NCBI GenBank assembly: GCA_017560825.1
Contig: JAFZED010000027.1
Span: 1-60,307 of the forward strand
Source: Bacteroidales bacterium
GTDB lineage: Bacteria > Bacteroidota > Bacteroidia > Bacteroidales > UBA932
Direction of reading: 5' to 3'
Length of the DNA: 60,307 nucleotides
A program made the position numbers and the translations under genes. The notes below the pieces were generated by a model, which was given only the letters and a program-made list of their open reading frames with translations, was not told the origin of the DNA and did no database searches. How positions within the stretch are numbered: the stretch's first letter is position 1; every line of letters starts with the position of its first letter. Positions 1 to 60,307 of this stretch are shown piece after piece.

Positions 1-1017
1 ATATTTCTTATAATCCACGAACACCCTATCTCTAGCGATATTGGCCTTAGACACATAAAAAAGCACAGTTCCACCAGACATAAGAGTAAGTTCTATGGGA
101 TCACTCATCAAGGAAAACCTTGTTCCCATTACAGCCGTATCAATACCTATATGATAAAATCTATTTTCTTTCTTATCATAGCTGTAAAATATTTGTCCTA
201 CATTACGTTGGCGATAAGATATACCTAACGAATCAACTGCTGGTAGAAAATTGCGTTCAAATTGAGCCTCAGGATTTGCAACAAATGGCTGAGCAAATAC
301 CATCTTTGCTTTGGGGTAGAACTTCGACACACGTCTTACCACACTATCAAACACAAGTCCTCTCATTGACACCTCTTCACCTAACTGCGCTTCATCAAAC
401 AAGAAATATTCAACATCAAACTCATCTACCCTACTAAACAAATCGCTACTTCTTTCAGGAGTGATAATAAATATTGATCTTCTTGCTTTGAGAGTATTTA
501 ATTTATCTACAAACGTCAAAATATTTATGCACTTATCTGGAATATTTTTACATAAAGTAATGTAGTACTCATTGATAAGAGCTCTAGATGGAACAACTAT
601 CACTATGTCTTTATTTGAACTTAATATCAAATCTCTAAAAACATGAGATTTTCCAGTGCTAGTAGGTGCAGAGAAGCTGAAACACTTCTTAGTTCTTATT
701 CCATCCGCAATATTAAATTGTACTGGTGTATAGTATTGCCCTGATAATTCTTGAATGGTATCTCTATATTCTGTCTGAACTAGTTCCTTCAATGTTCGAG
801 GCTGAACTCCTTTCACTTTATAATACATTCCCATATATAGGAGAAGTTTATCAATGCTATTTTCAAGAAATTCCTTCCTATAAATAGCAAAATAGGATAG
901 AATCTCCATATCTGTTACATGAACTGGACCCTCAGAATATATTCTCTCAAGAGTCATATTCAATATGGATTCGAGGTTCTTCCCTTGTACAATCTGACTT
1001 ATAACATTCTTAATCAT
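1..1017 (-). CDS. HamB-like DEAD/DEAH helicase, partial (C-terminus off window)
   Basis: The minus frame is open from an ATG at 1017 to the window edge, giving 339 codons with no stop. The translation has a Walker A motif SAPTSTGKS and, further on, a Walker B-like LFDEAQ, so this is the first RecA-like domain of a superfamily 2 helicase. The start overlaps the stop of the upstream nuclease gene as ATGA, which implies translational coupling. A helicase directly downstream of a small GExK nuclease is the arrangement of Hachiman (HamA-HamB) and AbpAB anti-phage systems, where the helicase is thought to sense aberrant DNA. The system assignment is inference from this pairing; helicase is secure. 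The gene is AT-rich compared with the rest of the window. Confidence 0.7.
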   Translation of the reverse strand, partial: MIKNVISQIVQGKNLESILNMTLERIYSEGPVHVTDMEILSYFAIYRKEFLENSIDKLLLYMGMYYKVKGVQPRTLKELVQTEYRDTIQELSGQYYTPVQFNIADGIRTKKCFSFSAPTSTGKSHVFRDLILSSNKDIVIVVPSRALINEYYITLCKNIPDKCINILTFVDKLNTLKARRSIFIITPERSSDLFSRVDEFDVEYFLFDEAQLGEEVSMRGLVFDSVVRRVSKFYPKAKMVFAQPFVANPEAQFERNFLPAVDSLGISYRQRNVGQIFYSYDKKENRFYHIGIDTAVMGTRFSLMSDPIELTLMSGGTVLFYVSKANIARDRVFVDYKKY

Positions 1018-1715
1018 AACATATCAACTGCAACTAAAACTAGTTCATCATAATTCTTCACTTTTGCATAATCATCATTCGATTGAATTCCGCTAATAAT
1101 TCTATTGGATTCTAATGAAGTAGAAGAAAAGGCAGCAATATACCCCTTTGTACCCACGCCAACTTTATCCAATATATCACTAGGCACTAGAGTAACTAGA
1201 TCAGCAATATCTGCAATATCATTTTTAATATCTATAAATTCTGAAATTTGCTTAAGAGCCCTTCCATATGCATTCGAACCATTTACATATTTTGCTTCAC
1301 CGAACAATAAAACCTCCGACTGATTGATAGTAAAAAAATCAAATCCTGGATTCTGACTACTTTGTTGTTTAAAAAGTTCAGGAATAGGTACTTCCCTGTG
1401 ACTTAGTTCTTTAATGACAGCTTCCCTAGCAAGAACAGAAACGATATACTCAGCAGCATCTGTTACGACAGCGTCCATTCCTGCAATAGCCTGAGAATCC
1501 TCTATAATTTTAACTATTTTTTCTAAAGTGCGATTAACTCTAACTCTATAACTTTCCTGTATACATAATGGTGTCAACGATTTAATCCAAGATTGATCTT
1601 GAAATTTTGAATAAATATCCGCTAAAGTTTGCCTTTTTCCATTCGGAACGACACGTAAGAATGTAACCTTTGCTTCAACAATCCTATTCTCTTTGAGAGT
1701 ATAATTTAAAGCCAT
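1014..1715 (-). CDS. HamA-like (DUF1837-type) PD-(D/E)XK nuclease
   Basis: This 233-residue protein has no signal peptide. Its C-terminal half contains GFDFFTI followed by LLFGEAKY, which together fit a PD-(D/E)XK active site (Asp, then Glu-x-Lys), and then a helix typical of DUF1837/HamA. In Hachiman the HamA subunit is a nuclease whose GExK motif is essential, and it is encoded directly upstream of the helicase HamB, as here. The N-terminal part is less distinctive. Start at 1715 is the first ATG of the frame. An alternative is another restriction-like nuclease of the same fold. Nuclease fold fairly likely; Hachiman membership moderate. Confidence 0.55.
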   Translation of the reverse strand: MALNYTLKENRIVEAKVTFLRVVPNGKRQTLADIYSKFQDQSWIKSLTPLCIQESYRVRVNRTLEKIVKIIEDSQAIAGMDAVVTDAAEYIVSVLAREAVIKELSHREVPIPELFKQQSSQNPGFDFFTINQSEVLLFGEAKYVNGSNAYGRALKQISEFIDIKNDIADIADLVTLVPSDILDKVGVGTKGYIAAFSSTSLESNRIISGIQSNDDYAKVKNYDELVLVAVDML

Positions 1716-1847
1716 AAGAATCTAATGTTATTAATATCTTGGTTACTAGGAAGAGATTTCCACTAAAATAACATTTCCTTTATGAACAAAGAAACAAATA
1801 ATTACATTTTGTTCTACAAACATTTATAACACTCAGAGTACATTGCA

Positions 1848-1988
1848 CTATCTAAACTTCACGCCTGCTGAGAATCCTCTTGATTCCTGAAGCATTTCGC
1901 TGAGGTCTTTATGCTTCTGATAGAGGTGCGACATGTCGAAAATTTCCTTATTGGAGATGGTCGATTTTATGGAGACAAAAGCCTGTTT
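1848..1988 (-). pseudogene. Possible 3' remnant of a lost gene
   Basis: The minus strand encodes 46 residues without a stop, ending at TAG 1848-1850. The residues are well mixed and protein-like (AFVSIKSTISNKEIF, then FDMSHLYQKHKDLSEMLQES). It is preceded in frame by TGA at 1989-1991, and the only internal ATG would leave about 28 residues. I read it as the tail of a gene truncated by rearrangement in the island. I do not recognise the family. A small hairpin (1980-1995) sits exactly at its upstream limit. Confidence 0.3.
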
Positions 1989-1995
1989 TCAGGCT
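1980..1995. repeat. Short hairpin AGCCTG-TTTT-CAGGCT
   Basis: A perfect 6-bp stem with a TTTT loop lies at the break point of the remnant at 1848-1988. There is no T-run, so terminator function is weak. The rest of 1716-2212 holds no gene I can support. Confidence 0.4.
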
Positions 1996-2212
1996 ATATC
2001 ATTGTCAAGAGAACATATGTTTGCTTCATTAAATCTATGATAAAACTTTCTTCATTTATCAACAATTAGAAAAAGTGACTAACTTTACAAACATTCTTGC
2101 CCTTTAATACAACAACAATATGCTGAGTACAATACACCTTCCCGATTTTGTATCAGCTTAATAGTCAACGGTATATTTTTTGCGAGCATCTATCTGCATT
2201 TTTTATAAAAGA

Positions 2213-2244
2213 TTTGTTTATAAATATAATTTGTTTTAATTTTG
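2213..2244 (+). promoter_or_regulatory. Bacteroidota promoter for the 2265-2930 module
   Basis: TTTG at 2213-2216 and TAATTTTG at 2237-2244 are separated by 20 bp, matching the TTTG-N19-21-TAnnTTTG consensus. The predicted start lies a few bases downstream, leaving a short leader before the ATG at 2265. Confidence 0.65.
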
Positions 2245-2264
2245 CGAAGCAACAACTATTTGAT

Positions 2265-2405
2265 ATGAACACCAAACACACAAAGATTGTAATCACCAAT
2301 CCACCAGCGAAACTTATCGAGTTCGTTAAAAAAGCACAGGCTTGCAAAGAACAGAGAAAACAGGAACTGATGGAAAAGAGATATCCATCATATAGTGTCC
2401 AATAA
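2265..2405 (+). CDS. Small basic protein, unknown (first gene of two-gene module)
   Basis: I chose ATG 2265 rather than the longer upstream frame because the promoter at 2213-2244 would start transcription just before it, leaving the upstream extension untranscribed. The 46-residue product is Lys-rich (MNTKHTKIVITNPP, then a helical EFVKKAQACKEQRKQELM stretch) and has no signal peptide or membrane segment. Its stop is 3 bp before the ATG of the next gene, so the pair is probably co-translated. Size and placement resemble the small partner of toxin-antitoxin or regulator-effector pairs, but this is only inference; no family is recognised. Confidence 0.5.
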   Translation: MNTKHTKIVITNPPAKLIEFVKKAQACKEQRKQELMEKRYPSYSVQ

Positions 2406-2408
2406 TCA

Positions 2409-2930
2409 ATGCAAGATAAACTCATAGATATAGAAACATTAGAGGGAGATAAATTGATTGTCTCCCTCTGTTGTAATTATCCCTTCATTAAGAATGCCCT
2501 TCCCGCTGATTATCGGCATTTAGATATTGTTGAAATTAGCATTGACAGAATGGAAGGGAATAATTCCATAACTCCAACAACATTTCAAACTATAGTTCAT
2601 AGGATTATAGATGAACTAAATGGACATCCGGAAGTAATCTTATATTATTTCTGTAATGTTTCTTATGATATTCCTAACTTTAGGAAAAGTAGAAATATCA
2701 CCGCACAAGAATATCGCAACAGATTATTCAAATCATTATTTAGGAGGTACAACAATTCCTTGCCTGAACCATGGAGAGACGTTGAAATCGAAATGTCAGA
2801 TCCGGAAACAGAGACAACATATTACATTCATATCTTGATTCGCGAATCACAAGTAGCGGCTGTGGAGCCGCTGACAAAGGAAATTGCCAATAATTTCAAC
2901 ATTATAATCGCGATGAAAGTACAAGAATAA
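2409..2930 (+). CDS. Unknown 173-residue cytoplasmic protein (second gene of module)
   Basis: This is a soluble protein with no signal peptide or membrane helix. The N-terminal region reads MQDKLIDIETLEGDKLIVSL. The middle has a hydrophobic strand VILYYFCNVSYD followed by an Arg/Asn-rich stretch with FRKSRN, EYRNRLFKSLFRRYNN, and the C-terminal part alternates strands and helices. The pattern faintly recalls DUF6169-type Bacteroidota proteins, which I cannot confirm. It sits 3 bp after the 46-residue gene and between a Hachiman-like locus and an integrase, so an accessory or defence-linked role is possible. Function unknown. Confidence 0.6.
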   Translation: MQDKLIDIETLEGDKLIVSLCCNYPFIKNALPADYRHLDIVEISIDRMEGNNSITPTTFQTIVHRIIDELNGHPEVILYYFCNVSYDIPNFRKSRNITAQEYRNRLFKSLFRRYNNSLPEPWRDVEIEMSDPETETTYYIHILIRESQVAAVEPLTKEIANNFNIIIAMKVQE

Positions 2931-2991
2931 TTGTCTATTCTGTATAATTGCATTGTCGTCGCTCTCAGAACGAATGACTTGGTTGGCCGCA

Positions 2992-4335
2992 TTACCGTAA
3001 ATGCGGTATTTTTAATTTATGAGTCTTTCTGCTGGAGAATTTGCTCATTGCTTCTATTATGGTCTTGTCGGTGATGGCGATGTATGGTCGCATGGCGGCT
3101 TCGTCAGCGTGTCCTGTGATCTTGCGGATTACTGTGGTCGGTATGCCGAGTTCGAGGGCAACGCATATGAAGGTACGTCGGGCACCGTGGGTTCCAAGGA
3201 GTTGCCATTTTGGGTAAACTTCATCATATCTTATGTGGTCTTTATAATAGCTGTACTTTATCGAAGTATTGAAACCGCATATCTCGCAGAGATCTTTGAG
3301 ATATTCGTTCATCTTTTGGTTGGTTATGACAGGTAGGGCGAGATTACCTGGGTATATCTCATCCTCATATTTCTGAAGGATTGAACGAGAATAAGCGTTA
3401 AGAGGAACTTTCAGGGTACAATCCGTCTTTTCGGTAATGACATTTATAAAGTCACTTGTGATATCCGTTCTCTTAAGTGTTGCCATATCACTATATCGTA
3501 GGCCTGTAAAGGCACAGAAACAGAACAGATCACGCGTCTTCACCAAAGAGGAACGGTTCCTGACGGTTTTCTTGTAGTTTCTTCCTGAAATGTCTTTAAG
3601 ACAGACATGTGAGGCTTCTTCAGGAACATCAAAGTTGTAGAGTTTGATGAGTTCATCCCAATTAAGGAATACAACCTCCTTTTCTATGAGTTTGAACTTA
3701 TGTCTGAAATTCAGAAAGTCAGGAGGTACTTTTGCTCCGACTTCCATAGCTCGCTTCAGAAACCATTTCAGCATCTTGATGTCCTTCTGAACAGATGATT
3801 CCATCATCTTCAGTTTTCTACCTTCGAACACTATGAATTTATTGATCATATCCTTATCCCACTCAGCGAATCGCGTTTTAGGCGCGAAGGATTGAAGATG
3901 GTTTCTGAATGTATTATATTTCTTGATCGTACTTAGCGACCATTGACATTCGACCCTAGCCTTTGCAACAAGAGTATCAAAAGTTTCATAGAAGCCGTAT
4001 TTTTCCCTCATCGGTTTTCCGGTCCTTCCATAAAGAGAATCATGTAGGATATCCTTAAGAGCCTGGAGTGTCGTTGGCTCACCATTATTATCGTTCTCAA
4101 ATGCACTGAATGCTTTGACTATGGAAGCCAACTTATCATTGATTTCGTTGAACTTCATTCCCTTGGAATTGATTGTACCTTTCTTTACTTTCTGTTTGCC
4201 ATCAAGCCAGAAGTCTGGATTGACAGTTATTCCAATAGTGGTTTGAAGGCGTGTATTTGCAATGTGCACGGAGACTCGGATAGCGTGTTCACCATTCTTC
4301 CGTGCATGCGTGGTAAGGTAGAATTGAAGTGCCAT
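2992..4335 (-). CDS. Tyrosine recombinase / integrase
   Basis: This 447-residue Bacteroidota-type phage/ICE integrase carries out site-specific strand exchange. It has an N-terminal arm-binding region (about 1-110), a SAM-like core-binding domain (about 115-215) and a catalytic domain with a full set of active-site residues: R280 in GLRYSD, K303, H383 and R386 in THGARR, H409 in TGHADE and nucleophile Y418. The gene is intact. Its start faces two tRNA-Lys genes across 310 bp that hold repeated AAACTGTG motifs, which suggests integration at the tRNA 3' end and mobility of the segment to its left. Confidence 0.92.
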   Translation of the reverse strand: MALQFYLTTHARKNGEHAIRVSVHIANTRLQTTIGITVNPDFWLDGKQKVKKGTINSKGMKFNEINDKLASIVKAFSAFENDNNGEPTTLQALKDILHDSLYGRTGKPMREKYGFYETFDTLVAKARVECQWSLSTIKKYNTFRNHLQSFAPKTRFAEWDKDMINKFIVFEGRKLKMMESSVQKDIKMLKWFLKRAMEVGAKVPPDFLNFRHKFKLIEKEVVFLNWDELIKLYNFDVPEEASHVCLKDISGRNYKKTVRNRSSLVKTRDLFCFCAFTGLRYSDMATLKRTDITSDFINVITEKTDCTLKVPLNAYSRSILQKYEDEIYPGNLALPVITNQKMNEYLKDLCEICGFNTSIKYSYYKDHIRYDEVYPKWQLLGTHGARRTFICVALELGIPTTVIRKITGHADEAAMRPYIAITDKTIIEAMSKFSSRKTHKLKIPHLR

Positions 4336-4400
4336 AAAACTGTTGTTTTAGTTAATACAGTGGTTTGAATTTAATGACAACTGCGCACTATTTATTCAGC

Positions 4401-4552
4401 AAACTGTGTCAAAACTGTGTTCTTTTTTCCTATTGTATTTACCAAAGTTCGGAAGGGTTATCCGTTTCACCAAATTTTACCGGTATTTTGGACACCTGAC
4501 AAGCCAGCTGAAAAACAAACCACAGTTTAACAACACTTTTATGCACAGTTTT
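4401..4552. repeat. Four AAACTGTG motifs, two direct and two inverted
   Basis: AAACTGTGT occurs at 4401-4409 and 4412-4420. The reverse complement CACAGTTT occurs at 4521-4528 and 4544-4551. Clustered short repeats between an integrase start and a tRNA 3' end are what arm-type integrase or excisionase sites look like. No gene is supported in 4336-4581; the 62-codon frame at 4406-4594 has no family features. Confidence 0.5.
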
Positions 4553-4581
4553 GCGGATTTACAACAAAGCACAGAAAACAG

Positions 4582-4613
4582 AATCGGCCTCTGACGTGCT
4601 TCAGAGGCCGATT
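4582..4613. terminator. Perfect 13-bp hairpin near integration boundary
   Basis: AATCGGCCTCTGA at 4582-4594 pairs fully with 4601-4613 across a 6-nt loop. It is GC-rich and lies just beyond the tRNA-Lys terminator, so it may stop read-through between island and tRNA operon or mark the boundary. Confidence 0.55.
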
Positions 4614-4622
4614 AAAAACAAA

Positions 4623-4646
4623 AAAGGCGGTTAAAAAACCGCCTTT
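4623..4646 (-). terminator. Rho-independent terminator of the tRNA-Lys operon
   Basis: A 10-bp perfect stem (AAAGGCGGTT / AACCGCCTTT, loop AAAA) is followed on the minus strand by a T-rich tract. It starts 2 nt after the tRNA-Lys(CTT) 3' end. Confidence 0.8.
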
Positions 4647-4647
4647 G

Positions 4648-4720
4648 TGCTCCCCCAGGGGCTCGAACCCTGGACCCCAACATTAAGAGTGTCGTGCTCT
4701 ACCAACTGAGCTAGGGAAGC
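4648..4720 (-). tRNA. tRNA-Lys (CTT)
   Basis: A 73-nt cloverleaf: acceptor GCTTCCC pairs with GGGGAGC with one G-T pair, anticodon loop CTCTTAA gives CTT, T-loop TTCGAGC, discriminator A, CCA not encoded. Its 3' end faces the integrase, so it is the likely attachment site of the island. Confidence 0.93.
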
Positions 4721-4747
4721 AATATTTTAAAAGAACTTGTATTCCTG

Positions 4748-4820
4748 TGATTCGTTTGGGGCTCGAACCCAAGACCCCAACATTAAAAGTGTTGTGCTCT
4801 ACCTACTGAGCTAACGAATC
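4748..4820 (-). tRNA. tRNA-Lys (TTT)
   Basis: A 73-nt cloverleaf: acceptor GATTCGT / ACGAATC, anticodon loop CTTTTAA gives TTT, discriminator A, no encoded CCA. It lies 27 bp upstream of tRNA-Lys(CTT) and probably shares its transcript. Confidence 0.93.
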
Positions 4821-4873
4821 AATCCGTTTCCGAATCGTTGGGTCTCAAGCGAGTTCCTTTCGAATTGGGATTG

Positions 4874-4904
4874 CAAAGGTAGCGTTATTTTTTGAATCTG
4901 CAAA
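4874..4904 (-). promoter_or_regulatory. Promoter of the tRNA-Lys operon
   Basis: On the minus strand TTTG (4904-4901) and TACCTTTG (4881-4874) are 19 bp apart, a full consensus match. It would transcribe both tRNAs. Confidence 0.75.
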
Positions 4905-4939
4905 CTTTTTTGCAACTTTTTTCACAAAAACCGTTTTTT

Positions 4940-5701
4940 CTACTTTGCCGGAGCAAAATCCTTATAATATAGGATCTCCCAAGTACCGTCGTGCTTCTCT
5001 GCAAGTGCAGACATCGTCTCGACCCAGTCTCCAGAGTTCAGATACCTGACTCCGTCGATCATCCTGTCCTCAGGACGGTGGATATGGCCGCATATGACTC
5101 CATCGCATCCCTTTGTCCTGGCCATCTCCACGAGCATCTTGTCAAATCCTGATGATTTAGCCACTGCCTGCTTCACTTTGTTCTTGATAGCCTTGGAAAA
5201 TGAGTAGTACGGTCTACCGAAAAGCCTCAGGATCTTATTATATATGAAATTGAGCACAAGAAGGAGGTTGTACAGTACATCTCCGATCTTCGCCAGCCAG
5301 CCCATCTTGGAGGACACATTGTCGAATATGTCTCCGTGAGTCACAAAGAACTTCTTTTCACCGCTCTCGATGACCATATCTTTGAGTATGCTTAGCTTAC
5401 CCTTGATCATAGGGATTATCTTATCGAGGAAGTCATCGTGGTTGCCCCTGAGGAAGTAGATCTCCGTCTCCTGCTGCTCCATAATCTTCATTATTGTCTT
5501 GAAGAAATTAGAATGCTCGAGTGCCCAGAACGGATTGCCTTTCTTCTTGAGCTGCCAACCGTCTATGGTGTCACCATTGAAGATGAGCTTTTCCGCATCT
5601 ACTGAAGTCAGGAACTCTATGGCGTGTGCTACTTTCGAGAACCTTGCTCCCAAATGGATGTCTGACAATACCAGAGTCTTGTATTTCTTTTTTTCGGTCA
5701 T
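4940..5701 (-). CDS. Metallophosphoesterase, LpxH-like UDP-2,3-diacylglucosamine diphosphatase family
   Basis: This 253-residue calcineurin-fold phosphoesterase has the full dinuclear metal set: D14 and H16 (SDIHLG), D44 (FNGD), N87-H88 (GNHDD), H122 (THGD) and H206/H208 (GHIH). Bacteroidota proteins of this type are usually assigned to lipid A biosynthesis, where they hydrolyse UDP-2,3-diacylglucosamine to lipid X at the inner membrane. A hydrophobic segment at about 143-160 may contact the membrane, as in LpxH. The exact substrate is inference. It is a single gene flanked by tRNA-Lys and an envelope operon. Confidence 0.75.
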   Translation of the reverse strand: MTEKKKYKTLVLSDIHLGARFSKVAHAIEFLTSVDAEKLIFNGDTIDGWQLKKKGNPFWALEHSNFFKTIMKIMEQQETEIYFLRGNHDDFLDKIIPMIKGKLSILKDMVIESGEKKFFVTHGDIFDNVSSKMGWLAKIGDVLYNLLLVLNFIYNKILRLFGRPYYSFSKAIKNKVKQAVAKSSGFDKMLVEMARTKGCDGVICGHIHRPEDRMIDGVRYLNSGDWVETMSALAEKHDGTWEILYYKDFAPAK

Positions 5702-5706
5702 AAAAA

Positions 5707-5772
5707 ATCTTTACGTCATCCGGTTGCAGGCGGCTTGACTCAGCCGGATCAGCCGGAACAAAACGTAAAGAT
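5707..5772. repeat. Nested inverted repeats, REP-like
   Basis: ATCTTTACGT (5707-5716) is inverted at 5763-5772. Inside it, 5715-5750 on the minus strand begins GATCCGG, contains GTCAAGCCG and ends CCGGATGAC, resembling a longer variant of the REP-like hairpins at 45799 and 48389. It lies between two same-direction genes. Confidence 0.45.
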
Positions 5773-5799
5773 AGTAATTTATTCTAAACTGGCAACCTA

Positions 5800-6420
5800 T
5801 CAGAAGGCTACTCCGAGTTTGAAGCCCAGGTTATTTATGCCTGTGATGTCGTAACTGCTGTTATGGTTGCTGGCATAGCTGTAGTAGGCTGCGATCTGGA
5901 AGCCGAAATCAGTCTGTGGGAAAGGGAAGATTGTAACGCCAATCTCAGGAGATATGTAAAAGCCCCAGTTATCGTGTCTGTTCACGAAGGTAGACATATA
6001 GGTGCTCTGCACAGAGTACTCGGTACCTATCTTGGCCTCGACATATGGCTGAATCTCTGTCCACAAGAATCTGTATCTCACAGTGACTCCGAAAGGAACC
6101 TGATAGACAGACTTTGAAAGATCTGTTGTAAGGGCTGACTTGTCGTCAAACACATAGGTCTCTTCTGGCACATACTGATTATTGGTGTTGAAGCTCGCAA
6201 AACCTCCTACTGCCAAGGTCGGAAGTACATAGTATCCGCCCTCCATATATGCTCCATATCCCTGGGCTGACTTGGCGAAATCGTTGCCTACTGTGCCGTT
6301 GAACTGCCAGCCGGCGTTGATATAGTCTCTTTTGCCCATCTGAGCGCTGGCTTCACCTGCGGTAAGGACAAGTGCCGCTGCCGCCATCATTATATATACA
6401 AGCTGTTTCATTGTTTTCAT
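5800..6420 (-). CDS. Outer-membrane beta-barrel protein
   Basis: This 206-residue protein has a Sec signal peptide (MKTMKQLVYIMMAAAALVL, cleavage near ASA-QM). The mature part is a run of amphipathic strands rich in Tyr, Phe and Gly (AYMEGGYYVLPTLAVGGF, YFRF-like strands) and ends in LGVAF with a C-terminal Phe, as barrel proteins do. It fits the small outer-membrane beta-barrel families of Bacteroidota. It follows two other exported proteins in the same direction, 14 bp after the DUF4136 gene, so it is probably the last gene of an envelope operon. Ligand or function unknown. Confidence 0.75.
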   Translation of the reverse strand: MKTMKQLVYIMMAAAALVLTAGEASAQMGKRDYINAGWQFNGTVGNDFAKSAQGYGAYMEGGYYVLPTLAVGGFASFNTNNQYVPEETYVFDDKSALTTDLSKSVYQVPFGVTVRYRFLWTEIQPYVEAKIGTEYSVQSTYMSTFVNRHDNWGFYISPEIGVTIFPFPQTDFGFQIAAYYSYASNHNSSYDITGINNLGFKLGVAF

Positions 6421-6434
6421 ATTTATATGTTCAA

Positions 6435-7070
6435 CTATTTGTTCTTCAAGTACTCAGACTGCTTGAAAGCCTGATCTATCGCCTCCGTCATACGGGTGAC
6501 ATCGCCCTGGATTGTAGATCCTGCAGGTCCTCCGATGTAGGAAGTCCAGAGTATCTCAAGAGGAGTACCTTCTTTCTGTTCTCCAGTAAGATTGACGATG
6601 TCGGTAAGCAATGCGTTGGTTGTGTAGGTGTAGGTTACAGGACGCGGCATATAGTAACCGTTCCAGTTGCCCCAATAACCCGAAGGCCAATAGCCCGGAT
6701 AGTCAAGCCACCAGTATGGATCGCTGTAGAACTGCACGAAGCGTTCTGTCTTGATCACATATGTAAGCTGGACACCAAGATCCGCCGTTTCCGCGTCAGG
6801 GGTGTAGACAAATCCTCGTGCTTCCATATTCCTTCTGAAATCGAGGAGTATTGCCTTTACGGCATCGTTGCGCACGTACTTAGGCTTGCTTCCCTGGCCT
6901 ATGACCAGAAGACTGTCGGTCATATCAAAGGTCTTGTACTGTGTGAAGTTCACATCCTTTCCAGGAGATGTGTACACCAGATAAGAGTTGTCGTTGTCTG
7001 AGGTGTACGGTTCCTTCTGGCAGGCAGCCATCAAGAGCACGGCTGCTGAAATAAATAGAATCTTTCTCAT
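6435..7070 (-). CDS. DUF4136 lipoprotein
   Basis: This 211-residue lipoprotein has signal MRKILFISAAVLLMAAC, with lipidation predicted at C17. The mature part contains VNFTQYKTFDMTDS, a region with paired long strands, and Trp/Tyr/Gly-rich YWWLDYPGYWPSGYWGNW, then a helix with ITRMTEAIDQAFK at the end; this matches DUF4136. The family sits in the outer membrane or periplasm and has no assigned activity. It lies between a DUF4251 protein and a beta-barrel protein, which suggests a shared envelope function. Confidence 0.8.
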   Translation of the reverse strand: MRKILFISAAVLLMAACQKEPYTSDNDNSYLVYTSPGKDVNFTQYKTFDMTDSLLVIGQGSKPKYVRNDAVKAILLDFRRNMEARGFVYTPDAETADLGVQLTYVIKTERFVQFYSDPYWWLDYPGYWPSGYWGNWNGYYMPRPVTYTYTTNALLTDIVNLTGEQKEGTPLEILWTSYIGGPAGSTIQGDVTRMTEAIDQAFKQSEYLKNK

Positions 7071-7097
7071 AATTCCTTCTGTTTTAATAAATTCGTT

Positions 7098-7727
7098 TTA
7101 TAATGAGCTTCCCTCGAATACGTTTGAGTTCTCGTATGGCACTATTTCACCCTGGAGCCAGACTGTATTGGAATTGAAGTTCGGATAGACTGTGGCGTTT
7201 GCCTGATTGGATCCCGGGAACATATAGATCTCTACCTGGGCGTTGATGCCGATTCCGGTCACATTCATAGAGAATGTAATACGTCCCTTACTGTCAGTGC
7301 GGATCTGCTGGTCGGATATGATTCCGTCAACTGTAACACCGCCCACACCGTTAGGGCCAGAGGCAAAATTGCTTGGGGAGATCTGGACCACGGCACGGTT
7401 GCCCTTTACAGAGATGAAGGTAGTGGTAGAGTTGACAAAGATCGGAGCTCCTGTACGGAACTGCACGCTGGAAGCCTCAAAGACAAAGTCCTGATTCTTG
7501 AGAGCCGCGCGTGCCTGTATGCCGGCAAGTGAGTCTGTAAGTTCCTCCAGACGGCGGTCTTCGGCAGAACGTGCACGGAATTCCGCCATATCCTTATGCC
7601 AGTCTGCCTTCATCTTGTCGATGCCGGATGTGGCGTTATTGCTTTTTCCTGTCTGTGCAGACGCGTCGGGGGCGATCACCGAAAGCCCTACGACAATGAC
7701 CGTCAAGGTCAGCAAGATTCGTTTCAT
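7098..7727 (-). CDS. DUF4251 exported protein
   Basis: I take the start at 7727 (MKRILLTLTVIVVGLS), because this gives a clean signal peptide with cleavage near ASA-QT; the longer frame to 7760 adds 11 residues in front of it. The mature 180 or so residues carry the DUF4251 pattern: FVFEASSVQFR, FISVKGNRAVVQIS, GVGGVTVDGIIS and GIGINAQVEIYMF. A Lys/Arg/Glu-rich helix precedes the beta domain. The function of the family is unknown; it is common in Bacteroidota and periplasmic. First gene of the three-gene envelope cluster. Confidence 0.82.
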   Translation of the reverse strand: MKRILLTLTVIVVGLSVIAPDASAQTGKSNNATSGIDKMKADWHKDMAEFRARSAEDRRLEELTDSLAGIQARAALKNQDFVFEASSVQFRTGAPIFVNSTTTFISVKGNRAVVQISPSNFASGPNGVGGVTVDGIISDQQIRTDSKGRITFSMNVTGIGINAQVEIYMFPGSNQANATVYPNFNSNTVWLQGEIVPYENSNVFEGSSL

Positions 7728-7844
7728 ATATTTAATTTTTAACTTTTCAAATCTGAGCAAAACAAATCACAGACCAAATCCCCGAAAGTGAGGAAAGTTC
7801 GATCATTGGTGCTGAAGGAAGACGGTGTTTTAAAGAAGATTTTA

Positions 7845-7852
7845 TATATTTG
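7845..7852 (+). promoter_or_regulatory. -7 box for the GH3 gene
   Basis: TATATTTG lies 51 bp upstream of the ATG at 7904. No clear TTTG is present at the -33 distance, so the promoter may depend on an activator. Confidence 0.5.
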
Positions 7853-7903
7853 TAAAATATATACCTTCGGACACATCCGTAAACACTAAACTAACACACT
7901 TAT

Positions 7904-10141
7904 ATGAAGAAAACATTTATTCTTGCCGCAGCTGCGCTTGTTCTTGCAGCCTGCGGATCACAGCCGAAATTCGACGGTCCGGCTTACCTGAACCCGAATG
8001 CCCCTGTCGAGGAAAGAGTGGAAGACGCTCTCTCACGAATGACATTGGAGGAAAAGGTCGGTATGACCACAGCTCAGTCGAAGTTCAGCTCACGCGGAGT
8101 TCCACGTCTTGGAATTCCTGAAGTATGGCACACTGACGGTCCTCACGGAATCCGTCCTGAAGTACTCTGGGACGAGTGGGATCAGGCAGGTTGGACAAAT
8201 GACTCTTGTACAGCTTTCCCTGCACTGATCAACCTTGCTGCAACTTGGGACAAGGAGATGTCACTCCTCTATGGTAACAGCATCGGAGAAGAGGCACGCT
8301 ACCGCAAGAAGGACATCCTTCTGGGACCTGGCGTAAACATCTGCCGTACTCCATACAACGGACGTAACTTCGAGTATATGGGTGAGGACCCGTTCCTTGC
8401 AGGAAAGATGGTAGTACCTTACGTACAGGGAGTTCAGGAGAACGGCGTTGCTGCCTGCGTAAAGCACTATGCAGTGAACAACCAGGAGTTCCAGCGCACA
8501 CAGTCAAACTCTGTAGTTGATGACAGAACTCTCCACGAAATCTATCTCCCTGCATTCAAGGCAGCTGTCCAGGAGGGTAACGCCTGGGCTATTATGGGTT
8601 CATACAACCTTTATAACGGCCAGTTTAACTGCCACAACAAGAAGCTCCTCCTTGACATCCTTAAGGGAGAATGGGGATTTGACGGAGTTGTAGTCAGCGA
8701 CTGGGGCGGATGCCGCGACAGCGAAGAGGCTATCCTCAACGGTCTCGACATCGAGATGGGTACCTGGACAAACGGTCTCAGCGGAGCAGCCAGCGACGGC
8801 TATGCAAACTACCATATGGCAAGACCATACCTTGAGGGAATCAAGAGCGGCAAGTACGGCACAAAGGAACTTGACGACAAGTGCCGCCGTATCCTCCGCA
8901 CTATCTTCCGTACAAGTATGAGACCTGAGCCTAACTACGGCCGCTTCGTATGTCCTGAGCACTATCAGGCTGCACGCGACATCTCAGCAGCAGGTGTTGT
9001 CCTCCTCAAGAACGAGAACAACACACTTCCTCTCAACGTTCCAGAAGGCGGCAAGATCCTTCTCGTAGGTGAGAACGCAGTGAAGAAGATGGTTGTGGGC
9101 GGTGGTAGCTCTAACCTCAAGACAGCTTACGAGGTGAATCCTCTCGAGGGTATCCAGAATGCATTCGCAGGCAAAGCTGACGTACAGTGGGTAAGAGGAT
9201 ATGTCGGTGACACATCCACATCATACAACGCTGTGTCAACAGGTCAGGACCTTACTGACAACCGTACACCTGAAGTTCTTATCGCCGAGGCTGTAGAAGC
9301 TGCAAAGGATGCTGACTACGTTATCTTCGTAGGTGGTCTCAACAAGAGTGACCATCAGGACAGCGAAGGCGCAGACCGTCTCCAGCTTGACCTCCCATAC
9401 CATCAGGAAGATGTCATCAGAGCTCTTGCTCCGGTTGCAAAGAACCTTGTAGTGGTAAACATCTCCGGTTCACCGGTATCAATGCCTTGGGCAGATGTAG
9501 CAGGTGCAATCGTTCAGGGATGGTACGGCGGTACTGAGACCGGTAACGCACTCGCAGACGTACTCACAGGTAAGATCAACCCTTCAGGCAAGATGCCTTT
9601 CACTGTTCCTTATAAATATGAGGACGGTCCGATCAAGACCGAGCGTCAGTACCCTGGTATCAAGGAAGACGGCGACGAGTACTGGCAGACTCACTACGAT
9701 GAGGGTATATACGTAGGTTACAGATGGTACGAGGCTAAGGAAATCCCTGTACAGTGGGCATTCGGTCACGGTCTGAGCTACACTACATTCGAGTACGGCC
9801 AGGCTAAGGCAGCCAAGTCATCAATGAACGCAAACGGCACTATGACCATCACAGTGGATGTGAAGAACACTGGTGACCGCGAGGGTGCTGAGGTAGTTCA
9901 GCTTTACATCGCCGACTCACAGGCAAGCATCGACCGCCCTGTAAAGGAACTCAAGGGATTCGAGAAGATCACCCTCAAGCCAGGCGAGAAGAAGACAGTA
10001 TCATTCACAATCAACGCTGACGACCTGAGCTACTACGATGTAGCATCACAGGGCTGGAAGGCCGAGAAGGGCGAATTCGTAGCTCACATCGGAACATCAT
10101 CAGCTGACATCAAGACAACAGCTTCATTCGAGCTCAAATAA
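7904..10141 (+). CDS. Glycoside hydrolase family 3 beta-glycosidase, lipoprotein
   Basis: This 745-residue lipoprotein has signal MKKTFILAAAALVLAAC, lipidated at C17. It has the three GH3 parts: a TIM barrel (about 40-340) with VKHYAVNN and nucleophile D266 in GVVVSDWGG, a sandwich domain (about 360-600) with DSEGADR, which carries a likely acid/base Glu, and a C-terminal fibronectin III-like domain (about 640-740). It probably removes terminal beta-linked sugars from plant or host oligosaccharides at the outer membrane or in the periplasm; the sugar cannot be read. There are no SusC/D genes beside it. It stands alone, with its own -7 box and a strong terminator. Confidence 0.93.
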   Translation: MKKTFILAAAALVLAACGSQPKFDGPAYLNPNAPVEERVEDALSRMTLEEKVGMTTAQSKFSSRGVPRLGIPEVWHTDGPHGIRPEVLWDEWDQAGWTNDSCTAFPALINLAATWDKEMSLLYGNSIGEEARYRKKDILLGPGVNICRTPYNGRNFEYMGEDPFLAGKMVVPYVQGVQENGVAACVKHYAVNNQEFQRTQSNSVVDDRTLHEIYLPAFKAAVQEGNAWAIMGSYNLYNGQFNCHNKKLLLDILKGEWGFDGVVVSDWGGCRDSEEAILNGLDIEMGTWTNGLSGAASDGYANYHMARPYLEGIKSGKYGTKELDDKCRRILRTIFRTSMRPEPNYGRFVCPEHYQAARDISAAGVVLLKNENNTLPLNVPEGGKILLVGENAVKKMVVGGGSSNLKTAYEVNPLEGIQNAFAGKADVQWVRGYVGDTSTSYNAVSTGQDLTDNRTPEVLIAEAVEAAKDADYVIFVGGLNKSDHQDSEGADRLQLDLPYHQEDVIRALAPVAKNLVVVNISGSPVSMPWADVAGAIVQGWYGGTETGNALADVLTGKINPSGKMPFTVPYKYEDGPIKTERQYPGIKEDGDEYWQTHYDEGIYVGYRWYEAKEIPVQWAFGHGLSYTTFEYGQAKAAKSSMNANGTMTITVDVKNTGDREGAEVVQLYIADSQASIDRPVKELKGFEKITLKPGEKKTVSFTINADDLSYYDVASQGWKAEKGEFVAHIGTSSADIKTTASFELK

Positions 10142-10157
10142 ACGGATATACAAAAAT

Positions 10158-10190
10158 AAGGACGTCCTCAAAAATCTTGGGGACGTCCTT
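10158..10190. terminator. Rho-independent terminator between convergent genes
   Basis: AAGGACGTCC (10158-10167) pairs perfectly with GGACGTCCTT (10181-10190) across a 13-nt loop, followed by T-rich sequence. It ends the GH3 transcript and could serve the convergent SulP gene. Confidence 0.85.
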
Positions 10191-10211
10191 TTTATATATA
10201 TGTATATATAT

Positions 10212-11924
10212 TTATTCAGCTGAAAGCTGTGAAGCTCTTTCGAGAGCCGGAACGATGTGAGGGCAGATGTTTTCCGCACCGATCTCCTTGTCTACGCCAA
10301 ACTTCTCGAGGGTAGCGCGCACCTTGTCGGTTACTCCTGAGAGTACCACTGTCACTCCCCTCTTGCGAGTTCTTTCGCAAAGGTTGCGGAGGTTGTTCAC
10401 TCCAGTCGAGTCGATGAAAGGTACCTTTCTCATTCTGATCACACGCACCTTGATCTTCTTGCTGTTATCCTTGCTCTCAAACTCCTCAAAACGGCTTGCA
10501 AGACCGAAGAAGAAAGGTCCGTCGATCTCGTACACTTCTACTCCTGCAGGAATCTCAAGACGCTCGGTGTCCTCCATAGAAGCCATTTCAGAGTCCTCTG
10601 AAGCTGCCACTGTGCTGCCTGTAAGCATTGAGACAGATGAAGTCTCCATCACACGACGTACGAAAAGCACGATAGCCAGCACGACTCCCACCTCGATAGC
10701 CACAGTAAGATCCACAACCACAGTAAGGAAGAAAGTGATCAGAAGCACAGCCACATCCGACTTGTCACCACGGAGGAGATACTTGAATGTCCTCCACTCA
10801 CTCATATTATAGGCCACCTGTACAAGGATTGCTGCAAGGCAAGAAAGAGGGATGTAGATCGCATATGGCATAAGGAAAAGATAGATCAGCAGAAGGACCA
10901 CAGCGTGAACGATACCGGTCACAGGGCTCTTACCACCGTTCTTGATGCTTGCCATTGTTCTTGCGAGTGCACCTGTTGCAGGAATACCACCGAAAAGCGG
11001 CGTGATGATGTTTGCAACACCCTGTCCGATGAGTTCTGTATTGGAATGATGCTGCTTTCCTGTCGCACCGTCAGCAACCATCGCTGCAAGAAGGGACTCG
11101 ATTGCACAGAGAATTGCGATTGTGAATGCAGGAGAAACCAGACCCTTCACAGTCTCGAAATCAAACTTAGGCGCAACCGGCTTCGGCATTGGAAGGCCTT
11201 CCGCAAGCTCAGGGAATTTCGAGCCGATAGTGGCGAGGTCCAGGCCGGCGAAGCGGCTGAGGAGGATCGAAGCCACTGTTCCGACGATAAGAGCAATGAG
11301 CGAACCGGGAACCTTCTTGGTCACCTTACCCCACGCAAAACAGATGATAAGGCAGACCATACTCATTGCAAACTCTATCCAGTTGATGTTTGCGATGTTC
11401 TGGAAATAGCAACCCCACTGCGGGATGAAACCTGCCGGAACCTGGAGGTCGAGAGGAAGTCCGAAGAAATCCTTCATCTGGGTCGAGAATATCGTCAGGG
11501 CGATACCGCTGGTGAATCCGACAACGATAGGATATGGGATAAACTTGAAGATTGCTCCCATCTTGCACACTCCCATCACCACGAGGAAGACACCCGCCAT
11601 AATCGTAGCGATGATAAGTCCCTGCATTCCATACTGTCCGACAATACCTGCTACGATCACGATGAACGCACCGGTAGGTCCTCCGATAAGGAAGTTGGAA
11701 CCTCCGAGGAATGAAATAAGGAATCCCGCTACAATTGCAGTGATAAGACCCTGCTGAGGGGTCACGCCGCTGGCAATACCGAATGCAATTGCAAGAGGAA
11801 GGGCGATGATACCGACGATCAAGCCCGCGATAAGGTCAGATGTGAACTTCTTTGAGTCATAGTGGCCTTTTTTGAACAGCCCGAAAAACTTGGGCTGGAA
11901 TACTTCTTTCAGGTTAAAGTTCAT
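10212..11924 (-). CDS. SulP family anion transporter with STAS domain
   Basis: This 570-residue inner-membrane protein has a hydrophobic transport core (about 25-430, 10 or more helices, starting with SDLIAGLIVGIIALPLAIAF and containing IGGPTGAFIVI) and a cytoplasmic STAS domain (about 455-560) with FIDSTGVNNLRNL. This is the SulP/SLC26 layout for sulfate, bicarbonate or other anion uptake. An acidic Ser/Glu-rich linker joins the two parts. The substrate is not deducible; bicarbonate transport is a common inference for such proteins in gut Bacteroidota. It is encoded alone, downstream of rsmD in the same direction. Confidence 0.92.
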   Translation of the reverse strand: MNFNLKEVFQPKFFGLFKKGHYDSKKFTSDLIAGLIVGIIALPLAIAFGIASGVTPQQGLITAIVAGFLISFLGGSNFLIGGPTGAFIVIVAGIVGQYGMQGLIIATIMAGVFLVVMGVCKMGAIFKFIPYPIVVGFTSGIALTIFSTQMKDFFGLPLDLQVPAGFIPQWGCYFQNIANINWIEFAMSMVCLIICFAWGKVTKKVPGSLIALIVGTVASILLSRFAGLDLATIGSKFPELAEGLPMPKPVAPKFDFETVKGLVSPAFTIAILCAIESLLAAMVADGATGKQHHSNTELIGQGVANIITPLFGGIPATGALARTMASIKNGGKSPVTGIVHAVVLLLIYLFLMPYAIYIPLSCLAAILVQVAYNMSEWRTFKYLLRGDKSDVAVLLITFFLTVVVDLTVAIEVGVVLAIVLFVRRVMETSSVSMLTGSTVAASEDSEMASMEDTERLEIPAGVEVYEIDGPFFFGLASRFEEFESKDNSKKIKVRVIRMRKVPFIDSTGVNNLRNLCERTRKRGVTVVLSGVTDKVRATLEKFGVDKEIGAENICPHIVPALERASQLSAE

Positions 11925-11974
11925 AAACTGATAATAATTAAAAATCTAACACTACTATTATATATATGTATATA

Positions 11975-11989
11975 CCGGCTTCACGCCGG
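11975..11989 (-). terminator. Weak hairpin after rsmD
   Basis: CCGGC-TTCAC-GCCGG (5-bp stem) lies 6 bp beyond the rsmD stop, with an AT-rich tract after it on the minus strand. It could attenuate the rsmD operon. Confidence 0.4.
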
Positions 11990-11994
11990 AGCTT

Positions 11995-12537
11995 TTATTC
12001 CGCTGGCATCTCGAAGAACGAGAAATGCACATTGCCGTACTTCTTTTCCTTTACAAAGTACTTGTGGCTCTCAAAATTGAATTCCTCAGGATGCTCGAGG
12101 ATGAAATAGGCACCCGGATGAAGGATGTCCTTCTCAAACACCTTGTCAGGGATGTCTGCAAGCCCGTCAATGCTGTAAGGAGGATCGGCAAAGATAATGT
12201 CGAACTTCTCACGGCATATGTCCAGGAACTCGAACACGTTGTGACGGACAACTGTAAGATTCTTCATACCGAACTTCGCAGCCTGCGACTTGATGAAGTT
12301 GGCGTGAAGCGGGAGCATCTCTACACAATAGACCATTGAAGCCCCTCTGGAAGCAAACTCATATGAAATGGCACCCGTTCCACCGAACAGGTCAAGGACC
12401 TGAAGTCCCTCCATATCATATTCGTTATTAAGAATATTGAAAAGTCCCTCCTTGGCAAAATCCGTCGTAGGACGGGCCTTATAGCCGTTCGGAGGAAGGA
12501 TAGTCTTGCCTTTGAGTCTTCCACCTATAATCCTCAT
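11995..12537 (-). CDS. rsmD: 16S rRNA (guanine(966)-N(2))-methyltransferase
   Basis: This 180-residue Rossmann-fold methyltransferase begins MRIIGGRLKGK, the usual RsmD N-terminus, and has the S-adenosylmethionine motif DLFGGTGA (49-56) and the N2-methylating DPPY motif (118-121). It modifies G966 in helix 31 of 16S rRNA during 30S assembly. Its ATG overlaps the stop of the DUF3822 gene, indicating translational coupling, an association often seen in Bacteroidota. Confidence 0.93.
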   Translation of the reverse strand: MRIIGGRLKGKTILPPNGYKARPTTDFAKEGLFNILNNEYDMEGLQVLDLFGGTGAISYEFASRGASMVYCVEMLPLHANFIKSQAAKFGMKNLTVVRHNVFEFLDICREKFDIIFADPPYSIDGLADIPDKVFEKDILHPGAYFILEHPEEFNFESHKYFVKEKKYGNVHFSFFEMPAE

Positions 12538-13220
12538 AGCACCTCAACACATTTAAAATACCTGTAAAGCGACATTTCCTCCTCACTCTCAAGGGAGGTC
12601 CTGAAGGTAATTGTGGAAACCTCAGGATTCAGCTGCAGTTTCTTCATCGCCATAAATATAAAATATTCGGCTGTGGTGAAATCCGGAGCACGGAAGGAAT
12701 TGCACAAAAGAAGGCTTCTTCCCTGCGCTATTGTCAGATAAAGATAGCCGTCCACATAAGATGCAAGGATCTTGTTGTAGTCCGGAAGCTGAGGAAGGGC
12801 CTTGAGCATAAAATATATTTCCGGAAGCGGTGAGGATTTCGATCCGTCCGCCATAAGCACTGTCTCAGAAACCACCTTGGACAAGGTCTCGCCTATTGCG
12901 TTTGAATATAGCAGAACAGCTGCAAATTCCGGAACGTCTACCGACTCCACCTTGTCGGAGTCCTCCAGACGTGCCACCTCTGCCAGATTCTGTCTGACAC
13001 GCAGAGGATGGTGAAAATGTGAGGGTATCAGGGCGAACTTCGGAGTAAACACCGAGATATCCACCTGCGAATACCTCTTCTGGAACTCCGGAGTCGTAAA
13101 GACACGGTCCGCACTCATCCATCCGGAAGAGTGCGAGCCATCTTCATCCTGTATCTTAAAAGAATATCCACTCAAGCTGACTTGAATGGATACCCTGTCT
13201 TTTATATTTGTCATAGTCAA
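12534..13220 (-). CDS. DUF3822 family protein
   Basis: This 228-residue cytoplasmic protein has features of DUF3822: SIQVSLSGYSFKI near the N-terminus, ALIPSHFHHP, GYLYLTIAQGRSLLLCNSF and a C-terminal YRYFKCVEVL. The family has an actin-like look but no assigned role. In Bacteroidota it regularly precedes rsmD, and here the two overlap by 4 bp. The start could be at 13220 or two codons later. Confidence 0.8.
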   Translation of the reverse strand: MTMTNIKDRVSIQVSLSGYSFKIQDEDGSHSSGWMSADRVFTTPEFQKRYSQVDISVFTPKFALIPSHFHHPLRVRQNLAEVARLEDSDKVESVDVPEFAAVLLYSNAIGETLSKVVSETVLMADGSKSSPLPEIYFMLKALPQLPDYNKILASYVDGYLYLTIAQGRSLLLCNSFRAPDFTTAEYFIFMAMKKLQLNPEVSTITFRTSLESEEEMSLYRYFKCVEVL

Positions 13221-13222
13221 CT

Positions 13223-13927
13223 TTACTCCCAGTTACCTGCGTTGTTGTTTGGAGCAGAGATGCTACCGACCTGAAGTCCTTTGTAACGGCCCTTGTCCTC
13301 CTGCTCTGCATCGAGGTTGATACGAAGCTGGTTGTCAAGACCCTTGAGGAGGCTCTTATATGGCATTGAAGCCTCGAAGAGCGGAACCTTTACACCAGAA
13401 ACAGTCTTGATTGTTGACTCCATAATCACTGAGTCACCGCTGAATGGGATGAATGCAAGTGAGTCAACCACGAAATCAGGACGATGTGTGAAGAGAGTGT
13501 CCTTTACAGGAATCTCACTTACAACCTGGAATACGAGGCTCTTGTTTCCTGCAAGATAGAGCTCGTGAAGCTTAGCCTGGAGCTTGTCACCCTTGAGGTT
13601 GCGATACTGCTTCTTAACCTTCTCAGTGTTTGCCATTGCAAGCGAGTCATCCTTTGAACCCACCTGAAGAACGATCTTCATCTTTCCTTCGTTGTAGAAA
13701 AGCTTGAGTGAGTCGATAGTTGGAGAGTAGCGATGGTTAACGTTCTTGTAAGCCACCTGGAGATCACGGATGTCCTTAAGACGCTGGATTGCGATCTCTG
13801 AACGGTAATCCTTGTGCTTGTTGAACTTAACAGGCTCCATAATGCTCTGAACGAGCAGATAAGTCAATCCCACAATAGCTGCTGGGAGGATCAAATAGGT
13901 AAATACCTTTCTAACAATTGAACTCAT
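13223..13927 (-). CDS. Single-pass membrane protein, unknown
   Basis: I place the start at 13927 (MSSIVRKVFTYLILP) because the minus-strand -7 box lies at 13966-13973, so the longer frame to 14068 would be largely untranscribed. The 234-residue product has one N-terminal transmembrane helix (about 8-28), a helical region (about 45-120) with a heptad-like charge pattern, and a mixed C-terminal domain ending in an Asn-rich tail. The topology resembles assembly proteins of the PilN/PilO kind, but I see no diagnostic motif. It leads the DUF3822-rsmD operon with a 2-bp gap. Confidence 0.6.
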   Translation of the reverse strand: MSSIVRKVFTYLILPAAIVGLTYLLVQSIMEPVKFNKHKDYRSEIAIQRLKDIRDLQVAYKNVNHRYSPTIDSLKLFYNEGKMKIVLQVGSKDDSLAMANTEKVKKQYRNLKGDKLQAKLHELYLAGNKSLVFQVVSEIPVKDTLFTHRPDFVVDSLAFIPFSGDSVIMESTIKTVSGVKVPLFEASMPYKSLLKGLDNQLRINLDAEQEDKGRYKGLQVGSISAPNNNAGNWE

Positions 13928-13965
13928 TATCTTAGTGTTTATATTTTCGCTTTTAAAATTCCGGA

Positions 13966-13973
13966 CAAAGTTA
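13966..13973 (-). promoter_or_regulatory. -7 box of the 13927-rsmD operon
   Basis: TAACTTTG on the minus strand lies 39 bp upstream of the ATG at 13927. No good -33 TTTG. Confidence 0.5.
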
Positions 13974-14006
13974 TGAAATTGATTTATGATATGCAATATA
14001 ATTTTG

Positions 14007-14014
14007 TAATTTTG
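14007..14014 (+). promoter_or_regulatory. -7 box of the DHH gene
   Basis: TAATTTTG lies 25 bp upstream of ATG 14039. It is divergent from the box at 13966-13973; the two promoters share 33 bp. It fixes the gene start at 14039 rather than 13973. Confidence 0.55.
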
Positions 14015-14038
14015 CACCCGAAAAATCAACGGAATAAA

Positions 14039-15094
14039 ATGCAGGATATCAATTTTGACAACATTCACAGGTTCGGTTCACTGATTGCCCAGGCAGCCAG
14101 AATCGCCATCGTTACCCATATGAGGCCCGACGGCGACGCAATGGGAAGCAGCACAGCGATGTACCATTTTCTGAGTATGCTCGGCAAGAAGGAGCACAAA
14201 ATCATCATCCCGGACCCCTACCCTGCATACCTTGATTTCATAACTTCAGAAATACCTGCCGGAGCCATATGCGCACACAGCACAGACAAGGCGCAGGCAG
14301 AGAATGCACTGGCCCAGAGCGACCTCATCATATGCCTGGATTTCAATGCCTTCCATAGAACGGACGCTATGGCCCCGGCACTGGAATCATCCAAGGCGGC
14401 AAAGGTTCTGATCGACCATCACATCGGTCCTGACAGAGAGAGTTTTGCGGTCTCTTTTTCCGAGACACAGATCTCATCCGCTTCCGAGCTTCTCTACCAC
14501 ATCCTGATGGCCTTCCCTCAGATTGACTCTGACGCCTCAAGACTTCCTGCAGCGTGCGCAACAGCACTGATGACAGGTATGACCACAGACACCAACAACT
14601 TTGCAAACTCCGTCTACCCGAGCACCCTTGGAATGGCTTCATCCCTTCTTGCGGCCGGAGTCGACAGGGACAACATACTTTCAGAGCTGTACAACAGGCA
14701 CAGCGAGAGCCGCCTCCGCCTTATGGGCCATATGATGAAGGACCTTATGAAGATCACTGACGACGGCGTGGCATACATAGTGCTTGACACGGAGACTATG
14801 CGTAATTACAAGGTCCAGGACGGCGACACCGAAGGATTCGTAAATATGCCGCTCTCCATCGGCAAAGTCAGGATGAGCCTGCTGCTGAAAGAAGAGGAGG
14901 ACAGGATCAGGGTGTCGATAAGGTCGAAGAAAGGAACATCCGCGAACAGATGTGCAAGAATGTTCTTCAACGGCGGAGGGCACGAGAACGCCGCAGGCGG
15001 GCGCCTGAACAAGCCGGGCGATGTCGCTACAATAGCCGAAGTTCCTGAATATATCGAAAAATACACACATATATATCTGACTGAATATGAATAA
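14039..15094 (+). CDS. DHH family phosphoesterase (NrnA-like oligoribonuclease / pAp phosphatase)
   Basis: The 351-residue protein starts at MQDINFDNIHRF; the upstream extension lies over the promoter. Motifs are DGDAMGSS (31-38), a central LIDHHIGPD, TDTNNF and the DHHA1 signature NGGGHENAAGG near the C-terminus. This is the NrnA layout: a Mn-dependent enzyme that degrades short RNA and dephosphorylates 3'-phosphoadenosine-5'-phosphate, and in some members cleaves pApA. Cytoplasmic. Its stop overlaps the start of an FKBP lipoprotein by 8 bp, so the two are co-translated. Confidence 0.9.
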   Translation: MQDINFDNIHRFGSLIAQAARIAIVTHMRPDGDAMGSSTAMYHFLSMLGKKEHKIIIPDPYPAYLDFITSEIPAGAICAHSTDKAQAENALAQSDLIICLDFNAFHRTDAMAPALESSKAAKVLIDHHIGPDRESFAVSFSETQISSASELLYHILMAFPQIDSDASRLPAACATALMTGMTTDTNNFANSVYPSTLGMASSLLAAGVDRDNILSELYNRHSESRLRLMGHMMKDLMKITDDGVAYIVLDTETMRNYKVQDGDTEGFVNMPLSIGKVRMSLLLKEEEDRIRVSIRSKKGTSANRCARMFFNGGGHENAAGGRLNKPGDVATIAEVPEYIEKYTHIYLTEYE

Positions 15095-15626
15095 GATAAT
15101 CAAATATATCACATTGCTCGCCTGCATCATCGGAATGAGTTCCTGCGTCAAGCAGAAACTCGAGGTCGAGTACACCAGCCAGGAGAACAAGATCGACTCT
15201 TACGTAACAAAGACAAAGAAGGACACAATGACTGTGTCGTACAACGGAGGCTCAACAAGACTGACCTTGAAGCAGGGAACCGGAGAGGCTCTTGAACAGA
15301 ACGGAGCCGTGTCTTTCTACTATGCCGGTTACGTCTTCAACGGCTCCATCAACGAATCCAACCTCTTCGGCACAAACCACAAGGCAACAGCGGAAAAGGC
15401 AAGATGGGACCTCACTGACGCCGACTATTCGATATACGAGACAGACCTTACTGACGCAAGGCTTCTGGAGGGTGTCAGAAACGGCCTGAAGGGCGTACGC
15501 GCCGGTGAAGAATGCGAAATCCTCTTCACTGGAAAATATGGTTTCGGCAACACAACATTTGGCATAATTCCTGCTAACTCAGCCCTGGCATTTAAAATTT
15601 GGGTCGTCGGAGTGTCCAACGACTGA
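15087..15626 (+). CDS. FKBP-type peptidyl-prolyl isomerase lipoprotein
   Basis: This 179-residue lipoprotein has signal MNKIIKYITLLACIIGMSSC, lipidated at C20. A single FKBP domain (about 65-178) shows AVSFYYAGYVFNG, GVRNGLKGVRAGEECEILF and the closing strand GIIPANSALAFKIWVVGV. It would assist folding of proline-containing proteins at the outer membrane or in the periplasm; some active-site aromatics are replaced, so activity is uncertain. It overlaps the DHH gene and is followed by a second, larger FKBP-like lipoprotein. Confidence 0.85.
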   Translation: MNKIIKYITLLACIIGMSSCVKQKLEVEYTSQENKIDSYVTKTKKDTMTVSYNGGSTRLTLKQGTGEALEQNGAVSFYYAGYVFNGSINESNLFGTNHKATAEKARWDLTDADYSIYETDLTDARLLEGVRNGLKGVRAGEECEILFTGKYGFGNTTFGIIPANSALAFKIWVVGVSND

Positions 15627-15644
15627 TTACATTCATTTTTTTAC

Positions 15645-15652
15645 TATCTTTG
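15645..15652 (+). promoter_or_regulatory. -7 box upstream of second FKBP lipoprotein
   Basis: TATCTTTG lies 25 bp before the ATG at 15677. It supports that start over the longer frame from 15599. Confidence 0.5.
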
Positions 15653-15676
15653 TGGGTTAAAATTTCAGAACCGATA

Positions 15677-16741
15677 ATGAAGACTATATTTAGAAAAGCC
15701 GCATATATCATTCTCGCCCTGGCAGCCGCAGGCTGCGCCAAGGCAGTGGTAGAAGGAACGAACGTAGCGGAAAAGAGGTATTTCGACGCCTGGATCCAGA
15801 ATAACTATCCAGACGCAAAGTCAACAGAATTAGGCGTTTACATCCTGGAAGACACCAAGGGCGAAGGAGGAAAAGTGGTCAAGGAAGACGGCTATATGTT
15901 TGCCGAGTACACAACAACCGACCTTGAAGGAAACATCTCGACCTACACCAACAAGGAGACTGCAAAGCAGCTCGGCAAGTACGACACTACCACCTACTAT
16001 GGTCCTAAAGTGTCCACAACCTTCAAGAACACAATCCAGGCAGGTCTGGCGGACGTAGTTCTCGGAATGAGGGTCGGAGACAGAAAGAAGGTGGTCATCC
16101 CTGGCTGGCTGATGACTTATTCATCATACGGCTCAGCAGAGGAGTACATAGAGAAAGCCACTTCAGGAAGCCACACAATCTACGACATCACCATCAAGGA
16201 TTTCACCGACACAATAGGGTCTTGGGAAAAGCAGCAGATCCAGAAATATTTCGAGGCGAACAGAGCTGAATTCGGTGATATGGACACCACAAAGTTCGTT
16301 GTGATGAAGGCAAAGGAAAGTGACGCTGAGGAAACAAAATTCGACGGTATGTACTTCAAGAGCACAACCAAGGCCGAATTCGCTTTCACCAAAGACACCA
16401 CAATCTACATCAACTACACCGGCAAGCTCCTCAATGGACTTGTGTTCGACACAAACAAGGAAAAAGTCGCGAAAGACAACGGACTCTACTCTGCAAGCAG
16501 GACTTATGAGCCTGTACAGATCGACTGGGGCACCGATTACACAACCATCACAATGGGCAGTGACGGAGGCAGCATCATCACAGGCTTTGCACTCGCACTC
16601 AGACAGATGGGCGCATTTGAGAAAGGAATTGCGGTGTTCACATCCCCATACGGCTACTCAAACTCCGGAAGCGGCTCAAGCATCCCTGGTTACTCACCAC
16701 TCGTCTTCGAATTGGAAGTAGTTGCAAAACCGGAAGAATAA
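15677..16741 (+). CDS. Two-domain FKBP-like lipoprotein
   Basis: The start at 15677 gives signal MKTIFRKAAYIILALAAAGC (C20 lipidated). The 354-residue protein has two FKBP-like modules. The first (about 30-175) contains VVLGMRVGDRKKVVIPGW; the second (about 210-350) contains TIYINYTGKLLNG, ALALRQMGAFEKG and a closing SPLVFELEVV. Tandem FKBP modules on a lipoprotein suggest a periplasmic chaperone or isomerase. The first module looks degenerate. The stop TAA is directly followed by the ATG of the MATE gene, so expression is linked. Confidence 0.8.
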   Translation: MKTIFRKAAYIILALAAAGCAKAVVEGTNVAEKRYFDAWIQNNYPDAKSTELGVYILEDTKGEGGKVVKEDGYMFAEYTTTDLEGNISTYTNKETAKQLGKYDTTTYYGPKVSTTFKNTIQAGLADVVLGMRVGDRKKVVIPGWLMTYSSYGSAEEYIEKATSGSHTIYDITIKDFTDTIGSWEKQQIQKYFEANRAEFGDMDTTKFVVMKAKESDAEETKFDGMYFKSTTKAEFAFTKDTTIYINYTGKLLNGLVFDTNKEKVAKDNGLYSASRTYEPVQIDWGTDYTTITMGSDGGSIITGFALALRQMGAFEKGIAVFTSPYGYSNSGSGSSIPGYSPLVFELEVVAKPEE

Positions 16742-18130
16742 ATGGACGCAAACAAATCTATCCCTACCGAACTAGGAACAGAAAAAATAAGCAAACTGCT
16801 CAAGCAGTACGCGCTGCCTGCCATCATTGCGCAGACAGCGTCGTCGCTTTATAATATGGTGGACAGTATCTTCATCGGACACGGAGTAGGCCCTCTGGCC
16901 ATCTCCGGACTGGCTGTGACCTTCCCTCTGATGAACCTTTCCACAGCATTCGGAACCCTCGTGGGTATGGGTGCGGCATCATTGATGTCGATCCTCCTGG
17001 GCCAGAAGAACTATAACGCAGCCAACAAGGTGCTTGGCAACGTGGTGTCCCTGAACATCATCCTCGGAGTCCTCTTTATGATCGCTGCCCTGGTGTTCAT
17101 CGACCCGATTCTCTATTTCTTCGGCGCCAGCGAGAACACCCTTCCTTACGCAAAGGACTATATGAAGATCATCCTTTACGGAAACATCATTACACACCTG
17201 TACTTCGGACTTAACGCCCAGATGAGGTCGTCAGGCTTCCCGAAGAAGGCTATGATGCTGACAATCTTCACGGTAGTTCTGAACACGATACTCGACCCTA
17301 TATTCATCTTTACATTTGATATGGGCATAAAGGGAGCTGCCTGGGCTACAGTGATCGCCCAGACTGCATCTCTTGTAATCGTGATGAGGCACTTCAACGA
17401 CAAGAGCAGGGGTCTTCACTTTGAAAAAGGTATAATCCGACTGGACTGGCGTATTGCCAAGGAATCCCTCAGCATAGGTTTCGGACCTTTCCTGATGAAT
17501 GCTGCAGCCTGCCTTGTGACCCTGTTCATCAACCAGCAGCTCCGCCGATATGCAGGCGACCTTGGTATCGGAGCATTCGGAATCTGCAACCGCATCTCAT
17601 TTATGTTCATAATGATATGTCTTGGATTGAATCAGGGTATGCAGCCTATCGCAGGCTACAACTTCGGTGCAAGAAAGTACTCGAGAGTCAAGGAGGTGTT
17701 CTGGAAGACTGTCGGTCTTGCTACAATAGCCACCAGCTTATGCTTCATAATCTGCGTACTTCTTCCTAAGACAGCCGTATCGATCTTCACTCACGACCCT
17801 GAGCTGATGGAGATGTCAGCCAAAGGTCTGAGAACGATGAACTCTATGGTACTTATCATCGGAGCACACATTGTTTCAACCAATCTGTTCCAATGCCTGG
17901 GTATGGTGAGGAAGTCTATCATCCTGTCTCTTTCAAGACAGATCCTCTTCCTTCTCCCGCTGCTGTACCTCCTTCCTCTGAAATGGGGTGAGACAGGAGT
18001 ATGGCTCAGCTACCCTATCTCAGATGTTATGTCCTGCGTCCTGGCCTTCACAATGTTGGGAACGCTGTTCAAGAAATTCGGAAAGATGAATGACGGAGAC
18101 TCACCCGCAGACTTGGGTATAAAATTCTAA
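16742..18130 (+). CDS. MATE family efflux transporter
   Basis: This 462-residue inner-membrane protein has about 12 hydrophobic segments in two similar halves, with the MATE-type AMRSSG-like loop (LNAQMRSSGFPKKAMM) and GLNQGMQPIAGYNFGA in the second half. It would export cationic drugs or metabolites by Na+ or H+ antiport. It begins immediately after the stop of the FKBP lipoprotein and is followed 4 bp later by a kinase-like gene. Substrate not predictable. Confidence 0.93.
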   Translation: MDANKSIPTELGTEKISKLLKQYALPAIIAQTASSLYNMVDSIFIGHGVGPLAISGLAVTFPLMNLSTAFGTLVGMGAASLMSILLGQKNYNAANKVLGNVVSLNIILGVLFMIAALVFIDPILYFFGASENTLPYAKDYMKIILYGNIITHLYFGLNAQMRSSGFPKKAMMLTIFTVVLNTILDPIFIFTFDMGIKGAAWATVIAQTASLVIVMRHFNDKSRGLHFEKGIIRLDWRIAKESLSIGFGPFLMNAAACLVTLFINQQLRRYAGDLGIGAFGICNRISFMFIMICLGLNQGMQPIAGYNFGARKYSRVKEVFWKTVGLATIATSLCFIICVLLPKTAVSIFTHDPELMEMSAKGLRTMNSMVLIIGAHIVSTNLFQCLGMVRKSIILSLSRQILFLLPLLYLLPLKWGETGVWLSYPISDVMSCVLAFTMLGTLFKKFGKMNDGDSPADLGIKF

Positions 18131-18134
18131 TGCT

Positions 18135-18743
18135 ATGGAAAAGAAGATCATCATCAACATAGGAAGACAGTTCGGCAGCGGCGGCAAGGACATCGCAGCC
18201 GCATTGGGACGCAAGCTCAACATCCCCGTATATGACGGAGAGCTGATCGACAAGGCAGCTCAGGACAGCGGATTCAGCGCGGAGCTTTTCAAGAGAAGCG
18301 ATGAAAAGAAGTCGTTTTCCTTCTCTGCCCTGTTTTCCGGTACCTTCATTGGCGGTACAGAAGAATATATGAGCGGAAGCGGTCTTTTTAAGATGCAGAG
18401 TGAGACAATCCTCAAGATAGCCGAGCAGGGTTCTGCCGTCATCGTAGGCCGTTGCTCTGACTACATCCTGCGTAATCACGAAAACGCCCTTAACGTTTTC
18501 ATCACTGCACCTCTCGAGGACAGGATGAAGCGCACCTGCGAAAGAGGCGAGGCAACTCCAGAGAATGTAGAGCATTTCGTCAACAAAAAAGACAAAGGCA
18601 GAGAGGAGTACTACAACTACTATTCATTCGGCAACTGGGGAATGGCCTCCGGCTACGACATCTGCATCAATTCAAGCGTTTTGGGCATTGAAGGCAGCGC
18701 CGACCTTATCATAGAGTTCGCCCGCAGATCCGGACTGCTCTAA
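18135..18743 (+). CDS. Cytidylate kinase-like family protein
   Basis: This 202-residue P-loop protein begins MEKKIIINIGRQFGSGGKD, the modified Walker A of the cytidylate-kinase-like family (Cytidylate_kin2), followed by YDGELIDKAA and VIVGRCSDYIL. These proteins resemble CMP kinase but lack its full CMP-binding insert, so a nucleotide kinase role is likely but the substrate is not known. Lies between MATE and a serine hydrolase in the same operon-like run. Confidence 0.88.
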   Translation: MEKKIIINIGRQFGSGGKDIAAALGRKLNIPVYDGELIDKAAQDSGFSAELFKRSDEKKSFSFSALFSGTFIGGTEEYMSGSGLFKMQSETILKIAEQGSAVIVGRCSDYILRNHENALNVFITAPLEDRMKRTCERGEATPENVEHFVNKKDKGREEYYNYYSFGNWGMASGYDICINSSVLGIEGSADLIIEFARRSGLL

Positions 18744-18755
18744 CAGATTTCAAAG

Positions 18756-20039
18756 ATGAAGAAAGCAATAAGATTATCAGCAATCATATTATCACTATTG
18801 GCCGCCGCAATCGCGATGGCCTTTGTGATTATACACAAGCCTATTCCAAGACCTGAGCCGTTGGCAGCACCAAGGGTATATCTCAACGACACCCTCAGTA
18901 ACAGCAGATCCGAGATTCCGGAACTCGTGGGATTGGACAAGAAGGTAGAAAAATATATGAGTCAGTGGTCTATGAAGGGAGCTTCGCTGGCTGTTATGCG
19001 CAATGATTCCCTTCTATATGCCAAAGGTTACGGTTGGGCTGACCAGGAAGAAGGCAAGAAAATGGAGCCATCTAACATCCTGCGTATGGCTTCGGTGTCG
19101 AAGCTCATAACCGCAGTCGGCATAATGGTCCTGCAGGAAAGGGACTCATTGAGCATAAAGGACACTGTCTTCGGAACGAGAGGAATCCTCAACGACTCAC
19201 TGTTCAACTCTGTAATCAAGGATAAGAACTACCACAAGATCACAGTGGAACACCTTCTGAGGCATCAGGGCGGCTTCTACCGCGATCCTCTCTTCTCTTC
19301 GAGAGACGTCAAGCACCAGATGGGGCTGGACTGTCCGCCTGAAAAGGAAGACTTCTTCAAACTGGTACTGCGTCATCGTCTGAGCTTTATGCCGGGCGAA
19401 TGGGAGAGGTACTCAAACTTCGGCTACCTCCTGCTGTCGGAAATAATCGAGAAGGTTTCTGGCAAGCCGTATGAGCAATTCATACGCGAGGATGTACTCT
19501 TTCCTGCCGGATGCTTTGATATGCACATCGGAGGTTCATACTACAGCGACAAACGTGACAACGAGGTCAGATACTACACCCACGAGGGAGACGGCAAGTT
19601 CATCCAGGAGTACAACGACAGCGGCATAATGGTGGAAAGGTGCTATGGTGGCAACAACATTCCCCTGCTCTCAGGAGCAGGAGCCTGGTGCGGCTCACCG
19701 GCAGAAATCGCGAGACTTGTAGCATCGATCGACGGAAGACCGGAAGTCAAGGACATAATATCACCGGAAGCCGTAGCTCAGATGACTGAATATTTCGACA
19801 AGGAGACCTACTCCCTCGGATGGAACGACACTGACCCTGCCAAGGGATGGAGCAGAACAGGAACACTTTCAGGAACAACTGCTCTTGTCAAATACTTCCC
19901 TGACGGCGAATGCTGGATTATGATCACAAACACCAGCACCTGGAGAGGCCCAAGCCAGGCCCGCTACACCGACGCCCTCTTCAAGCAGTGCCGCGAAGCC
20001 TACAGAGACAAATTCCCTAAAAGAAATATGTTTGAATAG
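18756..20039 (+). CDS. Serine hydrolase, beta-lactamase / penicillin-binding-protein-like
   Basis: This 427-residue protein has an N-terminal membrane anchor (about 5-27) and a periplasmic class C beta-lactamase fold. The catalytic S113 and K116 lie in SVSK, the second motif is YSN (RYSNFGYLLLSE) and the third is RTGT in place of KTG. This suits a D-Ala peptidase, esterase or related hydrolase rather than a true beta-lactamase. Insertions near VKHQMGLDC and in the middle of the domain are larger than in the compact members. Last gene of the 14-20 kb run, closed by a terminator. Confidence 0.88.
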   Translation: MKKAIRLSAIILSLLAAAIAMAFVIIHKPIPRPEPLAAPRVYLNDTLSNSRSEIPELVGLDKKVEKYMSQWSMKGASLAVMRNDSLLYAKGYGWADQEEGKKMEPSNILRMASVSKLITAVGIMVLQERDSLSIKDTVFGTRGILNDSLFNSVIKDKNYHKITVEHLLRHQGGFYRDPLFSSRDVKHQMGLDCPPEKEDFFKLVLRHRLSFMPGEWERYSNFGYLLLSEIIEKVSGKPYEQFIREDVLFPAGCFDMHIGGSYYSDKRDNEVRYYTHEGDGKFIQEYNDSGIMVERCYGGNNIPLLSGAGAWCGSPAEIARLVASIDGRPEVKDIISPEAVAQMTEYFDKETYSLGWNDTDPAKGWSRTGTLSGTTALVKYFPDGECWIMITNTSTWRGPSQARYTDALFKQCREAYRDKFPKRNMFE

Positions 20040-20056
20040 AGCAAAAGCATAAAATA

Positions 20057-20080
20057 AAAGACAGGCCGCGGCCTGTCTTT
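20057..20080. terminator. Bidirectional terminator, perfect 24-nt palindrome
   Basis: AAAGACAGGCCG is followed directly by its reverse complement, ending in TTT and a T/A-rich tract. It separates the convergent serine hydrolase and PCMD genes. Confidence 0.85.
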
Positions 20081-20091
20081 TATATCTGTTA

Positions 20092-21687
20092 CTATTCGTA
20101 TAGAAGTTCAAATTCGTCGATGTAGAGGGTGCTGCCGACGCCGCCGGTGAAGTAGTCACCGAGGTAGGATGCGCAGGCTGATATTACTATGTATGTAGGC
20201 TTGCGCTCTGTGTCCCTATATTCGAAATCGAGTCTGAATTCCTTATAACCATCTGTTGTTTCATCCGATTCGAGCCTTGCTGAGGCGATGATGTAATCCG
20301 CGTACATATCCACGAACTGGCCTTCTGTCGTGTTGACCACAAACGGCTTGTCCCAGTCGGTAAGGAAGGCGGTTATCTGACATCTGTCGGTCTCACCTGC
20401 CTTATCCTTGTAAGGATCCTTGGTCTTGTTGATGATGGCCGGAGTGTAGGAATAATATCCCTTCAAGGCTGTCGGACGGCAGGTGAACGGATAGCCCCAG
20501 TCGAGGCTCGCTCCCTGCGACATTATGTCTACTTCAAGGAACTTGCCTGTAAAAAGGTTTCCGGCAGCAAAGACGCTTACAAACAGCACCTTAGCCTCCT
20601 TGCTCTCCATTTTGGCAGCCTTACCCGAAACAACGTGCGTCTCTTCTGGAACGGTAGAAGAGCCTATGAATGTGGCAGAACCAGGATTTGCAGAATCCCA
20701 AGCTGCCTCAGGATACGAAAGTCCCTGGGCATATGGATACCATACCTTTCCGTCCTGATGCCAGCTGTCGAATGACATATTCGGAACCTGCTCAGCAGCC
20801 TCGGTCTCAAATGCGACCGGCTCGCTTTCCTGATCTGCGTCAACTATCTTAACCTCATATGAAGTCGCCGGAGTCAGTCCGCTGATTCTGGCCTTGACAT
20901 CAGAGCCGTGAACAGTGATGTCCTCCACTGCAGTCCATTCTCCTGGCTGCTTGCGGATCATCAGAGATGGTTCACCGTCTGCATCAAAGTGCGCCTCAAC
21001 ATCCACGTGGCAGGCCCACACATCAAGTGAAGTCACTTCTGCAGGCGAATCAAACAAGGCGAAACGTACAGTCCACTCATATTCCGCACCCTGATACTCC
21101 ACTGTGAACACACGGTCATTCCTGCAGTCCAAAGTCATAGGGAACTCAACAGGCATTCTTTCTGACTGGGCAGTGCCATCGATCAGAGCTGCAGTAGAAA
21201 CCACTACAGATCCAAGGGCCTCCAGTTTTATATCCAAGAAAGTCACAGCCGAAAGATCCTGAGCCTTAGACAGATAGACTATAGCCTTACGATTTACGAC
21301 ATCTATCTCAGCGTCCCCGACCTGTCCCTCAACTTTAATATATCTGCTGACAGGCTGGACTGCGCTGACCACCCACTTCTCCTCCTGAGTACTCATAAGA
21401 AGAAGCGTGTCAGGGGTGGTAAGATCCAGATAGTCACGTTCTTCAAGCAGATAAGTGTCCTCATTCATTTCCAGTTTGAGCACACGCACACAAGAGAGGT
21501 CAGCTGACTCCTCCATCACCGCGTCCACGCGATTGAGGTCTTTGTCAATGGTCAACTCTATCTGACCTTCCAGTTCCATTGCCGTAATGTCTGCCGGCAC
21601 TTCCGGAAGATGCAGAGGAGTTTCTTTCTTGCAGGCCAGAGTTGCGGCCAGAAGAAGAGCACAGGTTAAAAATCTTGCAATTTTCAT
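20092..21687 (-). CDS. PCMD-domain lipoprotein
   Basis: Start 21687 gives signal MKIARFLTCALLLAATLAC (C19 lipidated). The 531-residue protein has N-terminal beta-rich repeats (about 25-240, DUF5018/IPT-like stretches), a short Fn3-like region (about 225-300), and a C-terminal PCMD domain (about 300-530) with SFDSWHQDGKVWYPY, KAAKMESKEAKVLF and a closing STLYIDEFELLYE. PCMD domains occur in Bacteroidota surface lipoproteins tied to carbohydrate uptake or adhesion. It lies 36 bp after buk and may be transcribed with it, an odd combination of metabolism and surface genes. Confidence 0.8.
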   Translation of the reverse strand: MKIARFLTCALLLAATLACKKETPLHLPEVPADITAMELEGQIELTIDKDLNRVDAVMEESADLSCVRVLKLEMNEDTYLLEERDYLDLTTPDTLLLMSTQEEKWVVSAVQPVSRYIKVEGQVGDAEIDVVNRKAIVYLSKAQDLSAVTFLDIKLEALGSVVVSTAALIDGTAQSERMPVEFPMTLDCRNDRVFTVEYQGAEYEWTVRFALFDSPAEVTSLDVWACHVDVEAHFDADGEPSLMIRKQPGEWTAVEDITVHGSDVKARISGLTPATSYEVKIVDADQESEPVAFETEAAEQVPNMSFDSWHQDGKVWYPYAQGLSYPEAAWDSANPGSATFIGSSTVPEETHVVSGKAAKMESKEAKVLFVSVFAAGNLFTGKFLEVDIMSQGASLDWGYPFTCRPTALKGYYSYTPAIINKTKDPYKDKAGETDRCQITAFLTDWDKPFVVNTTEGQFVDMYADYIIASARLESDETTDGYKEFRLDFEYRDTERKPTYIVISACASYLGDYFTGGVGSTLYIDEFELLYE

Positions 21688-21723
21688 CGTCTTAAAGTTT
21701 TTCACACACAATTCAACATACGA

Positions 21724-22836
21724 TCAACCTTCCTTATGGTAGGTCTTGATCTCAAATTCCTTGGCAAGAATGCCATAGCCGTTCTCAGCAAGAGACTCAA
21801 GCTCATCCTCGCCCGGATAGACCTTCACAGGTGCGATAAATGACACTCTTGATGTGATGTCAGCAATGATGGCCTCGCTTCTGGCAATTCCGCCAGTGAT
21901 GAGTATAGCATCAACCTTGCCACATACATCTGTAGCCAGAGCACCGATATATTTTGCGATGCTGAGGCAATAACCGTCTATAAAGACCTTGCACTCAGGA
22001 TCACCTGCAGCCGCACGGTCAACTACACTCTTGAAATTGTTTGTGCCGAAGAAGCCTACTGCGCCACCCTTGCCGACGAGTTTCTTCATCACCTCAGCCT
22101 TTGTGTACTTTCCACTGAAGCACATTTCAACAAGAGGGAAACCCGGTACGCTTCCCGCACGCTCCGGACTGATAGGTCCGTCGCCGCCAAGAGCGTCGTT
22201 TGTGTCGATAACCTCACCGTTTCTATGGAGAGTGACTGATGTTCCTCCTCCAAGATGAGCGACGATGACTGTCACCTTATTATAGTCAGTTTCGTGCTCT
22301 CTTGCATATCTGCGGCCGATTGCACGTGAGTTCAGAGCGTGGAAGAGAGCTCTGCGAGGGAACTCAGGGAGTCCGCCTATCTTTGCTTCCGGAAGCATCT
22401 CGTCTGCCATAGGAGGATCCGCGATGAACGAACCGCAGTCTGCTGCTAGTCCCTTCTCAGCACGTGCCTCATTGACCTTGTCTGCAATGTCAGCCGCAAT
22501 CAGCGCGCTGAGGTTGCAGGCGTGCTTTCCTTCCTTGGCTTCGCGGAGCGCTTCCTTCATATCATCATTCACCCAATAGACTCCGGTCTTGATCGGGGTG
22601 ATGAGACCGCCGCGGGCCATTACTATGTCTATGCTCTCAAGAGCGATCCCCTTCTCTGACAAAAAATCCATAATGGTACCAAGACGCATCTGGTCCTGGT
22701 CCATTACGGATTCGTATTTTGACAATTCCTCGACAGAGTGTGTGAGATTCTTTTCGAAAAGTTTCTCGCCTCCGTCGAAGAAGCCTATTTTAGTCGAGGT
22801 GGATCCTGTATTTACTGCCAGTACTCTACCTTTCAT
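21724..22836 (-). CDS. buk: Butyrate kinase
   Basis: This 370-residue member of the acetokinase family begins with the phosphate-binding VLAVNTGSTSTKIGFF, has VIVAHLGGGTSVTLH in the middle and ILITGGIARSE near the end, all characteristic of Buk. It transfers phosphate from butyryl-phosphate (or a branched acyl-phosphate) to ADP. Directly upstream (7 bp) is phosphate butyryltransferase, so the pair converts acyl-CoA to acid plus ATP. In Bacteroidota the pair may also act on isobutyrate or isovalerate from amino acids. Confidence 0.95.
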   Translation of the reverse strand: MKGRVLAVNTGSTSTKIGFFDGGEKLFEKNLTHSVEELSKYESVMDQDQMRLGTIMDFLSEKGIALESIDIVMARGGLITPIKTGVYWVNDDMKEALREAKEGKHACNLSALIAADIADKVNEARAEKGLAADCGSFIADPPMADEMLPEAKIGGLPEFPRRALFHALNSRAIGRRYAREHETDYNKVTVIVAHLGGGTSVTLHRNGEVIDTNDALGGDGPISPERAGSVPGFPLVEMCFSGKYTKAEVMKKLVGKGGAVGFFGTNNFKSVVDRAAAGDPECKVFIDGYCLSIAKYIGALATDVCGKVDAILITGGIARSEAIIADITSRVSFIAPVKVYPGEDELESLAENGYGILAKEFEIKTYHKEG

Positions 22837-22843
22837 AAAAATG

Positions 22844-23752
22844 TTATTTTACAGACATTGCTGCGATTGCGATTGAGTTGAGCTTTGTGTCGATGCTGTC
22901 CGCACGGCTTGAAAGCACGCAAGGAACCTTTGCACCTACCATCATACCAGCCTGCTTCACATCCTTTGCAAGCATTGAGTTGGTCTTGTAGAATACGTTA
23001 GCCGACTCGATGTTAGGGAAGAGGAGGCAGTCTGCATCACCGGCAACCTCACTGTGAAGACCCTTTATCTCTACAGCCTCCTGGCTTACAGCCACGTCAA
23101 GTGCGAGAGGACCGTCAGCGATACATCCCTTGATCTGTCCGCGGTCTACCATCTTTGCAAGCATAGCAGCCTCAACGCAAGCAGGCATACCTGCGAGCAT
23201 CTGTTCTGTGGCAGCGATGATGGCAACCTTAGGCTTAGCGATACCTACAGCGTGAGCTGTGTTCACGAGGTGACCCATAATGATCTGCTTCTGCTTGAAG
23301 TCCGGAGCAGGGATAACAGCCATATCACCTACGAAGAGGAGCTTGTGGTAGTTAGGGTTCTCGAGAACCGCGCAGTGAGTAAGGGTACCCTTTGGAGGAA
23401 GGAGACCAGTCTCCTTGTTAAGGATAGCGCGGAGGAACTTGTCTGTAGAGCAGAGACCCTTCATAAGGAAGTCACCCTGACCCTCACGGATCATATTTAC
23501 AGCCTGAGCCACTGCAGGAAGCTCGTTAGGGTTGTGTACGATAGTGAACTTTGCAACATCGATTCCCTCTTCCTTGCAAGCCTCAGCGATCATATTCTCG
23601 TCACCTACGAGGGTAACGTCAACAAGACCGAGGTCCACTGCCTTGCCTGCAGCTGCGATAGTGTGGCTGTCAACGCCCCAAGCTGCAATCATTCTCTTTC
23701 TTGCGCCTCTGTTCTGGAGTTCCGCAAATATCTCTTCAAATTTTGTAAACAT
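22844..23752 (-). CDS. ptb: Phosphate butyryltransferase (phosphate acyltransferase family)
   Basis: This 302-residue member of the phosphate acetyl/butyryltransferase family has MIREGQGDFLMKGLCSTD, FVGDMAVIPAPDF, GPLALDVAVSQEA and a C-terminal LFPNIESANVFYKT stretch. It exchanges CoA for phosphate on butyryl-CoA. It sits between acetate kinase (20-bp gap) and butyrate kinase (7-bp gap). No separate Pta is adjacent, so it might also serve acetyl-CoA; that is inference. Confidence 0.93.
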   Translation of the reverse strand: MFTKFEEIFAELQNRGARKRMIAAWGVDSHTIAAAGKAVDLGLVDVTLVGDENMIAEACKEEGIDVAKFTIVHNPNELPAVAQAVNMIREGQGDFLMKGLCSTDKFLRAILNKETGLLPPKGTLTHCAVLENPNYHKLLFVGDMAVIPAPDFKQKQIIMGHLVNTAHAVGIAKPKVAIIAATEQMLAGMPACVEAAMLAKMVDRGQIKGCIADGPLALDVAVSQEAVEIKGLHSEVAGDADCLLFPNIESANVFYKTNSMLAKDVKQAGMMVGAKVPCVLSSRADSIDTKLNSIAIAAMSVK

Positions 23753-23772
23753 ATCTATATCAATTTATGTAA

Positions 23773-24984
23773 TTATTCTTCGTTCTGTACAATGTTCATT
23801 GTGTCGCGTGCGATCATAAGCTCCTCGTTTGTTGTGATGAGGGCCACCTTCACAGCTGAGTCAGGGAGAGTGATGATAGTGTCCTCGCCTCTTACTACGT
23901 TTGCATCGTAGTCAAATTTCACACCGAGGTAAGTGAGATTCTCACACACTCTTCTGCGGAGACGGCTGTTGTTCTCGCCGATACCTCCGGTAAACACGAT
24001 AAGGTCAACACCGTTCATCGCAGCCGCATAGGCTCCGATGTACTTTGTGATGTCATATGTGAGCTTCTTGAGGGTAAGTTTCGCTTTTGGATCGCCGTTG
24101 TTTGCAGCCTCATCAAGGTCGCGGGCATCTGATGATACGCAAGAAAGACCGAGGAAACCGCTCTTCTTGTTCAGCACCTTGCTCATTTCAGCAGCAGTGA
24201 GACCTTCCTTCTCCTGGATATAGGTAACGACATCAGGGTCCACGCTACCGCATCTTGTACCCATAATGAGACCCTCAAGCGGAGTGAAGCCCATAGTAGT
24301 GTCGATAGATTTGCCATTGAGGACAGCAGCGATCGAGCTGCCGTTTCCAAGGTGGCAGGTGATTACCTTTGAGTACTCAGGGTCGAGTCCTGCGAACTTT
24401 GCTCCCTTGGCAGCCACATATTTATGGCTTGTTCCGTGGAAACCGTAACGGCGGATGCCGTATTTTTCATAATATTCATATGGCAGAGCATACATATATG
24501 CATATGCCGGCATTGTCTGGTGGAATGCTGTGTCGAACACACCTACCTGCGGAACTGTCGGAAGGACAGCTGACACGGCCTTGATACCGAGGATGTTTGC
24601 AGGGTTATGGAGAGGTGCGAACACCGAGCATTTTTCGAGCTGTGCGATTACCTTGTCGGTTATCATCTGGCTGCACACGAACTCCTCTGCTCCGTGCACC
24701 ACGCGATGTCCTACCGCCTCGATGTCCTCAAGAGTAGTGAGGCATCCTGCCTCCTTGTCAAGAAGTGCATCCATCACCGCTCTGATAGCTACAGTGTGGT
24801 CTTCAATTGGCATTTCCTTAACAAGCTTTTCCTTTCCTGTCGCCTGGTGTTTGAGGCAACCTGTTTCCATTCCGATTCTCTCGACAAGACCCTTGGCGAG
24901 AAGGTCGTAGACTTCGTCGCTCTTCATATCAAGGAGCTGATACTTAAGCGATGAGCTTCCGCAATTCAGTACTAAGATGATCAT
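23773..24984 (-). CDS. ackA: Acetate kinase
   Basis: This 403-residue AckA begins MIILVLNCGSSSLKYQL, with GFHGTSHKYV, CHLGNGSSIAAV and VFTGGIGENNSRLRRRV downstream, the ASKHA phosphotransferase signatures. It makes acetate and ATP from acetyl-phosphate. First gene of ackA-ptb-buk, with a consensus promoter at 25023-25055. Linking acetate and butyrate kinases in one transcript lets both acid-forming steps be controlled together. Confidence 0.97.
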   Translation of the reverse strand: MIILVLNCGSSSLKYQLLDMKSDEVYDLLAKGLVERIGMETGCLKHQATGKEKLVKEMPIEDHTVAIRAVMDALLDKEAGCLTTLEDIEAVGHRVVHGAEEFVCSQMITDKVIAQLEKCSVFAPLHNPANILGIKAVSAVLPTVPQVGVFDTAFHQTMPAYAYMYALPYEYYEKYGIRRYGFHGTSHKYVAAKGAKFAGLDPEYSKVITCHLGNGSSIAAVLNGKSIDTTMGFTPLEGLIMGTRCGSVDPDVVTYIQEKEGLTAAEMSKVLNKKSGFLGLSCVSSDARDLDEAANNGDPKAKLTLKKLTYDITKYIGAYAAAMNGVDLIVFTGGIGENNSRLRRRVCENLTYLGVKFDYDANVVRGEDTIITLPDSAVKVALITTNEELMIARDTMNIVQNEE

Positions 24985-25014
24985 ATTTTATGTAGTTTGT
25001 TTTATTTTCAAGAC

Positions 25015-25022
25015 TATCTTTG
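25015..25022 (+). promoter_or_regulatory. -7 box of comEC
   Basis: TATCTTTG lies 46 bp before ATG 25069. It directly abuts the oppositely oriented ackA -7 box. The nearest TTTG upstream (24996-24999) is only 15 bp away, so the -33 part is poor. Confidence 0.5.
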
Positions 25023-25055
25023 CAAAGTTATAAAAATAATCGCTACTTTAGCAAA
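25023..25055 (-). promoter_or_regulatory. ackA-ptb-buk promoter
   Basis: On the minus strand TTTG (25055-25052) and TAACTTTG (25030-25023) are 21 bp apart. The predicted start falls inside the divergent comEC -7 box. Confidence 0.7.
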
Positions 25056-25068
25056 AAATAGGAACTAA

Positions 25069-26190
25069 ATGGAAGTGGAGAGAGATATAGCGGGGTTAGC
25101 CTTACCTTTTGCCGCCGGCGCCTTCATCGCCGCCTATGCAGGACATCTCCTGCACACAGAAAGCCTGTCGCACATCACCGTTGCCCTGACTGTCACCTTA
25201 GGCCTGACAGCAGTGCTGCTGCATCCGGTGCACAGGAAGTTTGCTCCGGCATATATATGGCTGATCATAGGCTGTTTGGGCATATCCTTAGGGATGTTTA
25301 CGTATTTCCACGGGAGTGTGGCGGCAGTCAGTTCTATGCCCTGGCGGGTGGCGGCGGCCGAAGAATTCGGCGAAGCCTTGCGTGGGGCTGTAGACAGGAT
25401 ACCTTTCTGCGATACTCAGACCAACGCCCTTATCAAGGCTCTTATCACAGGTGCCAGAGAGGACCTCTCGCCTGAGACCACACAAGCATTCCGCAACAGT
25501 GGAGCATCACACATACTTGCCCTTTCCGGACTTCATCTGGGCATCATATATGGACTTGTAAGGTATTCATTATCAGCCATCGGCAACTCCAGGGCAGCCA
25601 TATATACAAAGGCCATCATAACCATAGCGGCCTGCGGATTCTACACCCTCGCCACAGGTGCCGGGCCGTCAATTGTGCGTGCCTTCCTTTTCATATTGCT
25701 GAATGAGACCGCCCGCGCCACGCACCGCCACCACACCACCGCAAGCGTGTTCTTCGCCGCCCTCATAATCCAAATAGTCCTGTCCCCCGCCTCTGTGCGT
25801 TCCGTCGGGTTCCAGCTATCCTATGCCGCAATGGCCGGAATCGCGTTCATATATCCCTGGCTGCGCGATTTCTGGCCTTCCGAAGAAGGCGATCCGACGA
25901 GCCTGAGATCACGTATGAACATAATGAGGCGGGTCTGGGAAGCGGCCTCCCTTTCCATAGCCTGCCAGATCACCACCGGGCCTTTGGCATATATGTACTT
26001 CAGGAGCCTGCCCGGAAATTTCCTGCTGACCAACCTGCTGGCGCTGCCTCTTACCACCGCCCTGATTCCAGCTGCGCTGGTCACGACGGCGCTGCATAGT
26101 GCCGGCATATGCCCGGACGCAGCCATACGTTTGACCGAATGGCTGGCACAGACTCTTTTACATTCGTTGGAAATTATTGCTGCGATGTAG
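25069..26190 (+). CDS. ComEC/Rec2-type competence protein, short form
   Basis: This 373-residue, multi-helix membrane protein has the ComEC core: a competence domain with ASHILALSGLHLGIIYGL, GAGPSIVRAF and FQLSYAAMAGIAFIYPWL. ComEC forms the inner-membrane channel for single-stranded DNA uptake. Full-length members have an N-terminal OB domain and often a C-terminal metallo-beta-lactamase domain, reaching 600-800 residues; here both are absent or vestigial. The frame is open and ends at a normal stop 2 bp before the convergent ApbE gene. Whether the short form still transports DNA is unknown. Confidence 0.85.
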   Translation: MEVERDIAGLALPFAAGAFIAAYAGHLLHTESLSHITVALTVTLGLTAVLLHPVHRKFAPAYIWLIIGCLGISLGMFTYFHGSVAAVSSMPWRVAAAEEFGEALRGAVDRIPFCDTQTNALIKALITGAREDLSPETTQAFRNSGASHILALSGLHLGIIYGLVRYSLSAIGNSRAAIYTKAIITIAACGFYTLATGAGPSIVRAFLFILLNETARATHRHHTTASVFFAALIIQIVLSPASVRSVGFQLSYAAMAGIAFIYPWLRDFWPSEEGDPTSLRSRMNIMRRVWEAASLSIACQITTGPLAYMYFRSLPGNFLLTNLLALPLTTALIPAALVTTALHSAGICPDAAIRLTEWLAQTLLHSLEIIAAM

Positions 26191-26192
26191 CC

Positions 26193-27248
26193 TTATTCCG
26201 CTTCCTCAAGGACAAATCCATCTGAGCACCAGGTCTGGAAGACTCCATCCTCATCATAGACCAGACAGCCTTCAAGATCTGGACGGGAAGCAAGGAATCT
26301 TTGAGATTCTTCAAGTCCCACGACCATACAATATGTGGCATAGGCATCTGCCAGAGTGGCATTTTCCGCAACTATCGTAGCACTTAGAAGTGAGTGCTGG
26401 ACAGGATAGCCCGTGCGGGGATCTATGGAGTGGGAGTACTTCTTTCCGTCGCGGACATAGAACTTTCTGTAGTTACCGGATGTGACTATGCCGTGAGGGC
26501 CTTCGGGAGCCTTGAATATACCTTGGATCTGCGAACCGGGATCGTTGTTGCCATCCTCCGGACGGTCTATTCCCAAGGTCCACGGGCGGCCTGACGGATT
26601 CACTCCGTCGCAGAAGATTTCTCCGATGTCCACCATCATATCCTTGACTCCAAGGGAGTACAGGTACTCTGCGACAAGATCACAGCTATATCCCTGAGCT
26701 ATAGCATTATAATTGAGTTTCGGCCTTGCTTCCCCGCTAGTGAGCAGATCAGCCGGAGCGAGCATTCCGCGAGCGTTTACGGCTTCCTTCATATCCCTTT
26801 TGAGCCTTGCCATTCCGCTTGATTTGAGCGTCTGCGCGACGACCTCGTCCGAAGGAAGCGACTCATTGGCAAAGCCGAAGCCCCATATATCGAAAAGCGG
26901 CGCTGACGCTGCGTCGACGACGCCTCCGGTTTCAAGGAATATGTCATATGCCTTCGCATACATATCCATAAAAAGACGGTCGGGTGCGATGGATGTGCCT
27001 TCGTTGAAGCGGCTCAGAAGGGAGTTCTTATTGTATCCGGAAAGGGAATTATCAATATTTGAAAGTATTGCATTTATTGAGTCGCGGATCTCCTCGGGAG
27101 CTGTCTCGACTCCCTCGATGTTGAATTTCACTGCATATGTGCCACCTTGGGCAAAACCGGTAATGGTGACATAACCTCGCTGCGGGGCACAGGAAAAGAC
27201 AGTAAAAAGCAGCATTAATGATATGAATATCCTGACATTTCTTCCCAT
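26193..27248 (-). CDS. apbE: FAD:protein FMN transferase lipoprotein
   Basis: Start 27248 gives lipoprotein signal MGRNVRIFISLMLLFTVFSC, lipidated at C20. The 351-residue protein has ApbE motifs: GFAQGGTYAVKF, LNYNAIAQGYSCDLVAEYL, MVDIGEIFCDG, SHSIDPRTGYPV and ATLADAYAT. It attaches FMN to Thr residues of flavoproteins such as the Na+-translocating NADH:quinone reductase or Rnf subunits; the target genes are not in this window. Convergent with comEC (2 bp). Confidence 0.92.
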   Translation of the reverse strand: MGRNVRIFISLMLLFTVFSCAPQRGYVTITGFAQGGTYAVKFNIEGVETAPEEIRDSINAILSNIDNSLSGYNKNSLLSRFNEGTSIAPDRLFMDMYAKAYDIFLETGGVVDAASAPLFDIWGFGFANESLPSDEVVAQTLKSSGMARLKRDMKEAVNARGMLAPADLLTSGEARPKLNYNAIAQGYSCDLVAEYLYSLGVKDMMVDIGEIFCDGVNPSGRPWTLGIDRPEDGNNDPGSQIQGIFKAPEGPHGIVTSGNYRKFYVRDGKKYSHSIDPRTGYPVQHSLLSATIVAENATLADAYATYCMVVGLEESQRFLASRPDLEGCLVYDEDGVFQTWCSDGFVLEEAE

Positions 27249-27275
27249 AATCGTTTCTAAGGCAAAGTATTTGCA

Positions 27276-27283
27276 CAAAGTTA
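27276..27283 (-). promoter_or_regulatory. -7 box of apbE
   Basis: TAACTTTG on the minus strand, 28 bp before the ATG at 27248. No clear -33. Confidence 0.5.
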
Positions 27284-27345
27284 GCGGTTTTTCGAATTAA
27301 AATGCCCATCTTTGCAAGATTACACTTAAAAATTGAGATAGAATA

Positions 27346-28389
27346 ATGAGTTTTCGCAAACTTTATCTGCTCGTCTTTGCAGCGGCCGTCCTTACAGCCG
27401 TGTCCTGCAAGAAGGATGACGAGACAAAGGTACTTCCGTCACTGAACGGATCACTGACATTCTACGCACCGGAATTCATAGAGCCGGGACAGACATTGAC
27501 GATGTCTCCTAAAGGCGTAAGCCACCCTGAGGGCGGCGAGCTCGGCTACTATTGGAAAGTCACACCTGGTATGTCGACTTCGGACACAACAAGATACGAG
27601 AACGGCCTTACACTTGACGGCAAGGAATCAGACGGAACGTTCTCCTACACCTTCCCTGACACCCTCGGAACCTACACCATCAGCGCCTATGCATTTGCAA
27701 AAGGCTATTCGGGAGCGTCAAGAGTCAAGTACGCCACTGTAGTCATCGGCGATATGACAGGAAAGGGCTCGATCACCGAGAACGGCATCAAGGCATCTGA
27801 CCCTAAGATTACTGTAGACGGCATAGATTACTACTATACCAACATCGCAGGCCTCGACTGGTTCCGCCACAACCTTGCAAACCCATCTTTCGGAGCACCT
27901 TACAACAATGACGCTGCTATGGGTCCTGTGTTCGGAAGGTACTACAGCTTCGAAGAGGCAGTTCAGGCTTGTCCGGAGGGATGGAGACTTCCTACCGATG
28001 CTGAATGGGTGGCAATGGCTCAGGCTGTCAACTCAGAAAGCACAGTCGCAGAGAACGGTTCGATCACTTCGATTGCAGCAGACCTTATGGCAGACGCGGC
28101 ATTCAATGGTATGTCAATGTGGGAGTACTGGCCAAAGGTAGGAGAGATCACAAACAAGAGCGGTCTTGCAATCCTCCCTTGCGGATTCTCTAATCTTGGT
28201 GAGAAAGCAGACGGACAGTACCCTGTGGCCAGCTTCTCAGGCACAAACGAGTACTCTGTGTTCTGGACAGCTGACAAGGTCGGAGAGACAATGGCTAACT
28301 ACAGATACGTATTCTGCGAACAGCCAGATATGGTACTCGCAAAAGGCGACATCACAACATTCGGTGCATCAGTAAGATGCGTAAGATAA
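27346..28389 (+). CDS. FISUMP-domain lipoprotein
   Basis: This 347-residue lipoprotein has signal MSFRKLYLLVFAAAVLTAVSC (C21). After an Ig-like region (about 35-140) it carries the Fibrobacter succinogenes major paralogous domain (about 165-345): GLDWFRHNLANPSFG, GRYYSFEEAVQACPEGWRLPTDAEW and a closing FGASVRCVR. These domains occur on secreted and cell-surface proteins; no biochemical role is assigned. Followed 11 bp later by lemA. Confidence 0.88.
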   Translation: MSFRKLYLLVFAAAVLTAVSCKKDDETKVLPSLNGSLTFYAPEFIEPGQTLTMSPKGVSHPEGGELGYYWKVTPGMSTSDTTRYENGLTLDGKESDGTFSYTFPDTLGTYTISAYAFAKGYSGASRVKYATVVIGDMTGKGSITENGIKASDPKITVDGIDYYYTNIAGLDWFRHNLANPSFGAPYNNDAAMGPVFGRYYSFEEAVQACPEGWRLPTDAEWVAMAQAVNSESTVAENGSITSIAADLMADAAFNGMSMWEYWPKVGEITNKSGLAILPCGFSNLGEKADGQYPVASFSGTNEYSVFWTADKVGETMANYRYVFCEQPDMVLAKGDITTFGASVRCVR

Positions 28390-28400
28390 AAAACGGAAAT

Positions 28401-28991
28401 ATGAAGAAAGGATTGACAGTTTTATTGATTGTTGCAGCTGTCGTGCTGGGCATTTTCCTTTGGGTGAAAGGTGCTTACAACAAGATGGTGACAGCTGACG
28501 AAGGAGTTCAGGCTGCCTGGGCACAGGTAGAAAACGTCTACCAGCGCAGGGCAGACCTCATCCCGAACCTTGTAGCCACAGTGAAAGGTTACGCACAGCA
28601 CGAGTCTGAGACTCTTGAAAATGTAGTGGCTGCACGAGCAAAGGCGACACAGACCCTCGTTGACCCTTCAGACCTCTCAGAAGAGGCAATCGCAAGATTC
28701 AACGAAGCTCAGGGCGAGCTTTCAAGCGCACTCGGAAGACTCCTTATGATCCAGGAGAATTATCCTGACCTCAAGGCGAATCAGAACTTCAGCGAGCTTC
28801 AGGCACAGCTCGAAGGCACTGAAAACAGGATTGCAACAGAGAGGATGAAATTCAACGAGACCGCGAGAGCGTACAACACCCTCATCCGCAAATTCCCGGA
28901 CAACATCATCGCATCAATGTTCGGATTCGAGAAGAAGGGCTATTTCGAAGCACAGGCCGGAGCGGAGACAGCACCAAAGGTAGAGTTTTAA
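28401..28991 (+). CDS. LemA family protein
   Basis: Start 28401 (MKKGLTVLLIVAAVVL) places a single transmembrane helix at the N-terminus; the 24 bp upstream frame lies inside the FISUMP stop. The 196-residue protein has the LemA pattern NKMVTADEGVQAAWAQVENVYQRRADLIPNL and FNETARAYNTLIRKFP. LemA proteins form coiled-coil envelope scaffolds. Together with two TPM-domain proteins downstream it makes a recurrent Bacteroidota cluster. Confidence 0.95.
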   Translation: MKKGLTVLLIVAAVVLGIFLWVKGAYNKMVTADEGVQAAWAQVENVYQRRADLIPNLVATVKGYAQHESETLENVVAARAKATQTLVDPSDLSEEAIARFNEAQGELSSALGRLLMIQENYPDLKANQNFSELQAQLEGTENRIATERMKFNETARAYNTLIRKFPDNIIASMFGFEKKGYFEAQAGAETAPKVEF

Positions 28992-29000
28992 TCAAGAGAT

Positions 29001-29453
29001 ATGAAACTGAATGATTTTCTGACCGCGCAGCAGCAGGCTTCTGTTGTTGACGCGGTCAGACTTGCAGAAAAAGGGACCTCAGGAGAGATCCGCATACACA
29101 TAGACAGAGAATGTAAGGTCTCCCCTATGGAGAGAGCCAAGGAAGTGTTCAATAAGCTGGGAATGTTCCGTACGGCACAGCGCAACGGCGTGCTCATTTA
29201 CCTGGCTGTCGAATCCAAGGTCTTCGCCATAATCGGAGACAAAGGCATCAACGACCTGGTACCGGAGAACTTCTGGGCAGACGTGGTCGAAGTTATGGGA
29301 GGAGAATTCCGCAAAGGGCGCTTTGCTGAAGGCCTTGCCCTGGGAGCGACACTGGCAGGAGAGAAGCTGAAGGCATATTTCCCATATCAGGATGATGACA
29401 TAAACGAACTTCCTGACGAGATCTCATTCGAAGAAAAGGAGGAGGGCCGATGA
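29001..29453 (+). CDS. TPM-domain protein, soluble
   Basis: This 150-residue protein lacks a signal peptide and carries a TPM (TLP18.3/Psb32/MOLO-1) domain over most of its length: AEKGTSGEIRIHID, GVLIYLAVESKVFAIIGDKGI, MGGEFRKGRFAEGLALG. In Bacteroidota these soluble TPM proteins follow LemA and precede a secreted TPM paralogue, as here. The stop overlaps the next start (ATGA). Confidence 0.88.
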   Translation: MKLNDFLTAQQQASVVDAVRLAEKGTSGEIRIHIDRECKVSPMERAKEVFNKLGMFRTAQRNGVLIYLAVESKVFAIIGDKGINDLVPENFWADVVEVMGGEFRKGRFAEGLALGATLAGEKLKAYFPYQDDDINELPDEISFEEKEEGR

Positions 29454-30262
29454 AAAGACTTATCACTATGGTGGCCGGATTGTCACTTATCCTGTCACTT
29501 GCATTATCGCTTGCCCCATCAGCCTTTGCCATACCGGGCAGGCCATCTCCAGCGCGTCTTGTGAACGACCTTGCAGGTACATTCTCTTCCAGACAGGCAG
29601 AAGAACTTGAGAGGGTTCTGGTAGCCTTTGATGATTCAACCTCCAATCAGATTGCAGTCGTGACCGTCAGGGACCTGGAAGGATATGAGCCATCTGAATA
29701 TGCGACCAGAATAGGTCTGGACTGGGGAGTCGGCTCAGAGAAATTCGACAACGGAATCGTAATCCTTGTCAAGCCCAAAGACAGGACAGCAGGCAAGGTC
29801 TTCATAGCTGTCGGCTACGGACTTGAAGGAGCAATCCCTGACGCATATGCAAAAAGAATAATCAACGAAGTGATGATTCCTCATTTTATGAATGAGGACT
29901 ACTACGGTGGCGTAACTGAAGCCTGCAAAGTCCTGATGAAACTTGCAAGCGGAGAGATATCAGAACTTCGTGAGGACGAATTTGACGAGGAGGATGCCGG
30001 TGCGATTGCAGCAGGCATCTTAATGCTTCTCATCATAGTCTTCGTGCTTGTCATCCTGTCAAAGGCAGGAGGTCCAGGCTCTGACTCCGGACCAGGCTCC
30101 GGCAGAGGACGCACCATCTACACCGGCCCGATCATCACCACAGGCCGCCCATACAGCGGCTGGGGCTCCTCAGGAGGCTCCTTCGGCGGTGGCTTCGGCG
30201 GAGGGTTTGGCGGCTTCGGCGGCGGCTCCTTCGGTGGCGGCGGCGCCGGCGGCAGCTGGTAG
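29450..30262 (+). CDS. TPM-domain membrane protein with Gly-rich tail (YgcG type)
   Basis: This 270-residue protein has a signal peptide (MKRLITMVAGLSLILSLALS, cleavage near AFA-IP), a TPM domain (about 25-160) with NQIAVVTVRDLEGYEP, IVILVKPKDRTAGKVFIAVGYGLEG and a C-terminal membrane helix (about 180-202). The last 60 residues are Gly/Ser/Phe-rich (SFGGGFGGG repeats). This is the YgcG/TPM-phosphatase layout, with the tail outside or in the periplasm. Operon partner of lemA and the soluble TPM protein. Confidence 0.9.
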   Translation: MKRLITMVAGLSLILSLALSLAPSAFAIPGRPSPARLVNDLAGTFSSRQAEELERVLVAFDDSTSNQIAVVTVRDLEGYEPSEYATRIGLDWGVGSEKFDNGIVILVKPKDRTAGKVFIAVGYGLEGAIPDAYAKRIINEVMIPHFMNEDYYGGVTEACKVLMKLASGEISELREDEFDEEDAGAIAAGILMLLIIVFVLVILSKAGGPGSDSGPGSGRGRTIYTGPIITTGRPYSGWGSSGGSFGGGFGGGFGGFGGGSFGGGGAGGSW

Positions 30263-30356
30263 ACGGCAGGTTGCAGAAGGTACTGGTAACCAACAACCTA
30301 TAATGTATCCATCTCAAAGAAGAAAAACAGCAAAACACTATCTATCAATAAGTTAC

Positions 30357-30394
30357 GTAAAATCACCTACTCCATTTGCCGCAGGTGATTTTAC
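30357..30394. terminator. Terminator of the lemA-TPM operon
   Basis: GTAAAATCACCT (30357-30368) pairs perfectly with AGGTGATTTTAC (30383-30394) across a 14-nt loop. It is the first strong hairpin, about 95 bp after the last TPM gene. Confidence 0.65.
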
Positions 30395-30606
30395 ATAAAA
30401 GCCTAATGTACAACTACTTAGGCATCACTGTTCAAACAATTTAGGCACACAGCTCAAGCGATTTGGCTCCACGGTGCAAACTATTTGTTTATATGTAGCG
30501 AGAAATGAGTTCTACGAAGCTGGGGAATAGATTCAAATAGTAGCATCCCGGCAGGATCAAGAGAATCCTATGCACCACAACACACTAGCAATCAATCGAT
30601 TACATT

Positions 30607-30638
30607 AAATGCCTGCTGCATCACGACAGCAGGCATTT
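30607..30638 (+). terminator. Second hairpin with T-run
   Basis: AAATGCCTGCTG (30607-30618) pairs perfectly with CAGCAGGCATTT (30627-30638), then TGTTTATC. It has terminator form although no gene directly precedes it, so an unseen small RNA or lost gene upstream is possible. Confidence 0.55.
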
Positions 30639-30776
30639 TGTTTATCTCGTTGTATATCAGGGATTTAAGTAAACATTTTCTTGCTAATTTCTGCAAAGAT
30701 TACAGCATTGATATCGGCAGTCTCCTGAAATAGCTATTCAGCAAGGTCTGGAGGCATAAAAGTAGTGCCAGTACTT

Positions 30777-30847
30777 GTGAACTTCCAAGAAAAGGGTCCT
30801 ATTTTTGGATACCGTTCAGAATTTGACGTGAACTTCCAAGAAAAGGG
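30777..30847. repeat. 20-nt direct repeat, two copies
   Basis: GTGAACTTCCAAGAAAAGGG occurs at 30777-30796 and 30828-30847, separated by 31 nt. The second copy can fold with the following TGGAAGTT (8 bp). Only two copies exist, so not a CRISPR array. Confidence 0.75.
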
Positions 30848-31048
30848 CACATATCCTGGAAGTTAGCAGCAGAGTCGAAGGATACCTCCAACATTTTTGC
30901 AGAGTTTATGTCGGGGCCAACCACGGTGCCTCTAATCACAGATTGTATGAAGAGCTACCGTTATCGTTGCTATGAAAAGTGATATGTAGAATAGTATCTG
31001 CCGTGGTCGGCGAATACACCAGCCTGCCACTATTTAATCTATGACACA

Positions 31049-31080
31049 CCATCGCCAGCCAAAACCATCGCCAGCCAAAA
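31049..31080. repeat. 2 x 16-bp tandem repeat
   Basis: CCATCGCCAGCCAAAA occurs twice in tandem with no mismatches. It may be replication slippage. Confidence 0.8.
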
Positions 31081-31174
31081 CTAAGGCCTGCGACTCAAAG
31101 GAGCCGACTCAATCAAAACCCAAAGGGGTCTGTAAGTTCTCAATCACAAAGAAAAATAAAACAGTAAGTTTGAG

Positions 31175-31783
31175 CTATCTCAGGTCAGTTACGATCCAGG
31201 ATTTGTCGAAGCGGACTGACGGGTGGAAGGCGGTGAGGGGTTTCTGGGGGGCGGTTGTCATTTTGCTGACTGTGATGGTCCAGGCATTGCCGTCGGACAT
31301 TGTGAAAACTCCAGAAACGAGCTTTCCTTCTGGAGAAAATGTTACTTCAGCCGCGGTGATTTCTCCTTTTGTCTTGGGCTTCAGGGTGTATTTTCTGCCC
31401 GCAATGGATTTTACATCAAAGAACTCATCGAGGCGTGAGAGGAGGAGGGCCGGATTGGTCATATATCCTTCGGGACCTTCTGTCAAAGATTCGATTATGA
31501 CTTCCTTGGAGGTCTGGTCCACAATCCACACAGATTCGCCATCGCAATAGATGTCATAGCCACCTCCTACAATGTGGTAGGCCTTGCCTTGAAGCTGGAG
31601 TTCTGCCTTTCCCTTTACTTCAGGGCCGCCACCCTTCACGGAGTAGTCCACTTCCAAGGTGACAAGATTCTCAGAGAACGTGTCGTAGAGGCGGGTAATC
31701 ATAGACGCCTCTTGAGCAAGAAGTCTTCCTGACACAAAGGACAGGAAGACTACCAGGATATATTTCAATATATGTTTCATCAT
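31175..31783 (-). CDS. LolA-like outer-membrane lipoprotein carrier
   Basis: This 202-residue periplasmic protein has a signal peptide (MMKHILKYILVVFLSFVSG, cleavage near LLA-QE) and a LolA/LolB-type half-barrel: GKAELQLQGKAYHIVGGGYDIYCDGESVWIVD, then VIIESL, and EVTFSPEGKLVSG. LolA carries lipoproteins across the periplasm from LolCDE to the outer membrane. It follows ftsK with a 1-bp stop/start overlap (TGATG), a conserved Bacteroidota pair. Because some DUF4292/LolA-like proteins serve other roles, carrier function is likely but not proven. Confidence 0.85.
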   Translation of the reverse strand: MMKHILKYILVVFLSFVSGRLLAQEASMITRLYDTFSENLVTLEVDYSVKGGGPEVKGKAELQLQGKAYHIVGGGYDIYCDGESVWIVDQTSKEVIIESLTEGPEGYMTNPALLLSRLDEFFDVKSIAGRKYTLKPKTKGEITAAEVTFSPEGKLVSGVFTMSDGNAWTITVSKMTTAPQKPLTAFHPSVRFDKSWIVTDLR

Positions 31784-34293
31784 CAGTGTATGAAGTGCGA
31801 CAGGACCTCATCGAGTTCCTCAAGAGAAGCCACGAGCACCTGTCTTGGCTTAGAGCCTTCCTGAGGGCCGACGATGCCGGCACCTTCGAGCTGGTCCATC
31901 ACTCGTCCCGCTCTTGCATATCCCATACCAAGACGTCTCTGAAGGTCTGAAGTGGATCCCTTCTGCGTCGTCACCACCATACGGGCAGCATCTTCGAACA
32001 TAGGGTCGATGTTGTTCATATCGATTGAGCCGCCGCTGGTCTCGCCGTCCTGTGACTCAGGTACAGGGAGATAGTAAGGCGTGTTGTAGCACTGCTTGTA
32101 GCCGCTCTGTTTGCCGATGAAGTCGGTAAGTTTGTTGATCTCCGCCATACTTACGAGCGCACACTGCACTCGTTCCATCTCCACTCCCGAGTAGTAAAGC
32201 ATATCGCCTCGTCCTATGAGGTTCTCGGCGCCGTTCGAGTCAAGAATGGTAGCAGAATCCACGCGTGAAACCACTCTGAAGGCGATTCTGGTCGGGAAGT
32301 TGGTCTTGATCAGACCTGTAATGACGTTGACCGAAGGACGCTGGGTGGCGATGATCACGTGAATACCTGCAGCTCTACCCTTCTGTGCAAGACGGACAAT
32401 GGAAGCCTCAATGTTCTTCGCTGCCTTTCTTGCTTCAGGACCTGCACCGCCGGCCATAGTAAGGTCGGCATACTCGTCGATCACTACTACAAGGTACGGA
32501 AGATACTTATGTCCGTCGGTAGGAAGGAGATAACGGTCTCTGTACTTTTCATTATAGAGGGTAAGTTTGTTCACACCCGCAAGAGCGAGGAGTTTGTACC
32601 TCTCATCCATCTCTATGCAGAGCGAGTTCAAGACTTCTTCTGCGTGTTTTGCATCCTTGACGATGGCGTGTTCGCGCTCATCCTCCTCGCTTGCCGCCAT
32701 AGGAAGCACTGCAAGATAGTGTTTGAGGAGTGAATTGTAGGAGGTGAACTCCACCATCTTAGGGTCAATGAAGACGAACTTCAGTTCAGAAGGATGCTTT
32801 GCATAAAGAAGCGAAGCGATGATGACGTTCAATCCCACTGACTTACCCTGCTGTGTGGCACCTGCAACAAGGAGGTGCGGCGCAGAAGCCAAGTCGAAGG
32901 TCTTCACCTTCTTGGTAATTGTGTAGCCGATAGCGATCGGAAGTTCGTATTTAGTCTGGGTGAAGGCTTCATTTCCGAGAGTCTTCTTCAACGGTACTAT
33001 AGATGGTTCTCTGTTAGCCACCTCGATACCCACGCAATCAGGAAGGACCACCACACGTACTCCCTTGGCACCCAAGGACATACCGATCTCTCTGTGAAGC
33101 ATTTCGATGGACGACACCTTCACGCCTGGTGCAGGTACGACCTTGTAGAGAGTGACTGTAGGTCCTACTACTGCAGATACGTGCTGCACATCGATCTTAT
33201 AGTTGAGAAGGGTTGCGCGGATCCTGTTGTTGTTGATCTCAAGCTCTTCCTGAGATACTGAATGCTGTCCTTCTGAATAGTCATCAAGAAGATCGAGCGA
33301 AGGGAATTCATAACGTTCCAGGTCAGCTCTGTTGTCGATTCGCGGAAGCGGCTCCTGCACCGGAGCATCCGGATCGTAGGTTATCTCAACATCCATAGAA
33401 GGATTTTCCGGTTCCTCTTCGACTGTTTCAGGAGTCTCAATCACCACTTCTTGAGGCTCAGGATTCTCTATCACAATTTCTTCCGGCTCATCATCTGCAA
33501 ACGGTATAGGCTCATACTCGTTCTCGTGTTCGAACTCCACTTCCGGCTGTCCGAATTCCGAGATCGGCTCAAGAACTTCTTCCTGAACAGGGACAACATC
33601 CTCTGTTTCAACAGGAACCTCAGCAGAAGTTTCTGTCTCCTTCACAGGCTTTTCCTTCTTCTCCATTCCTGCAACTGCAAACCAATGGGCAAATCTCCTG
33701 CTTGACAACACAAGCCATACGATCACCAGGACACATATTACCAGACCAGTAACAATACCTCCGAAAAGATTATTCATCCACAGAACTACCGCGTGGCCGG
33801 AATAGCCGCCGAGGCCACCGCCAAAAAGGTTGCCGAGGGCGAAGATATCGGAAATATACGCAAGGATCAGCGAGCTTATGAAGGCTCCGCTGACGCATAT
33901 CATAGATATCCTGAAAAGGCCTATGCTTCTGTTCCAGAAAAAGAGGCGGTAAGCTACCGCACCGAGAAGGAACACAAATGCAAACGAACCCAGTCCGAGG
34001 AAATTGCGGACAAGGAAACTTCCCCACTTGTAGCCGAGCTTGCCCCCTGCATTGGACACATCCACATCCTGAGACATCATATTCTGATGATACTCAAGAC
34101 TTTGATCAGCCTGCCAGGTAAAGAGGTAGGAAGCCGTTCCTATCAGTGTTATGACGGCAAATATGCCGACAAGAACACCCGCCACCTTATAGATGAGCGA
34201 CTTCACATCAGGGTCCATATCAGACAAGAATGAGAAGCGCGTCTGCTTCTCCTTCCTGCTGTCTTTCTTCTTTGACTTATTGCTTGCAGCCAT
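31783..34293 (-). CDS. ftsK: DNA translocase FtsK
   Basis: This 836-residue protein has four N-terminal membrane helices (about 30-200), a Glu/Pro/Val-rich acidic linker (about 215-330), an alpha/beta motor domain with Walker A GATQQGKS and Walker B VVVIDEYADL, and a C-terminal gamma winged helix (VTTQKGSTSDLQRRLGMGYA) that reads KOPS-like polarity sequences. FtsK pumps chromosome ends through the septum and activates XerCD. It is shorter than the E. coli protein because the linker is short. Confidence 0.97.
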   Translation of the reverse strand: MAASNKSKKKDSRKEKQTRFSFLSDMDPDVKSLIYKVAGVLVGIFAVITLIGTASYLFTWQADQSLEYHQNMMSQDVDVSNAGGKLGYKWGSFLVRNFLGLGSFAFVFLLGAVAYRLFFWNRSIGLFRISMICVSGAFISSLILAYISDIFALGNLFGGGLGGYSGHAVVLWMNNLFGGIVTGLVICVLVIVWLVLSSRRFAHWFAVAGMEKKEKPVKETETSAEVPVETEDVVPVQEEVLEPISEFGQPEVEFEHENEYEPIPFADDEPEEIVIENPEPQEVVIETPETVEEEPENPSMDVEITYDPDAPVQEPLPRIDNRADLERYEFPSLDLLDDYSEGQHSVSQEELEINNNRIRATLLNYKIDVQHVSAVVGPTVTLYKVVPAPGVKVSSIEMLHREIGMSLGAKGVRVVVLPDCVGIEVANREPSIVPLKKTLGNEAFTQTKYELPIAIGYTITKKVKTFDLASAPHLLVAGATQQGKSVGLNVIIASLLYAKHPSELKFVFIDPKMVEFTSYNSLLKHYLAVLPMAASEEDEREHAIVKDAKHAEEVLNSLCIEMDERYKLLALAGVNKLTLYNEKYRDRYLLPTDGHKYLPYLVVVIDEYADLTMAGGAGPEARKAAKNIEASIVRLAQKGRAAGIHVIIATQRPSVNVITGLIKTNFPTRIAFRVVSRVDSATILDSNGAENLIGRGDMLYYSGVEMERVQCALVSMAEINKLTDFIGKQSGYKQCYNTPYYLPVPESQDGETSGGSIDMNNIDPMFEDAARMVVTTQKGSTSDLQRRLGMGYARAGRVMDQLEGAGIVGPQEGSKPRQVLVASLEELDEVLSHFIH

Positions 34294-34312
34294 ATTTAAG
34301 ACTGTTTATATT

Positions 34313-34996
34313 TTACTTGTTGTTATGCTGATTGTGCTGCTTCTTGTTCTTGCCGTTCTTATGGCGCTGCTGGTTCTTGGCGTTCTTCTGCTGCTGGGCA
34401 CCAGGTCTTGAGAAGTTCGCTCCTGAGTCCACCTTTGAAAGCTGTATTCCCTCAGGCACCTTGACCCTTCCGTCCGAAAGTCTCTCTATATCCTGGAATA
34501 TGGTCTCGTCAGCGACAGTGTCCTTGTTCCAGATGAGATACTGCTGGCGCATATATATAGCCAGAGAGCGGATCATCGAGACCTTAACCTCGCCTTCCTC
34601 GTGCTCTGCTATCAGGTCTATCATACTCTCGATGTTCCTTCCGTAGTGAGTTGCCTTGATGGGCTTTCCCTTGTAAGGAATCGGCCTTGGAGGCTGCTGC
34701 ATAGTCTCTATCTCAGGCTTTGGATATGGTGCATCGACATCGAGATCGAAACCGGCGATGACATAGAGATGGTCCCAAAGGGTCTGCTCGAAATTCTCCT
34801 GAAGATGAACATCCGGATTCAGGATCTCCATCACGTTTATAATGGCCCTGGCCTGCTCGTTTCTCTTGTTTCTGTCCTCGATGGTCTTCAGATAATCAAC
34901 CATCTTCTGCACGTTTCTTCCGTACTCCGGAATACACAGGCGCACCCTTTCGGTGTTGTAAAGAAGCTTGCAGGTGTCTATATTCGTATTTTCCAT
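34313..34996 (-). CDS. DUF4290 family protein
   Basis: Start 34996 (MENTNIDTCKLLYNTERVRL) fits the -7 box at 35020-35027; three more N-terminal codons are possible. The 227-residue cytoplasmic protein has the DUF4290 pattern IPEYGRNVQKMVDYL, THYGRNIESMIDLIAEH and a basic, Gln/Asn/Lys-rich tail (HKNGKNKKQHNQ). The family is Bacteroidota-specific and uncharacterised; the tail suggests nucleic-acid binding. Lies between addA and ftsK. Confidence 0.85.
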   Translation of the reverse strand: MENTNIDTCKLLYNTERVRLCIPEYGRNVQKMVDYLKTIEDRNKRNEQARAIINVMEILNPDVHLQENFEQTLWDHLYVIAGFDLDVDAPYPKPEIETMQQPPRPIPYKGKPIKATHYGRNIESMIDLIAEHEEGEVKVSMIRSLAIYMRQQYLIWNKDTVADETIFQDIERLSDGRVKVPEGIQLSKVDSGANFSRPGAQQQKNAKNQQRHKNGKNKKQHNQHNNK

Positions 34997-35019
34997 AGAT
35001 TTCAATTGTTTACAATCCG

Positions 35020-35027
35020 CAAATATA
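35020..35027 (-). promoter_or_regulatory. -7 box upstream of DUF4290-ftsK-lolA
   Basis: TATATTTG on the minus strand, 23 bp before ATG 34996. It would allow ftsK transcription independent of addBA. Confidence 0.5.
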
Positions 35028-35050
35028 TGAAAAAATGAACGGTTTTACAA

Positions 35051-38000
35051 TTATATGACGGTTATGATTTTGTCATCGTTGACGTACCACAGCACTGCCG
35101 AGACATCGGCGTAGCCCATACGTTTCCATATGTCGGCATAGCCCTTGAGCTGATGCTCGTACGAACGGTGATGTTCTCCGAACTTATAGTCCACGATGCA
35201 CACTGAGCCATCCGCTGCCATCATCACCCTGTCCGGTCTGTATATTTTCCCGTCCACATCTATCAATGATGTCTCATTCATCACTGCCTGTCCTTCAGAG
35301 TCAAACCACTGCGGTTTTGACTCTATTCTTTCCTTCAGCAAGGTCATAATCTCTTCTTTCTGAGTCAGATCCACATCTCCCGACATTACAGCCGCATCCA
35401 CAGAAGCCTCAAGTTCAGAGACATCTGTCAGTCTTGACAGGATGTCGTGAAGGACTATACCTTTAAGACGAGGAGAGGCCTCGATTCCCGCCTTGTCCTC
35501 TGAGAAGAAGTCGAGCGAATCCGCAGAGAACTTCAGTCTGCTCAGTTCCCTGACATCCACCATCTCTCCGTCCTCCTGATCCAGTACAGGAACAGCAGGA
35601 TTAAGCGGTACAGAAGGGAACTCATTTCCTTCACTCTGCACGAACGATTCCATCTCATCAGACTCGCGTTTCATTTTAGTAAAGTCATAGCCGGCTCCGA
35701 AGACAAAGGTCAGAGAGTCCTTTCCTTCCTCCTCCTCATTTTTCTCTATAGTAAGTTCTATTCCCTCAAGTATCTTGGACGATGAGACAAACCAGTAGAT
35801 GAGCTCAGCAAAGTTCTTGAAGTCATAGACACCCGAATCGATGTTCTCCCTCCTGGTCTTTCCCGGAGTGCTGGCAATGATGTGCATACCTTTCTCCGCT
35901 CTGGTGAGAGCTACGTAGAGGATGTTCATATTGTCCACCAGCTGAAGGAAACTTTCACGATTGTAATGGCTTCTGAAATGGGTCAGGTCACTTGCTTCTG
36001 AAAGCATAACGTCGTAAGTGCCTTCCGCCACGCCTTCCAGCGACGTACCTTCAAGCTGGGGAGCACACCACATCTTTCCGCTCTTGTAGAACGAGATCTT
36101 TTCCGCATACGGGAGTATTACATAAGGGAAAGCCAGACCTTTTGACTTGTGTACAGTCATAATCCTCACAGCATCACCCGAAGACGGCGAACTGATGGAC
36201 GGATCCTTTTCCTCCCAATATTTCAGGAAGTTGTGAAGGCTGTTGTCGCGCGTGCTCACATAGTCCTGGATTGCGTCCATATATGACTGGATGTGAGGAA
36301 CTTCACTCTTCCATCCATCACCTGCCTTAAGCTTCAGTTCACGCAGGAAGTACTCTGCCAGGTCTATGAGGGAACGGTAGGACGACGGAGCGGCTATGGC
36401 CAATTGTTCAGCCAGATAACCGTTCACCATATCTGCCGGATTGTCGACGTAGGACATCAGTGACATAAGCCTTCTTACTGTCGCTGATTTCTTTACCTTC
36501 AATGACTCGTCAGTTATGACAGACACGTTGTTCTCAAGCAGGAATGCCGCAATCTTTTCTCCTTCCGCATTGCCTCTCACAAGGATCGCTATGTCTCCAA
36601 GACGGGCTCCCTTTGATGTAAGGTCTTCGATTGTCGCAAGAATCCTGTCCTTCTGGAGACCATTGTCTCCCTTTCCTCTTTCAGGGGCCGGAACAAAAGT
36701 AACTTTCACACTTCCACCTTCCTTATGCTTCGGAGCCACTTTCTGCATCACGTCAGCATAAATCTCAGCCATAGGCCCGCGTTTTTCCTCTGTCTTCGGG
36801 TCCTCAAGACTTTCCTTTATTTTCCCTACTGTCTCCGAAGAAATGCTCTCGCTGTCCAGTACACGCGCCAAAGTCCAGAAGAGGACATTGTTGAACTTGA
36901 TCACATCTGCAAGGCTTCTCCAGTTGGTGTCAAGGCTATCATCTTCCACCTTATCGAAATGGCCCCTTATCTCACTGTTAAGAAGATTCCAGTCCGAGCC
37001 GCGCCACCTGTAGATGCTCTGCTTCACATCACCTACTATAAGGTTGCGTCCTCCCTTGGAGTGGCTTTCCAGAAGCAGCGGAAGGAAGTTGTCGTACTGC
37101 ACGCGCGAGGTGTCCTGAAACTCGTCCAGGAGGAAATGGTCGAACCTCACGCCGGTCTTTTCATATATGAACGGAGCGTCCGAGCCATTGATTATGTCAC
37201 GAAGGATTTCATTGGAGTCATCCAGACACATTATGTTCTTCTCCTTCATTATCTCCTTGAACATCTGCTCCAGCTCTGCTGCCAGTCCCAGTCCGTATAA
37301 CTGAGAATCAAGGATACAGGCTGTATTGTAGTCCATAAGGTTATCCACCTTGAAGAACTCAATGACGTCGTCGATATACGGAGATATGTTGGAGGAAATC
37401 AGGTCAATATGAGGCTTATAGGTTTTCTTCTGGGCAGCCGTAAACCATTGGGATGGTTCAACCAGCTTGTCCAGAAACTTCGTGCCCGGCATCTCTACCG
37501 CCTCTCCTTTCTGCAACTTTGCAAAAACAGCAAAATGACCGAAGAAGGTCCTCTTGTCAGCCTTTACATCAAGACCGTACTTACCTAATTCGGAAAGAAC
37601 ATATTCCGAAGCCTTCAACAGTTTCTCAAAACCATCAGCAATGATCTTTCGACTGGCAGTCCTCACCTTTCTCAAGTCAGACTTGTCACGGGCATCCTCC
37701 TTAAGTCCTGCCTCCTTGAGCGCATCCTTCCTCTGACGGCTGCCCAGTCTCTTTGCAATGTCCATAAGACTTGCATCCACACGGTACTTTCCGCCTCGCT
37801 CTATCTGATCCAGAAGGTTGGTTGTCAGCCAGTCTCTGAGTTCCTTCTTTTCTTCTGTCAACGAGTCAAGAAGACGGTCCACGCTTTCCTCCACAACAGA
37901 ATCCCTGTCAAGCTCGACCTGATAGGATGCAAACTGTCCGATCTCGTGGGCGAAAGCCTTGAGAGTCTGCTGGAAAAACTTGTCTATGGTGCTGATGGCA

Positions 38001-38308
38001 AACGAACTGTAGTCGTGAAGAATGTCGCTCATAACACAAGCGGACTTCCGCTGCAATTCCTCAACAGACGGAAGCACGGAAGGCACAAAATCACCCAGAT
38101 AATCCGACTCGTGAGGCTTTGTGGCCATAATGAAGAGTTCCTTGAGTATTCGGCTCTTCATCTCGTCTGTGGCCTTGTTGGTAAAGGTCACAGCCAATAT
38201 ATGCCTGTAGGCATCACGCTCCTTGCTTTCAAGGAGCAATCCTATATATTTCTTTGCCAGCGTGTAGGTCTTTCCTGATCCCGCTGACGCCTTCATCAAT
38301 TCCACCAT
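35051..38308 (-). CDS. AddA-like UvrD helicase / exonuclease
   Basis: I prefer start 38308 (MVELMKASAGSGKT), 4 bp after the AddB stop with AAAGG just upstream; the frame extends to 38335. The 1085-residue protein has Walker A ASAGSGKTY, helicase motif HILAVTFTNKATDEMK, DEFQDTSRVQYD (motif II), MTVHKSKGLAFP and ILYVALTRAEKGMHI near the C-terminal helicase motifs, then a RecB-type nuclease with CIVDYKFGEHH. With AddB it processes double-strand breaks for RecA loading. Bacteroidota form of RecBCD/AddAB. Confidence 0.92.
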   Translation of the reverse strand: MVELMKASAGSGKTYTLAKKYIGLLLESKERDAYRHILAVTFTNKATDEMKSRILKELFIMATKPHESDYLGDFVPSVLPSVEELQRKSACVMSDILHDYSSFAISTIDKFFQQTLKAFAHEIGQFASYQVELDRDSVVEESVDRLLDSLTEEKKELRDWLTTNLLDQIERGGKYRVDASLMDIAKRLGSRQRKDALKEAGLKEDARDKSDLRKVRTASRKIIADGFEKLLKASEYVLSELGKYGLDVKADKRTFFGHFAVFAKLQKGEAVEMPGTKFLDKLVEPSQWFTAAQKKTYKPHIDLISSNISPYIDDVIEFFKVDNLMDYNTACILDSQLYGLGLAAELEQMFKEIMKEKNIMCLDDSNEILRDIINGSDAPFIYEKTGVRFDHFLLDEFQDTSRVQYDNFLPLLLESHSKGGRNLIVGDVKQSIYRWRGSDWNLLNSEIRGHFDKVEDDSLDTNWRSLADVIKFNNVLFWTLARVLDSESISSETVGKIKESLEDPKTEEKRGPMAEIYADVMQKVAPKHKEGGSVKVTFVPAPERGKGDNGLQKDRILATIEDLTSKGARLGDIAILVRGNAEGEKIAAFLLENNVSVITDESLKVKKSATVRRLMSLMSYVDNPADMVNGYLAEQLAIAAPSSYRSLIDLAEYFLRELKLKAGDGWKSEVPHIQSYMDAIQDYVSTRDNSLHNFLKYWEEKDPSISSPSSGDAVRIMTVHKSKGLAFPYVILPYAEKISFYKSGKMWCAPQLEGTSLEGVAEGTYDVMLSEASDLTHFRSHYNRESFLQLVDNMNILYVALTRAEKGMHIIASTPGKTRRENIDSGVYDFKNFAELIYWFVSSSKILEGIELTIEKNEEEEGKDSLTFVFGAGYDFTKMKRESDEMESFVQSEGNEFPSVPLNPAVPVLDQEDGEMVDVRELSRLKFSADSLDFFSEDKAGIEASPRLKGIVLHDILSRLTDVSELEASVDAAVMSGDVDLTQKEEIMTLLKERIESKPQWFDSEGQAVMNETSLIDVDGKIYRPDRVMMAADGSVCIVDYKFGEHHRSYEHQLKGYADIWKRMGYADVSAVLWYVNDDKIITVI

Positions 38309-38312
38309 ACCT

Positions 38313-41243
38313 TTATTCTTTAGAGGTCCTTCCACATATTACCTTGAAATCACAATACTCGCAGTTCTTTTCAACGGCAGTGCGCGAGAACGGCACAGCC
38401 GGATCAAGCATCTCAGAGAGCAACTGCTCCAGAGCGTCCTTCATCATTGCGTAGAAACTCTCATTCAGGGCGTCATTCCTCACGTCTTCCTTAAAAAGCA
38501 GGGACGTCTCATAGACCGAATTCAGGACAGTACGTCCATCATAGCTCTGTCCGGAAGCGTTATGTCCGGTACGGACAAGAAGGTCATATATGAAGAACTG
38601 AAGGGCGATCTTTGGACGGGAAGCCGGCTCTGTGTCGTGGCTGAAGATCTTCTTCACCAGAGCTTCAGCCTTGGCCTGGTCTGCCGGGATGTCTCTGTCC
38701 TCAGGCAGCACCTTTCCTGTCTTGTAGTCCACTACTCTGACATTGTCCGGGCCGTATGAGTCAAGACGGTCTATGAATCCCTTGAGCTTCAGACCCGCAA
38801 AAGAACCGATGAATTCCTGTTCGAGACCAAGGATATAAAAGGCATCACAGCGCATCTCTTCAAGATGTGCAAGATCCTTCTTGAGAGTGTTTATGACGCA
38901 TTGGACTATCACATCCAGCACCACGATGTTCCTTCCTTCCAACTCTACAGAGTGCAGATGGTACAGCATCAGTGCCTTGACTTTTGCCTTTATGTCCTCT
39001 TTCCTTCCGAGCCACTCATTGATGTAATCCTTTGTCACACGGCTCATCACGGAGTCCGGATTCTTGGACGCTTCCATAGGGCCGTCCGGAGCCATAAAGG
39101 CAGGATTGGAATAAAGGGCCCACATCGTGTCGTGGAACACGGTACCGAACATTGCATTGTCCAGACTCTCCACCACCTCATCCTCCGGGCGCAGTCGCTT
39201 GACCTTCTCATACCAGAACTTTGCAGGACAGGCTATATAAGACTGCAGTGCACTGGCTGACAAACTCATAGAACTTATCGCGTCTATATCCTCCTGAGTC
39301 TTCTCTATGACCGGAAGTGACTCTACGACAGCTGAATCAGCCTTCACGACGTACCTGTGTACAGGAACCTGGAAATCGTACTCCAGCTGTTTGATGTAAC
39401 GGCTCTCCTCTCCGGAGCGCAGACCCTCACTTCTGGAATCATAGAAGATCCAGACATTCTCGGCCCTGGAGATCATTCGATAGAAATAATAGGCCCAGAT
39501 CGCATCCTGGTGCTCATATGTAGGAAGTCCGAAGACGTGTCTCAGGAACGGAGGTATGAAGGATGAGCTGACACTCTTTCTCGGGAAGACACCTTCGTTG
39601 GCTGACATCAGGATGACATTCCTGAAGTCAAGTGCCCTTGTCTCAAGAGGACCCATAATCTGAAGGCCCTTCAAAGGCTCCCCTTTGAACGGAACAGTAA
39701 TTCCTGCAAGCAGGTTGTTCAGCAGACGGACAAAAGTCATCGGAAGCAGAGGCTTTTCTATGCGTTTAAGCAGGGTGACAGTCCTGTAATAGGCACGGGC
39801 GAACTCCACCTCTACCGCAAACTCAGGATCACAGGCCGCCTTTGAAGCCGCAACACTTGTCAGAGCTGTAAGATAATCCGCAAAACAACCGATCTGTCCA
39901 CAGTCTGCCACCTTCGGCTGCAGGACAGCTACCCTGAAGAGCATATCCATCAGAGGCGATCCGTTCAAGTCCTCCACAGGAATGTAGTACTTGGCCTCCT
40001 TCTTGACCCTGGCAGCAATCTCCACATCCTGCTCAGAAGCTATCCTCCTGAAGAATGCGCTTGAGAACAACGACCACACCTGCCTATGATAGAAGTACCA
40101 CTTACCCTTCTTCTGCATTGTGTGCAGCTGAGCGGCCACAGCCTCGGACATAAATGTGTACAACTCACTGGAGGTCATCGGATAACCCATAGTCACATTG
40201 ATAGCCTCCACATCTTCCGGAATAGTGTTCAGAAGAGACATCAGCAGAGTCTCGTCCGGAAGCACTACAGCACAATCATCCGGCTTTCCCGGAAGTCTGG
40301 ACAGCAGCTCGGGCACGCACTTCACCTGACCGACAGCTGAAGGCACACTGACTACATTGATTACAGGCTCAGGCAATCCTTCCTGATCGAAACTGAAGGC
40401 CTGTGGGAACTCAGCCACATTCTTATCCATAAAGAATGATGACTTGTTTCTCCTTGCCTTTATCATATCAGACGAATAGTCCCAGCAGAACTCAGCCCTT
40501 CCCTCTTTCTGTAGCCTTCTCATCACGGCCTTCTCACATTCATTCGGAGCATTCAGTCCCACAAAGACAAAGTTTCCGGGCATCAGGTCTTCTGCCGATC
40601 CCGCCTTTACCTTCTCAGCCAAGGCTCTGTACACCATTCCTTCATAGGCCATCCCTTTACCGAGCAGATGGGAATTGAACTCTACATAAAGCGGATAGAG
40701 CAGATTCCATATCTGGAAAAACCTCTTCTTGACATCAGGTCTGTCAGAACCGATGTCAGCGGTAAGCACTCCTGAACCTCTTTCAAAATGGTCTACGAGC
40801 GCCTCTATCGCCTCCCTCTGTGCCTTCTCAAGATAGGAAAAATCATCCTGAATGCTCTTGTACTCAGCGACATTCGCAAACAATCCCTTCGGATCAGCCA
40901 GATACTTGTCCACATCGTTGAAGTCTGCAAGGATGATGTCACCCCAAAATATGAAGTCATCCAGGGACTCCGCACCAGAATGCAGTCTGGAATAGCACTC
41001 GTGCAACTCAATAAGCAGAGTGACCCTGTCTGAAACCTCCATCGAGGCATACTTCGAGAACATATCACTCATCGTCATCATCTTGGGAGCCACTATAGGA
41101 GCTGTCCCGTCAGCCGCAACTGCCTCCACCAGATACTTCTGGAAAAAGACCAGAGAACGTCTGTTCGGGAAAACAAAGCAACGCTCGGAAATCCCGCCCG
41201 ACTTATAGTAATGATCTGCAACCTGTTTAAGAAATGGTATCAT
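38313..41243 (-). CDS. AddB-like PD-(D/E)XK nuclease
   Basis: Start 41243 (MIPFLKQVADHYYKSGG) is the first Met compatible with the family; the frame runs on to 41294. The 976-residue protein has an inactive helicase-like body (FVFPNRRSLVFFQKYL in place of Walker A), an iron-sulfur nuclease with YIACPAKFWYEKV, LKGFIDRLDS, RVVDYKTGKV and C-terminal C-x2-C-x5-C in NCEYCDFKVICG. This is the AddB architecture: structural helicase subunit, active nuclease, 4Fe-4S staple. AddA follows 4 bp after its stop. Confidence 0.92.
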   Translation of the reverse strand: MIPFLKQVADHYYKSGGISERCFVFPNRRSLVFFQKYLVEAVAADGTAPIVAPKMMTMSDMFSKYASMEVSDRVTLLIELHECYSRLHSGAESLDDFIFWGDIILADFNDVDKYLADPKGLFANVAEYKSIQDDFSYLEKAQREAIEALVDHFERGSGVLTADIGSDRPDVKKRFFQIWNLLYPLYVEFNSHLLGKGMAYEGMVYRALAEKVKAGSAEDLMPGNFVFVGLNAPNECEKAVMRRLQKEGRAEFCWDYSSDMIKARRNKSSFFMDKNVAEFPQAFSFDQEGLPEPVINVVSVPSAVGQVKCVPELLSRLPGKPDDCAVVLPDETLLMSLLNTIPEDVEAINVTMGYPMTSSELYTFMSEAVAAQLHTMQKKGKWYFYHRQVWSLFSSAFFRRIASEQDVEIAARVKKEAKYYIPVEDLNGSPLMDMLFRVAVLQPKVADCGQIGCFADYLTALTSVAASKAACDPEFAVEVEFARAYYRTVTLLKRIEKPLLPMTFVRLLNNLLAGITVPFKGEPLKGLQIMGPLETRALDFRNVILMSANEGVFPRKSVSSSFIPPFLRHVFGLPTYEHQDAIWAYYFYRMISRAENVWIFYDSRSEGLRSGEESRYIKQLEYDFQVPVHRYVVKADSAVVESLPVIEKTQEDIDAISSMSLSASALQSYIACPAKFWYEKVKRLRPEDEVVESLDNAMFGTVFHDTMWALYSNPAFMAPDGPMEASKNPDSVMSRVTKDYINEWLGRKEDIKAKVKALMLYHLHSVELEGRNIVVLDVIVQCVINTLKKDLAHLEEMRCDAFYILGLEQEFIGSFAGLKLKGFIDRLDSYGPDNVRVVDYKTGKVLPEDRDIPADQAKAEALVKKIFSHDTEPASRPKIALQFFIYDLLVRTGHNASGQSYDGRTVLNSVYETSLLFKEDVRNDALNESFYAMMKDALEQLLSEMLDPAVPFSRTAVEKNCEYCDFKVICGRTSKE

Positions 41244-41264
41244 AGTTTCAATATTTACTAGGCA

Positions 41265-41272
41265 CAAAGATA
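41265..41272 (-). promoter_or_regulatory. -7 box of addBA
   Basis: TATCTTTG on the minus strand, 22 bp before ATG 41243. No TTTG at 19-21 bp. Confidence 0.5.
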
Positions 41273-41374
41273 GAACAGGAAGTTGCCAAACCACGGCACA
41301 CCCATCACTTTCAGGGCAAAACTTCCTTCCATTTCTACAAGATACGCAATTTCCTGAAAAAAGTTACGAAAATA

Positions 41375-41405
41375 TTTGGAAATTGATATTTTTTCAATAC
41401 CTTTG
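41375..41405 (+). promoter_or_regulatory. Promoter of the rubredoxin gene
   Basis: TTTG (41375-41378) and TACCTTTG (41398-41405) are 19 bp apart, a full consensus match. Transcription would start at about 41410. Confidence 0.7.
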
Positions 41406-41413
41406 CATAGAGA

Positions 41414-41436
41414 TTATTTGGAATCATTCTAAATAA
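41414..41436. promoter_or_regulatory. PerR/Fur-like operator palindrome
   Basis: A 23-nt palindrome with 10 of 11 arms paired. Its centre TTGGAATCATTCTAA fits the 7-1-7 PerR/Fur form (TTATAATnATTATAA) at most positions. It lies directly after the -7 box, where a bound repressor would block transcription. Confidence 0.55.
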
Positions 41437-41475
41437 CAAAGGAAGTAAAATATTAATTTATAAAAAGATAAGAAT

Positions 41476-41601
41476 ATGGAAAAGAAATTCAGATGCATCG
41501 TATGCGGATATGTTCACGAAGGCCCGACCGCACCGGAAGAGTGCCCACTTTGCCTCGTAGGATCAGACCAGTTCGAAGAGATCACAGAAGAAGAGGCTTA
41601 A
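41476..41601 (+). CDS. Rubredoxin-like small protein
   Basis: This 41-residue protein is read from ATG 41476 to TAA 41601. It has paired C-x2-C knuckles (RCIVCGYVHEG, then EECPLCLVG), the iron site of rubredoxin, followed by an acidic tail (EEITEEEA). It lacks the long loop between knuckles of normal rubredoxin, as in the rubredoxin domain of rubrerythrin. It would donate electrons to a peroxidase or reductase or bind a metal. Placement after a PerR-like operator fits an oxidative stress role. A good promoter upstream and a terminator downstream support a real gene. Confidence 0.8.
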   Translation: MEKKFRCIVCGYVHEGPTAPEECPLCLVGSDQFEEITEEEA

Positions 41602-41638
41602 AGCAGCCTATAAATATTCAGGGATAATATAGTACAAC

Positions 41639-41664
41639 GAGGGCGACTAAATTTAGTCGCCCTC
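41639..41664. terminator. Bidirectional terminator, perfect 26-nt palindrome
   Basis: GAGGGCGACTAAA followed directly by its reverse complement, between the rubredoxin and convergent S4-domain genes. Confidence 0.85.
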
Positions 41665-41669
41665 TTCAA

Positions 41670-42131
41670 TTAATCTTCGTAGAAGTCATCGTCGACTTCG
41701 TCGTAGCCGAAGTCGGATGCCAGACGTTCGGCAACATCGTCCGGGATGTCGAAGGCAAGGTTGCCCCAAAGGGACTCCATCTGTCTTCTGTCCTTCTTGG
41801 TCGGACGACCTGCTCCCCTGTCTCTCTTGAGGAAGAATGTCTCCACCGGAGCACGAAGCTTTGCAAGCTCCTCTGCAGGAGTGAGATTCTCTGCATAGGT
41901 AGGAACCAGCTTTGCTCCCTGTCTCTTATCCACAAGAGCCAGCACCTTGTAAGTATATACGACAGCTCCCTTGCGGGCAACCAGCATATCCCCGACCTTG
42001 ACAGCCTTCGACGGCTTCACATCGACTCCGTTCAGACGGACCTTGCCGCCCTTGCAGGCATCTGTGGCATCGGTTCTGGTCTTATATACCCTTATAGCCC
42101 AGAGATATTTATCTATTCTTACCTCTTCCAT
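41670..42131 (-). CDS. S4-domain RNA-binding protein, HslR family
   Basis: Start 42131 (MEEVRIDKYLWAIRVYKTRT) gives a 153-residue protein beginning with an S4 fold: RIDKYLWAIRVYKTRTDATD, GGKVRLNGVDVKPSKAVKVGD. This is the Hsp15/HslR form, which binds stalled 50S subunits carrying nascent chains. The C-terminal extension has a basic stretch (KRDRGAGRPTKKDRRQ) and an acidic tail. Last gene of the pgi-manA operon, 11 bp after manA. Confidence 0.88.
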   Translation of the reverse strand: MEEVRIDKYLWAIRVYKTRTDATDACKGGKVRLNGVDVKPSKAVKVGDMLVARKGAVVYTYKVLALVDKRQGAKLVPTYAENLTPAEELAKLRAPVETFFLKRDRGAGRPTKKDRRQMESLWGNLAFDIPDDVAERLASDFGYDEVDDDFYED

Positions 42132-42142
42132 ACAAATCAACT

Positions 42143-43474
42143 TTACGACCTCATCGATGAGCCGAAGAAGCCCAGCGGGCTTGCTCCCGACGGTCCTCCC
42201 ATATCCTCATCTTCGTCATCAAGAAGACCGTCCTCGAGTCCCTCGTAGTCCTCTCCCTCAAGGAAGGCTTCAGTGTCAGGGTCGATGTAACCGTCCTGTT
42301 CCTCAACCGGACGCGTAACTGCCTCAAGGATTATTGTCTCCCTGTCGCGTGGCACAAGGAAGAAATCCTGCATATCGGCAGGAATCATAATTGTCTCACC
42401 CTTGGCGAACTCATAGTTGTCCATACAAGCCTCACCCTTTTCATTGGTCGAAGGAACCTGAACAGAAGCCGCACCTTCCACACATATATATATTATAAAG
42501 CTTTCGAACTTTTCAGTATATATATGAAGAGGATCGGTGAGATTTATCTTGGTCACATTGAACTGAGGTGACTCTACCAGCGTCTCGGCCACCTGGCCCT
42601 TGTCGCTGTGATGATGGTGCTCGTGGTCGCAATGGCACTCACCCTCGCAATGGCATTCATCACCGCAGTGACACTCGGTAACGTGGCAAGGCTCATAAGA
42701 TGCCTCATCGCCCCAGAGCGGACCCTTACGATAAAGGCCACTGTCAAAAGCCCTGTAGTCGATAACGTCAATCGCCTCCTCAAGATGAGTCTCGCGGGCT
42801 GTCTCCGGGTTGAATTCACGTCCCCAGTCATACAGACGGAAGGTCATATCCGAAGACTCCTGGATCTCGGCAATAAGTAGGCCGGCATCGGCTGCGTGCA
42901 CTGTTCCCGGTGTGATGTAGATGACATCACCCTTCTTAGGCTCAACTACATTGAGGACCTCCTCTACAGTACCTGCCTTGCACCTGTCATAGAACTCCTG
43001 AGCCGTCATCTCCTTGCTGAAGCCCATATACATCTTTGCTCCCGGCTTGGCATCCATCACATACCAGATCTCCGCCTTGCCGAGCGAGTCATATCTTTCT
43101 GCCGCGATCTCATCGTCCGGATGCACCTGCACAGACAGCCTGTCATTGATGTCCAGAAACTTGATCAGAAGCGGGAACTGGCGTCCGAAATAGTTGTAGA
43201 CATCCTCTCCTACTATCCTCTCAAGGTAGGTCTCCATAAGTTCGCTTATGGTGTTGCCTGCGAGCCAGCCGTTGGAAAGCACAGAGTCCTCTATGCCCAT
43301 ATCCGCTATCTCCCAGCTTTCACCGATGAGGGCATCCTCGCCTACAGGCACCTCATTGCCCTCTTCGTCGCACTCGACGAAGTTCTTACCTAACTCTCTG
43401 ACAAGAGCACTGCCGCCCCAAGGTCTCCTTGAAGCGACAGGTATGAATTTAAAGGGATATAATTTCTTTTCCAT
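42143..43474 (-). CDS. manA: Class I mannose-6-phosphate isomerase with Cys/His-rich insert
   Basis: This 443-residue cupin converts mannose-6-phosphate and fructose-6-phosphate. Zinc ligands are visible in QVHPDD (Q116, H118), KAEIWYV (E135) and GTVHA (H193), and YDWGRE is present. Residues 263-289 are an unusual insert with CHC triplets and HHHH (7 Cys, 9 His), and the C-terminus has an acidic tail (396-428). The core active site is complete, so the insert probably sits in a surface loop. Co-operon with pgi (1-bp gap); both use fructose-6-phosphate. Confidence 0.92.
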   Translation of the reverse strand: MEKKLYPFKFIPVASRRPWGGSALVRELGKNFVECDEEGNEVPVGEDALIGESWEIADMGIEDSVLSNGWLAGNTISELMETYLERIVGEDVYNYFGRQFPLLIKFLDINDRLSVQVHPDDEIAAERYDSLGKAEIWYVMDAKPGAKMYMGFSKEMTAQEFYDRCKAGTVEEVLNVVEPKKGDVIYITPGTVHAADAGLLIAEIQESSDMTFRLYDWGREFNPETARETHLEEAIDVIDYRAFDSGLYRKGPLWGDEASYEPCHVTECHCGDECHCEGECHCDHEHHHHSDKGQVAETLVESPQFNVTKINLTDPLHIYTEKFESFIIYICVEGAASVQVPSTNEKGEACMDNYEFAKGETIMIPADMQDFFLVPRDRETIILEAVTRPVEEQDGYIDPDTEAFLEGEDYEGLEDGLLDDEDEDMGGPSGASPLGFFGSSMRS

Positions 43475-43475
43475 A

Positions 43476-44816
43476 TTAAAGTCTTGCTTTCAAAGCCTCA
43501 GCCTGCTCCTCATAGCCAGGCTTGCCAAGAAGCGCGAACATATTCTTCTTATATGCCTCAACGCCAGGCTGGTCAAACGGATTCACGCCAAGCATATAGC
43601 CGCTGATTCCGCAAGCCTTCTCAAAGAAATAGAAGAGAGCACCGAGGATGTACTCGTTGATACGCTCGATTGCGAGGCCGATCTGAGGCACACCGCCGTC
43701 GATGTGAGCGAGCTTTGTTCCGAGCTCTGCCATTGCGTTGCACTCCTCAACGTGCTTTCCTGTGAGGAAGTTAAGGCCGTCAAGGTTCTGAGGGTCGTTC
43801 TCGATGAGCATTGAGCGGTTGCTGTTCTCCACAGTAACCACTGTCTCCATAAGAGTACGCTCACCGTCCTGAATGTACTGACCCATTGAGTGAAGGTCTG
43901 TAGTGAAGTTTACGGATGCAGGGAAGATTCCAAGGCCGTCCTTGCCCTCTGACTCTCCGTAAAGCTGCTTCCACCACTCTCCGAGGTAAGTGAGCTTAGG
44001 GTTGTAAGCCACGAGGATCTCGATCTTCTTGCCCTGGTTGTAAAGAGCGTTACGCATTGCAGCGTACTGAACTGCAGGGTTGCACTCGCACTTCTTTGCG
44101 CAAGCCTCCTCCATTGCGAGAGCGCCCTGGAGCATTGCGTTCATATCGAAACCTGCGAGAACGATAGGAAGGATACCTACCGGAGTGAGAACCGAGAAAC
44201 GGCCTCCCACGTTGTCCTCGATGACGAAAGTTCTGTAACCCTCCTGAGTTGCAAGACCCTTGAGAGCTCCACGTGCCTTGTCTGTAACAGCTACGATACG
44301 CTCAGCAGCCTCTGCCTTGCCGTAAGTCTCCTCAAGATACTTCTTGATGAGGCGGAATGCCACTGCAGGCTCTGTTGTAGTACCTGACTTTGAGATCACT
44401 ACACAAGCTGCATTTCTCTCCTGAACGAGGTCCATAAGCTCGCACATATACTCCTCTGAAAGGTTCTGTCCCGCGAAAACGATCTCTGGAGCGTCACCCT
44501 TGGTCTTGAGCTGCTTTGCGAACTGGTGTGAAAGTGCCTCGAGAGCGCACTTTGCTCCAAGATACGAACCACCGATACCGATAACCACAACGAGGTCTAC
44601 ATTCTTTGCCTTCCAAGAATCCCTTACTGCCTCACAGTCAGCCACAAGTGTGCTGTTCAATGTCTCTGAAGGGAGGTGCTTCCATCCGAGGAAGTCGTTA
44701 CCTGCTCCTGTCTCGTTCTCGAGAACCTCAAGGGCCGAAAGGGCCTTTTCAACATAAACCTTGTAGTCAGCGTCTTTCACGAAAGAGCCGCATCCGCTTA
44801 AATTAACTTTTACCAT
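43476..44816 (-). CDS. pgi: Glucose-6-phosphate isomerase
   Basis: This 446-residue protein has Pgi signatures: VVIGIGGSYLGAKCALEAL, VISKSGTTTEPAVAFRL and GVPQIGLAIERINEYILG. It interconverts glucose-6-phosphate and fructose-6-phosphate in glycolysis and gluconeogenesis. It is the shorter bacterial form (450 rather than 550 residues). It begins an operon with manA and an S4-domain gene. Confidence 0.97.
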   Translation of the reverse strand: MVKVNLSGCGSFVKDADYKVYVEKALSALEVLENETGAGNDFLGWKHLPSETLNSTLVADCEAVRDSWKAKNVDLVVVIGIGGSYLGAKCALEALSHQFAKQLKTKGDAPEIVFAGQNLSEEYMCELMDLVQERNAACVVISKSGTTTEPAVAFRLIKKYLEETYGKAEAAERIVAVTDKARGALKGLATQEGYRTFVIEDNVGGRFSVLTPVGILPIVLAGFDMNAMLQGALAMEEACAKKCECNPAVQYAAMRNALYNQGKKIEILVAYNPKLTYLGEWWKQLYGESEGKDGLGIFPASVNFTTDLHSMGQYIQDGERTLMETVVTVENSNRSMLIENDPQNLDGLNFLTGKHVEECNAMAELGTKLAHIDGGVPQIGLAIERINEYILGALFYFFEKACGISGYMLGVNPFDQPGVEAYKKNMFALLGKPGYEEQAEALKARL

Positions 44817-44852
44817 AGTATCAAAATTTTATATGTTTCTAACCTGCGTGAT

Positions 44853-44866
44853 CGCGCATATGCGCG
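44853..44866. promoter_or_regulatory. Palindrome in the pgi leader
   Basis: CGCGCATATGCGCG is a perfect 14-nt palindrome right after the pgi -7 box (44875-44882 on the minus strand). It may be an operator or a leader hairpin. Confidence 0.4.
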
Positions 44867-44874
44867 CATCCCGG

Positions 44875-44882
44875 CAAATATA
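44875..44882 (-). promoter_or_regulatory. -7 box of pgi-manA
   Basis: TATATTTG on the minus strand, 58 bp before ATG 44816. No TTTG at the usual spacing. Confidence 0.5.
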
Positions 44883-44888
44883 ATATTT

Positions 44889-44921
44889 TTTGCGCAAAAG
44901 CTGATAAAATATTTATATTTG
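44889..44921 (+). promoter_or_regulatory. Promoter of the GDPD gene
   Basis: TTTG (44889-44892) and TATATTTG (44914-44921) are 21 bp apart; ATG follows at 44964. Confidence 0.65.
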
Positions 44922-44963
44922 CACTCACCAAATGACAATAAACACAAAACACCAATCGACAAT

Positions 44964-45773
44964 ATGAAGACAATCGCAAAGATCGCATCATTGGCAATGG
45001 CTTGTATGCTCGCATTGCCGTTCGGCGCAAACGCGCAGAAGGAGGCAGGAATCGTTGCCCACAGAGGCTTCTGGAACTGCGAGGAAGCAGGCTATGCAAA
45101 GAACTCTGTAGCAGCCCTCAGAGAGGCTCAGGAAGCAGGATTCTGGGGAAGTGAATTCGACGTGAATATGACATCTGACGGAGTGCTCATCGTCTACCAC
45201 GACAGCGACGTGGAAGGAAAGAAGATCGAGAAGCACCCTTACTCGGAATTCAAGGATTACAAGATCAAGAACGGCGAGACCATCCCTACCATCGACCAGT
45301 ACCTCGAGCAGGGAAAGAAGTACCCTGAGACTATGCTCGTGTACGAGATGAAGCCTCATTCTTGCGCTGAAGTAGAGGACAGATTCGTAGAACTCACTAT
45401 CCAGAAGCTCGAAGAGCACGGCCTTCTCTGCCCTGAGAGAGTGATGTTCATCTCATTCAGCCTCCATATGTGCGAAGTTCTCGCTCAGAAGCTTCCTGAA
45501 TTCACAGTACAGTACCTCGGATCTGACCATAACCCAGACGAGCTTGCAGCAAAGAAGATCAACGGCATCGACTTCAACTACAACACCTTCTACCTCCACA
45601 AGAAATGGTACAAGATGGCACGCCGCAACGATATGAGCGTAAACGCCTGGACCGTAAACAAGGAAATGGATATGAAGAATATGTTCAAGATGGGTGTCGA
45701 CCAGCTCACTACAGACAACCCGCTTGAAGCAAGGGAACTCCTCAAGAAGATGAACTACGTGGAGCTCAGATAA
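44964..45773 (+). CDS. Secreted glycerophosphodiester phosphodiesterase
   Basis: Start 44964 (MKTIAKIASLAMACMLALP) gives a signal peptide with cleavage near ANA-QK. The 269-residue protein has the GDPD TIM-barrel motifs: IVAHRGFWN (catalytic His-Arg), GSEFDVNMTSDGVLIVYHD (metal ligands Glu/Asp and second His) and VYEMKPH. It hydrolyses glycerophosphodiesters to glycerol-3-phosphate and an alcohol in the periplasm. It ends with VNAWTVNKEMDMKNMF, the usual closing motif. Confidence 0.92.
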   Translation: MKTIAKIASLAMACMLALPFGANAQKEAGIVAHRGFWNCEEAGYAKNSVAALREAQEAGFWGSEFDVNMTSDGVLIVYHDSDVEGKKIEKHPYSEFKDYKIKNGETIPTIDQYLEQGKKYPETMLVYEMKPHSCAEVEDRFVELTIQKLEEHGLLCPERVMFISFSLHMCEVLAQKLPEFTVQYLGSDHNPDELAAKKINGIDFNYNTFYLHKKWYKMARRNDMSVNAWTVNKEMDMKNMFKMGVDQLTTDNPLEARELLKKMNYVELR

Positions 45774-45798
45774 AAGCGCCATACCCGACACACAGAAC

Positions 45799-45823
45799 GT
45801 CATACCCGACCTGATCGGGTATC
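45799..45823 (-). repeat. REP-like 25-nt hairpin, copy C
   Basis: On the minus strand it begins GATACCCGATCAGG and ends GGTATGAC, an 8-bp stem with a short loop. It aligns over its whole length with copies at 48389-48413 and 48439-48463. A half-copy (CATACCCGAC) lies at 45780-45789. Could also end transcription between convergent genes. Confidence 0.65.
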
Positions 45824-45852
45824 CCATAAAGACAAGGTGCATTGACCACAGA

Positions 45853-47127
45853 TCAATGCACCTTTATTATTTCATCCAGCGAAGTCGTATATAGCCCGGA
45901 ACGGAAATCACACCTTATCCCGTCAGCATAATGTCCTGGCCTCTGAGTGGCAAGCCTCAGAAGAGAGGCGTCTGACGAGGTCGCTGAGGAATTGACCAGA
46001 TCGATCACTTTTGAGAGTTTGTCCTGCTTGTCACGCAGCTTTTCGTCAAAATCGAAAAGCGAGGACTGGATGGCGTCAGCTTCTATGATGCCGCCCACTA
46101 TCACTCCCGCCTTTTTGTACTTATATCCATCCCTGTATATGGTCCTGAACGCCTTGAGGGCTGCTCCCACTATTTCCTGGGCACTGTTGGCCGCCACTCC
46201 AAGCTTCACCGTCGCAGACGGGAAGTACTGGTCCAGGTCCTCCCTGAAACGGTTAGTGTACATAAACACAGTCACCTCGCCCGCAGCCGTACCTTCCTCC
46301 CTGAGTTTGCGTGCGCACATCGCTGCAAAATCAGACACCCTGAGTTCCAGTTCGCGCACATCAGTTATCATATCAGCAAAAGACCGTGAAGTACAGATGG
46401 ACTTGCGGTGTCCTTCCTTTTCCTCATCCACACAGGCACGTCCCTGAAGTTCCTCCCAGGTCCTGACTCCGGGAAGATGAAGATGCTTTCTGACCCATTC
46501 TTCAGGCCTGCTGACAAAGTCCAGAGCGGTGTTCACACCCATAGCAAGAAGCTTCGGAGCATTCCTTCGGCCTATTCCCCAGACATCTGCTATATCCGTG
46601 AGAGACAAAGCCTTATGGCGTTTCTCCTCCGAGTCTATCATACAGACTCCCCTATATCCTTTATATTTCTTGGCGAAGTGGCTTGCGATCTTTGCAAGCG
46701 TCTTTGTCGGGGCGACGCCTATGCTCACCGGCACCCCCACCCATTTGCGCACCTTTGCGACGATGTCCCTACATAATTCGGGAACCTTCGCGGGGTCGAT
46801 TCCATCAAGGTGGAGATAGGCCTCATCGATCGAATATATCTCGATCTTCGGCACCGCGTCCGCCAGGACCGACATCACGCGGTTTGATATATCCCCATAC
46901 AACGCATAATTCGACGAACAGGCGTAGAGGCGGCCTTTGTCGGCATATCCCTTTATCTGATAGAACGGCGTTCCCATCTTTATGCCCATCGCCTTGCTTT
47001 CGTTGCTTCTCGAGACCACGCAGCCGTCATTGTTGGACAGTACGACAACAGCCTTTCCTTCGAGCTGAGGACGGAAGATCCTCTCGCAGGAAACAAAGAA
47101 ATTGTTGCAGTCCACCAATGCGTACAT
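45853..47127 (-). CDS. umuC: Y-family DNA polymerase, UmuC subunit
   Basis: Start 47127 (MYALVDCNNFFVSCERIF) is the normal N-terminus; the longer frame runs back over umuD. The 424-residue protein has the palm motifs ALVDCNNFF and YSIDEAYL, the finger/linker VGVPVSIGVAPTKTLAKIA, an HhH region (VWGIGRRNAPKLLAMGV) and the little-finger domain at the end. Error-prone translesion polymerase active with processed UmuD. Starts 2 bp after umuD. Confidence 0.93.
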   Translation of the reverse strand: MYALVDCNNFFVSCERIFRPQLEGKAVVVLSNNDGCVVSRSNESKAMGIKMGTPFYQIKGYADKGRLYACSSNYALYGDISNRVMSVLADAVPKIEIYSIDEAYLHLDGIDPAKVPELCRDIVAKVRKWVGVPVSIGVAPTKTLAKIASHFAKKYKGYRGVCMIDSEEKRHKALSLTDIADVWGIGRRNAPKLLAMGVNTALDFVSRPEEWVRKHLHLPGVRTWEELQGRACVDEEKEGHRKSICTSRSFADMITDVRELELRVSDFAAMCARKLREEGTAAGEVTVFMYTNRFREDLDQYFPSATVKLGVAANSAQEIVGAALKAFRTIYRDGYKYKKAGVIVGGIIEADAIQSSLFDFDEKLRDKQDKLSKVIDLVNSSATSSDASLLRLATQRPGHYADGIRCDFRSGLYTTSLDEIIKVH

Positions 47128-47129
47128 AG

Positions 47130-47561
47130 CTATCTGACTTTCTTTATCACGTACGTCACCACACCCCACATAATGAAGTCGGAACCTTCCGACACCTCTA
47201 TTGCCGGGTACTTGTCGTTTGCCGGAAGGAGACTGAGTCCGCCCTCCCTGAACTTTATATATTTCAATGCAAATTCGCCGTCTATGAAGCACACCGCCAT
47301 ATCGCCGTCACGAGCCTCTAAAGACTTGTCTATCACGAGGATATCCCCTTCCTCGACTCCGGCATCTATCATCGAGTCACCGACGACGCGGCCATAGAAG
47401 GTCGCGGCCGGATGCTTCACAAGCTCCTTGTTCAGGTCAATGGCCTGGGTCATATAATCGGTGGCAGGAGACGGGAATCCGGCGTGGATCTCCGTCTGTG
47501 CCATTGCAGGTAGAGACAGGTTCTGGTCCTGTCCCTGAATAATGTCATCCTTATCAGTCAT
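47130..47561 (-). CDS. umuD: UmuD-like S24 peptidase
   Basis: Start 47561 (MTDKDDIIQGQDQNLSLP) gives a 143-residue protein, close to the usual UmuD length; the frame to 47720 crosses the divergent gene. It has the self-cleavage site A27-G28 (IHAGFPSP), nucleophile S63 in GDSM and general base K100 in FALKYIKF. RecA-stimulated cleavage makes UmuD', the partner of UmuC. Confidence 0.92.
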   Translation of the reverse strand: MTDKDDIIQGQDQNLSLPAMAQTEIHAGFPSPATDYMTQAIDLNKELVKHPAATFYGRVVGDSMIDAGVEEGDILVIDKSLEARDGDMAVCFIDGEFALKYIKFREGGLSLLPANDKYPAIEVSEGSDFIMWGVVTYVIKKVR

Positions 47562-47580
47562 TTTATCTACATCAATGCCA

Positions 47581-47588
47581 CAAAAATA
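47581..47588 (-). promoter_or_regulatory. -7 box of umuDC
   Basis: TATTTTTG on the minus strand, 19 bp before ATG 47561. No -33 TTTG. Confidence 0.5.
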
Positions 47589-47595
47589 GCAATAA

Positions 47596-47605
47596 TCCTG
47601 CAGGA
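47596..47605. promoter_or_regulatory. Palindrome TCCTGCAGGA between divergent -7 boxes
   Basis: A perfect 10-bp palindrome at the centre of the umuD / 47632 intergenic region, 7 bp from one -7 box and 5 bp from the other. Candidate SOS-type operator controlling both. Confidence 0.4.
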
Positions 47606-47610
47606 ATTGG

Positions 47611-47618
47611 TATCTTTG
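47611..47618 (+). promoter_or_regulatory. -7 box of the gene at 47632
   Basis: TATCTTTG ends 13 bp before the ATG, so the leader would be very short. Confidence 0.5.
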
Positions 47619-47631
47619 CGAAGATATATCT

Positions 47632-48522
47632 ATGACTTCGCTTGCACAAGAAATAGGATCTTTCCTGACGGAAAACGGGCTTTCGCACTCTGTACAGAAC
47701 GACGCAGGGCGCGGAATCATCGTCGTTGAAAAACCGCATACGGTAGTATTCCCGATCGAGGTGGACGCCGTAACGTCAGAAGAAGCGCGCGCCAGGAGCG
47801 AGGAAGAATGGAAAAGGATAAAAGGATATACCGACGTCCACGGCTATCCCGTCATAATCACCGAAGACAGATGGAGGAGCGACACGGGGGCGCTCAGGAA
47901 GAGGCTTCTTGCGCATATGCGGAAGCACGTCCAGGTATATGCCAGGAACTGCGAGGTCAGAAGGATAGAGAAGAAGGAGGCGGCTGCATTTCTTGCAGAG
48001 CACCATTCCTACGGCAACGCTTCCTGCAGGTACCATTACGGAATGTTCCTGAAGAGGCACACCGGGCACAATGCCGACGCTGGCGTCGGCTGGCCGGAGC
48101 CGGGCACACTGGTGGCGGTGGCGCAATTCTCCAACGCACGCAAATGGATCAAGGGGGAAAAGGAGATCCGTTCATATGAATGGACTCGCTATGCATCCCT
48201 TTCCGGCGTGAGGATAAGCGGCGGAATGGGAAGAATGCTGAAGACATTCATAGAAGATGTAAAGCCCGATGACATAATGAGTTATGCAGACCTTGAATGG
48301 TCTTGGGGAGAGGCGTATTCGCAGCTGGGATTCACCCTCGAGGGGCAGAAGGACCCGGTGACCTTTGTGGTGGACGGGCAGTGGAGGAGATCCCCGGTCA
48401 AGCCGGGGATGACTGCAGAAACAGGCAATAAAGAGGCCGTCATTGCCGGCTCGACCGGCAATCTGTTCTTCCGGAACTTCGGCAGCAACAAATACCGCCT
48501 TAAACTGACGGATTACAAATAA
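47632..48522 (+). CDS. GNAT-fold-like protein related to phage proteins, divergent from umuDC
   Basis: This 296-residue cytoplasmic protein has an N-terminal part (about 1-100) with a basic RKRLLAHMRKHVQVYARNC stretch and a central domain (about 105-250) with FLAEHHSYGN, LVAVAQFSNARK, RYASLSGVRISGGMGRML and IMSYADLEWSWGEAYSQLGF. This order (FL..H, loss of strand, R...GG..(K/R)L, SYAD..WS.G..Y..LGF) is that of a GNAT-like domain common in phage homing-endonuclease and DNA-modification proteins. Substrate unknown. The C-terminal region includes 25 residues encoded by a pair of REP-like hairpins. Control may be shared with umuDC. Confidence 0.6.
   Translation: MTSLAQEIGSFLTENGLSHSVQNDAGRGIIVVEKPHTVVFPIEVDAVTSEEARARSEEEWKRIKGYTDVHGYPVIITEDRWRSDTGALRKRLLAHMRKHVQVYARNCEVRRIEKKEAAAFLAEHHSYGNASCRYHYGMFLKRHTGHNADAGVGWPEPGTLVAVAQFSNARKWIKGEKEIRSYEWTRYASLSGVRISGGMGRMLKTFIEDVKPDDIMSYADLEWSWGEAYSQLGFTLEGQKDPVTFVVDGQWRRSPVKPGMTAETGNKEAVIAGSTGNLFFRNFGSNKYRLKLTDYK
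48389..48463. repeat. Inverted pair of REP-like hairpins inside a CDS
   Basis: Copy A (plus, 48389-48413) begins GATCCCCGGTCAAGCC and copy B (minus, 48439-48463) begins GATTGCCGGTCGAGCC; both end ATGAC and are separated by 25 nt. Each has an 8-bp stem. At three stem positions A, B and the 45799 copy differ with compensating changes. They are read in frame in the host gene. Confidence 0.8.
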
Positions 48523-48529
48523 TATTTCA

Positions 48530-48537
48530 TATATTTG
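48530..48537 (+). promoter_or_regulatory. -7 box of purC
   Basis: TATATTTG, 33 bp before ATG 48571. No clear -33; a purine-dependent control site is not visible. Confidence 0.5.
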
Positions 48538-48570
48538 TAGGATTGAAAATTAATATAACATCATACGACA

Positions 48571-49515
48571 ATGGAAGCAATTGTAAAGACTGATTTCTCT
48601 TTCGCTGGCCAGACCGGACACTATGTTGGAAAGGTACGCGACGTGTACAGCATCAATGACGAGTATCTGGTAATGGTAGTATCTGACAGAATCTCTGCCT
48701 TTGACGTGGTTCTCCCTAAGGGTATCCCATTCAAGGGACAGGTCCTCAACCAGATCGCATCAAAATTCCTTGACGCCACAACAGACATCCTCCCTAACTG
48801 GAAGATCGCAGTTCCTGATCCGATGGTGACAGTAGGACACAAATGCGAGCCTTTCAAGGTGGAGATGGTCATCCGCGGCTACCTTTCAGGCCACGCCTGG
48901 CGTGAGTACAAGGCAGGGAAACGCACTATCTGCGGCGTAGAGATGCCAGAGGGAATGGTAGAGAACCAGAAGTTCCCTGAGCCTATCATCACTCCTACAA
49001 CCAAGGCTGCTGAAGGCCACGACGAGGACATCTCTAAGGAAGAGATCATCGCACAGGGAATCGTAAGCAGAGAGGACTACGAGCAGCTCGAGGCATACAC
49101 AAGGGCAATCTTCCAGAGAGGTACTGAGATCGCTGCAAAGATGGGTCTCATCCTTGTAGACACAAAATACGAATTCGGTAAGAAGGACGGCAAGATCTAT
49201 CTTATGGACGAGATCCACACTCCTGACTCTTCACGCTATTTCTATGCTGAGGGCTACCAGGAGCGTCTCGCAGCAGGAGAGAAGCAGAAGCAGCTTTCAA
49301 AGGAGTTCGTACGCGAGTGGCTTATGGCAAACGGCTTCCAGGGCCAGGAGGGCCAGCAGGTTCCAGAGATGACTCCTGAGATCGTTGACGGCATCACAGA
49401 GCGCTACATCGAGCTCTACGAAAACATCGTAGGCGAGAAGTTCGAGAAGGCGGAAGGCACAGACATCCTTGCACGCATAGAGAAGAACGTAAGCGACTGC
49501 CTCGCTTCACTATAA
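48571..49515 (+). CDS. purC: Phosphoribosylaminoimidazole-succinocarboxamide synthase
   Basis: This 314-residue SAICAR synthetase joins CAIR and aspartate with ATP in purine synthesis. Motifs include [54 protein letters not shown] and [13 protein letters not shown]. It is the longer form found in Bacteroidota. It has its own -7 box and no other purine genes nearby. A sialate esterase gene follows 9 bp downstream, probably by read-through. Confidence 0.96.
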
Positions 49516-49524
49516 TTCATCATT

Positions 49525-50970
49525 ATGAAAAGAATCATCACAGTATTGGCCTCGATGTTATGTTTCTGCATAGCATCGCAGGCCAAGCTTGCATTGTCAA
49601 GCATATGCAGCGACGGAATGGTCCTGCAGCAGAAGACAGAAGCGGTCATCTGGGGAACATCAGACGCAGGAGCCCAGATTACAGTCATCCCTTCCTGGAA
49701 CGGAAAGTCCTACAGAGGCAAGGCTGATGCAGAGGGCAACTGGAAAATAAAGGTTGAGACCCCTGCAGGCAGTTACAAGGCCTACAGCATCTCAGTAAAA
49801 GGAGGCGGATCATCTGCCAGGATCAACGACGTACTTGTCGGCGAGGTGTGGTTCGCATCAGGGCAGAGCAATATGGAAATGCCTATGAGGGGTTTCTTCA
49901 ACTGCCCTGTTGAAAATGCGCAGGAGTACATCTGTGCACCAGCTGCAACTGAGAAGATACGTATGTTCACCGTACCTATCAGACAGACTTACGACCTTCA
50001 GACAGAAGTAGACGCTCAATGGAAGGGTGCGCAGCCGGAAACCATTCCGGAGATGAGCGCGACAGCCTTCTTCTTCGCACACGAAATGAACGAAATGCTT
50101 GACGTACCTGTAGGAATCGTATCGTGCGCCCGCGGCGGCGCCCGCGTGGAAAGCTGGCTGCCGAAAGAGATCCTTGAGAACTATCCTGACGAGGACCTCA
50201 GCAGAGAGGCAATCGAGGCGATGACAGAATACACCCGTCCATATATGGCCTACAACGGTATGCTTCACCCTGTGAAAGGCTACACTGTCAAAGGTTTCAT
50301 CTGGTATCAGGGATGCTCGAATGTCGGAAAGCACGAGCAGTTCGTTGACAGGATGAGCACACTCGTCAGCCACTGGAGAGAGTGCTGGGGTGACACAGAC
50401 GCACAGCTTCCTTTCTATATGGTAGAGATCGCGCCTTACAGATATAAGCCTGCTACAGCAGTCAGTTATGCTTCATTGCTGCGACTTGCACAGCACGAGG
50501 CTGCCCAGACAATTCCAAACTGCGGCATTGTAGTCACAAACGACCTCGTGGACAGCTTTGAAATGGACAACATCCATCCTATGCGCAAGCTCGAGGTCGG
50601 CCAGAGACTCGCAAGACTTGCTCTGAACCGCAACTACGGTTTCCACACCGTAGCCTGCGACAGCCCTGAAGCTGTACGCTGCTATCGTCTGCCAGCTGGA
50701 AACGAACTGGGAGTAGAACTTACCCAGACTCCTAACGGCCTGAGCAGATGGATGGAAATCGAAGGTCTTGAAGTGGCAGGAAGCGAAGGTATTTTCTATC
50801 CTGTAACCTACGCCTACTTCGAGTGGGAGACAAGAGTTTTGAGAGTCAGGTCAGAATTTGTACACGACCCTTGCGAAGTAAGGTACGGATGGGGCGACTT
50901 CAATCCGGGCAACCTGAAGAACGCAGAAGGTCTGCCGGTGTCACCGTTCTGGCTCAAGATGGATAAATAA
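49525..50970 (+). CDS. Sialate O-acetylesterase-type SGNH hydrolase
   Basis: This 481-residue secreted protein has a signal peptide (MKRIITVLASMLCFCIASQA) and a SASA domain with catalytic S115 in FASGQSNMEMP, KGFIWYQGCSN and the Asp/His pair in FEMDNIHP. A beta-sandwich domain precedes the catalytic part. The family removes acetyl groups from sialic acid or xylan; no sialidase or xylanase is nearby, so the substrate is open. Confidence 0.92.
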   Translation: MKRIITVLASMLCFCIASQAKLALSSICSDGMVLQQKTEAVIWGTSDAGAQITVIPSWNGKSYRGKADAEGNWKIKVETPAGSYKAYSISVKGGGSSARINDVLVGEVWFASGQSNMEMPMRGFFNCPVENAQEYICAPAATEKIRMFTVPIRQTYDLQTEVDAQWKGAQPETIPEMSATAFFFAHEMNEMLDVPVGIVSCARGGARVESWLPKEILENYPDEDLSREAIEAMTEYTRPYMAYNGMLHPVKGYTVKGFIWYQGCSNVGKHEQFVDRMSTLVSHWRECWGDTDAQLPFYMVEIAPYRYKPATAVSYASLLRLAQHEAAQTIPNCGIVVTNDLVDSFEMDNIHPMRKLEVGQRLARLALNRNYGFHTVACDSPEAVRCYRLPAGNELGVELTQTPNGLSRWMEIEGLEVAGSEGIFYPVTYAYFEWETRVLRVRSEFVHDPCEVRYGWGDFNPGNLKNAEGLPVSPFWLKMDK

Positions 50971-50985
50971 ATTACGCCGACGTAT

Positions 50986-51561
50986 ATGAAAGGAACATAC
51001 GTATTTCTTGCTGACGGATTCGAGATATCCGAAGCGCTTACAACAGTAAATATGCTTCGCAGAGGCGGGGTGAATGTAAAGACTGTTTCCATATATGACG
51101 ACAGGATCGTCACAAGTTCCAACAGGATTCCTGTGGTTGCGGATATGGCATTCGGAGAATTCAGGGCTTCGACCACATTCGGCCCTTGCCTTCCCACCGA
51201 CGTGATGATCTTCCCGGGAGGAATGCCTGGCTCATCAAACCTTGCAGCCTTCCCTAAGCTTATGGACATAATGCTGCAGCACTATGAGGCTGGCGGCACC
51301 CTCGCTGCCATCTGTGCAGCTCCGAGCGTTGTACTCGGCCTTCTTCCTACACTAGAAGGCAAGAAGATGACCTGCTACGACGGCTTTGAGGAAGCAATCC
51401 AGTCAAAAGGCGCCGAATATGTCAAGGAAGGTGTCGTTGTGGACGGCAACATCATAACCGGACGCGGCCCGGGCTGGGCAGTGGAATTCGGTTTGGCAAT
51501 CCTCTCCCTGATCAAGGGCCAGGAAACTGCAGACAAAGTAAAAGCCGGTCTTATGCTATAA
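50986..51561 (+). CDS. DJ-1/PfpI family protein
   Basis: This 191-residue cytoplasmic protein has the DJ-1 nucleophile elbow GTLAAICAAPSVV (C110), an early acidic residue pair in DGFEISEA, and GGMPGSSNL. Members act as stress-protective glyoxalase/deglycase or chaperone-like enzymes; the exact activity is debated. It follows the esterase by 15 bp. Confidence 0.9.
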   Translation: MKGTYVFLADGFEISEALTTVNMLRRGGVNVKTVSIYDDRIVTSSNRIPVVADMAFGEFRASTTFGPCLPTDVMIFPGGMPGSSNLAAFPKLMDIMLQHYEAGGTLAAICAAPSVVLGLLPTLEGKKMTCYDGFEEAIQSKGAEYVKEGVVVDGNIITGRGPGWAVEFGLAILSLIKGQETADKVKAGLML

Positions 51562-51590
51562 GACACGACTCATCAGGACAATATAGAGAG

Positions 51591-51615
51591 GGTGACTAAG
51601 TGATGATTAGTCACC
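51591..51615 (+). terminator. Terminator of the purC-DJ-1 run
   Basis: GGTGACTAA (51591-51599) pairs perfectly with TTAGTCACC (51607-51615), loop of 7, then TTCTTTC. Confidence 0.75.
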
Positions 51616-51644
51616 TTCTTTCGTATTTATATGGATATGACGAT

Positions 51645-51779
51645 AGTGGCGGTAGGGTAAGTTTGGCTTGGTTCGTCGGAACAAGTTCCGACTTCATCCC
51701 TCCCACGACTTCGTCGCGGGCCCCTCCCGTTCACGAGGCCACGGGCGGCCACGCCATCCAAACTTACCCTACCGCCACT
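51645..51779. mobile_element. 135-bp structured element with 22-bp perfect terminal inverted repeats
   Basis: The left arm 51645-51666 (begins AGTGGCGGTAGGG) is an exact 22-bp inverted copy of 51758-51779 (ends CCCTACCGCCACT). The 91-nt centre holds hairpins at 51675-51692 (GTCGGAAC-AA-GTTCCGAC), 51702-51720 (CCCaCGAC-TTC-GTCGcGGG) and 51726-51745 (CCCGT / ACGGG). No coding frame. It looks like a MITE or a multi-branched RNA/cruciform element. No clear target-site duplication. Confidence 0.7.
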
Positions 51780-51803
51780 TCAGAGCATACACAATAGCCT
51801 TTT

Positions 51804-52763
51804 CTATAAGGTGATATTCAGTTTGGAAGCTATCCATTCCTGCAATGTCCTTCTGTCTTCTTCTGAGGCAAGATCTATGGAATTGAAGCAGGCGAATGGG
51901 CCTTTGAATGAGCGCAGCTGCTCCATCTTGCGGGCGAAATAGCCCGACTTATCCTTCGGTTGGAAGAAGAATAGCTTTCCATCGCACGGGCGCAGGTCGA
52001 TCCTACGCTGGGAGTCAAGCAAAGTATATTGCAGCACTGTCGGCACATACTGGGACGCGTCCCTGAAGCGGTGAGATATATTTCTTCTCAGCACGTCCTG
52101 ATGGGCGTCGAAATATTCCTCATACACATCCCGTCTCAATGCCTTCTGGCTGTGCGCCGGCCTTATGTAGGAAAGGCGCGCTCCGGCAAGCATCGCCGCA
52201 TTCATCTGCAGTCCCTTGGTAGTCACCGCCTTACCTCCTCCGGAATCCCTTTTCAGCAGCCTTGTGAACTTATCCCATATAATCGACGACCTTCCACCGT
52301 AAACTACAGGAGTCCCGTCAGGAAGAAAGAAGTCTTCCGGAGCCACAGGCGCCAGTAACATAAGGTCGTCATTGAATTCAAGGAAACAATCGCTCAGGCC
52401 AGGGATACGCCAGGTCATCGATTCTATAGAAACTGAATTAAACGTAGGCAGGCTGTCCTCATATCCTCTGAACAGGACCTTATGGTCCACTATCTCCACC
52501 GGTATATGCCCATCCGGGAAATTCCTTTCCAGGAAAGAGTCCATACCCGGATTCTGCTCGTCTGTGACGATATATATCTTATGCAGCCACGGGGCATAAC
52601 GGTTGAGCGACGCGACGCACCAGAAGATTTCGCCAAGATCCGCATAACGGGTCTCGCCCGCCTTGTCATTGGACATCAGCTGGCCTGAGGATGCATATTT
52701 CATCCTCTTTTCACGATGGCGGGGGTCATTGCCGTCCACCCAGGTTATAACAGCGTCTATCAT
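51804..52763 (-). CDS. Stealth family capsular polysaccharide phosphotransferase
   Basis: Start 52763 (MIDAVITWVDGNDPRHREKRM) follows the upstream gene's stop by 1 bp; the frame extends 14 codons further. The 319-residue protein has Stealth CR1 (AVITWVDGNDP), CR2-like RYADLGEIFWCVASLNRYAPWL, ... SIESMTWRIPGLSDCFLEFNDDLML and a later SYIRPAHSQKALRRD. Stealth proteins transfer sugar-1-phosphate units to make phosphodiester-linked glycans for capsule or surface. Second of two Stealth genes. Confidence 0.87.
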   Translation of the reverse strand: MIDAVITWVDGNDPRHREKRMKYASSGQLMSNDKAGETRYADLGEIFWCVASLNRYAPWLHKIYIVTDEQNPGMDSFLERNFPDGHIPVEIVDHKVLFRGYEDSLPTFNSVSIESMTWRIPGLSDCFLEFNDDLMLLAPVAPEDFFLPDGTPVVYGGRSSIIWDKFTRLLKRDSGGGKAVTTKGLQMNAAMLAGARLSYIRPAHSQKALRRDVYEEYFDAHQDVLRRNISHRFRDASQYVPTVLQYTLLDSQRRIDLRPCDGKLFFFQPKDKSGYFARKMEQLRSFKGPFACFNSIDLASEEDRRTLQEWIASKLNITL

Positions 52764-52764
52764 A

Positions 52765-53643
52765 CTATTTCTCAAAGCGGGATCTGCTTGGGAATCTCTT
52801 TTCAAAGGCAGCGAGCAGTGACTCTCTCATCAGCAGGTACTTGGATTCCGGGATCTTGACATCGTTTATGCAGCAGAGTTTTCTGGAAGGAGACTCCAGA
52901 AATGCAGTAAGGGTGTCCATTCCTGTCACTGCAAGAGAGAAGTGCTTGCTCTGGATCCTCTCTGAAACCGCCATACCTTTATAATATATATAGTCCAGCA
53001 TCAGATTCTGATTCACATTCGAATCATTCCTTACGCGTGAGAGTGTGGCCTTGATCTCACCATCAAGAATGGTCGAAATCTCCTGACACTGGCTGCGAAG
53101 AAGCGGGAGGCAGATGTGCTGAGCTCTGACAAAGCAGAGCCCCGGCTTCATTCCAAGTGCCTTTCTTGCCATATGGTCCGATCTTCTGCAATGTTTCTTG
53201 TACATACCGGAGGCAAGGAAGTGGTTCGAGAAGCCTACCACAATCTTTCCGTCCCTGAAGAAGTCCTGCGGACTGCATTCCTTTACCGGGAAGATGTCGT
53301 CGTTGAAGTAGATGTACTCCTCATCCAGTCCCTCGATTCTGTGAAGGAACATCTCGATGGTCGTACTGTTGAAGGTCGGAAGGTATTCCGCAGGGATGAT
53401 GTCCTTATGAAGGACGATCTTCAGGTTTTCCTGATCAGCCCAGGACGGAACCTGCGAGGGATGCGAGACCACAAGGTAGACATTTCTTATGAAAGGCATA
53501 TTCACCTCGATTCCTCTGAGCAGATACTTCAATGTCCCCCAGTCACGGAAACGCTTCTCCATCACAGGGACATTCGTGTACGCCTCATAGTCCTTCTTCC
53601 AGAAAGGATCATTGCCATCTACATATGTAATAACTATATCCAT
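52765..53643 (-). CDS. Stealth family protein
   Basis: This 292-residue Stealth protein begins MDIVITYVDGNDPFWKKDY (CR1), continues with FRDWGTLKYLLRGIEVNMPFIRNVYLVVS (CR2), STTIEMFLHRIEGL and YIYFNDDIFP (CR3), and a later NVNQNLMLDYIYYK. It is a paralogue of the gene 1 bp downstream; the two may act on different acceptors or form a complex. Own -7 box at 53670-53677. Confidence 0.87.
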   Translation of the reverse strand: MDIVITYVDGNDPFWKKDYEAYTNVPVMEKRFRDWGTLKYLLRGIEVNMPFIRNVYLVVSHPSQVPSWADQENLKIVLHKDIIPAEYLPTFNSTTIEMFLHRIEGLDEEYIYFNDDIFPVKECSPQDFFRDGKIVVGFSNHFLASGMYKKHCRRSDHMARKALGMKPGLCFVRAQHICLPLLRSQCQEISTILDGEIKATLSRVRNDSNVNQNLMLDYIYYKGMAVSERIQSKHFSLAVTGMDTLTAFLESPSRKLCCINDVKIPESKYLLMRESLLAAFEKRFPSRSRFEK

Positions 53644-53669
53644 ACTCTCTTTATCAGGTCAACCGGGTG

Positions 53670-53677
53670 CAAATGTA
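53670..53677 (-). promoter_or_regulatory. -7 box of the Stealth pair
   Basis: TACATTTG on the minus strand, 26 bp before ATG 53643. Confidence 0.5.
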
Positions 53678-53745
53678 GCAAATTTCAGCAGCAGAAAGTG
53701 TTAAAAAAAGATTGAAAAACGTTAAAAAAAAGTTGAAAACTTTAA

Positions 53746-53776
53746 AAAAAAAGAAAAATCTCGTTTTTCTTTTTTT
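53746..53776. repeat. 13-bp A/T hairpin in an A-tract region
   Basis: AAAAAAAGAAAAA (53746-53758) pairs with TTTTTCTTTTTTT (53764-53776), loop TCTCG. Phased A-tracts precede it (53702-53752), so the DNA should be strongly bent. Between divergent operons. Confidence 0.6.
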
Positions 53777-53806
53777 AAATCGTGCAATGCTCTCAATCCT
53801 ACACCA

Positions 53807-53814
53807 TAGATTTG
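53807..53814 (+). promoter_or_regulatory. -7 box of the fimbria-like operon
   Basis: TAGATTTG, 12 bp before ATG 53827, so the leader is short. No -33 TTTG. Confidence 0.5.
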
Positions 53815-53826
53815 CGGACAAAAAGG

Positions 53827-54339
53827 ATGAAACGTCTGATACTTTCAATATGCGCTTTCGCCCTTCTGACCCACTGCCCGGGACAGGTCCGTGGACGTAT
53901 CGGAACCGGCGTGACAGAGATGCTGTCAAGAGAATCGGCCTGTATATGCATAGGCCACAGCTTTGCCCCGAGGTGGTCTGCCGAAAGCGAAGTGACATTC
54001 GGCCTGCCCCGCAGTGAAAGGCCGGGCGATAATGAATGGACGGAACATAATAATGAATTTGCAGATGAAGACACAAAGGAGAATGGGCAAATTCCCGGAA
54101 GATTCACGGTCAGTCTCAGACATTGGCACAGAGGAGCCTATGACGGAGGATGCGTACTGGTGGGAATCACGCAGTACAATGAAAAGCGGCCGGTCATACA
54201 CACGGGAGCTGCCTATTATATAAAAATATGGCGGCACCTTGGAATCGACCTGTCCTTCAGGATCGACCTGAACGGATGGGATCCAGACAAGGCCGCAGCA
54301 GGAAGCAGAATGACATTAACAATAGATTATTTATTCTGA
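53827..54339 (+). CDS. Small exported protein, possible beta-barrel
   Basis: Start 53827 (MKRLILSICAFALLTHCPGQ) gives a signal peptide; the frame upstream lies over the -7 box and A-tracts. The 170-residue product has strands such as FTVSLRHWHRGAYDGGC and YIKIWRHLGIDLSFRID and ends MTLTIDYLF with a terminal Phe, as in small outer-membrane proteins. It is 2 bp before a fimbrillin-like lipoprotein gene. DUF3575-like is possible but not proven. Confidence 0.6.
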   Translation: MKRLILSICAFALLTHCPGQVRGRIGTGVTEMLSRESACICIGHSFAPRWSAESEVTFGLPRSERPGDNEWTEHNNEFADEDTKENGQIPGRFTVSLRHWHRGAYDGGCVLVGITQYNEKRPVIHTGAAYYIKIWRHLGIDLSFRIDLNGWDPDKAAAGSRMTLTIDYLF

Positions 54340-54341
54340 AT

Positions 54342-55427
54342 ATGGGAAAACAGCATCGGGAAAGATTCTTTCGACAGTCACACATCTCACTTGCTACATC
54401 AAACAACCCCATTCTGGGACGCATCATCACATTGCTACACCTTGTCCCGGCTGTTCTGTGCGGGTGTTCAGATGCGGAACATCCCGCTTATGAAGAGATC
54501 CGGAGGGACATTGGCATTGCCCTGACTAAGAGTCAGGATGTCAAGGGCCCTCTGGACATCTTCGTTTTCGAAGATGACAGAATGCGTAAGCTGGACTGCT
54601 ACCTGCGCCTGGAAGACTTCAGTATGTGGAAAGGAGGAGTGGTCACCGGAAGCGGGGACCGTATCATCACGTTCATTACCGGGATACAGAAAAAGAAAGA
54701 TGACTGGACAGGTATCACTTCCAGAGCAGCTCTTGAGAAAATCATCGTCAACCTTGAAGATGAGAGTCCTGAAGCAGTCGTAATGAGCGGAGAAACTGGT
54801 GTCAGAGGAGCAGTAGATTACACAGGTGTGTACGGTGAAGTACGTCCCGAAGCCAACATAGAGCTCTCCCCTGTCTCAAGCCAGATATGTCTGGAGCGGC
54901 TTTCCTGCGACTTCACAGGCAAGCCCTACTCCGACAAGAGCATAAGCGATGTAAAAGTCTACCTGACCAATGTCAATGCCAGTTGCGGAGTGCTGGCCTC
55001 AGGTGAAATTTCTCCGACCCGCATAGTCAACCAAGGAAGACTTTCAGAGGAAGACCTTGCCGGTTTCAAAGACAGGAGTCTTGTATATCACCAAGTTGCG
55101 GAACCTGTAGGAAAGTCCGGGAAATGGACTCCACTGGAGTTCCTGTGCTACCCAAGCAATGCCCCGGAAGAAGGCCCGGGCACACCATTTACACGACTGG
55201 TAATCGAGGGCAAGGTAGACGGAAGGACATTCTACTGGCCTGTCGACATCAACCGAAGTCAGAAGGAAGGCCAGGGCATAGACAGGGGCCGAAGATACGC
55301 CTTTGATATAAAGATAACCGGCAAAGGAGTGTCAGATCCGGACACTCCGGTCAGCTCTGAATATATTGACATAAACTTCAAGATAAAGGAATGGGACGAA
55401 AAGGAAGACTACTCAATCTTGTTCTGA
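54342..55427 (+). CDS. Fimbrillin / Mfa2-like lipoprotein
   Basis: Start 54342 (MGKQHRERFFRQSHISL) gives a long basic leader and a lipobox ending LHLVPAVLCGC. The 361-residue protein shows the two-part fimbrial pattern: an N-terminal beta domain (GPLDIFVFEDDRMRKLDCY), a central VTLTNVNA-type strand (SISDVKVYLTNVNASCGVL) and a C-terminal YAFDIKITGKG with IKEWDEKEDYSILF. Similar proteins anchor or cap type V (FimA/Mfa1) fimbriae. Family assignment is from this pattern. The last 37 bp overlap the next gene. Confidence 0.65.
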   Translation: MGKQHRERFFRQSHISLATSNNPILGRIITLLHLVPAVLCGCSDAEHPAYEEIRRDIGIALTKSQDVKGPLDIFVFEDDRMRKLDCYLRLEDFSMWKGGVVTGSGDRIITFITGIQKKKDDWTGITSRAALEKIIVNLEDESPEAVVMSGETGVRGAVDYTGVYGEVRPEANIELSPVSSQICLERLSCDFTGKPYSDKSISDVKVYLTNVNASCGVLASGEISPTRIVNQGRLSEEDLAGFKDRSLVYHQVAEPVGKSGKWTPLEFLCYPSNAPEEGPGTPFTRLVIEGKVDGRTFYWPVDINRSQKEGQGIDRGRRYAFDIKITGKGVSDPDTPVSSEYIDINFKIKEWDEKEDYSILF

Positions 55428-56668
55428 GACAGACAGCAGCCCTGGCTCTCCTCAGCGCGGCAGGGTGCAACCTCTCGGACGGAGAGCGTGAAGAATATGT
55501 GACATCAACAATAAGCTTCACAAGCGGGAATATGGCCACAAAGGCAGCGGACCCCGACGAGTCGCTCATCACAGACATCAGCCTGATGGTTTTCGACGAG
55601 CACGGAGACGCAGAAGAATGTGCGTGGCTGACAGGAGGAAGGACAAGCCACAGGACAAGACTCATAAAGGGCAAGAAATATATCATCTGCGCCTGCGCAA
55701 ATTTCGGCTACCAGGTCTATGCGGACAACATCGCCGAGCTTGAGGAAATCACTTACCATCTCGCCTACCCGGATGAGTATCGGGAAGGGATCCCTATGTG
55801 CGCAAGGACAGAGACTGTGGTCATCAAGGACGGAGAGATAACATTGGAGTTAGAAAGACTGATGTCAAAAATAAGCCTCAGGATAGACAGGAGCAGACTC
55901 TCAGAAGAAGTGCAGATGTATGTTCGGTCAGCATTGATCGGTAACTGTCCGCGTGTCACGAAGGTATTCACCGGCAACAGGGTCAAAGATGAAGACGACT
56001 GTTTCCCGTTGGGCTTCTACAGAAACGAGCTGCAGACAGCCGCGCTAAACTCCGATGCCGGAGGCGGTCTCAGCAGGGAGATATCCTTATATATGCTGGA
56101 AAACCTGCAGGGAGAGATGCCCGTCCAGACTGACAAGGACAGCGACAAGATCTTCAGCGACAATGACTTGCGCAGCAGAACCTGCTCCTACATAGAGCTT
56201 GAGATGGACTACAACTCAGACACTTACATCAGCAGAAACGAAGGGCTTATCTACAGGTTCTACTTAGGTGAGGACAGAAACAATCTGGATGTGGGACGCA
56301 ACAGCCACTACCACATAACCGTGACACCGGAGGATCACGGACTGACAGAAAACAGCTGGAGAGTGGACAAAAGCGGCCTGACCTACATAGGTCCTACAAG
56401 CCTCATACAGTACCCGTCCAGCTACATCGAAGGAAAAGTCGGAGACAAGATCCACATCTGGTGTGACCTCACCCCGGCAGATGCCCCGTTTGATGTCGGC
56501 ATAAAGTATATGGAAGATGACCGCAGGACTGGAATATACGACTACGAGCTGGACAAGGACGGGCACGGGGCCACGCTCACGCTGACCGGCCCAGGCGCCG
56601 GCCTCATATATATGGAAGCCGGTGCACCGATCAACGATGCAGCGTTATTCTATATTATCGTCAATTGA
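55391..56668 (+). CDS. DUF4906/Mfa-like surface lipoprotein
   Basis: This 425-residue lipoprotein has signal MGRKGRLLNLVLRQTAALAL and lipobox SAAGC (C26). The N-terminal region (about 35-160) resembles the FimB/Mfa2 fold (SLITDISLMVFDEHGD, KYIICACANFGY); DVGRNSHYHITVTPED is a DUF4906-type strand; a C-terminal Ig-like part follows. It overlaps the preceding gene by 37 bp, so the two are translationally linked. Likely fimbrial tip or anchor component; not proven. Confidence 0.65.
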   Translation: MGRKGRLLNLVLRQTAALALLSAAGCNLSDGEREEYVTSTISFTSGNMATKAADPDESLITDISLMVFDEHGDAEECAWLTGGRTSHRTRLIKGKKYIICACANFGYQVYADNIAELEEITYHLAYPDEYREGIPMCARTETVVIKDGEITLELERLMSKISLRIDRSRLSEEVQMYVRSALIGNCPRVTKVFTGNRVKDEDDCFPLGFYRNELQTAALNSDAGGGLSREISLYMLENLQGEMPVQTDKDSDKIFSDNDLRSRTCSYIELEMDYNSDTYISRNEGLIYRFYLGEDRNNLDVGRNSHYHITVTPEDHGLTENSWRVDKSGLTYIGPTSLIQYPSSYIEGKVGDKIHIWCDLTPADAPFDVGIKYMEDDRRTGIYDYELDKDGHGATLTLTGPGAGLIYMEAGAPINDAALFYIIVN

Positions 56669-56670
56669 CC

Positions 56671-56701
56671 CCCGCAAGCCTTATAGACTCACCCTTGCGG
56701 G
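56671..56701. terminator. Hairpin between convergent fimbria-like operon and uvrA
   Basis: CCCGCAAG (56671-56678) pairs with CTTGCGGG (56694-56701), loop of 15. No long T-run, but the position supports a terminator. Confidence 0.5.
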
Positions 56702-56711
56702 ACCGGATAGG

Positions 56712-59573
56712 TTATCTGAGGTACTCCGCCGTGTGAGATTCCTTGCAGGCGACGAGCTTTTCCGGAGTGCCGGCAAACACGAGGTTTCCGCCCTTGTCCC
56801 CGGCCTCAGGGCCAAGGTCGATGACCCAGTCCGCCGCACGAATGACATCCAGGTTGTGCTCCACGACCACTATGCTGTGGCCTTTTGACAGAAGCGCATC
56901 AAACGACTTGAGGAGCTTCTCCACATCATAGAAGTGAAGTCCTGTAGTCGGCTCATCAAAGATGAAGAGTATTCTCTGCTTCTTGGACTTAGGACCATTG
57001 TCATTCATAGAGAGGAAGTAGGCCAGCTTTACTCTCTGGCTTTCACCTCCGGAAAGCGTACTGCTGCTCTGTCCGAGCTTGATGTACGAAAGTCCCACAT
57101 CCACAAGAGGCTGAAGTCTTTCAGCTATCCTCTTTGCAGTAGGGTCATCCTGCGAACCGAAGAATGCAATAGCCTCCTCAACACTGAGATTCAGGATGTC
57201 GTCGATGTTCTTATCCTTGTAACGTACTTCCAGGATCTCTGGCTTGAAGCGTTTTCCGGAGCAGGCCTCACAGACCATTGTGACATCTGCCATAAACTGC
57301 ATTCCGATCTTCACGAAACCTTCTCCCTGACATTCAGGGCAGCGTCCTCCGTCGATGTTGAATGAGAAATGCGATGGAGTGAAACCGTTTATCTTCGCAT
57401 ACTGCTGATCGGACAGAAGCTTCCTTATGTCATCATATACCTTGAGATAAGTAACTGCATTTGAACGGGAGCTCTTTCCGATAGGATTCTGGTCCACATA
57501 CTCGACCTGGGTTATACGGTCAATATTGCCCGACAATCCTCTGAATGTGCCTGGAGGAGTTCCGGCGTGATTCAGCTCTCTGTAAACAGCCGGATGCAGG
57601 ACATCTCCCACAAGTGAAGATTTTCCGCTGCCGCTGACTCCAGTGACAACCGTGAGCACTCCGAGAGGGAATTCTACATTTATGTCCTGCAGGTTATGTT
57701 CCATCGCTCCCTCCACCTTTATGGAATAGGACCATCTGCGCTTTTCGCGCATATATCTCTTACGGTCCCCCTCAAGATACTGAAGCGTGAGCGATTTTTC
57801 CTTCGCCGTCAGGTCATCTGTCTCGCCTATCCTTCCCTGGTAGACGATCTCGCCTCCATATATTCCTGCCTTAGGGCCTATGTCTATGAGCAGGTCTGCC
57901 GCCCTCATTATCTCCTCATCGTGTTCCACGACAACAACGGTGTTACCCAGGTCACGCAGCCTCTTCAACACAGAGATAAGACGCTCTGTATCACGCGAAT
58001 GCAGTCCTATGCTCGGCTCATCCAGAATGTAAAGGGAGCCTACAAGCGAACTGCCTAAGGCATTCACCAGGTTGATGCGCTGGCTCTCTCCTCCGGAAAG
58101 TGTGTTGGAAGTTCTGTTGAGTGTCAGATAGCCAAGTCCGACATCCTCGATGTACCTTAGTCTTGACACGATCTCCTCGACAGCCTTCGAAACGATTCTG
58201 CGCTCATAATCAGTCAGCTCCACAGTCTCAAAGAAGGCAAGCAGCTCAGTCACTGTCATACACAGCAGTTCGTGGATGTTCTTGCCCCCTACCTTTACAT
58301 AAAGGGCCTCCCTGCGGAGTCTGCTTCCGCCACACTCGTAGCAGACTGTCCTGCCGGAATAGCGGCTGAGCATATATTTATACTGAACTTTATAGCGGTT
58401 GGATTCCACCCACTTGAAGAATTCGTTGAGTCCGACTATGGTTTCCTCCTCAGTGGCCGCAGGCATTCCCTTCCAGATTATATCTTTGACCTCAGTGCTG
58501 AGGTTGCAGTAAGGCTCAAAGATCGGAATTCCATACTTGGCGGAATTGCGTATCAGCTGGTCATTGAACCAGCCCATCTTCTCTCCCCTCCAGCAGGCAA
58601 TGGCACCGTCATATATGGTCTTGCTCTTGTCAGGAACTACAAGGTCTTCGCTGATACCGATGATCTGTCCGAGTCCGCCACACACAGGACAGGCTCCAAG
58701 AGGGCTGTTGAAACTGAACAGGTACTCATCCGGCTTGGCGAACTCCATTCCGTCCGCCTCAAAGCGGTTTACGAACTGACGCATCACCGCAGGTGAGCCG
58801 TCCATATATTCCTTTCTTATATACAGGGATCCGTTTCCCTTGTCAAACGCTGTGTCAACAGAAGAATGAAGACGGGTCTGAAGGTCCTCCCAATCCTGCT
58901 GCGGCATATCCACAGGAAGAAAGTCCTTCATTTCAGGAAGCTTCACTCGATCTACCAGCAGATAAAGCTCATCAGGATACTCCCCGCTCTGAGCGTTTCT
59001 CATCACATCTTCAATCCTGATCACGCGGTCAGCATAGAATCTCGAATAGCCCTCTTCCTTGAGCTGGAGCATAAGCTCCACCTTGTCCTGACGGTCCTTC
59101 CAGCCAAGGTCGGCAAGGAGATAGGCCGCCGAAGCGTCGCCTTCGTATATATATGAAAGAACATCGTTTACCGTATGACACTTCACCTCTTCACCCGTCA
59201 CAGGGGAATAGGTACGGCCGATACGGGCATATATCATACGCAGATAGTCATATATCTCCGTACTTGTCGCGATGGTAGAACGTGGATTTCGGGTGTTGAC
59301 CTTCTGCTCGATCGCGATTGCCGGCGGTATGCCCTCGATCAGCTCGACATCGGGCTTGGACATACGTCCCAGGAACTGCCTCGCATATGACGAAAGGCTC
59401 TCGGCAAATCTTCTCTGACCCTCGGCAAAAAGGGTGTCAAAGGCAAGAGATGACTTTCCCGAGCCTGAAATGCCCGTGATAACGACAAACTTTCCGCGAG
59501 GGATCTCAACGGTCACATCCTTGAGATTATTGACCTTTGCCCTCCTTACAACGATCTTTCCTTCTTCTTTCAT
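56712..59573 (-). CDS. uvrA: Excinuclease ABC subunit A
   Basis: This 953-residue UvrA has two ABC ATPase halves, with Walker [11 protein letters not shown] (about 34-43) and [10 protein letters not shown] in the second half, signature LSGGESQR twice, and zinc modules CPVCGGLG...[10 protein letters not shown] and CPECQGEGF...CEACSGKRF. It detects bulky DNA lesions and loads UvrB. The -7 box is only 6 bp before the ATG. Single gene, convergent with the fimbria-like operon. Confidence 0.97.
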
Positions 59574-59579
59574 AACTTA

Positions 59580-59587
59580 CAAATATA
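59580..59587 (-). promoter_or_regulatory. -7 box of uvrA
   Basis: TATATTTG on the minus strand ends 6 bp before ATG 59573, implying an mRNA with almost no leader unless another promoter is used. Confidence 0.5.
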
Positions 59588-59645
59588 GAAAAATTTCCCT
59601 TATATATATGTGTGTGCGGCTCAGATATTGATTCATCAGATGTCG

Positions 59646-59664
59646 CTTCCGGCTTTTCCGGAAG
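59646..59664. promoter_or_regulatory. 7-bp hairpin in the hsp20 leader
   Basis: CTTCCGG-CTTTT-CCGGAAG lies 36 bp before ATG 59700. The RBS AGGAG sits downstream of it, outside the stem. It does not match a CIRCE element. Could be an operator, or part of a temperature-sensitive leader. Confidence 0.4.
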
Positions 59665-59699
59665 AATATGAAACAATTTAACAGATAGGAGAAAAGTAT

Positions 59700-60131
59700 A
59701 TGTTACCGGCAAGAAAGTACACAAGGCAGACCTGGCTGCCAGACATCTTCCAGGATTTCTTTGAGAACAATGCCCTTGAAAAGGTAGCTGCTCCGGCTAT
59801 GAACGTAATCGAAACAGATTGCTGCTACAAGCTTGAACTCGCAGCTCCGGGTATGACCAAAGACGACTTCAAGGTCCACATCAACTCTGACGGCAACCTT
59901 GTAATCGATATGGAGAGAAACAAGGAAGAGAAAAAAGAGTGCAAAGGAGAGTGCAAATACCTCCGTAAAGAGTTCGCTTACACCAAATACCATCAGGTTC
60001 TTGCACTCCCTGAAAATGCGATGAAGGACGAGATCGAAGCACGTGTCGAAAACGGAGTGCTTTGTGTAAGGATTCCTAAGATGCAAAAAGCCAAGGAAGA
60101 GACCGAAAAGAGGCTCATTGAGGTCAAATAG
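59700..60131 (+). CDS. Small heat-shock protein, Hsp20 / alpha-crystallin family
   Basis: This 143-residue protein has a short N-terminal arm (TWLPDIFQDFFENNAL), an alpha-crystallin domain (about 35-130) with YKLELAAPGMTKDDFKVHI, ENGVLCVRIPK, and a Lys/Glu-rich tail. It holds unfolding proteins as an ATP-independent chaperone. A Cys/Lys segment (KECKGECKY) in the beta-5/6 loop is unusual. AGGAG lies 10 bp before the ATG. Confidence 0.95.
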   Translation: MLPARKYTRQTWLPDIFQDFFENNALEKVAAPAMNVIETDCCYKLELAAPGMTKDDFKVHINSDGNLVIDMERNKEEKKECKGECKYLRKEFAYTKYHQVLALPENAMKDEIEARVENGVLCVRIPKMQKAKEETEKRLIEVK

Positions 60132-60171
60132 CACGAAAAATGCATTTTCTTGAAAAAAAAGTACGCAAAAA

Positions 60172-60202
60172 TTTGGAGGTTCCGATTTTTTGCGTACCTT
60201 TG
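60172..60202 (+). promoter_or_regulatory. Promoter of tRNA-Asp
   Basis: TTTG (60172-60175) and TACCTTTG (60195-60202) are 19 bp apart, full consensus. Confidence 0.75.
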
Positions 60203-60240
60203 CATCCGCGTTCGAGAAAAACGCATAAGACTGAACAATT

Positions 60241-60307
60241 GGTGCGGTAGTTCAGCTGGTTAGAATACCGGCCTGTCACGCCGGGGGTCGCGGGTTCGAG
60301 TCCCGTC
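60241..60307 (+). tRNA. tRNA-Asp (GTC), partial
   Basis: The first 67 nt of a tRNA: acceptor GGTGCGG, anticodon loop CTGTCAC gives GTC, T-stem/loop GCGGGTTCGAGTCCCG. The 3' acceptor strand runs off the window. Confidence 0.93.

What the first reader, a model, noticed from the sequence alone, without database searches (positions are those of the whole stretch)
51645..51779. 135-bp multi-branched element with exact 22-bp inverted ends
Perfect 22-bp terminal inverted repeats enclose three separate hairpins, so the strand can fold to a long stem with a multi-way junction. There is no coding frame and no known RNA family that I recognise. It sits just after a terminator and before a convergent gene. 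It could be a MITE, a substrate for single-strand transposition, or a structured RNA.
Basis: seen in the sequence. Interest (0 to 1): 0.7.

Follow-up and report, generated by a model that had tools for sequence, protein, structure and literature searches.

The report
Mobile palindrome with locus-specific arms
The element is one copy of a spreading, non-coding DNA hairpin found many times across a group of gut bacteria; its folded core stays the same while the mirror-image arms around it differ from place to place, which gives a clean natural case for asking how such repeats move and grow.

Summary
Its 22-bp inverted ends are perfect and the fold is far beyond chance (z -8.9). The same assembly holds 8 copies. 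A model from 71 copies has matches in 51 of 61 genomes of the genus, up to 48 per genome, but in only one other genus among 99 genomes of the order.

The conserved part is the core: a hairpin, then a second hairpin crossed by a pseudoknot helix, with strong compensatory change. The arms are inverted repeats in 83 of 95 copies (0 of 93 control windows) but differ in sequence between copies. Some copies lie in frame inside conserved genes. Empty sites exist in relatives; at one, the arm includes host gene sequence mirrored on the other side.

Best reading: a REP/RPE-like mobile palindrome kept as single-strand DNA structure, whose arms are homogenised, extended and inverted around the core by template switching. 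The mobilising enzyme is unknown. Y1 transposase genes co-occur with it but were not found flanked by it. The window copy has no Rfam match.

The parts
51587..51619 (+). Terminator-like hairpin at the left of the repeated unit of this subfamily
   Evidence: Inverted repeat I2; the same hairpin type precedes the element at unrelated loci
51620..51644 (+). Spacer of the subfamily unit
   Evidence: Shared, with changes, among subfamily copies
51645..51666 (+). Left arm (22 bp, perfect)
51675..51692 (+). Extra hairpin B, 7-bp stem, present in some subtypes
   Evidence: fold; alignment
51699..51728 (+). P1 module: hairpin with triloop TTC on + (GAA on -)
   Evidence: Pattern hit; covariation; loop counts; 8-bp stem on the minus strand
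51726..51745 (+). P2 stem, 51726-51730 with 51741-51745
   Evidence: Covariation, helix 2
51734..51753 (+). P3 pseudoknot helix crossing P2: 51734-51735 + 51737-51740 with 51747-51750 + 51752-51753
   Evidence: Covariation, helix 3
51758..51779 (+). Right arm (22 bp, perfect inverted copy)
51671..51767 (+). Match to the family model R1, 85.4 bits, E 1.7e-23, the only one in the window at E up to 1
   Evidence: the window copy is itself among the model's 71 sequences

Best explanation
It is a copy of a dispersed, non-coding mobile palindrome (REP/RPE-like) of this Bacteroidales genus. SHOWN: many copies at different places, empty sites in relatives, a conserved core with compensatory change in three helices (one a pseudoknot), inverted arms whose sequence differs between copies, in-frame copies in genes, and the core in opposite orientations at the same gene site. 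INFERRED: the core is recognised as folded single-stranded DNA (the G-rich minus strand) by a nuclease or transposase acting in trans, and this spreads it. INFERRED: after insertion the long hairpin makes the replication fork switch template between the arms. Each switch copies one arm onto the other, so the arms stay paired while drifting; it can flip the core, and it can run outward so that host sequence becomes mirrored. The mobilising enzyme is not identified.
For: Copies: 8 in the own assembly; 33 of 61 genus genomes by strict pattern, control pattern 0 in all 61; 51 of 61 by model. Core: 95.7% of cells paired, covariation 0.369 against 0.094 shuffled (0/500) and at most 0.056 slid; helix 3 has 5 of 6 pairs changed on both sides. 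Arms: score >=14 in 83 of 95 copies, 0 of 93 control windows; between copies, positions -20 to -7 are 29% identical in median. Empty sites: rnfC/rnfD gap in 4 genomes, the gap beside carB in 5 (gene names recalled). At rnfC the outer arm equals the host reading frame and is mirrored on the far side; the first variable arm base agrees in 6 of 7 genomes (allowing a one-base offset in the alignment), and in L263 eight unusual bases are mirrored. In the window's subfamily the arms exist in two forms, GTGGCGGTAGGG and GAGCGGAGATAGGG, each matched on the other side. In hutI, L009 and L206 have similar arms around cores in opposite orientation (by eye). Single strand: arm mismatches are A.C 62 against G.T 22 on the listed strand (p 1.5e-5), so pairing is better kept on the minus strand; 70 of 71 copies have A.C at columns 54/70 = G.T on minus; 71 of 88 P1 triloops are C(GNA)G on minus (113 copies). 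That GNA triloops are unusually stable in DNA is recalled. Arm homogenisation and spacer inversion by template switching are stated in the abstract of PMC8604942 (listing only).
Against: No enzyme is tied to it by position: 0 of 30 Y1_Tnp loci (one per genome) have a core within about 1.5 kb, and several Y1 genes have other repeats on both sides. No orientation bias against GC skew (47 of 93 positive), although lagging-strand ssDNA transposition would predict one. The inner arm at rnfC is absent from the empty sites, so the arms are not wholly host-derived, and several right-arm positions there do not follow the left. Subfamily copies at different loci share arms, so arms also travel with the element. 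12 of 95 copies have weak arms (at least one is a copy split by an insertion). Compensatory selection alone could explain arm pairing. No expression or transposition data.
Confidence: 0.55

Rival explanations
1. REP element proper, moved by a RAYT/TnpA-REP (Y1 HUH) transposase in trans.
For: Y1_Tnp hits are present in 45 of 51 genomes with the element and in 1 of 10 without (Fisher 2.6e-6); a reverse-transcriptase control is weaker, 18 of 51 against 1 of 10, p 0.15. Hairpin-recognising HUH enzymes fit the ssDNA signs. The Y1_Tnp control search also rings in Caulobacter vibrioides, a species in which one search found the P1 module.
Against: Y1 genes were not flanked by the element (0 of 30; one extra locus, L286, chosen for its nearby cores, has two upstream) and several carry a different flanking repeat. 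6 of 51 genomes have the element but no Y1 hit, three of them 95-97% complete with 3, 3 and 11 matches. The genomes are related, so the Fisher value overstates.
Confidence: 0.25
2. A structured RNA (regulatory or trans-acting) that spread as a gene family.
For: Strong covariation with a pseudoknot; 8 of 10 subfamily copies with a readable left flank follow closely the end of a same-strand ORF and carry a terminator-like hairpin.
Against: Both orientations within the same genes; 4 G-U cells among the standard pairs of the core helices on the listed strand and few A.C cells in P1's variable pairs, so wobble is scarce on either strand there; copies in reading frames; different arms per locus; no Rfam match of the window copy.
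Confidence: 0.12
3. Classical MITE of a DDE transposase with shared terminal inverted repeats.
For: Size, inverted ends, dispersed copies.
Against: Terminal repeats are not shared across most copies; no target duplication was noticed by eye in the seven sites. The DDE transposase gene at copy C39 lies between two parts of the element, so it looks like a later insertion into it.
Confidence: 0.05

Closest known systems
GTAG REP / BIME / REPIN with RAYT (PMC2817692, PMC6006769, PMC3733652: passages read)
   Same: Dispersed palindromes with compensatory change, presumed moved as ssDNA; Y1 genes co-occur with it here
   Different: No conserved GTAG was apparent (not tested systematically); not found flanking a Y1 gene; longer, with a pseudoknot core and locus-specific arms
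CGTC REP and Rickettsia palindromic elements RPE (PMC3733652, PMC2229807: passages read)
   Same: In-frame copies in genes, alphaproteobacterial and Bacteroidetes hosts, no dedicated transposase known
   Different: Most copies here do not have CGTC before P1 (by eye); different core; arms private to each copy are not described in the passages read
Subclass 2.6 TnpA-REP of Bacteroidetes with 'atypical secondary structures' (PMC6006769, passages; the figure was not seen)
   Same: Same phylum, unusual structures copied in the genome
   Different: 17 of the 20 Y1 motifs found in 31 loci are YxxNNP, closer to the table entry for subclass 2.4; the structures could not be compared
Alphaproteobacterial three-hairpin repeats (Caulobacter, Sphingomonas and others)
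   Same: Same P1 module, same GNA-type triloop (41 of 45)
   Different: Followed by a CCCTCTC... hairpin rather than P2/P3; long arms in only 14 of 61
Quasi-palindrome template switching (PMC8794818: abstract; PMC8604942: abstract start in listing)
   Same: Arm homogenisation and spacer inversion
   Different: Described there for RNA genes and for yeast coding sequence; here around a mobile core

Membership tests
REP with RAYT | RAYT gene flanked by the repeat | tested here: not met
   0 of 30 Y1_Tnp loci, one per genome; one further locus, L286, chosen because of its nearby cores, has two upstream. Not all Y1 matches were looked at.
REP with RAYT | Y1_Tnp gene present in host genomes | tested here: met
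   45 of 51 against 1 of 10
REP with RAYT | GTAG/GTGG tetranucleotide at the hairpin foot | not tested
   No systematic scan was made; no conserved GTAG was apparent by eye
CGTC REP / RPE | CGTC head | not tested
   No systematic scan; a few rows have CGTC before P1, most do not
CGTC REP / RPE | In-frame copies inside protein genes | tested here: met
   lpxB, hutI and miaA against homologues without it; further candidates such as truB and aroK by open frame only. Gene names recalled from the sequence.
MITE | Terminal inverted repeats shared by copies | tested here: not met
   shared inside the window's subfamily
MITE | Target-site duplication | tested here: inconclusive
   None noticed by eye in seven sites; no systematic test; boundaries are blurred by mirrored host sequence
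Known structured RNA | Match to an Rfam model | tested here: not met
   (window 51400-52000 only): one match far below threshold, 12.8 bits against 50

The most novel reading that the evidence does not exclude
A mobile single-strand DNA pseudoknot that builds its own arms: the core is what moves, and each copy grows and re-writes its inverted arms from the DNA next to it by repeated template switching, so every locus carries a private palindrome and gene ends and reading frames are turned into stems.
Probability: 0.3. Interest if true: 0.85.

Novelty: new variant of a known kind. Interest (0 to 1): 0.62.

Why it matters
How REP- and RPE-like palindromes move, and why stems stay paired while their sequence changes, are open questions. 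This family offers hundreds of copies in one genus (the match column sums to 737 in 61 genomes), with filled and empty sites, a core that can be separated from the arms, and copies inside conserved genes. It lets selection for a structure be told apart from copying by template switching, and it gives a defined ssDNA substrate with which to hunt for the mobilising enzyme. It also matters for annotation: in-frame copies add extra peptides to proteins such as LpxB, HutI and MiaA.

Tried and rejected
Rejected: unique structure; Rfam RNA; MITE with shared ends; reverse transcriptase as mobiliser (no hit in the own, incomplete assembly; 18 of 51 against 1 of 10). Tried without yield: strand bias to replication (none, a weak test); element cores next to Y1 genes; text search for four core strings (11 papers, none on bacterial repeats by title and abstract start). 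Searches of print for such elements; nothing listed described this family, but only open-licence papers are held. The scan of viral contigs gave 40 stretches; 53 of the 58 copies in them are followed by TCTC, the alphaproteobacterial surround.

Selection to keep in mind: the strict pattern fixes the bases outside the variable hairpin, so their conservation in A2 is not evidence; the variable pairs of P1, P2 and P3 lie outside the fixed bases. One search kept copies with arm score >=14, so arm pairing is biased upward (the unfiltered count is). 71 of the 80 copies entered A2 (9 left out for unclear bounds or other type); one search used 78 of 80. One search used 5 of the 13 loci prepared. One search gave 7 of the 8 orthologues asked for. 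One search read 7 of the 16 sites. The match list was cut. The split into alphaproteobacterial and Bacteroidales copies in scripts rests on short flanking strings and is rough. Model counts used stricter filters, which lose weak matches. In a note I wrote that the subfamily unit always follows a stop codon; the calls bear out 8 of 10.

Full report
What is there. The window holds a 135-bp element with perfect 22-bp inverted ends and a very stable fold. It is the only such perfect repeat in the window, and even 12-bp arms at that spacing are rare in simulated windows (0.16 per window). It lies between a DJ-1/PfpI-type gene and a convergent Stealth-type gene.

It is one of many. In the own assembly (2.06 Mb, 77% complete) DNA similarity shows 8 copies: the window copy, two further near-complete ones, one split by a DDE transposase gene, and four that share only the core. 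A strict pattern finds 7 of these with no control hit and matches in 33 of 61 genus genomes. A covariance model of the core lists 9 matches in the own assembly, the ninth weak, and matches in 51 of 61 genomes, up to 48 per genome. In 99 genomes of the order the model rings only in the own genome and in one other genus (2 of 99; a second genome of the own genus in that sample has none), so the model is specific and the family is concentrated in this genus. The latter share the P1 module within a different three-hairpin surround.

Anatomy. In 71 copies the core has P1, P2 and a helix P3 that crosses P2. 95.7% of cells are paired; the covariation score is 0.369 against 0.094 in shuffles (0 of 500) and at most 0.056 with slid partners. 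In P3, 5 of 6 pairs change on both sides. Some subtypes carry a further hairpin before P1; the subtype common inside genes pairs P3 poorly. Around the core stand the arms: score 14 or more in 83 of 95 copies against 0 of 93 windows 600 nt away. Their sequence is mostly not shared: arm positions -20 to -7 are 29% identical in median between copies, with 6 of 3003 pairs at 80% or more.

Which strand, DNA or RNA. Arm mismatches on the listed strand are A.C 62 and G.T 22 (p 1.5e-5); A.C there is G.T on the other strand. A fixed A.C step in P1 (70 of 71) is likewise a wobble pair on the minus strand, where P1 folds as an 8-bp stem. P1 triloops are C(GNA)G on the minus strand in 71 of 88 Bacteroidales and 41 of 45 alphaproteobacterial cases; the 113 Bacteroidales copies examined have 28 distinct stems, and 25 of them have loops of other length. 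That this loop is specially stable in DNA is recalled, not from a call. Copies lie in both orientations in the same genes, which argues against a role in the host transcript. There is no orientation bias against GC skew (47 of 93), which does not support a lagging-strand route.

Insertion. Joined flanks of 16 copies, sought in 200 genus genomes, gave contiguous matches, that is, empty sites. Seven sites were read. At rnfC/rnfD, eight of the genomes read are filled (the own one included), four are empty and one has other repeats there. In filled genomes the outer arm is the end of the rnfC frame, and it is mirrored on the other side; the first variable base agrees between arms in 6 of 7 genomes, allowing a one-base offset, and in L263 eight bases that differ from the rest are mirrored too. 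Several other right-arm positions do not agree, and the inner arm is not in the empty sites. Beside carB five relatives are empty, and a second filled genome (L270) has an almost identical core between unrelated arms. Copies are read through in frame in conserved genes. In lpxB and hutI the core occurs in both orientations, and in hutI two genomes have similar arms around opposite cores (by eye). These are the marks that template switching between arms would leave: homogenised arms and inverted spacer (PMC8604942, abstract start in listing; PMC8794818, abstract).

The window's subfamily. Copies at unrelated loci share arms, spacer and a terminator-like hairpin on the left. In 8 of 10 copies with a readable left flank the arm starts within about 130 nt of the end of a same-strand ORF; L132 and L220 do not fit. 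Arms come in two forms, each matched on both sides. So arms can travel with the element and still change in step.

What moves it. Y1_Tnp hits occur in 45 of 51 genomes with the element and in 1 of 10 without; among genomes at least 90% complete, 19 of 22 and 0 of 3. A control, RVT_1, gives 18 of 51 and 1 of 10. But relatedness is not corrected for, six genomes with the element lack Y1 hits, and the Y1 genes examined are not flanked by the element (0 of 30); several have another repeat on both sides. The link is a lead, not a demonstration.

Verdict. A real and dispersed family of REP/RPE-like mobile palindromes, a new variant of a known kind: new in its pseudoknot core and in arms that are private to most loci. 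The mechanism is inferred.

Noticed in passing
L014:2326-3798 (own genome C39): A DUF772/DDE transposase gene lies between the two parts of one copy of the element.
   Followed up: partly
L239, L240, L243, L246 (flanks of Y1_Tnp genes): These Y1 genes have another repeat on both sides, a hairpin followed by roughly TATCARCMACTTAC (read by eye), perhaps their own REP.
   Followed up: partly
L049 left flank; L264 at the rnfC site: Other short palindromes: a CGTC-type repeat beside one copy, and GTCATTCTGA-type repeats standing where other genomes have the element.
   Followed up: no
window 51804-53643: Two adjacent genes with Stealth_CR2 domains.
   Followed up: no
L286:1233-1669: Two direct element cores 343 bp apart, upstream of a Y1_Tnp gene, the only such neighbourhood among 31 loci.
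   Followed up: partly
L296, L301, L303: The alphaproteobacterial P1 module occurs four or five times within single contigs of the viral collection.
   Followed up: no
L224 (miaA): Two element-like inserts side by side in one miaA gene (by eye).
   Followed up: no
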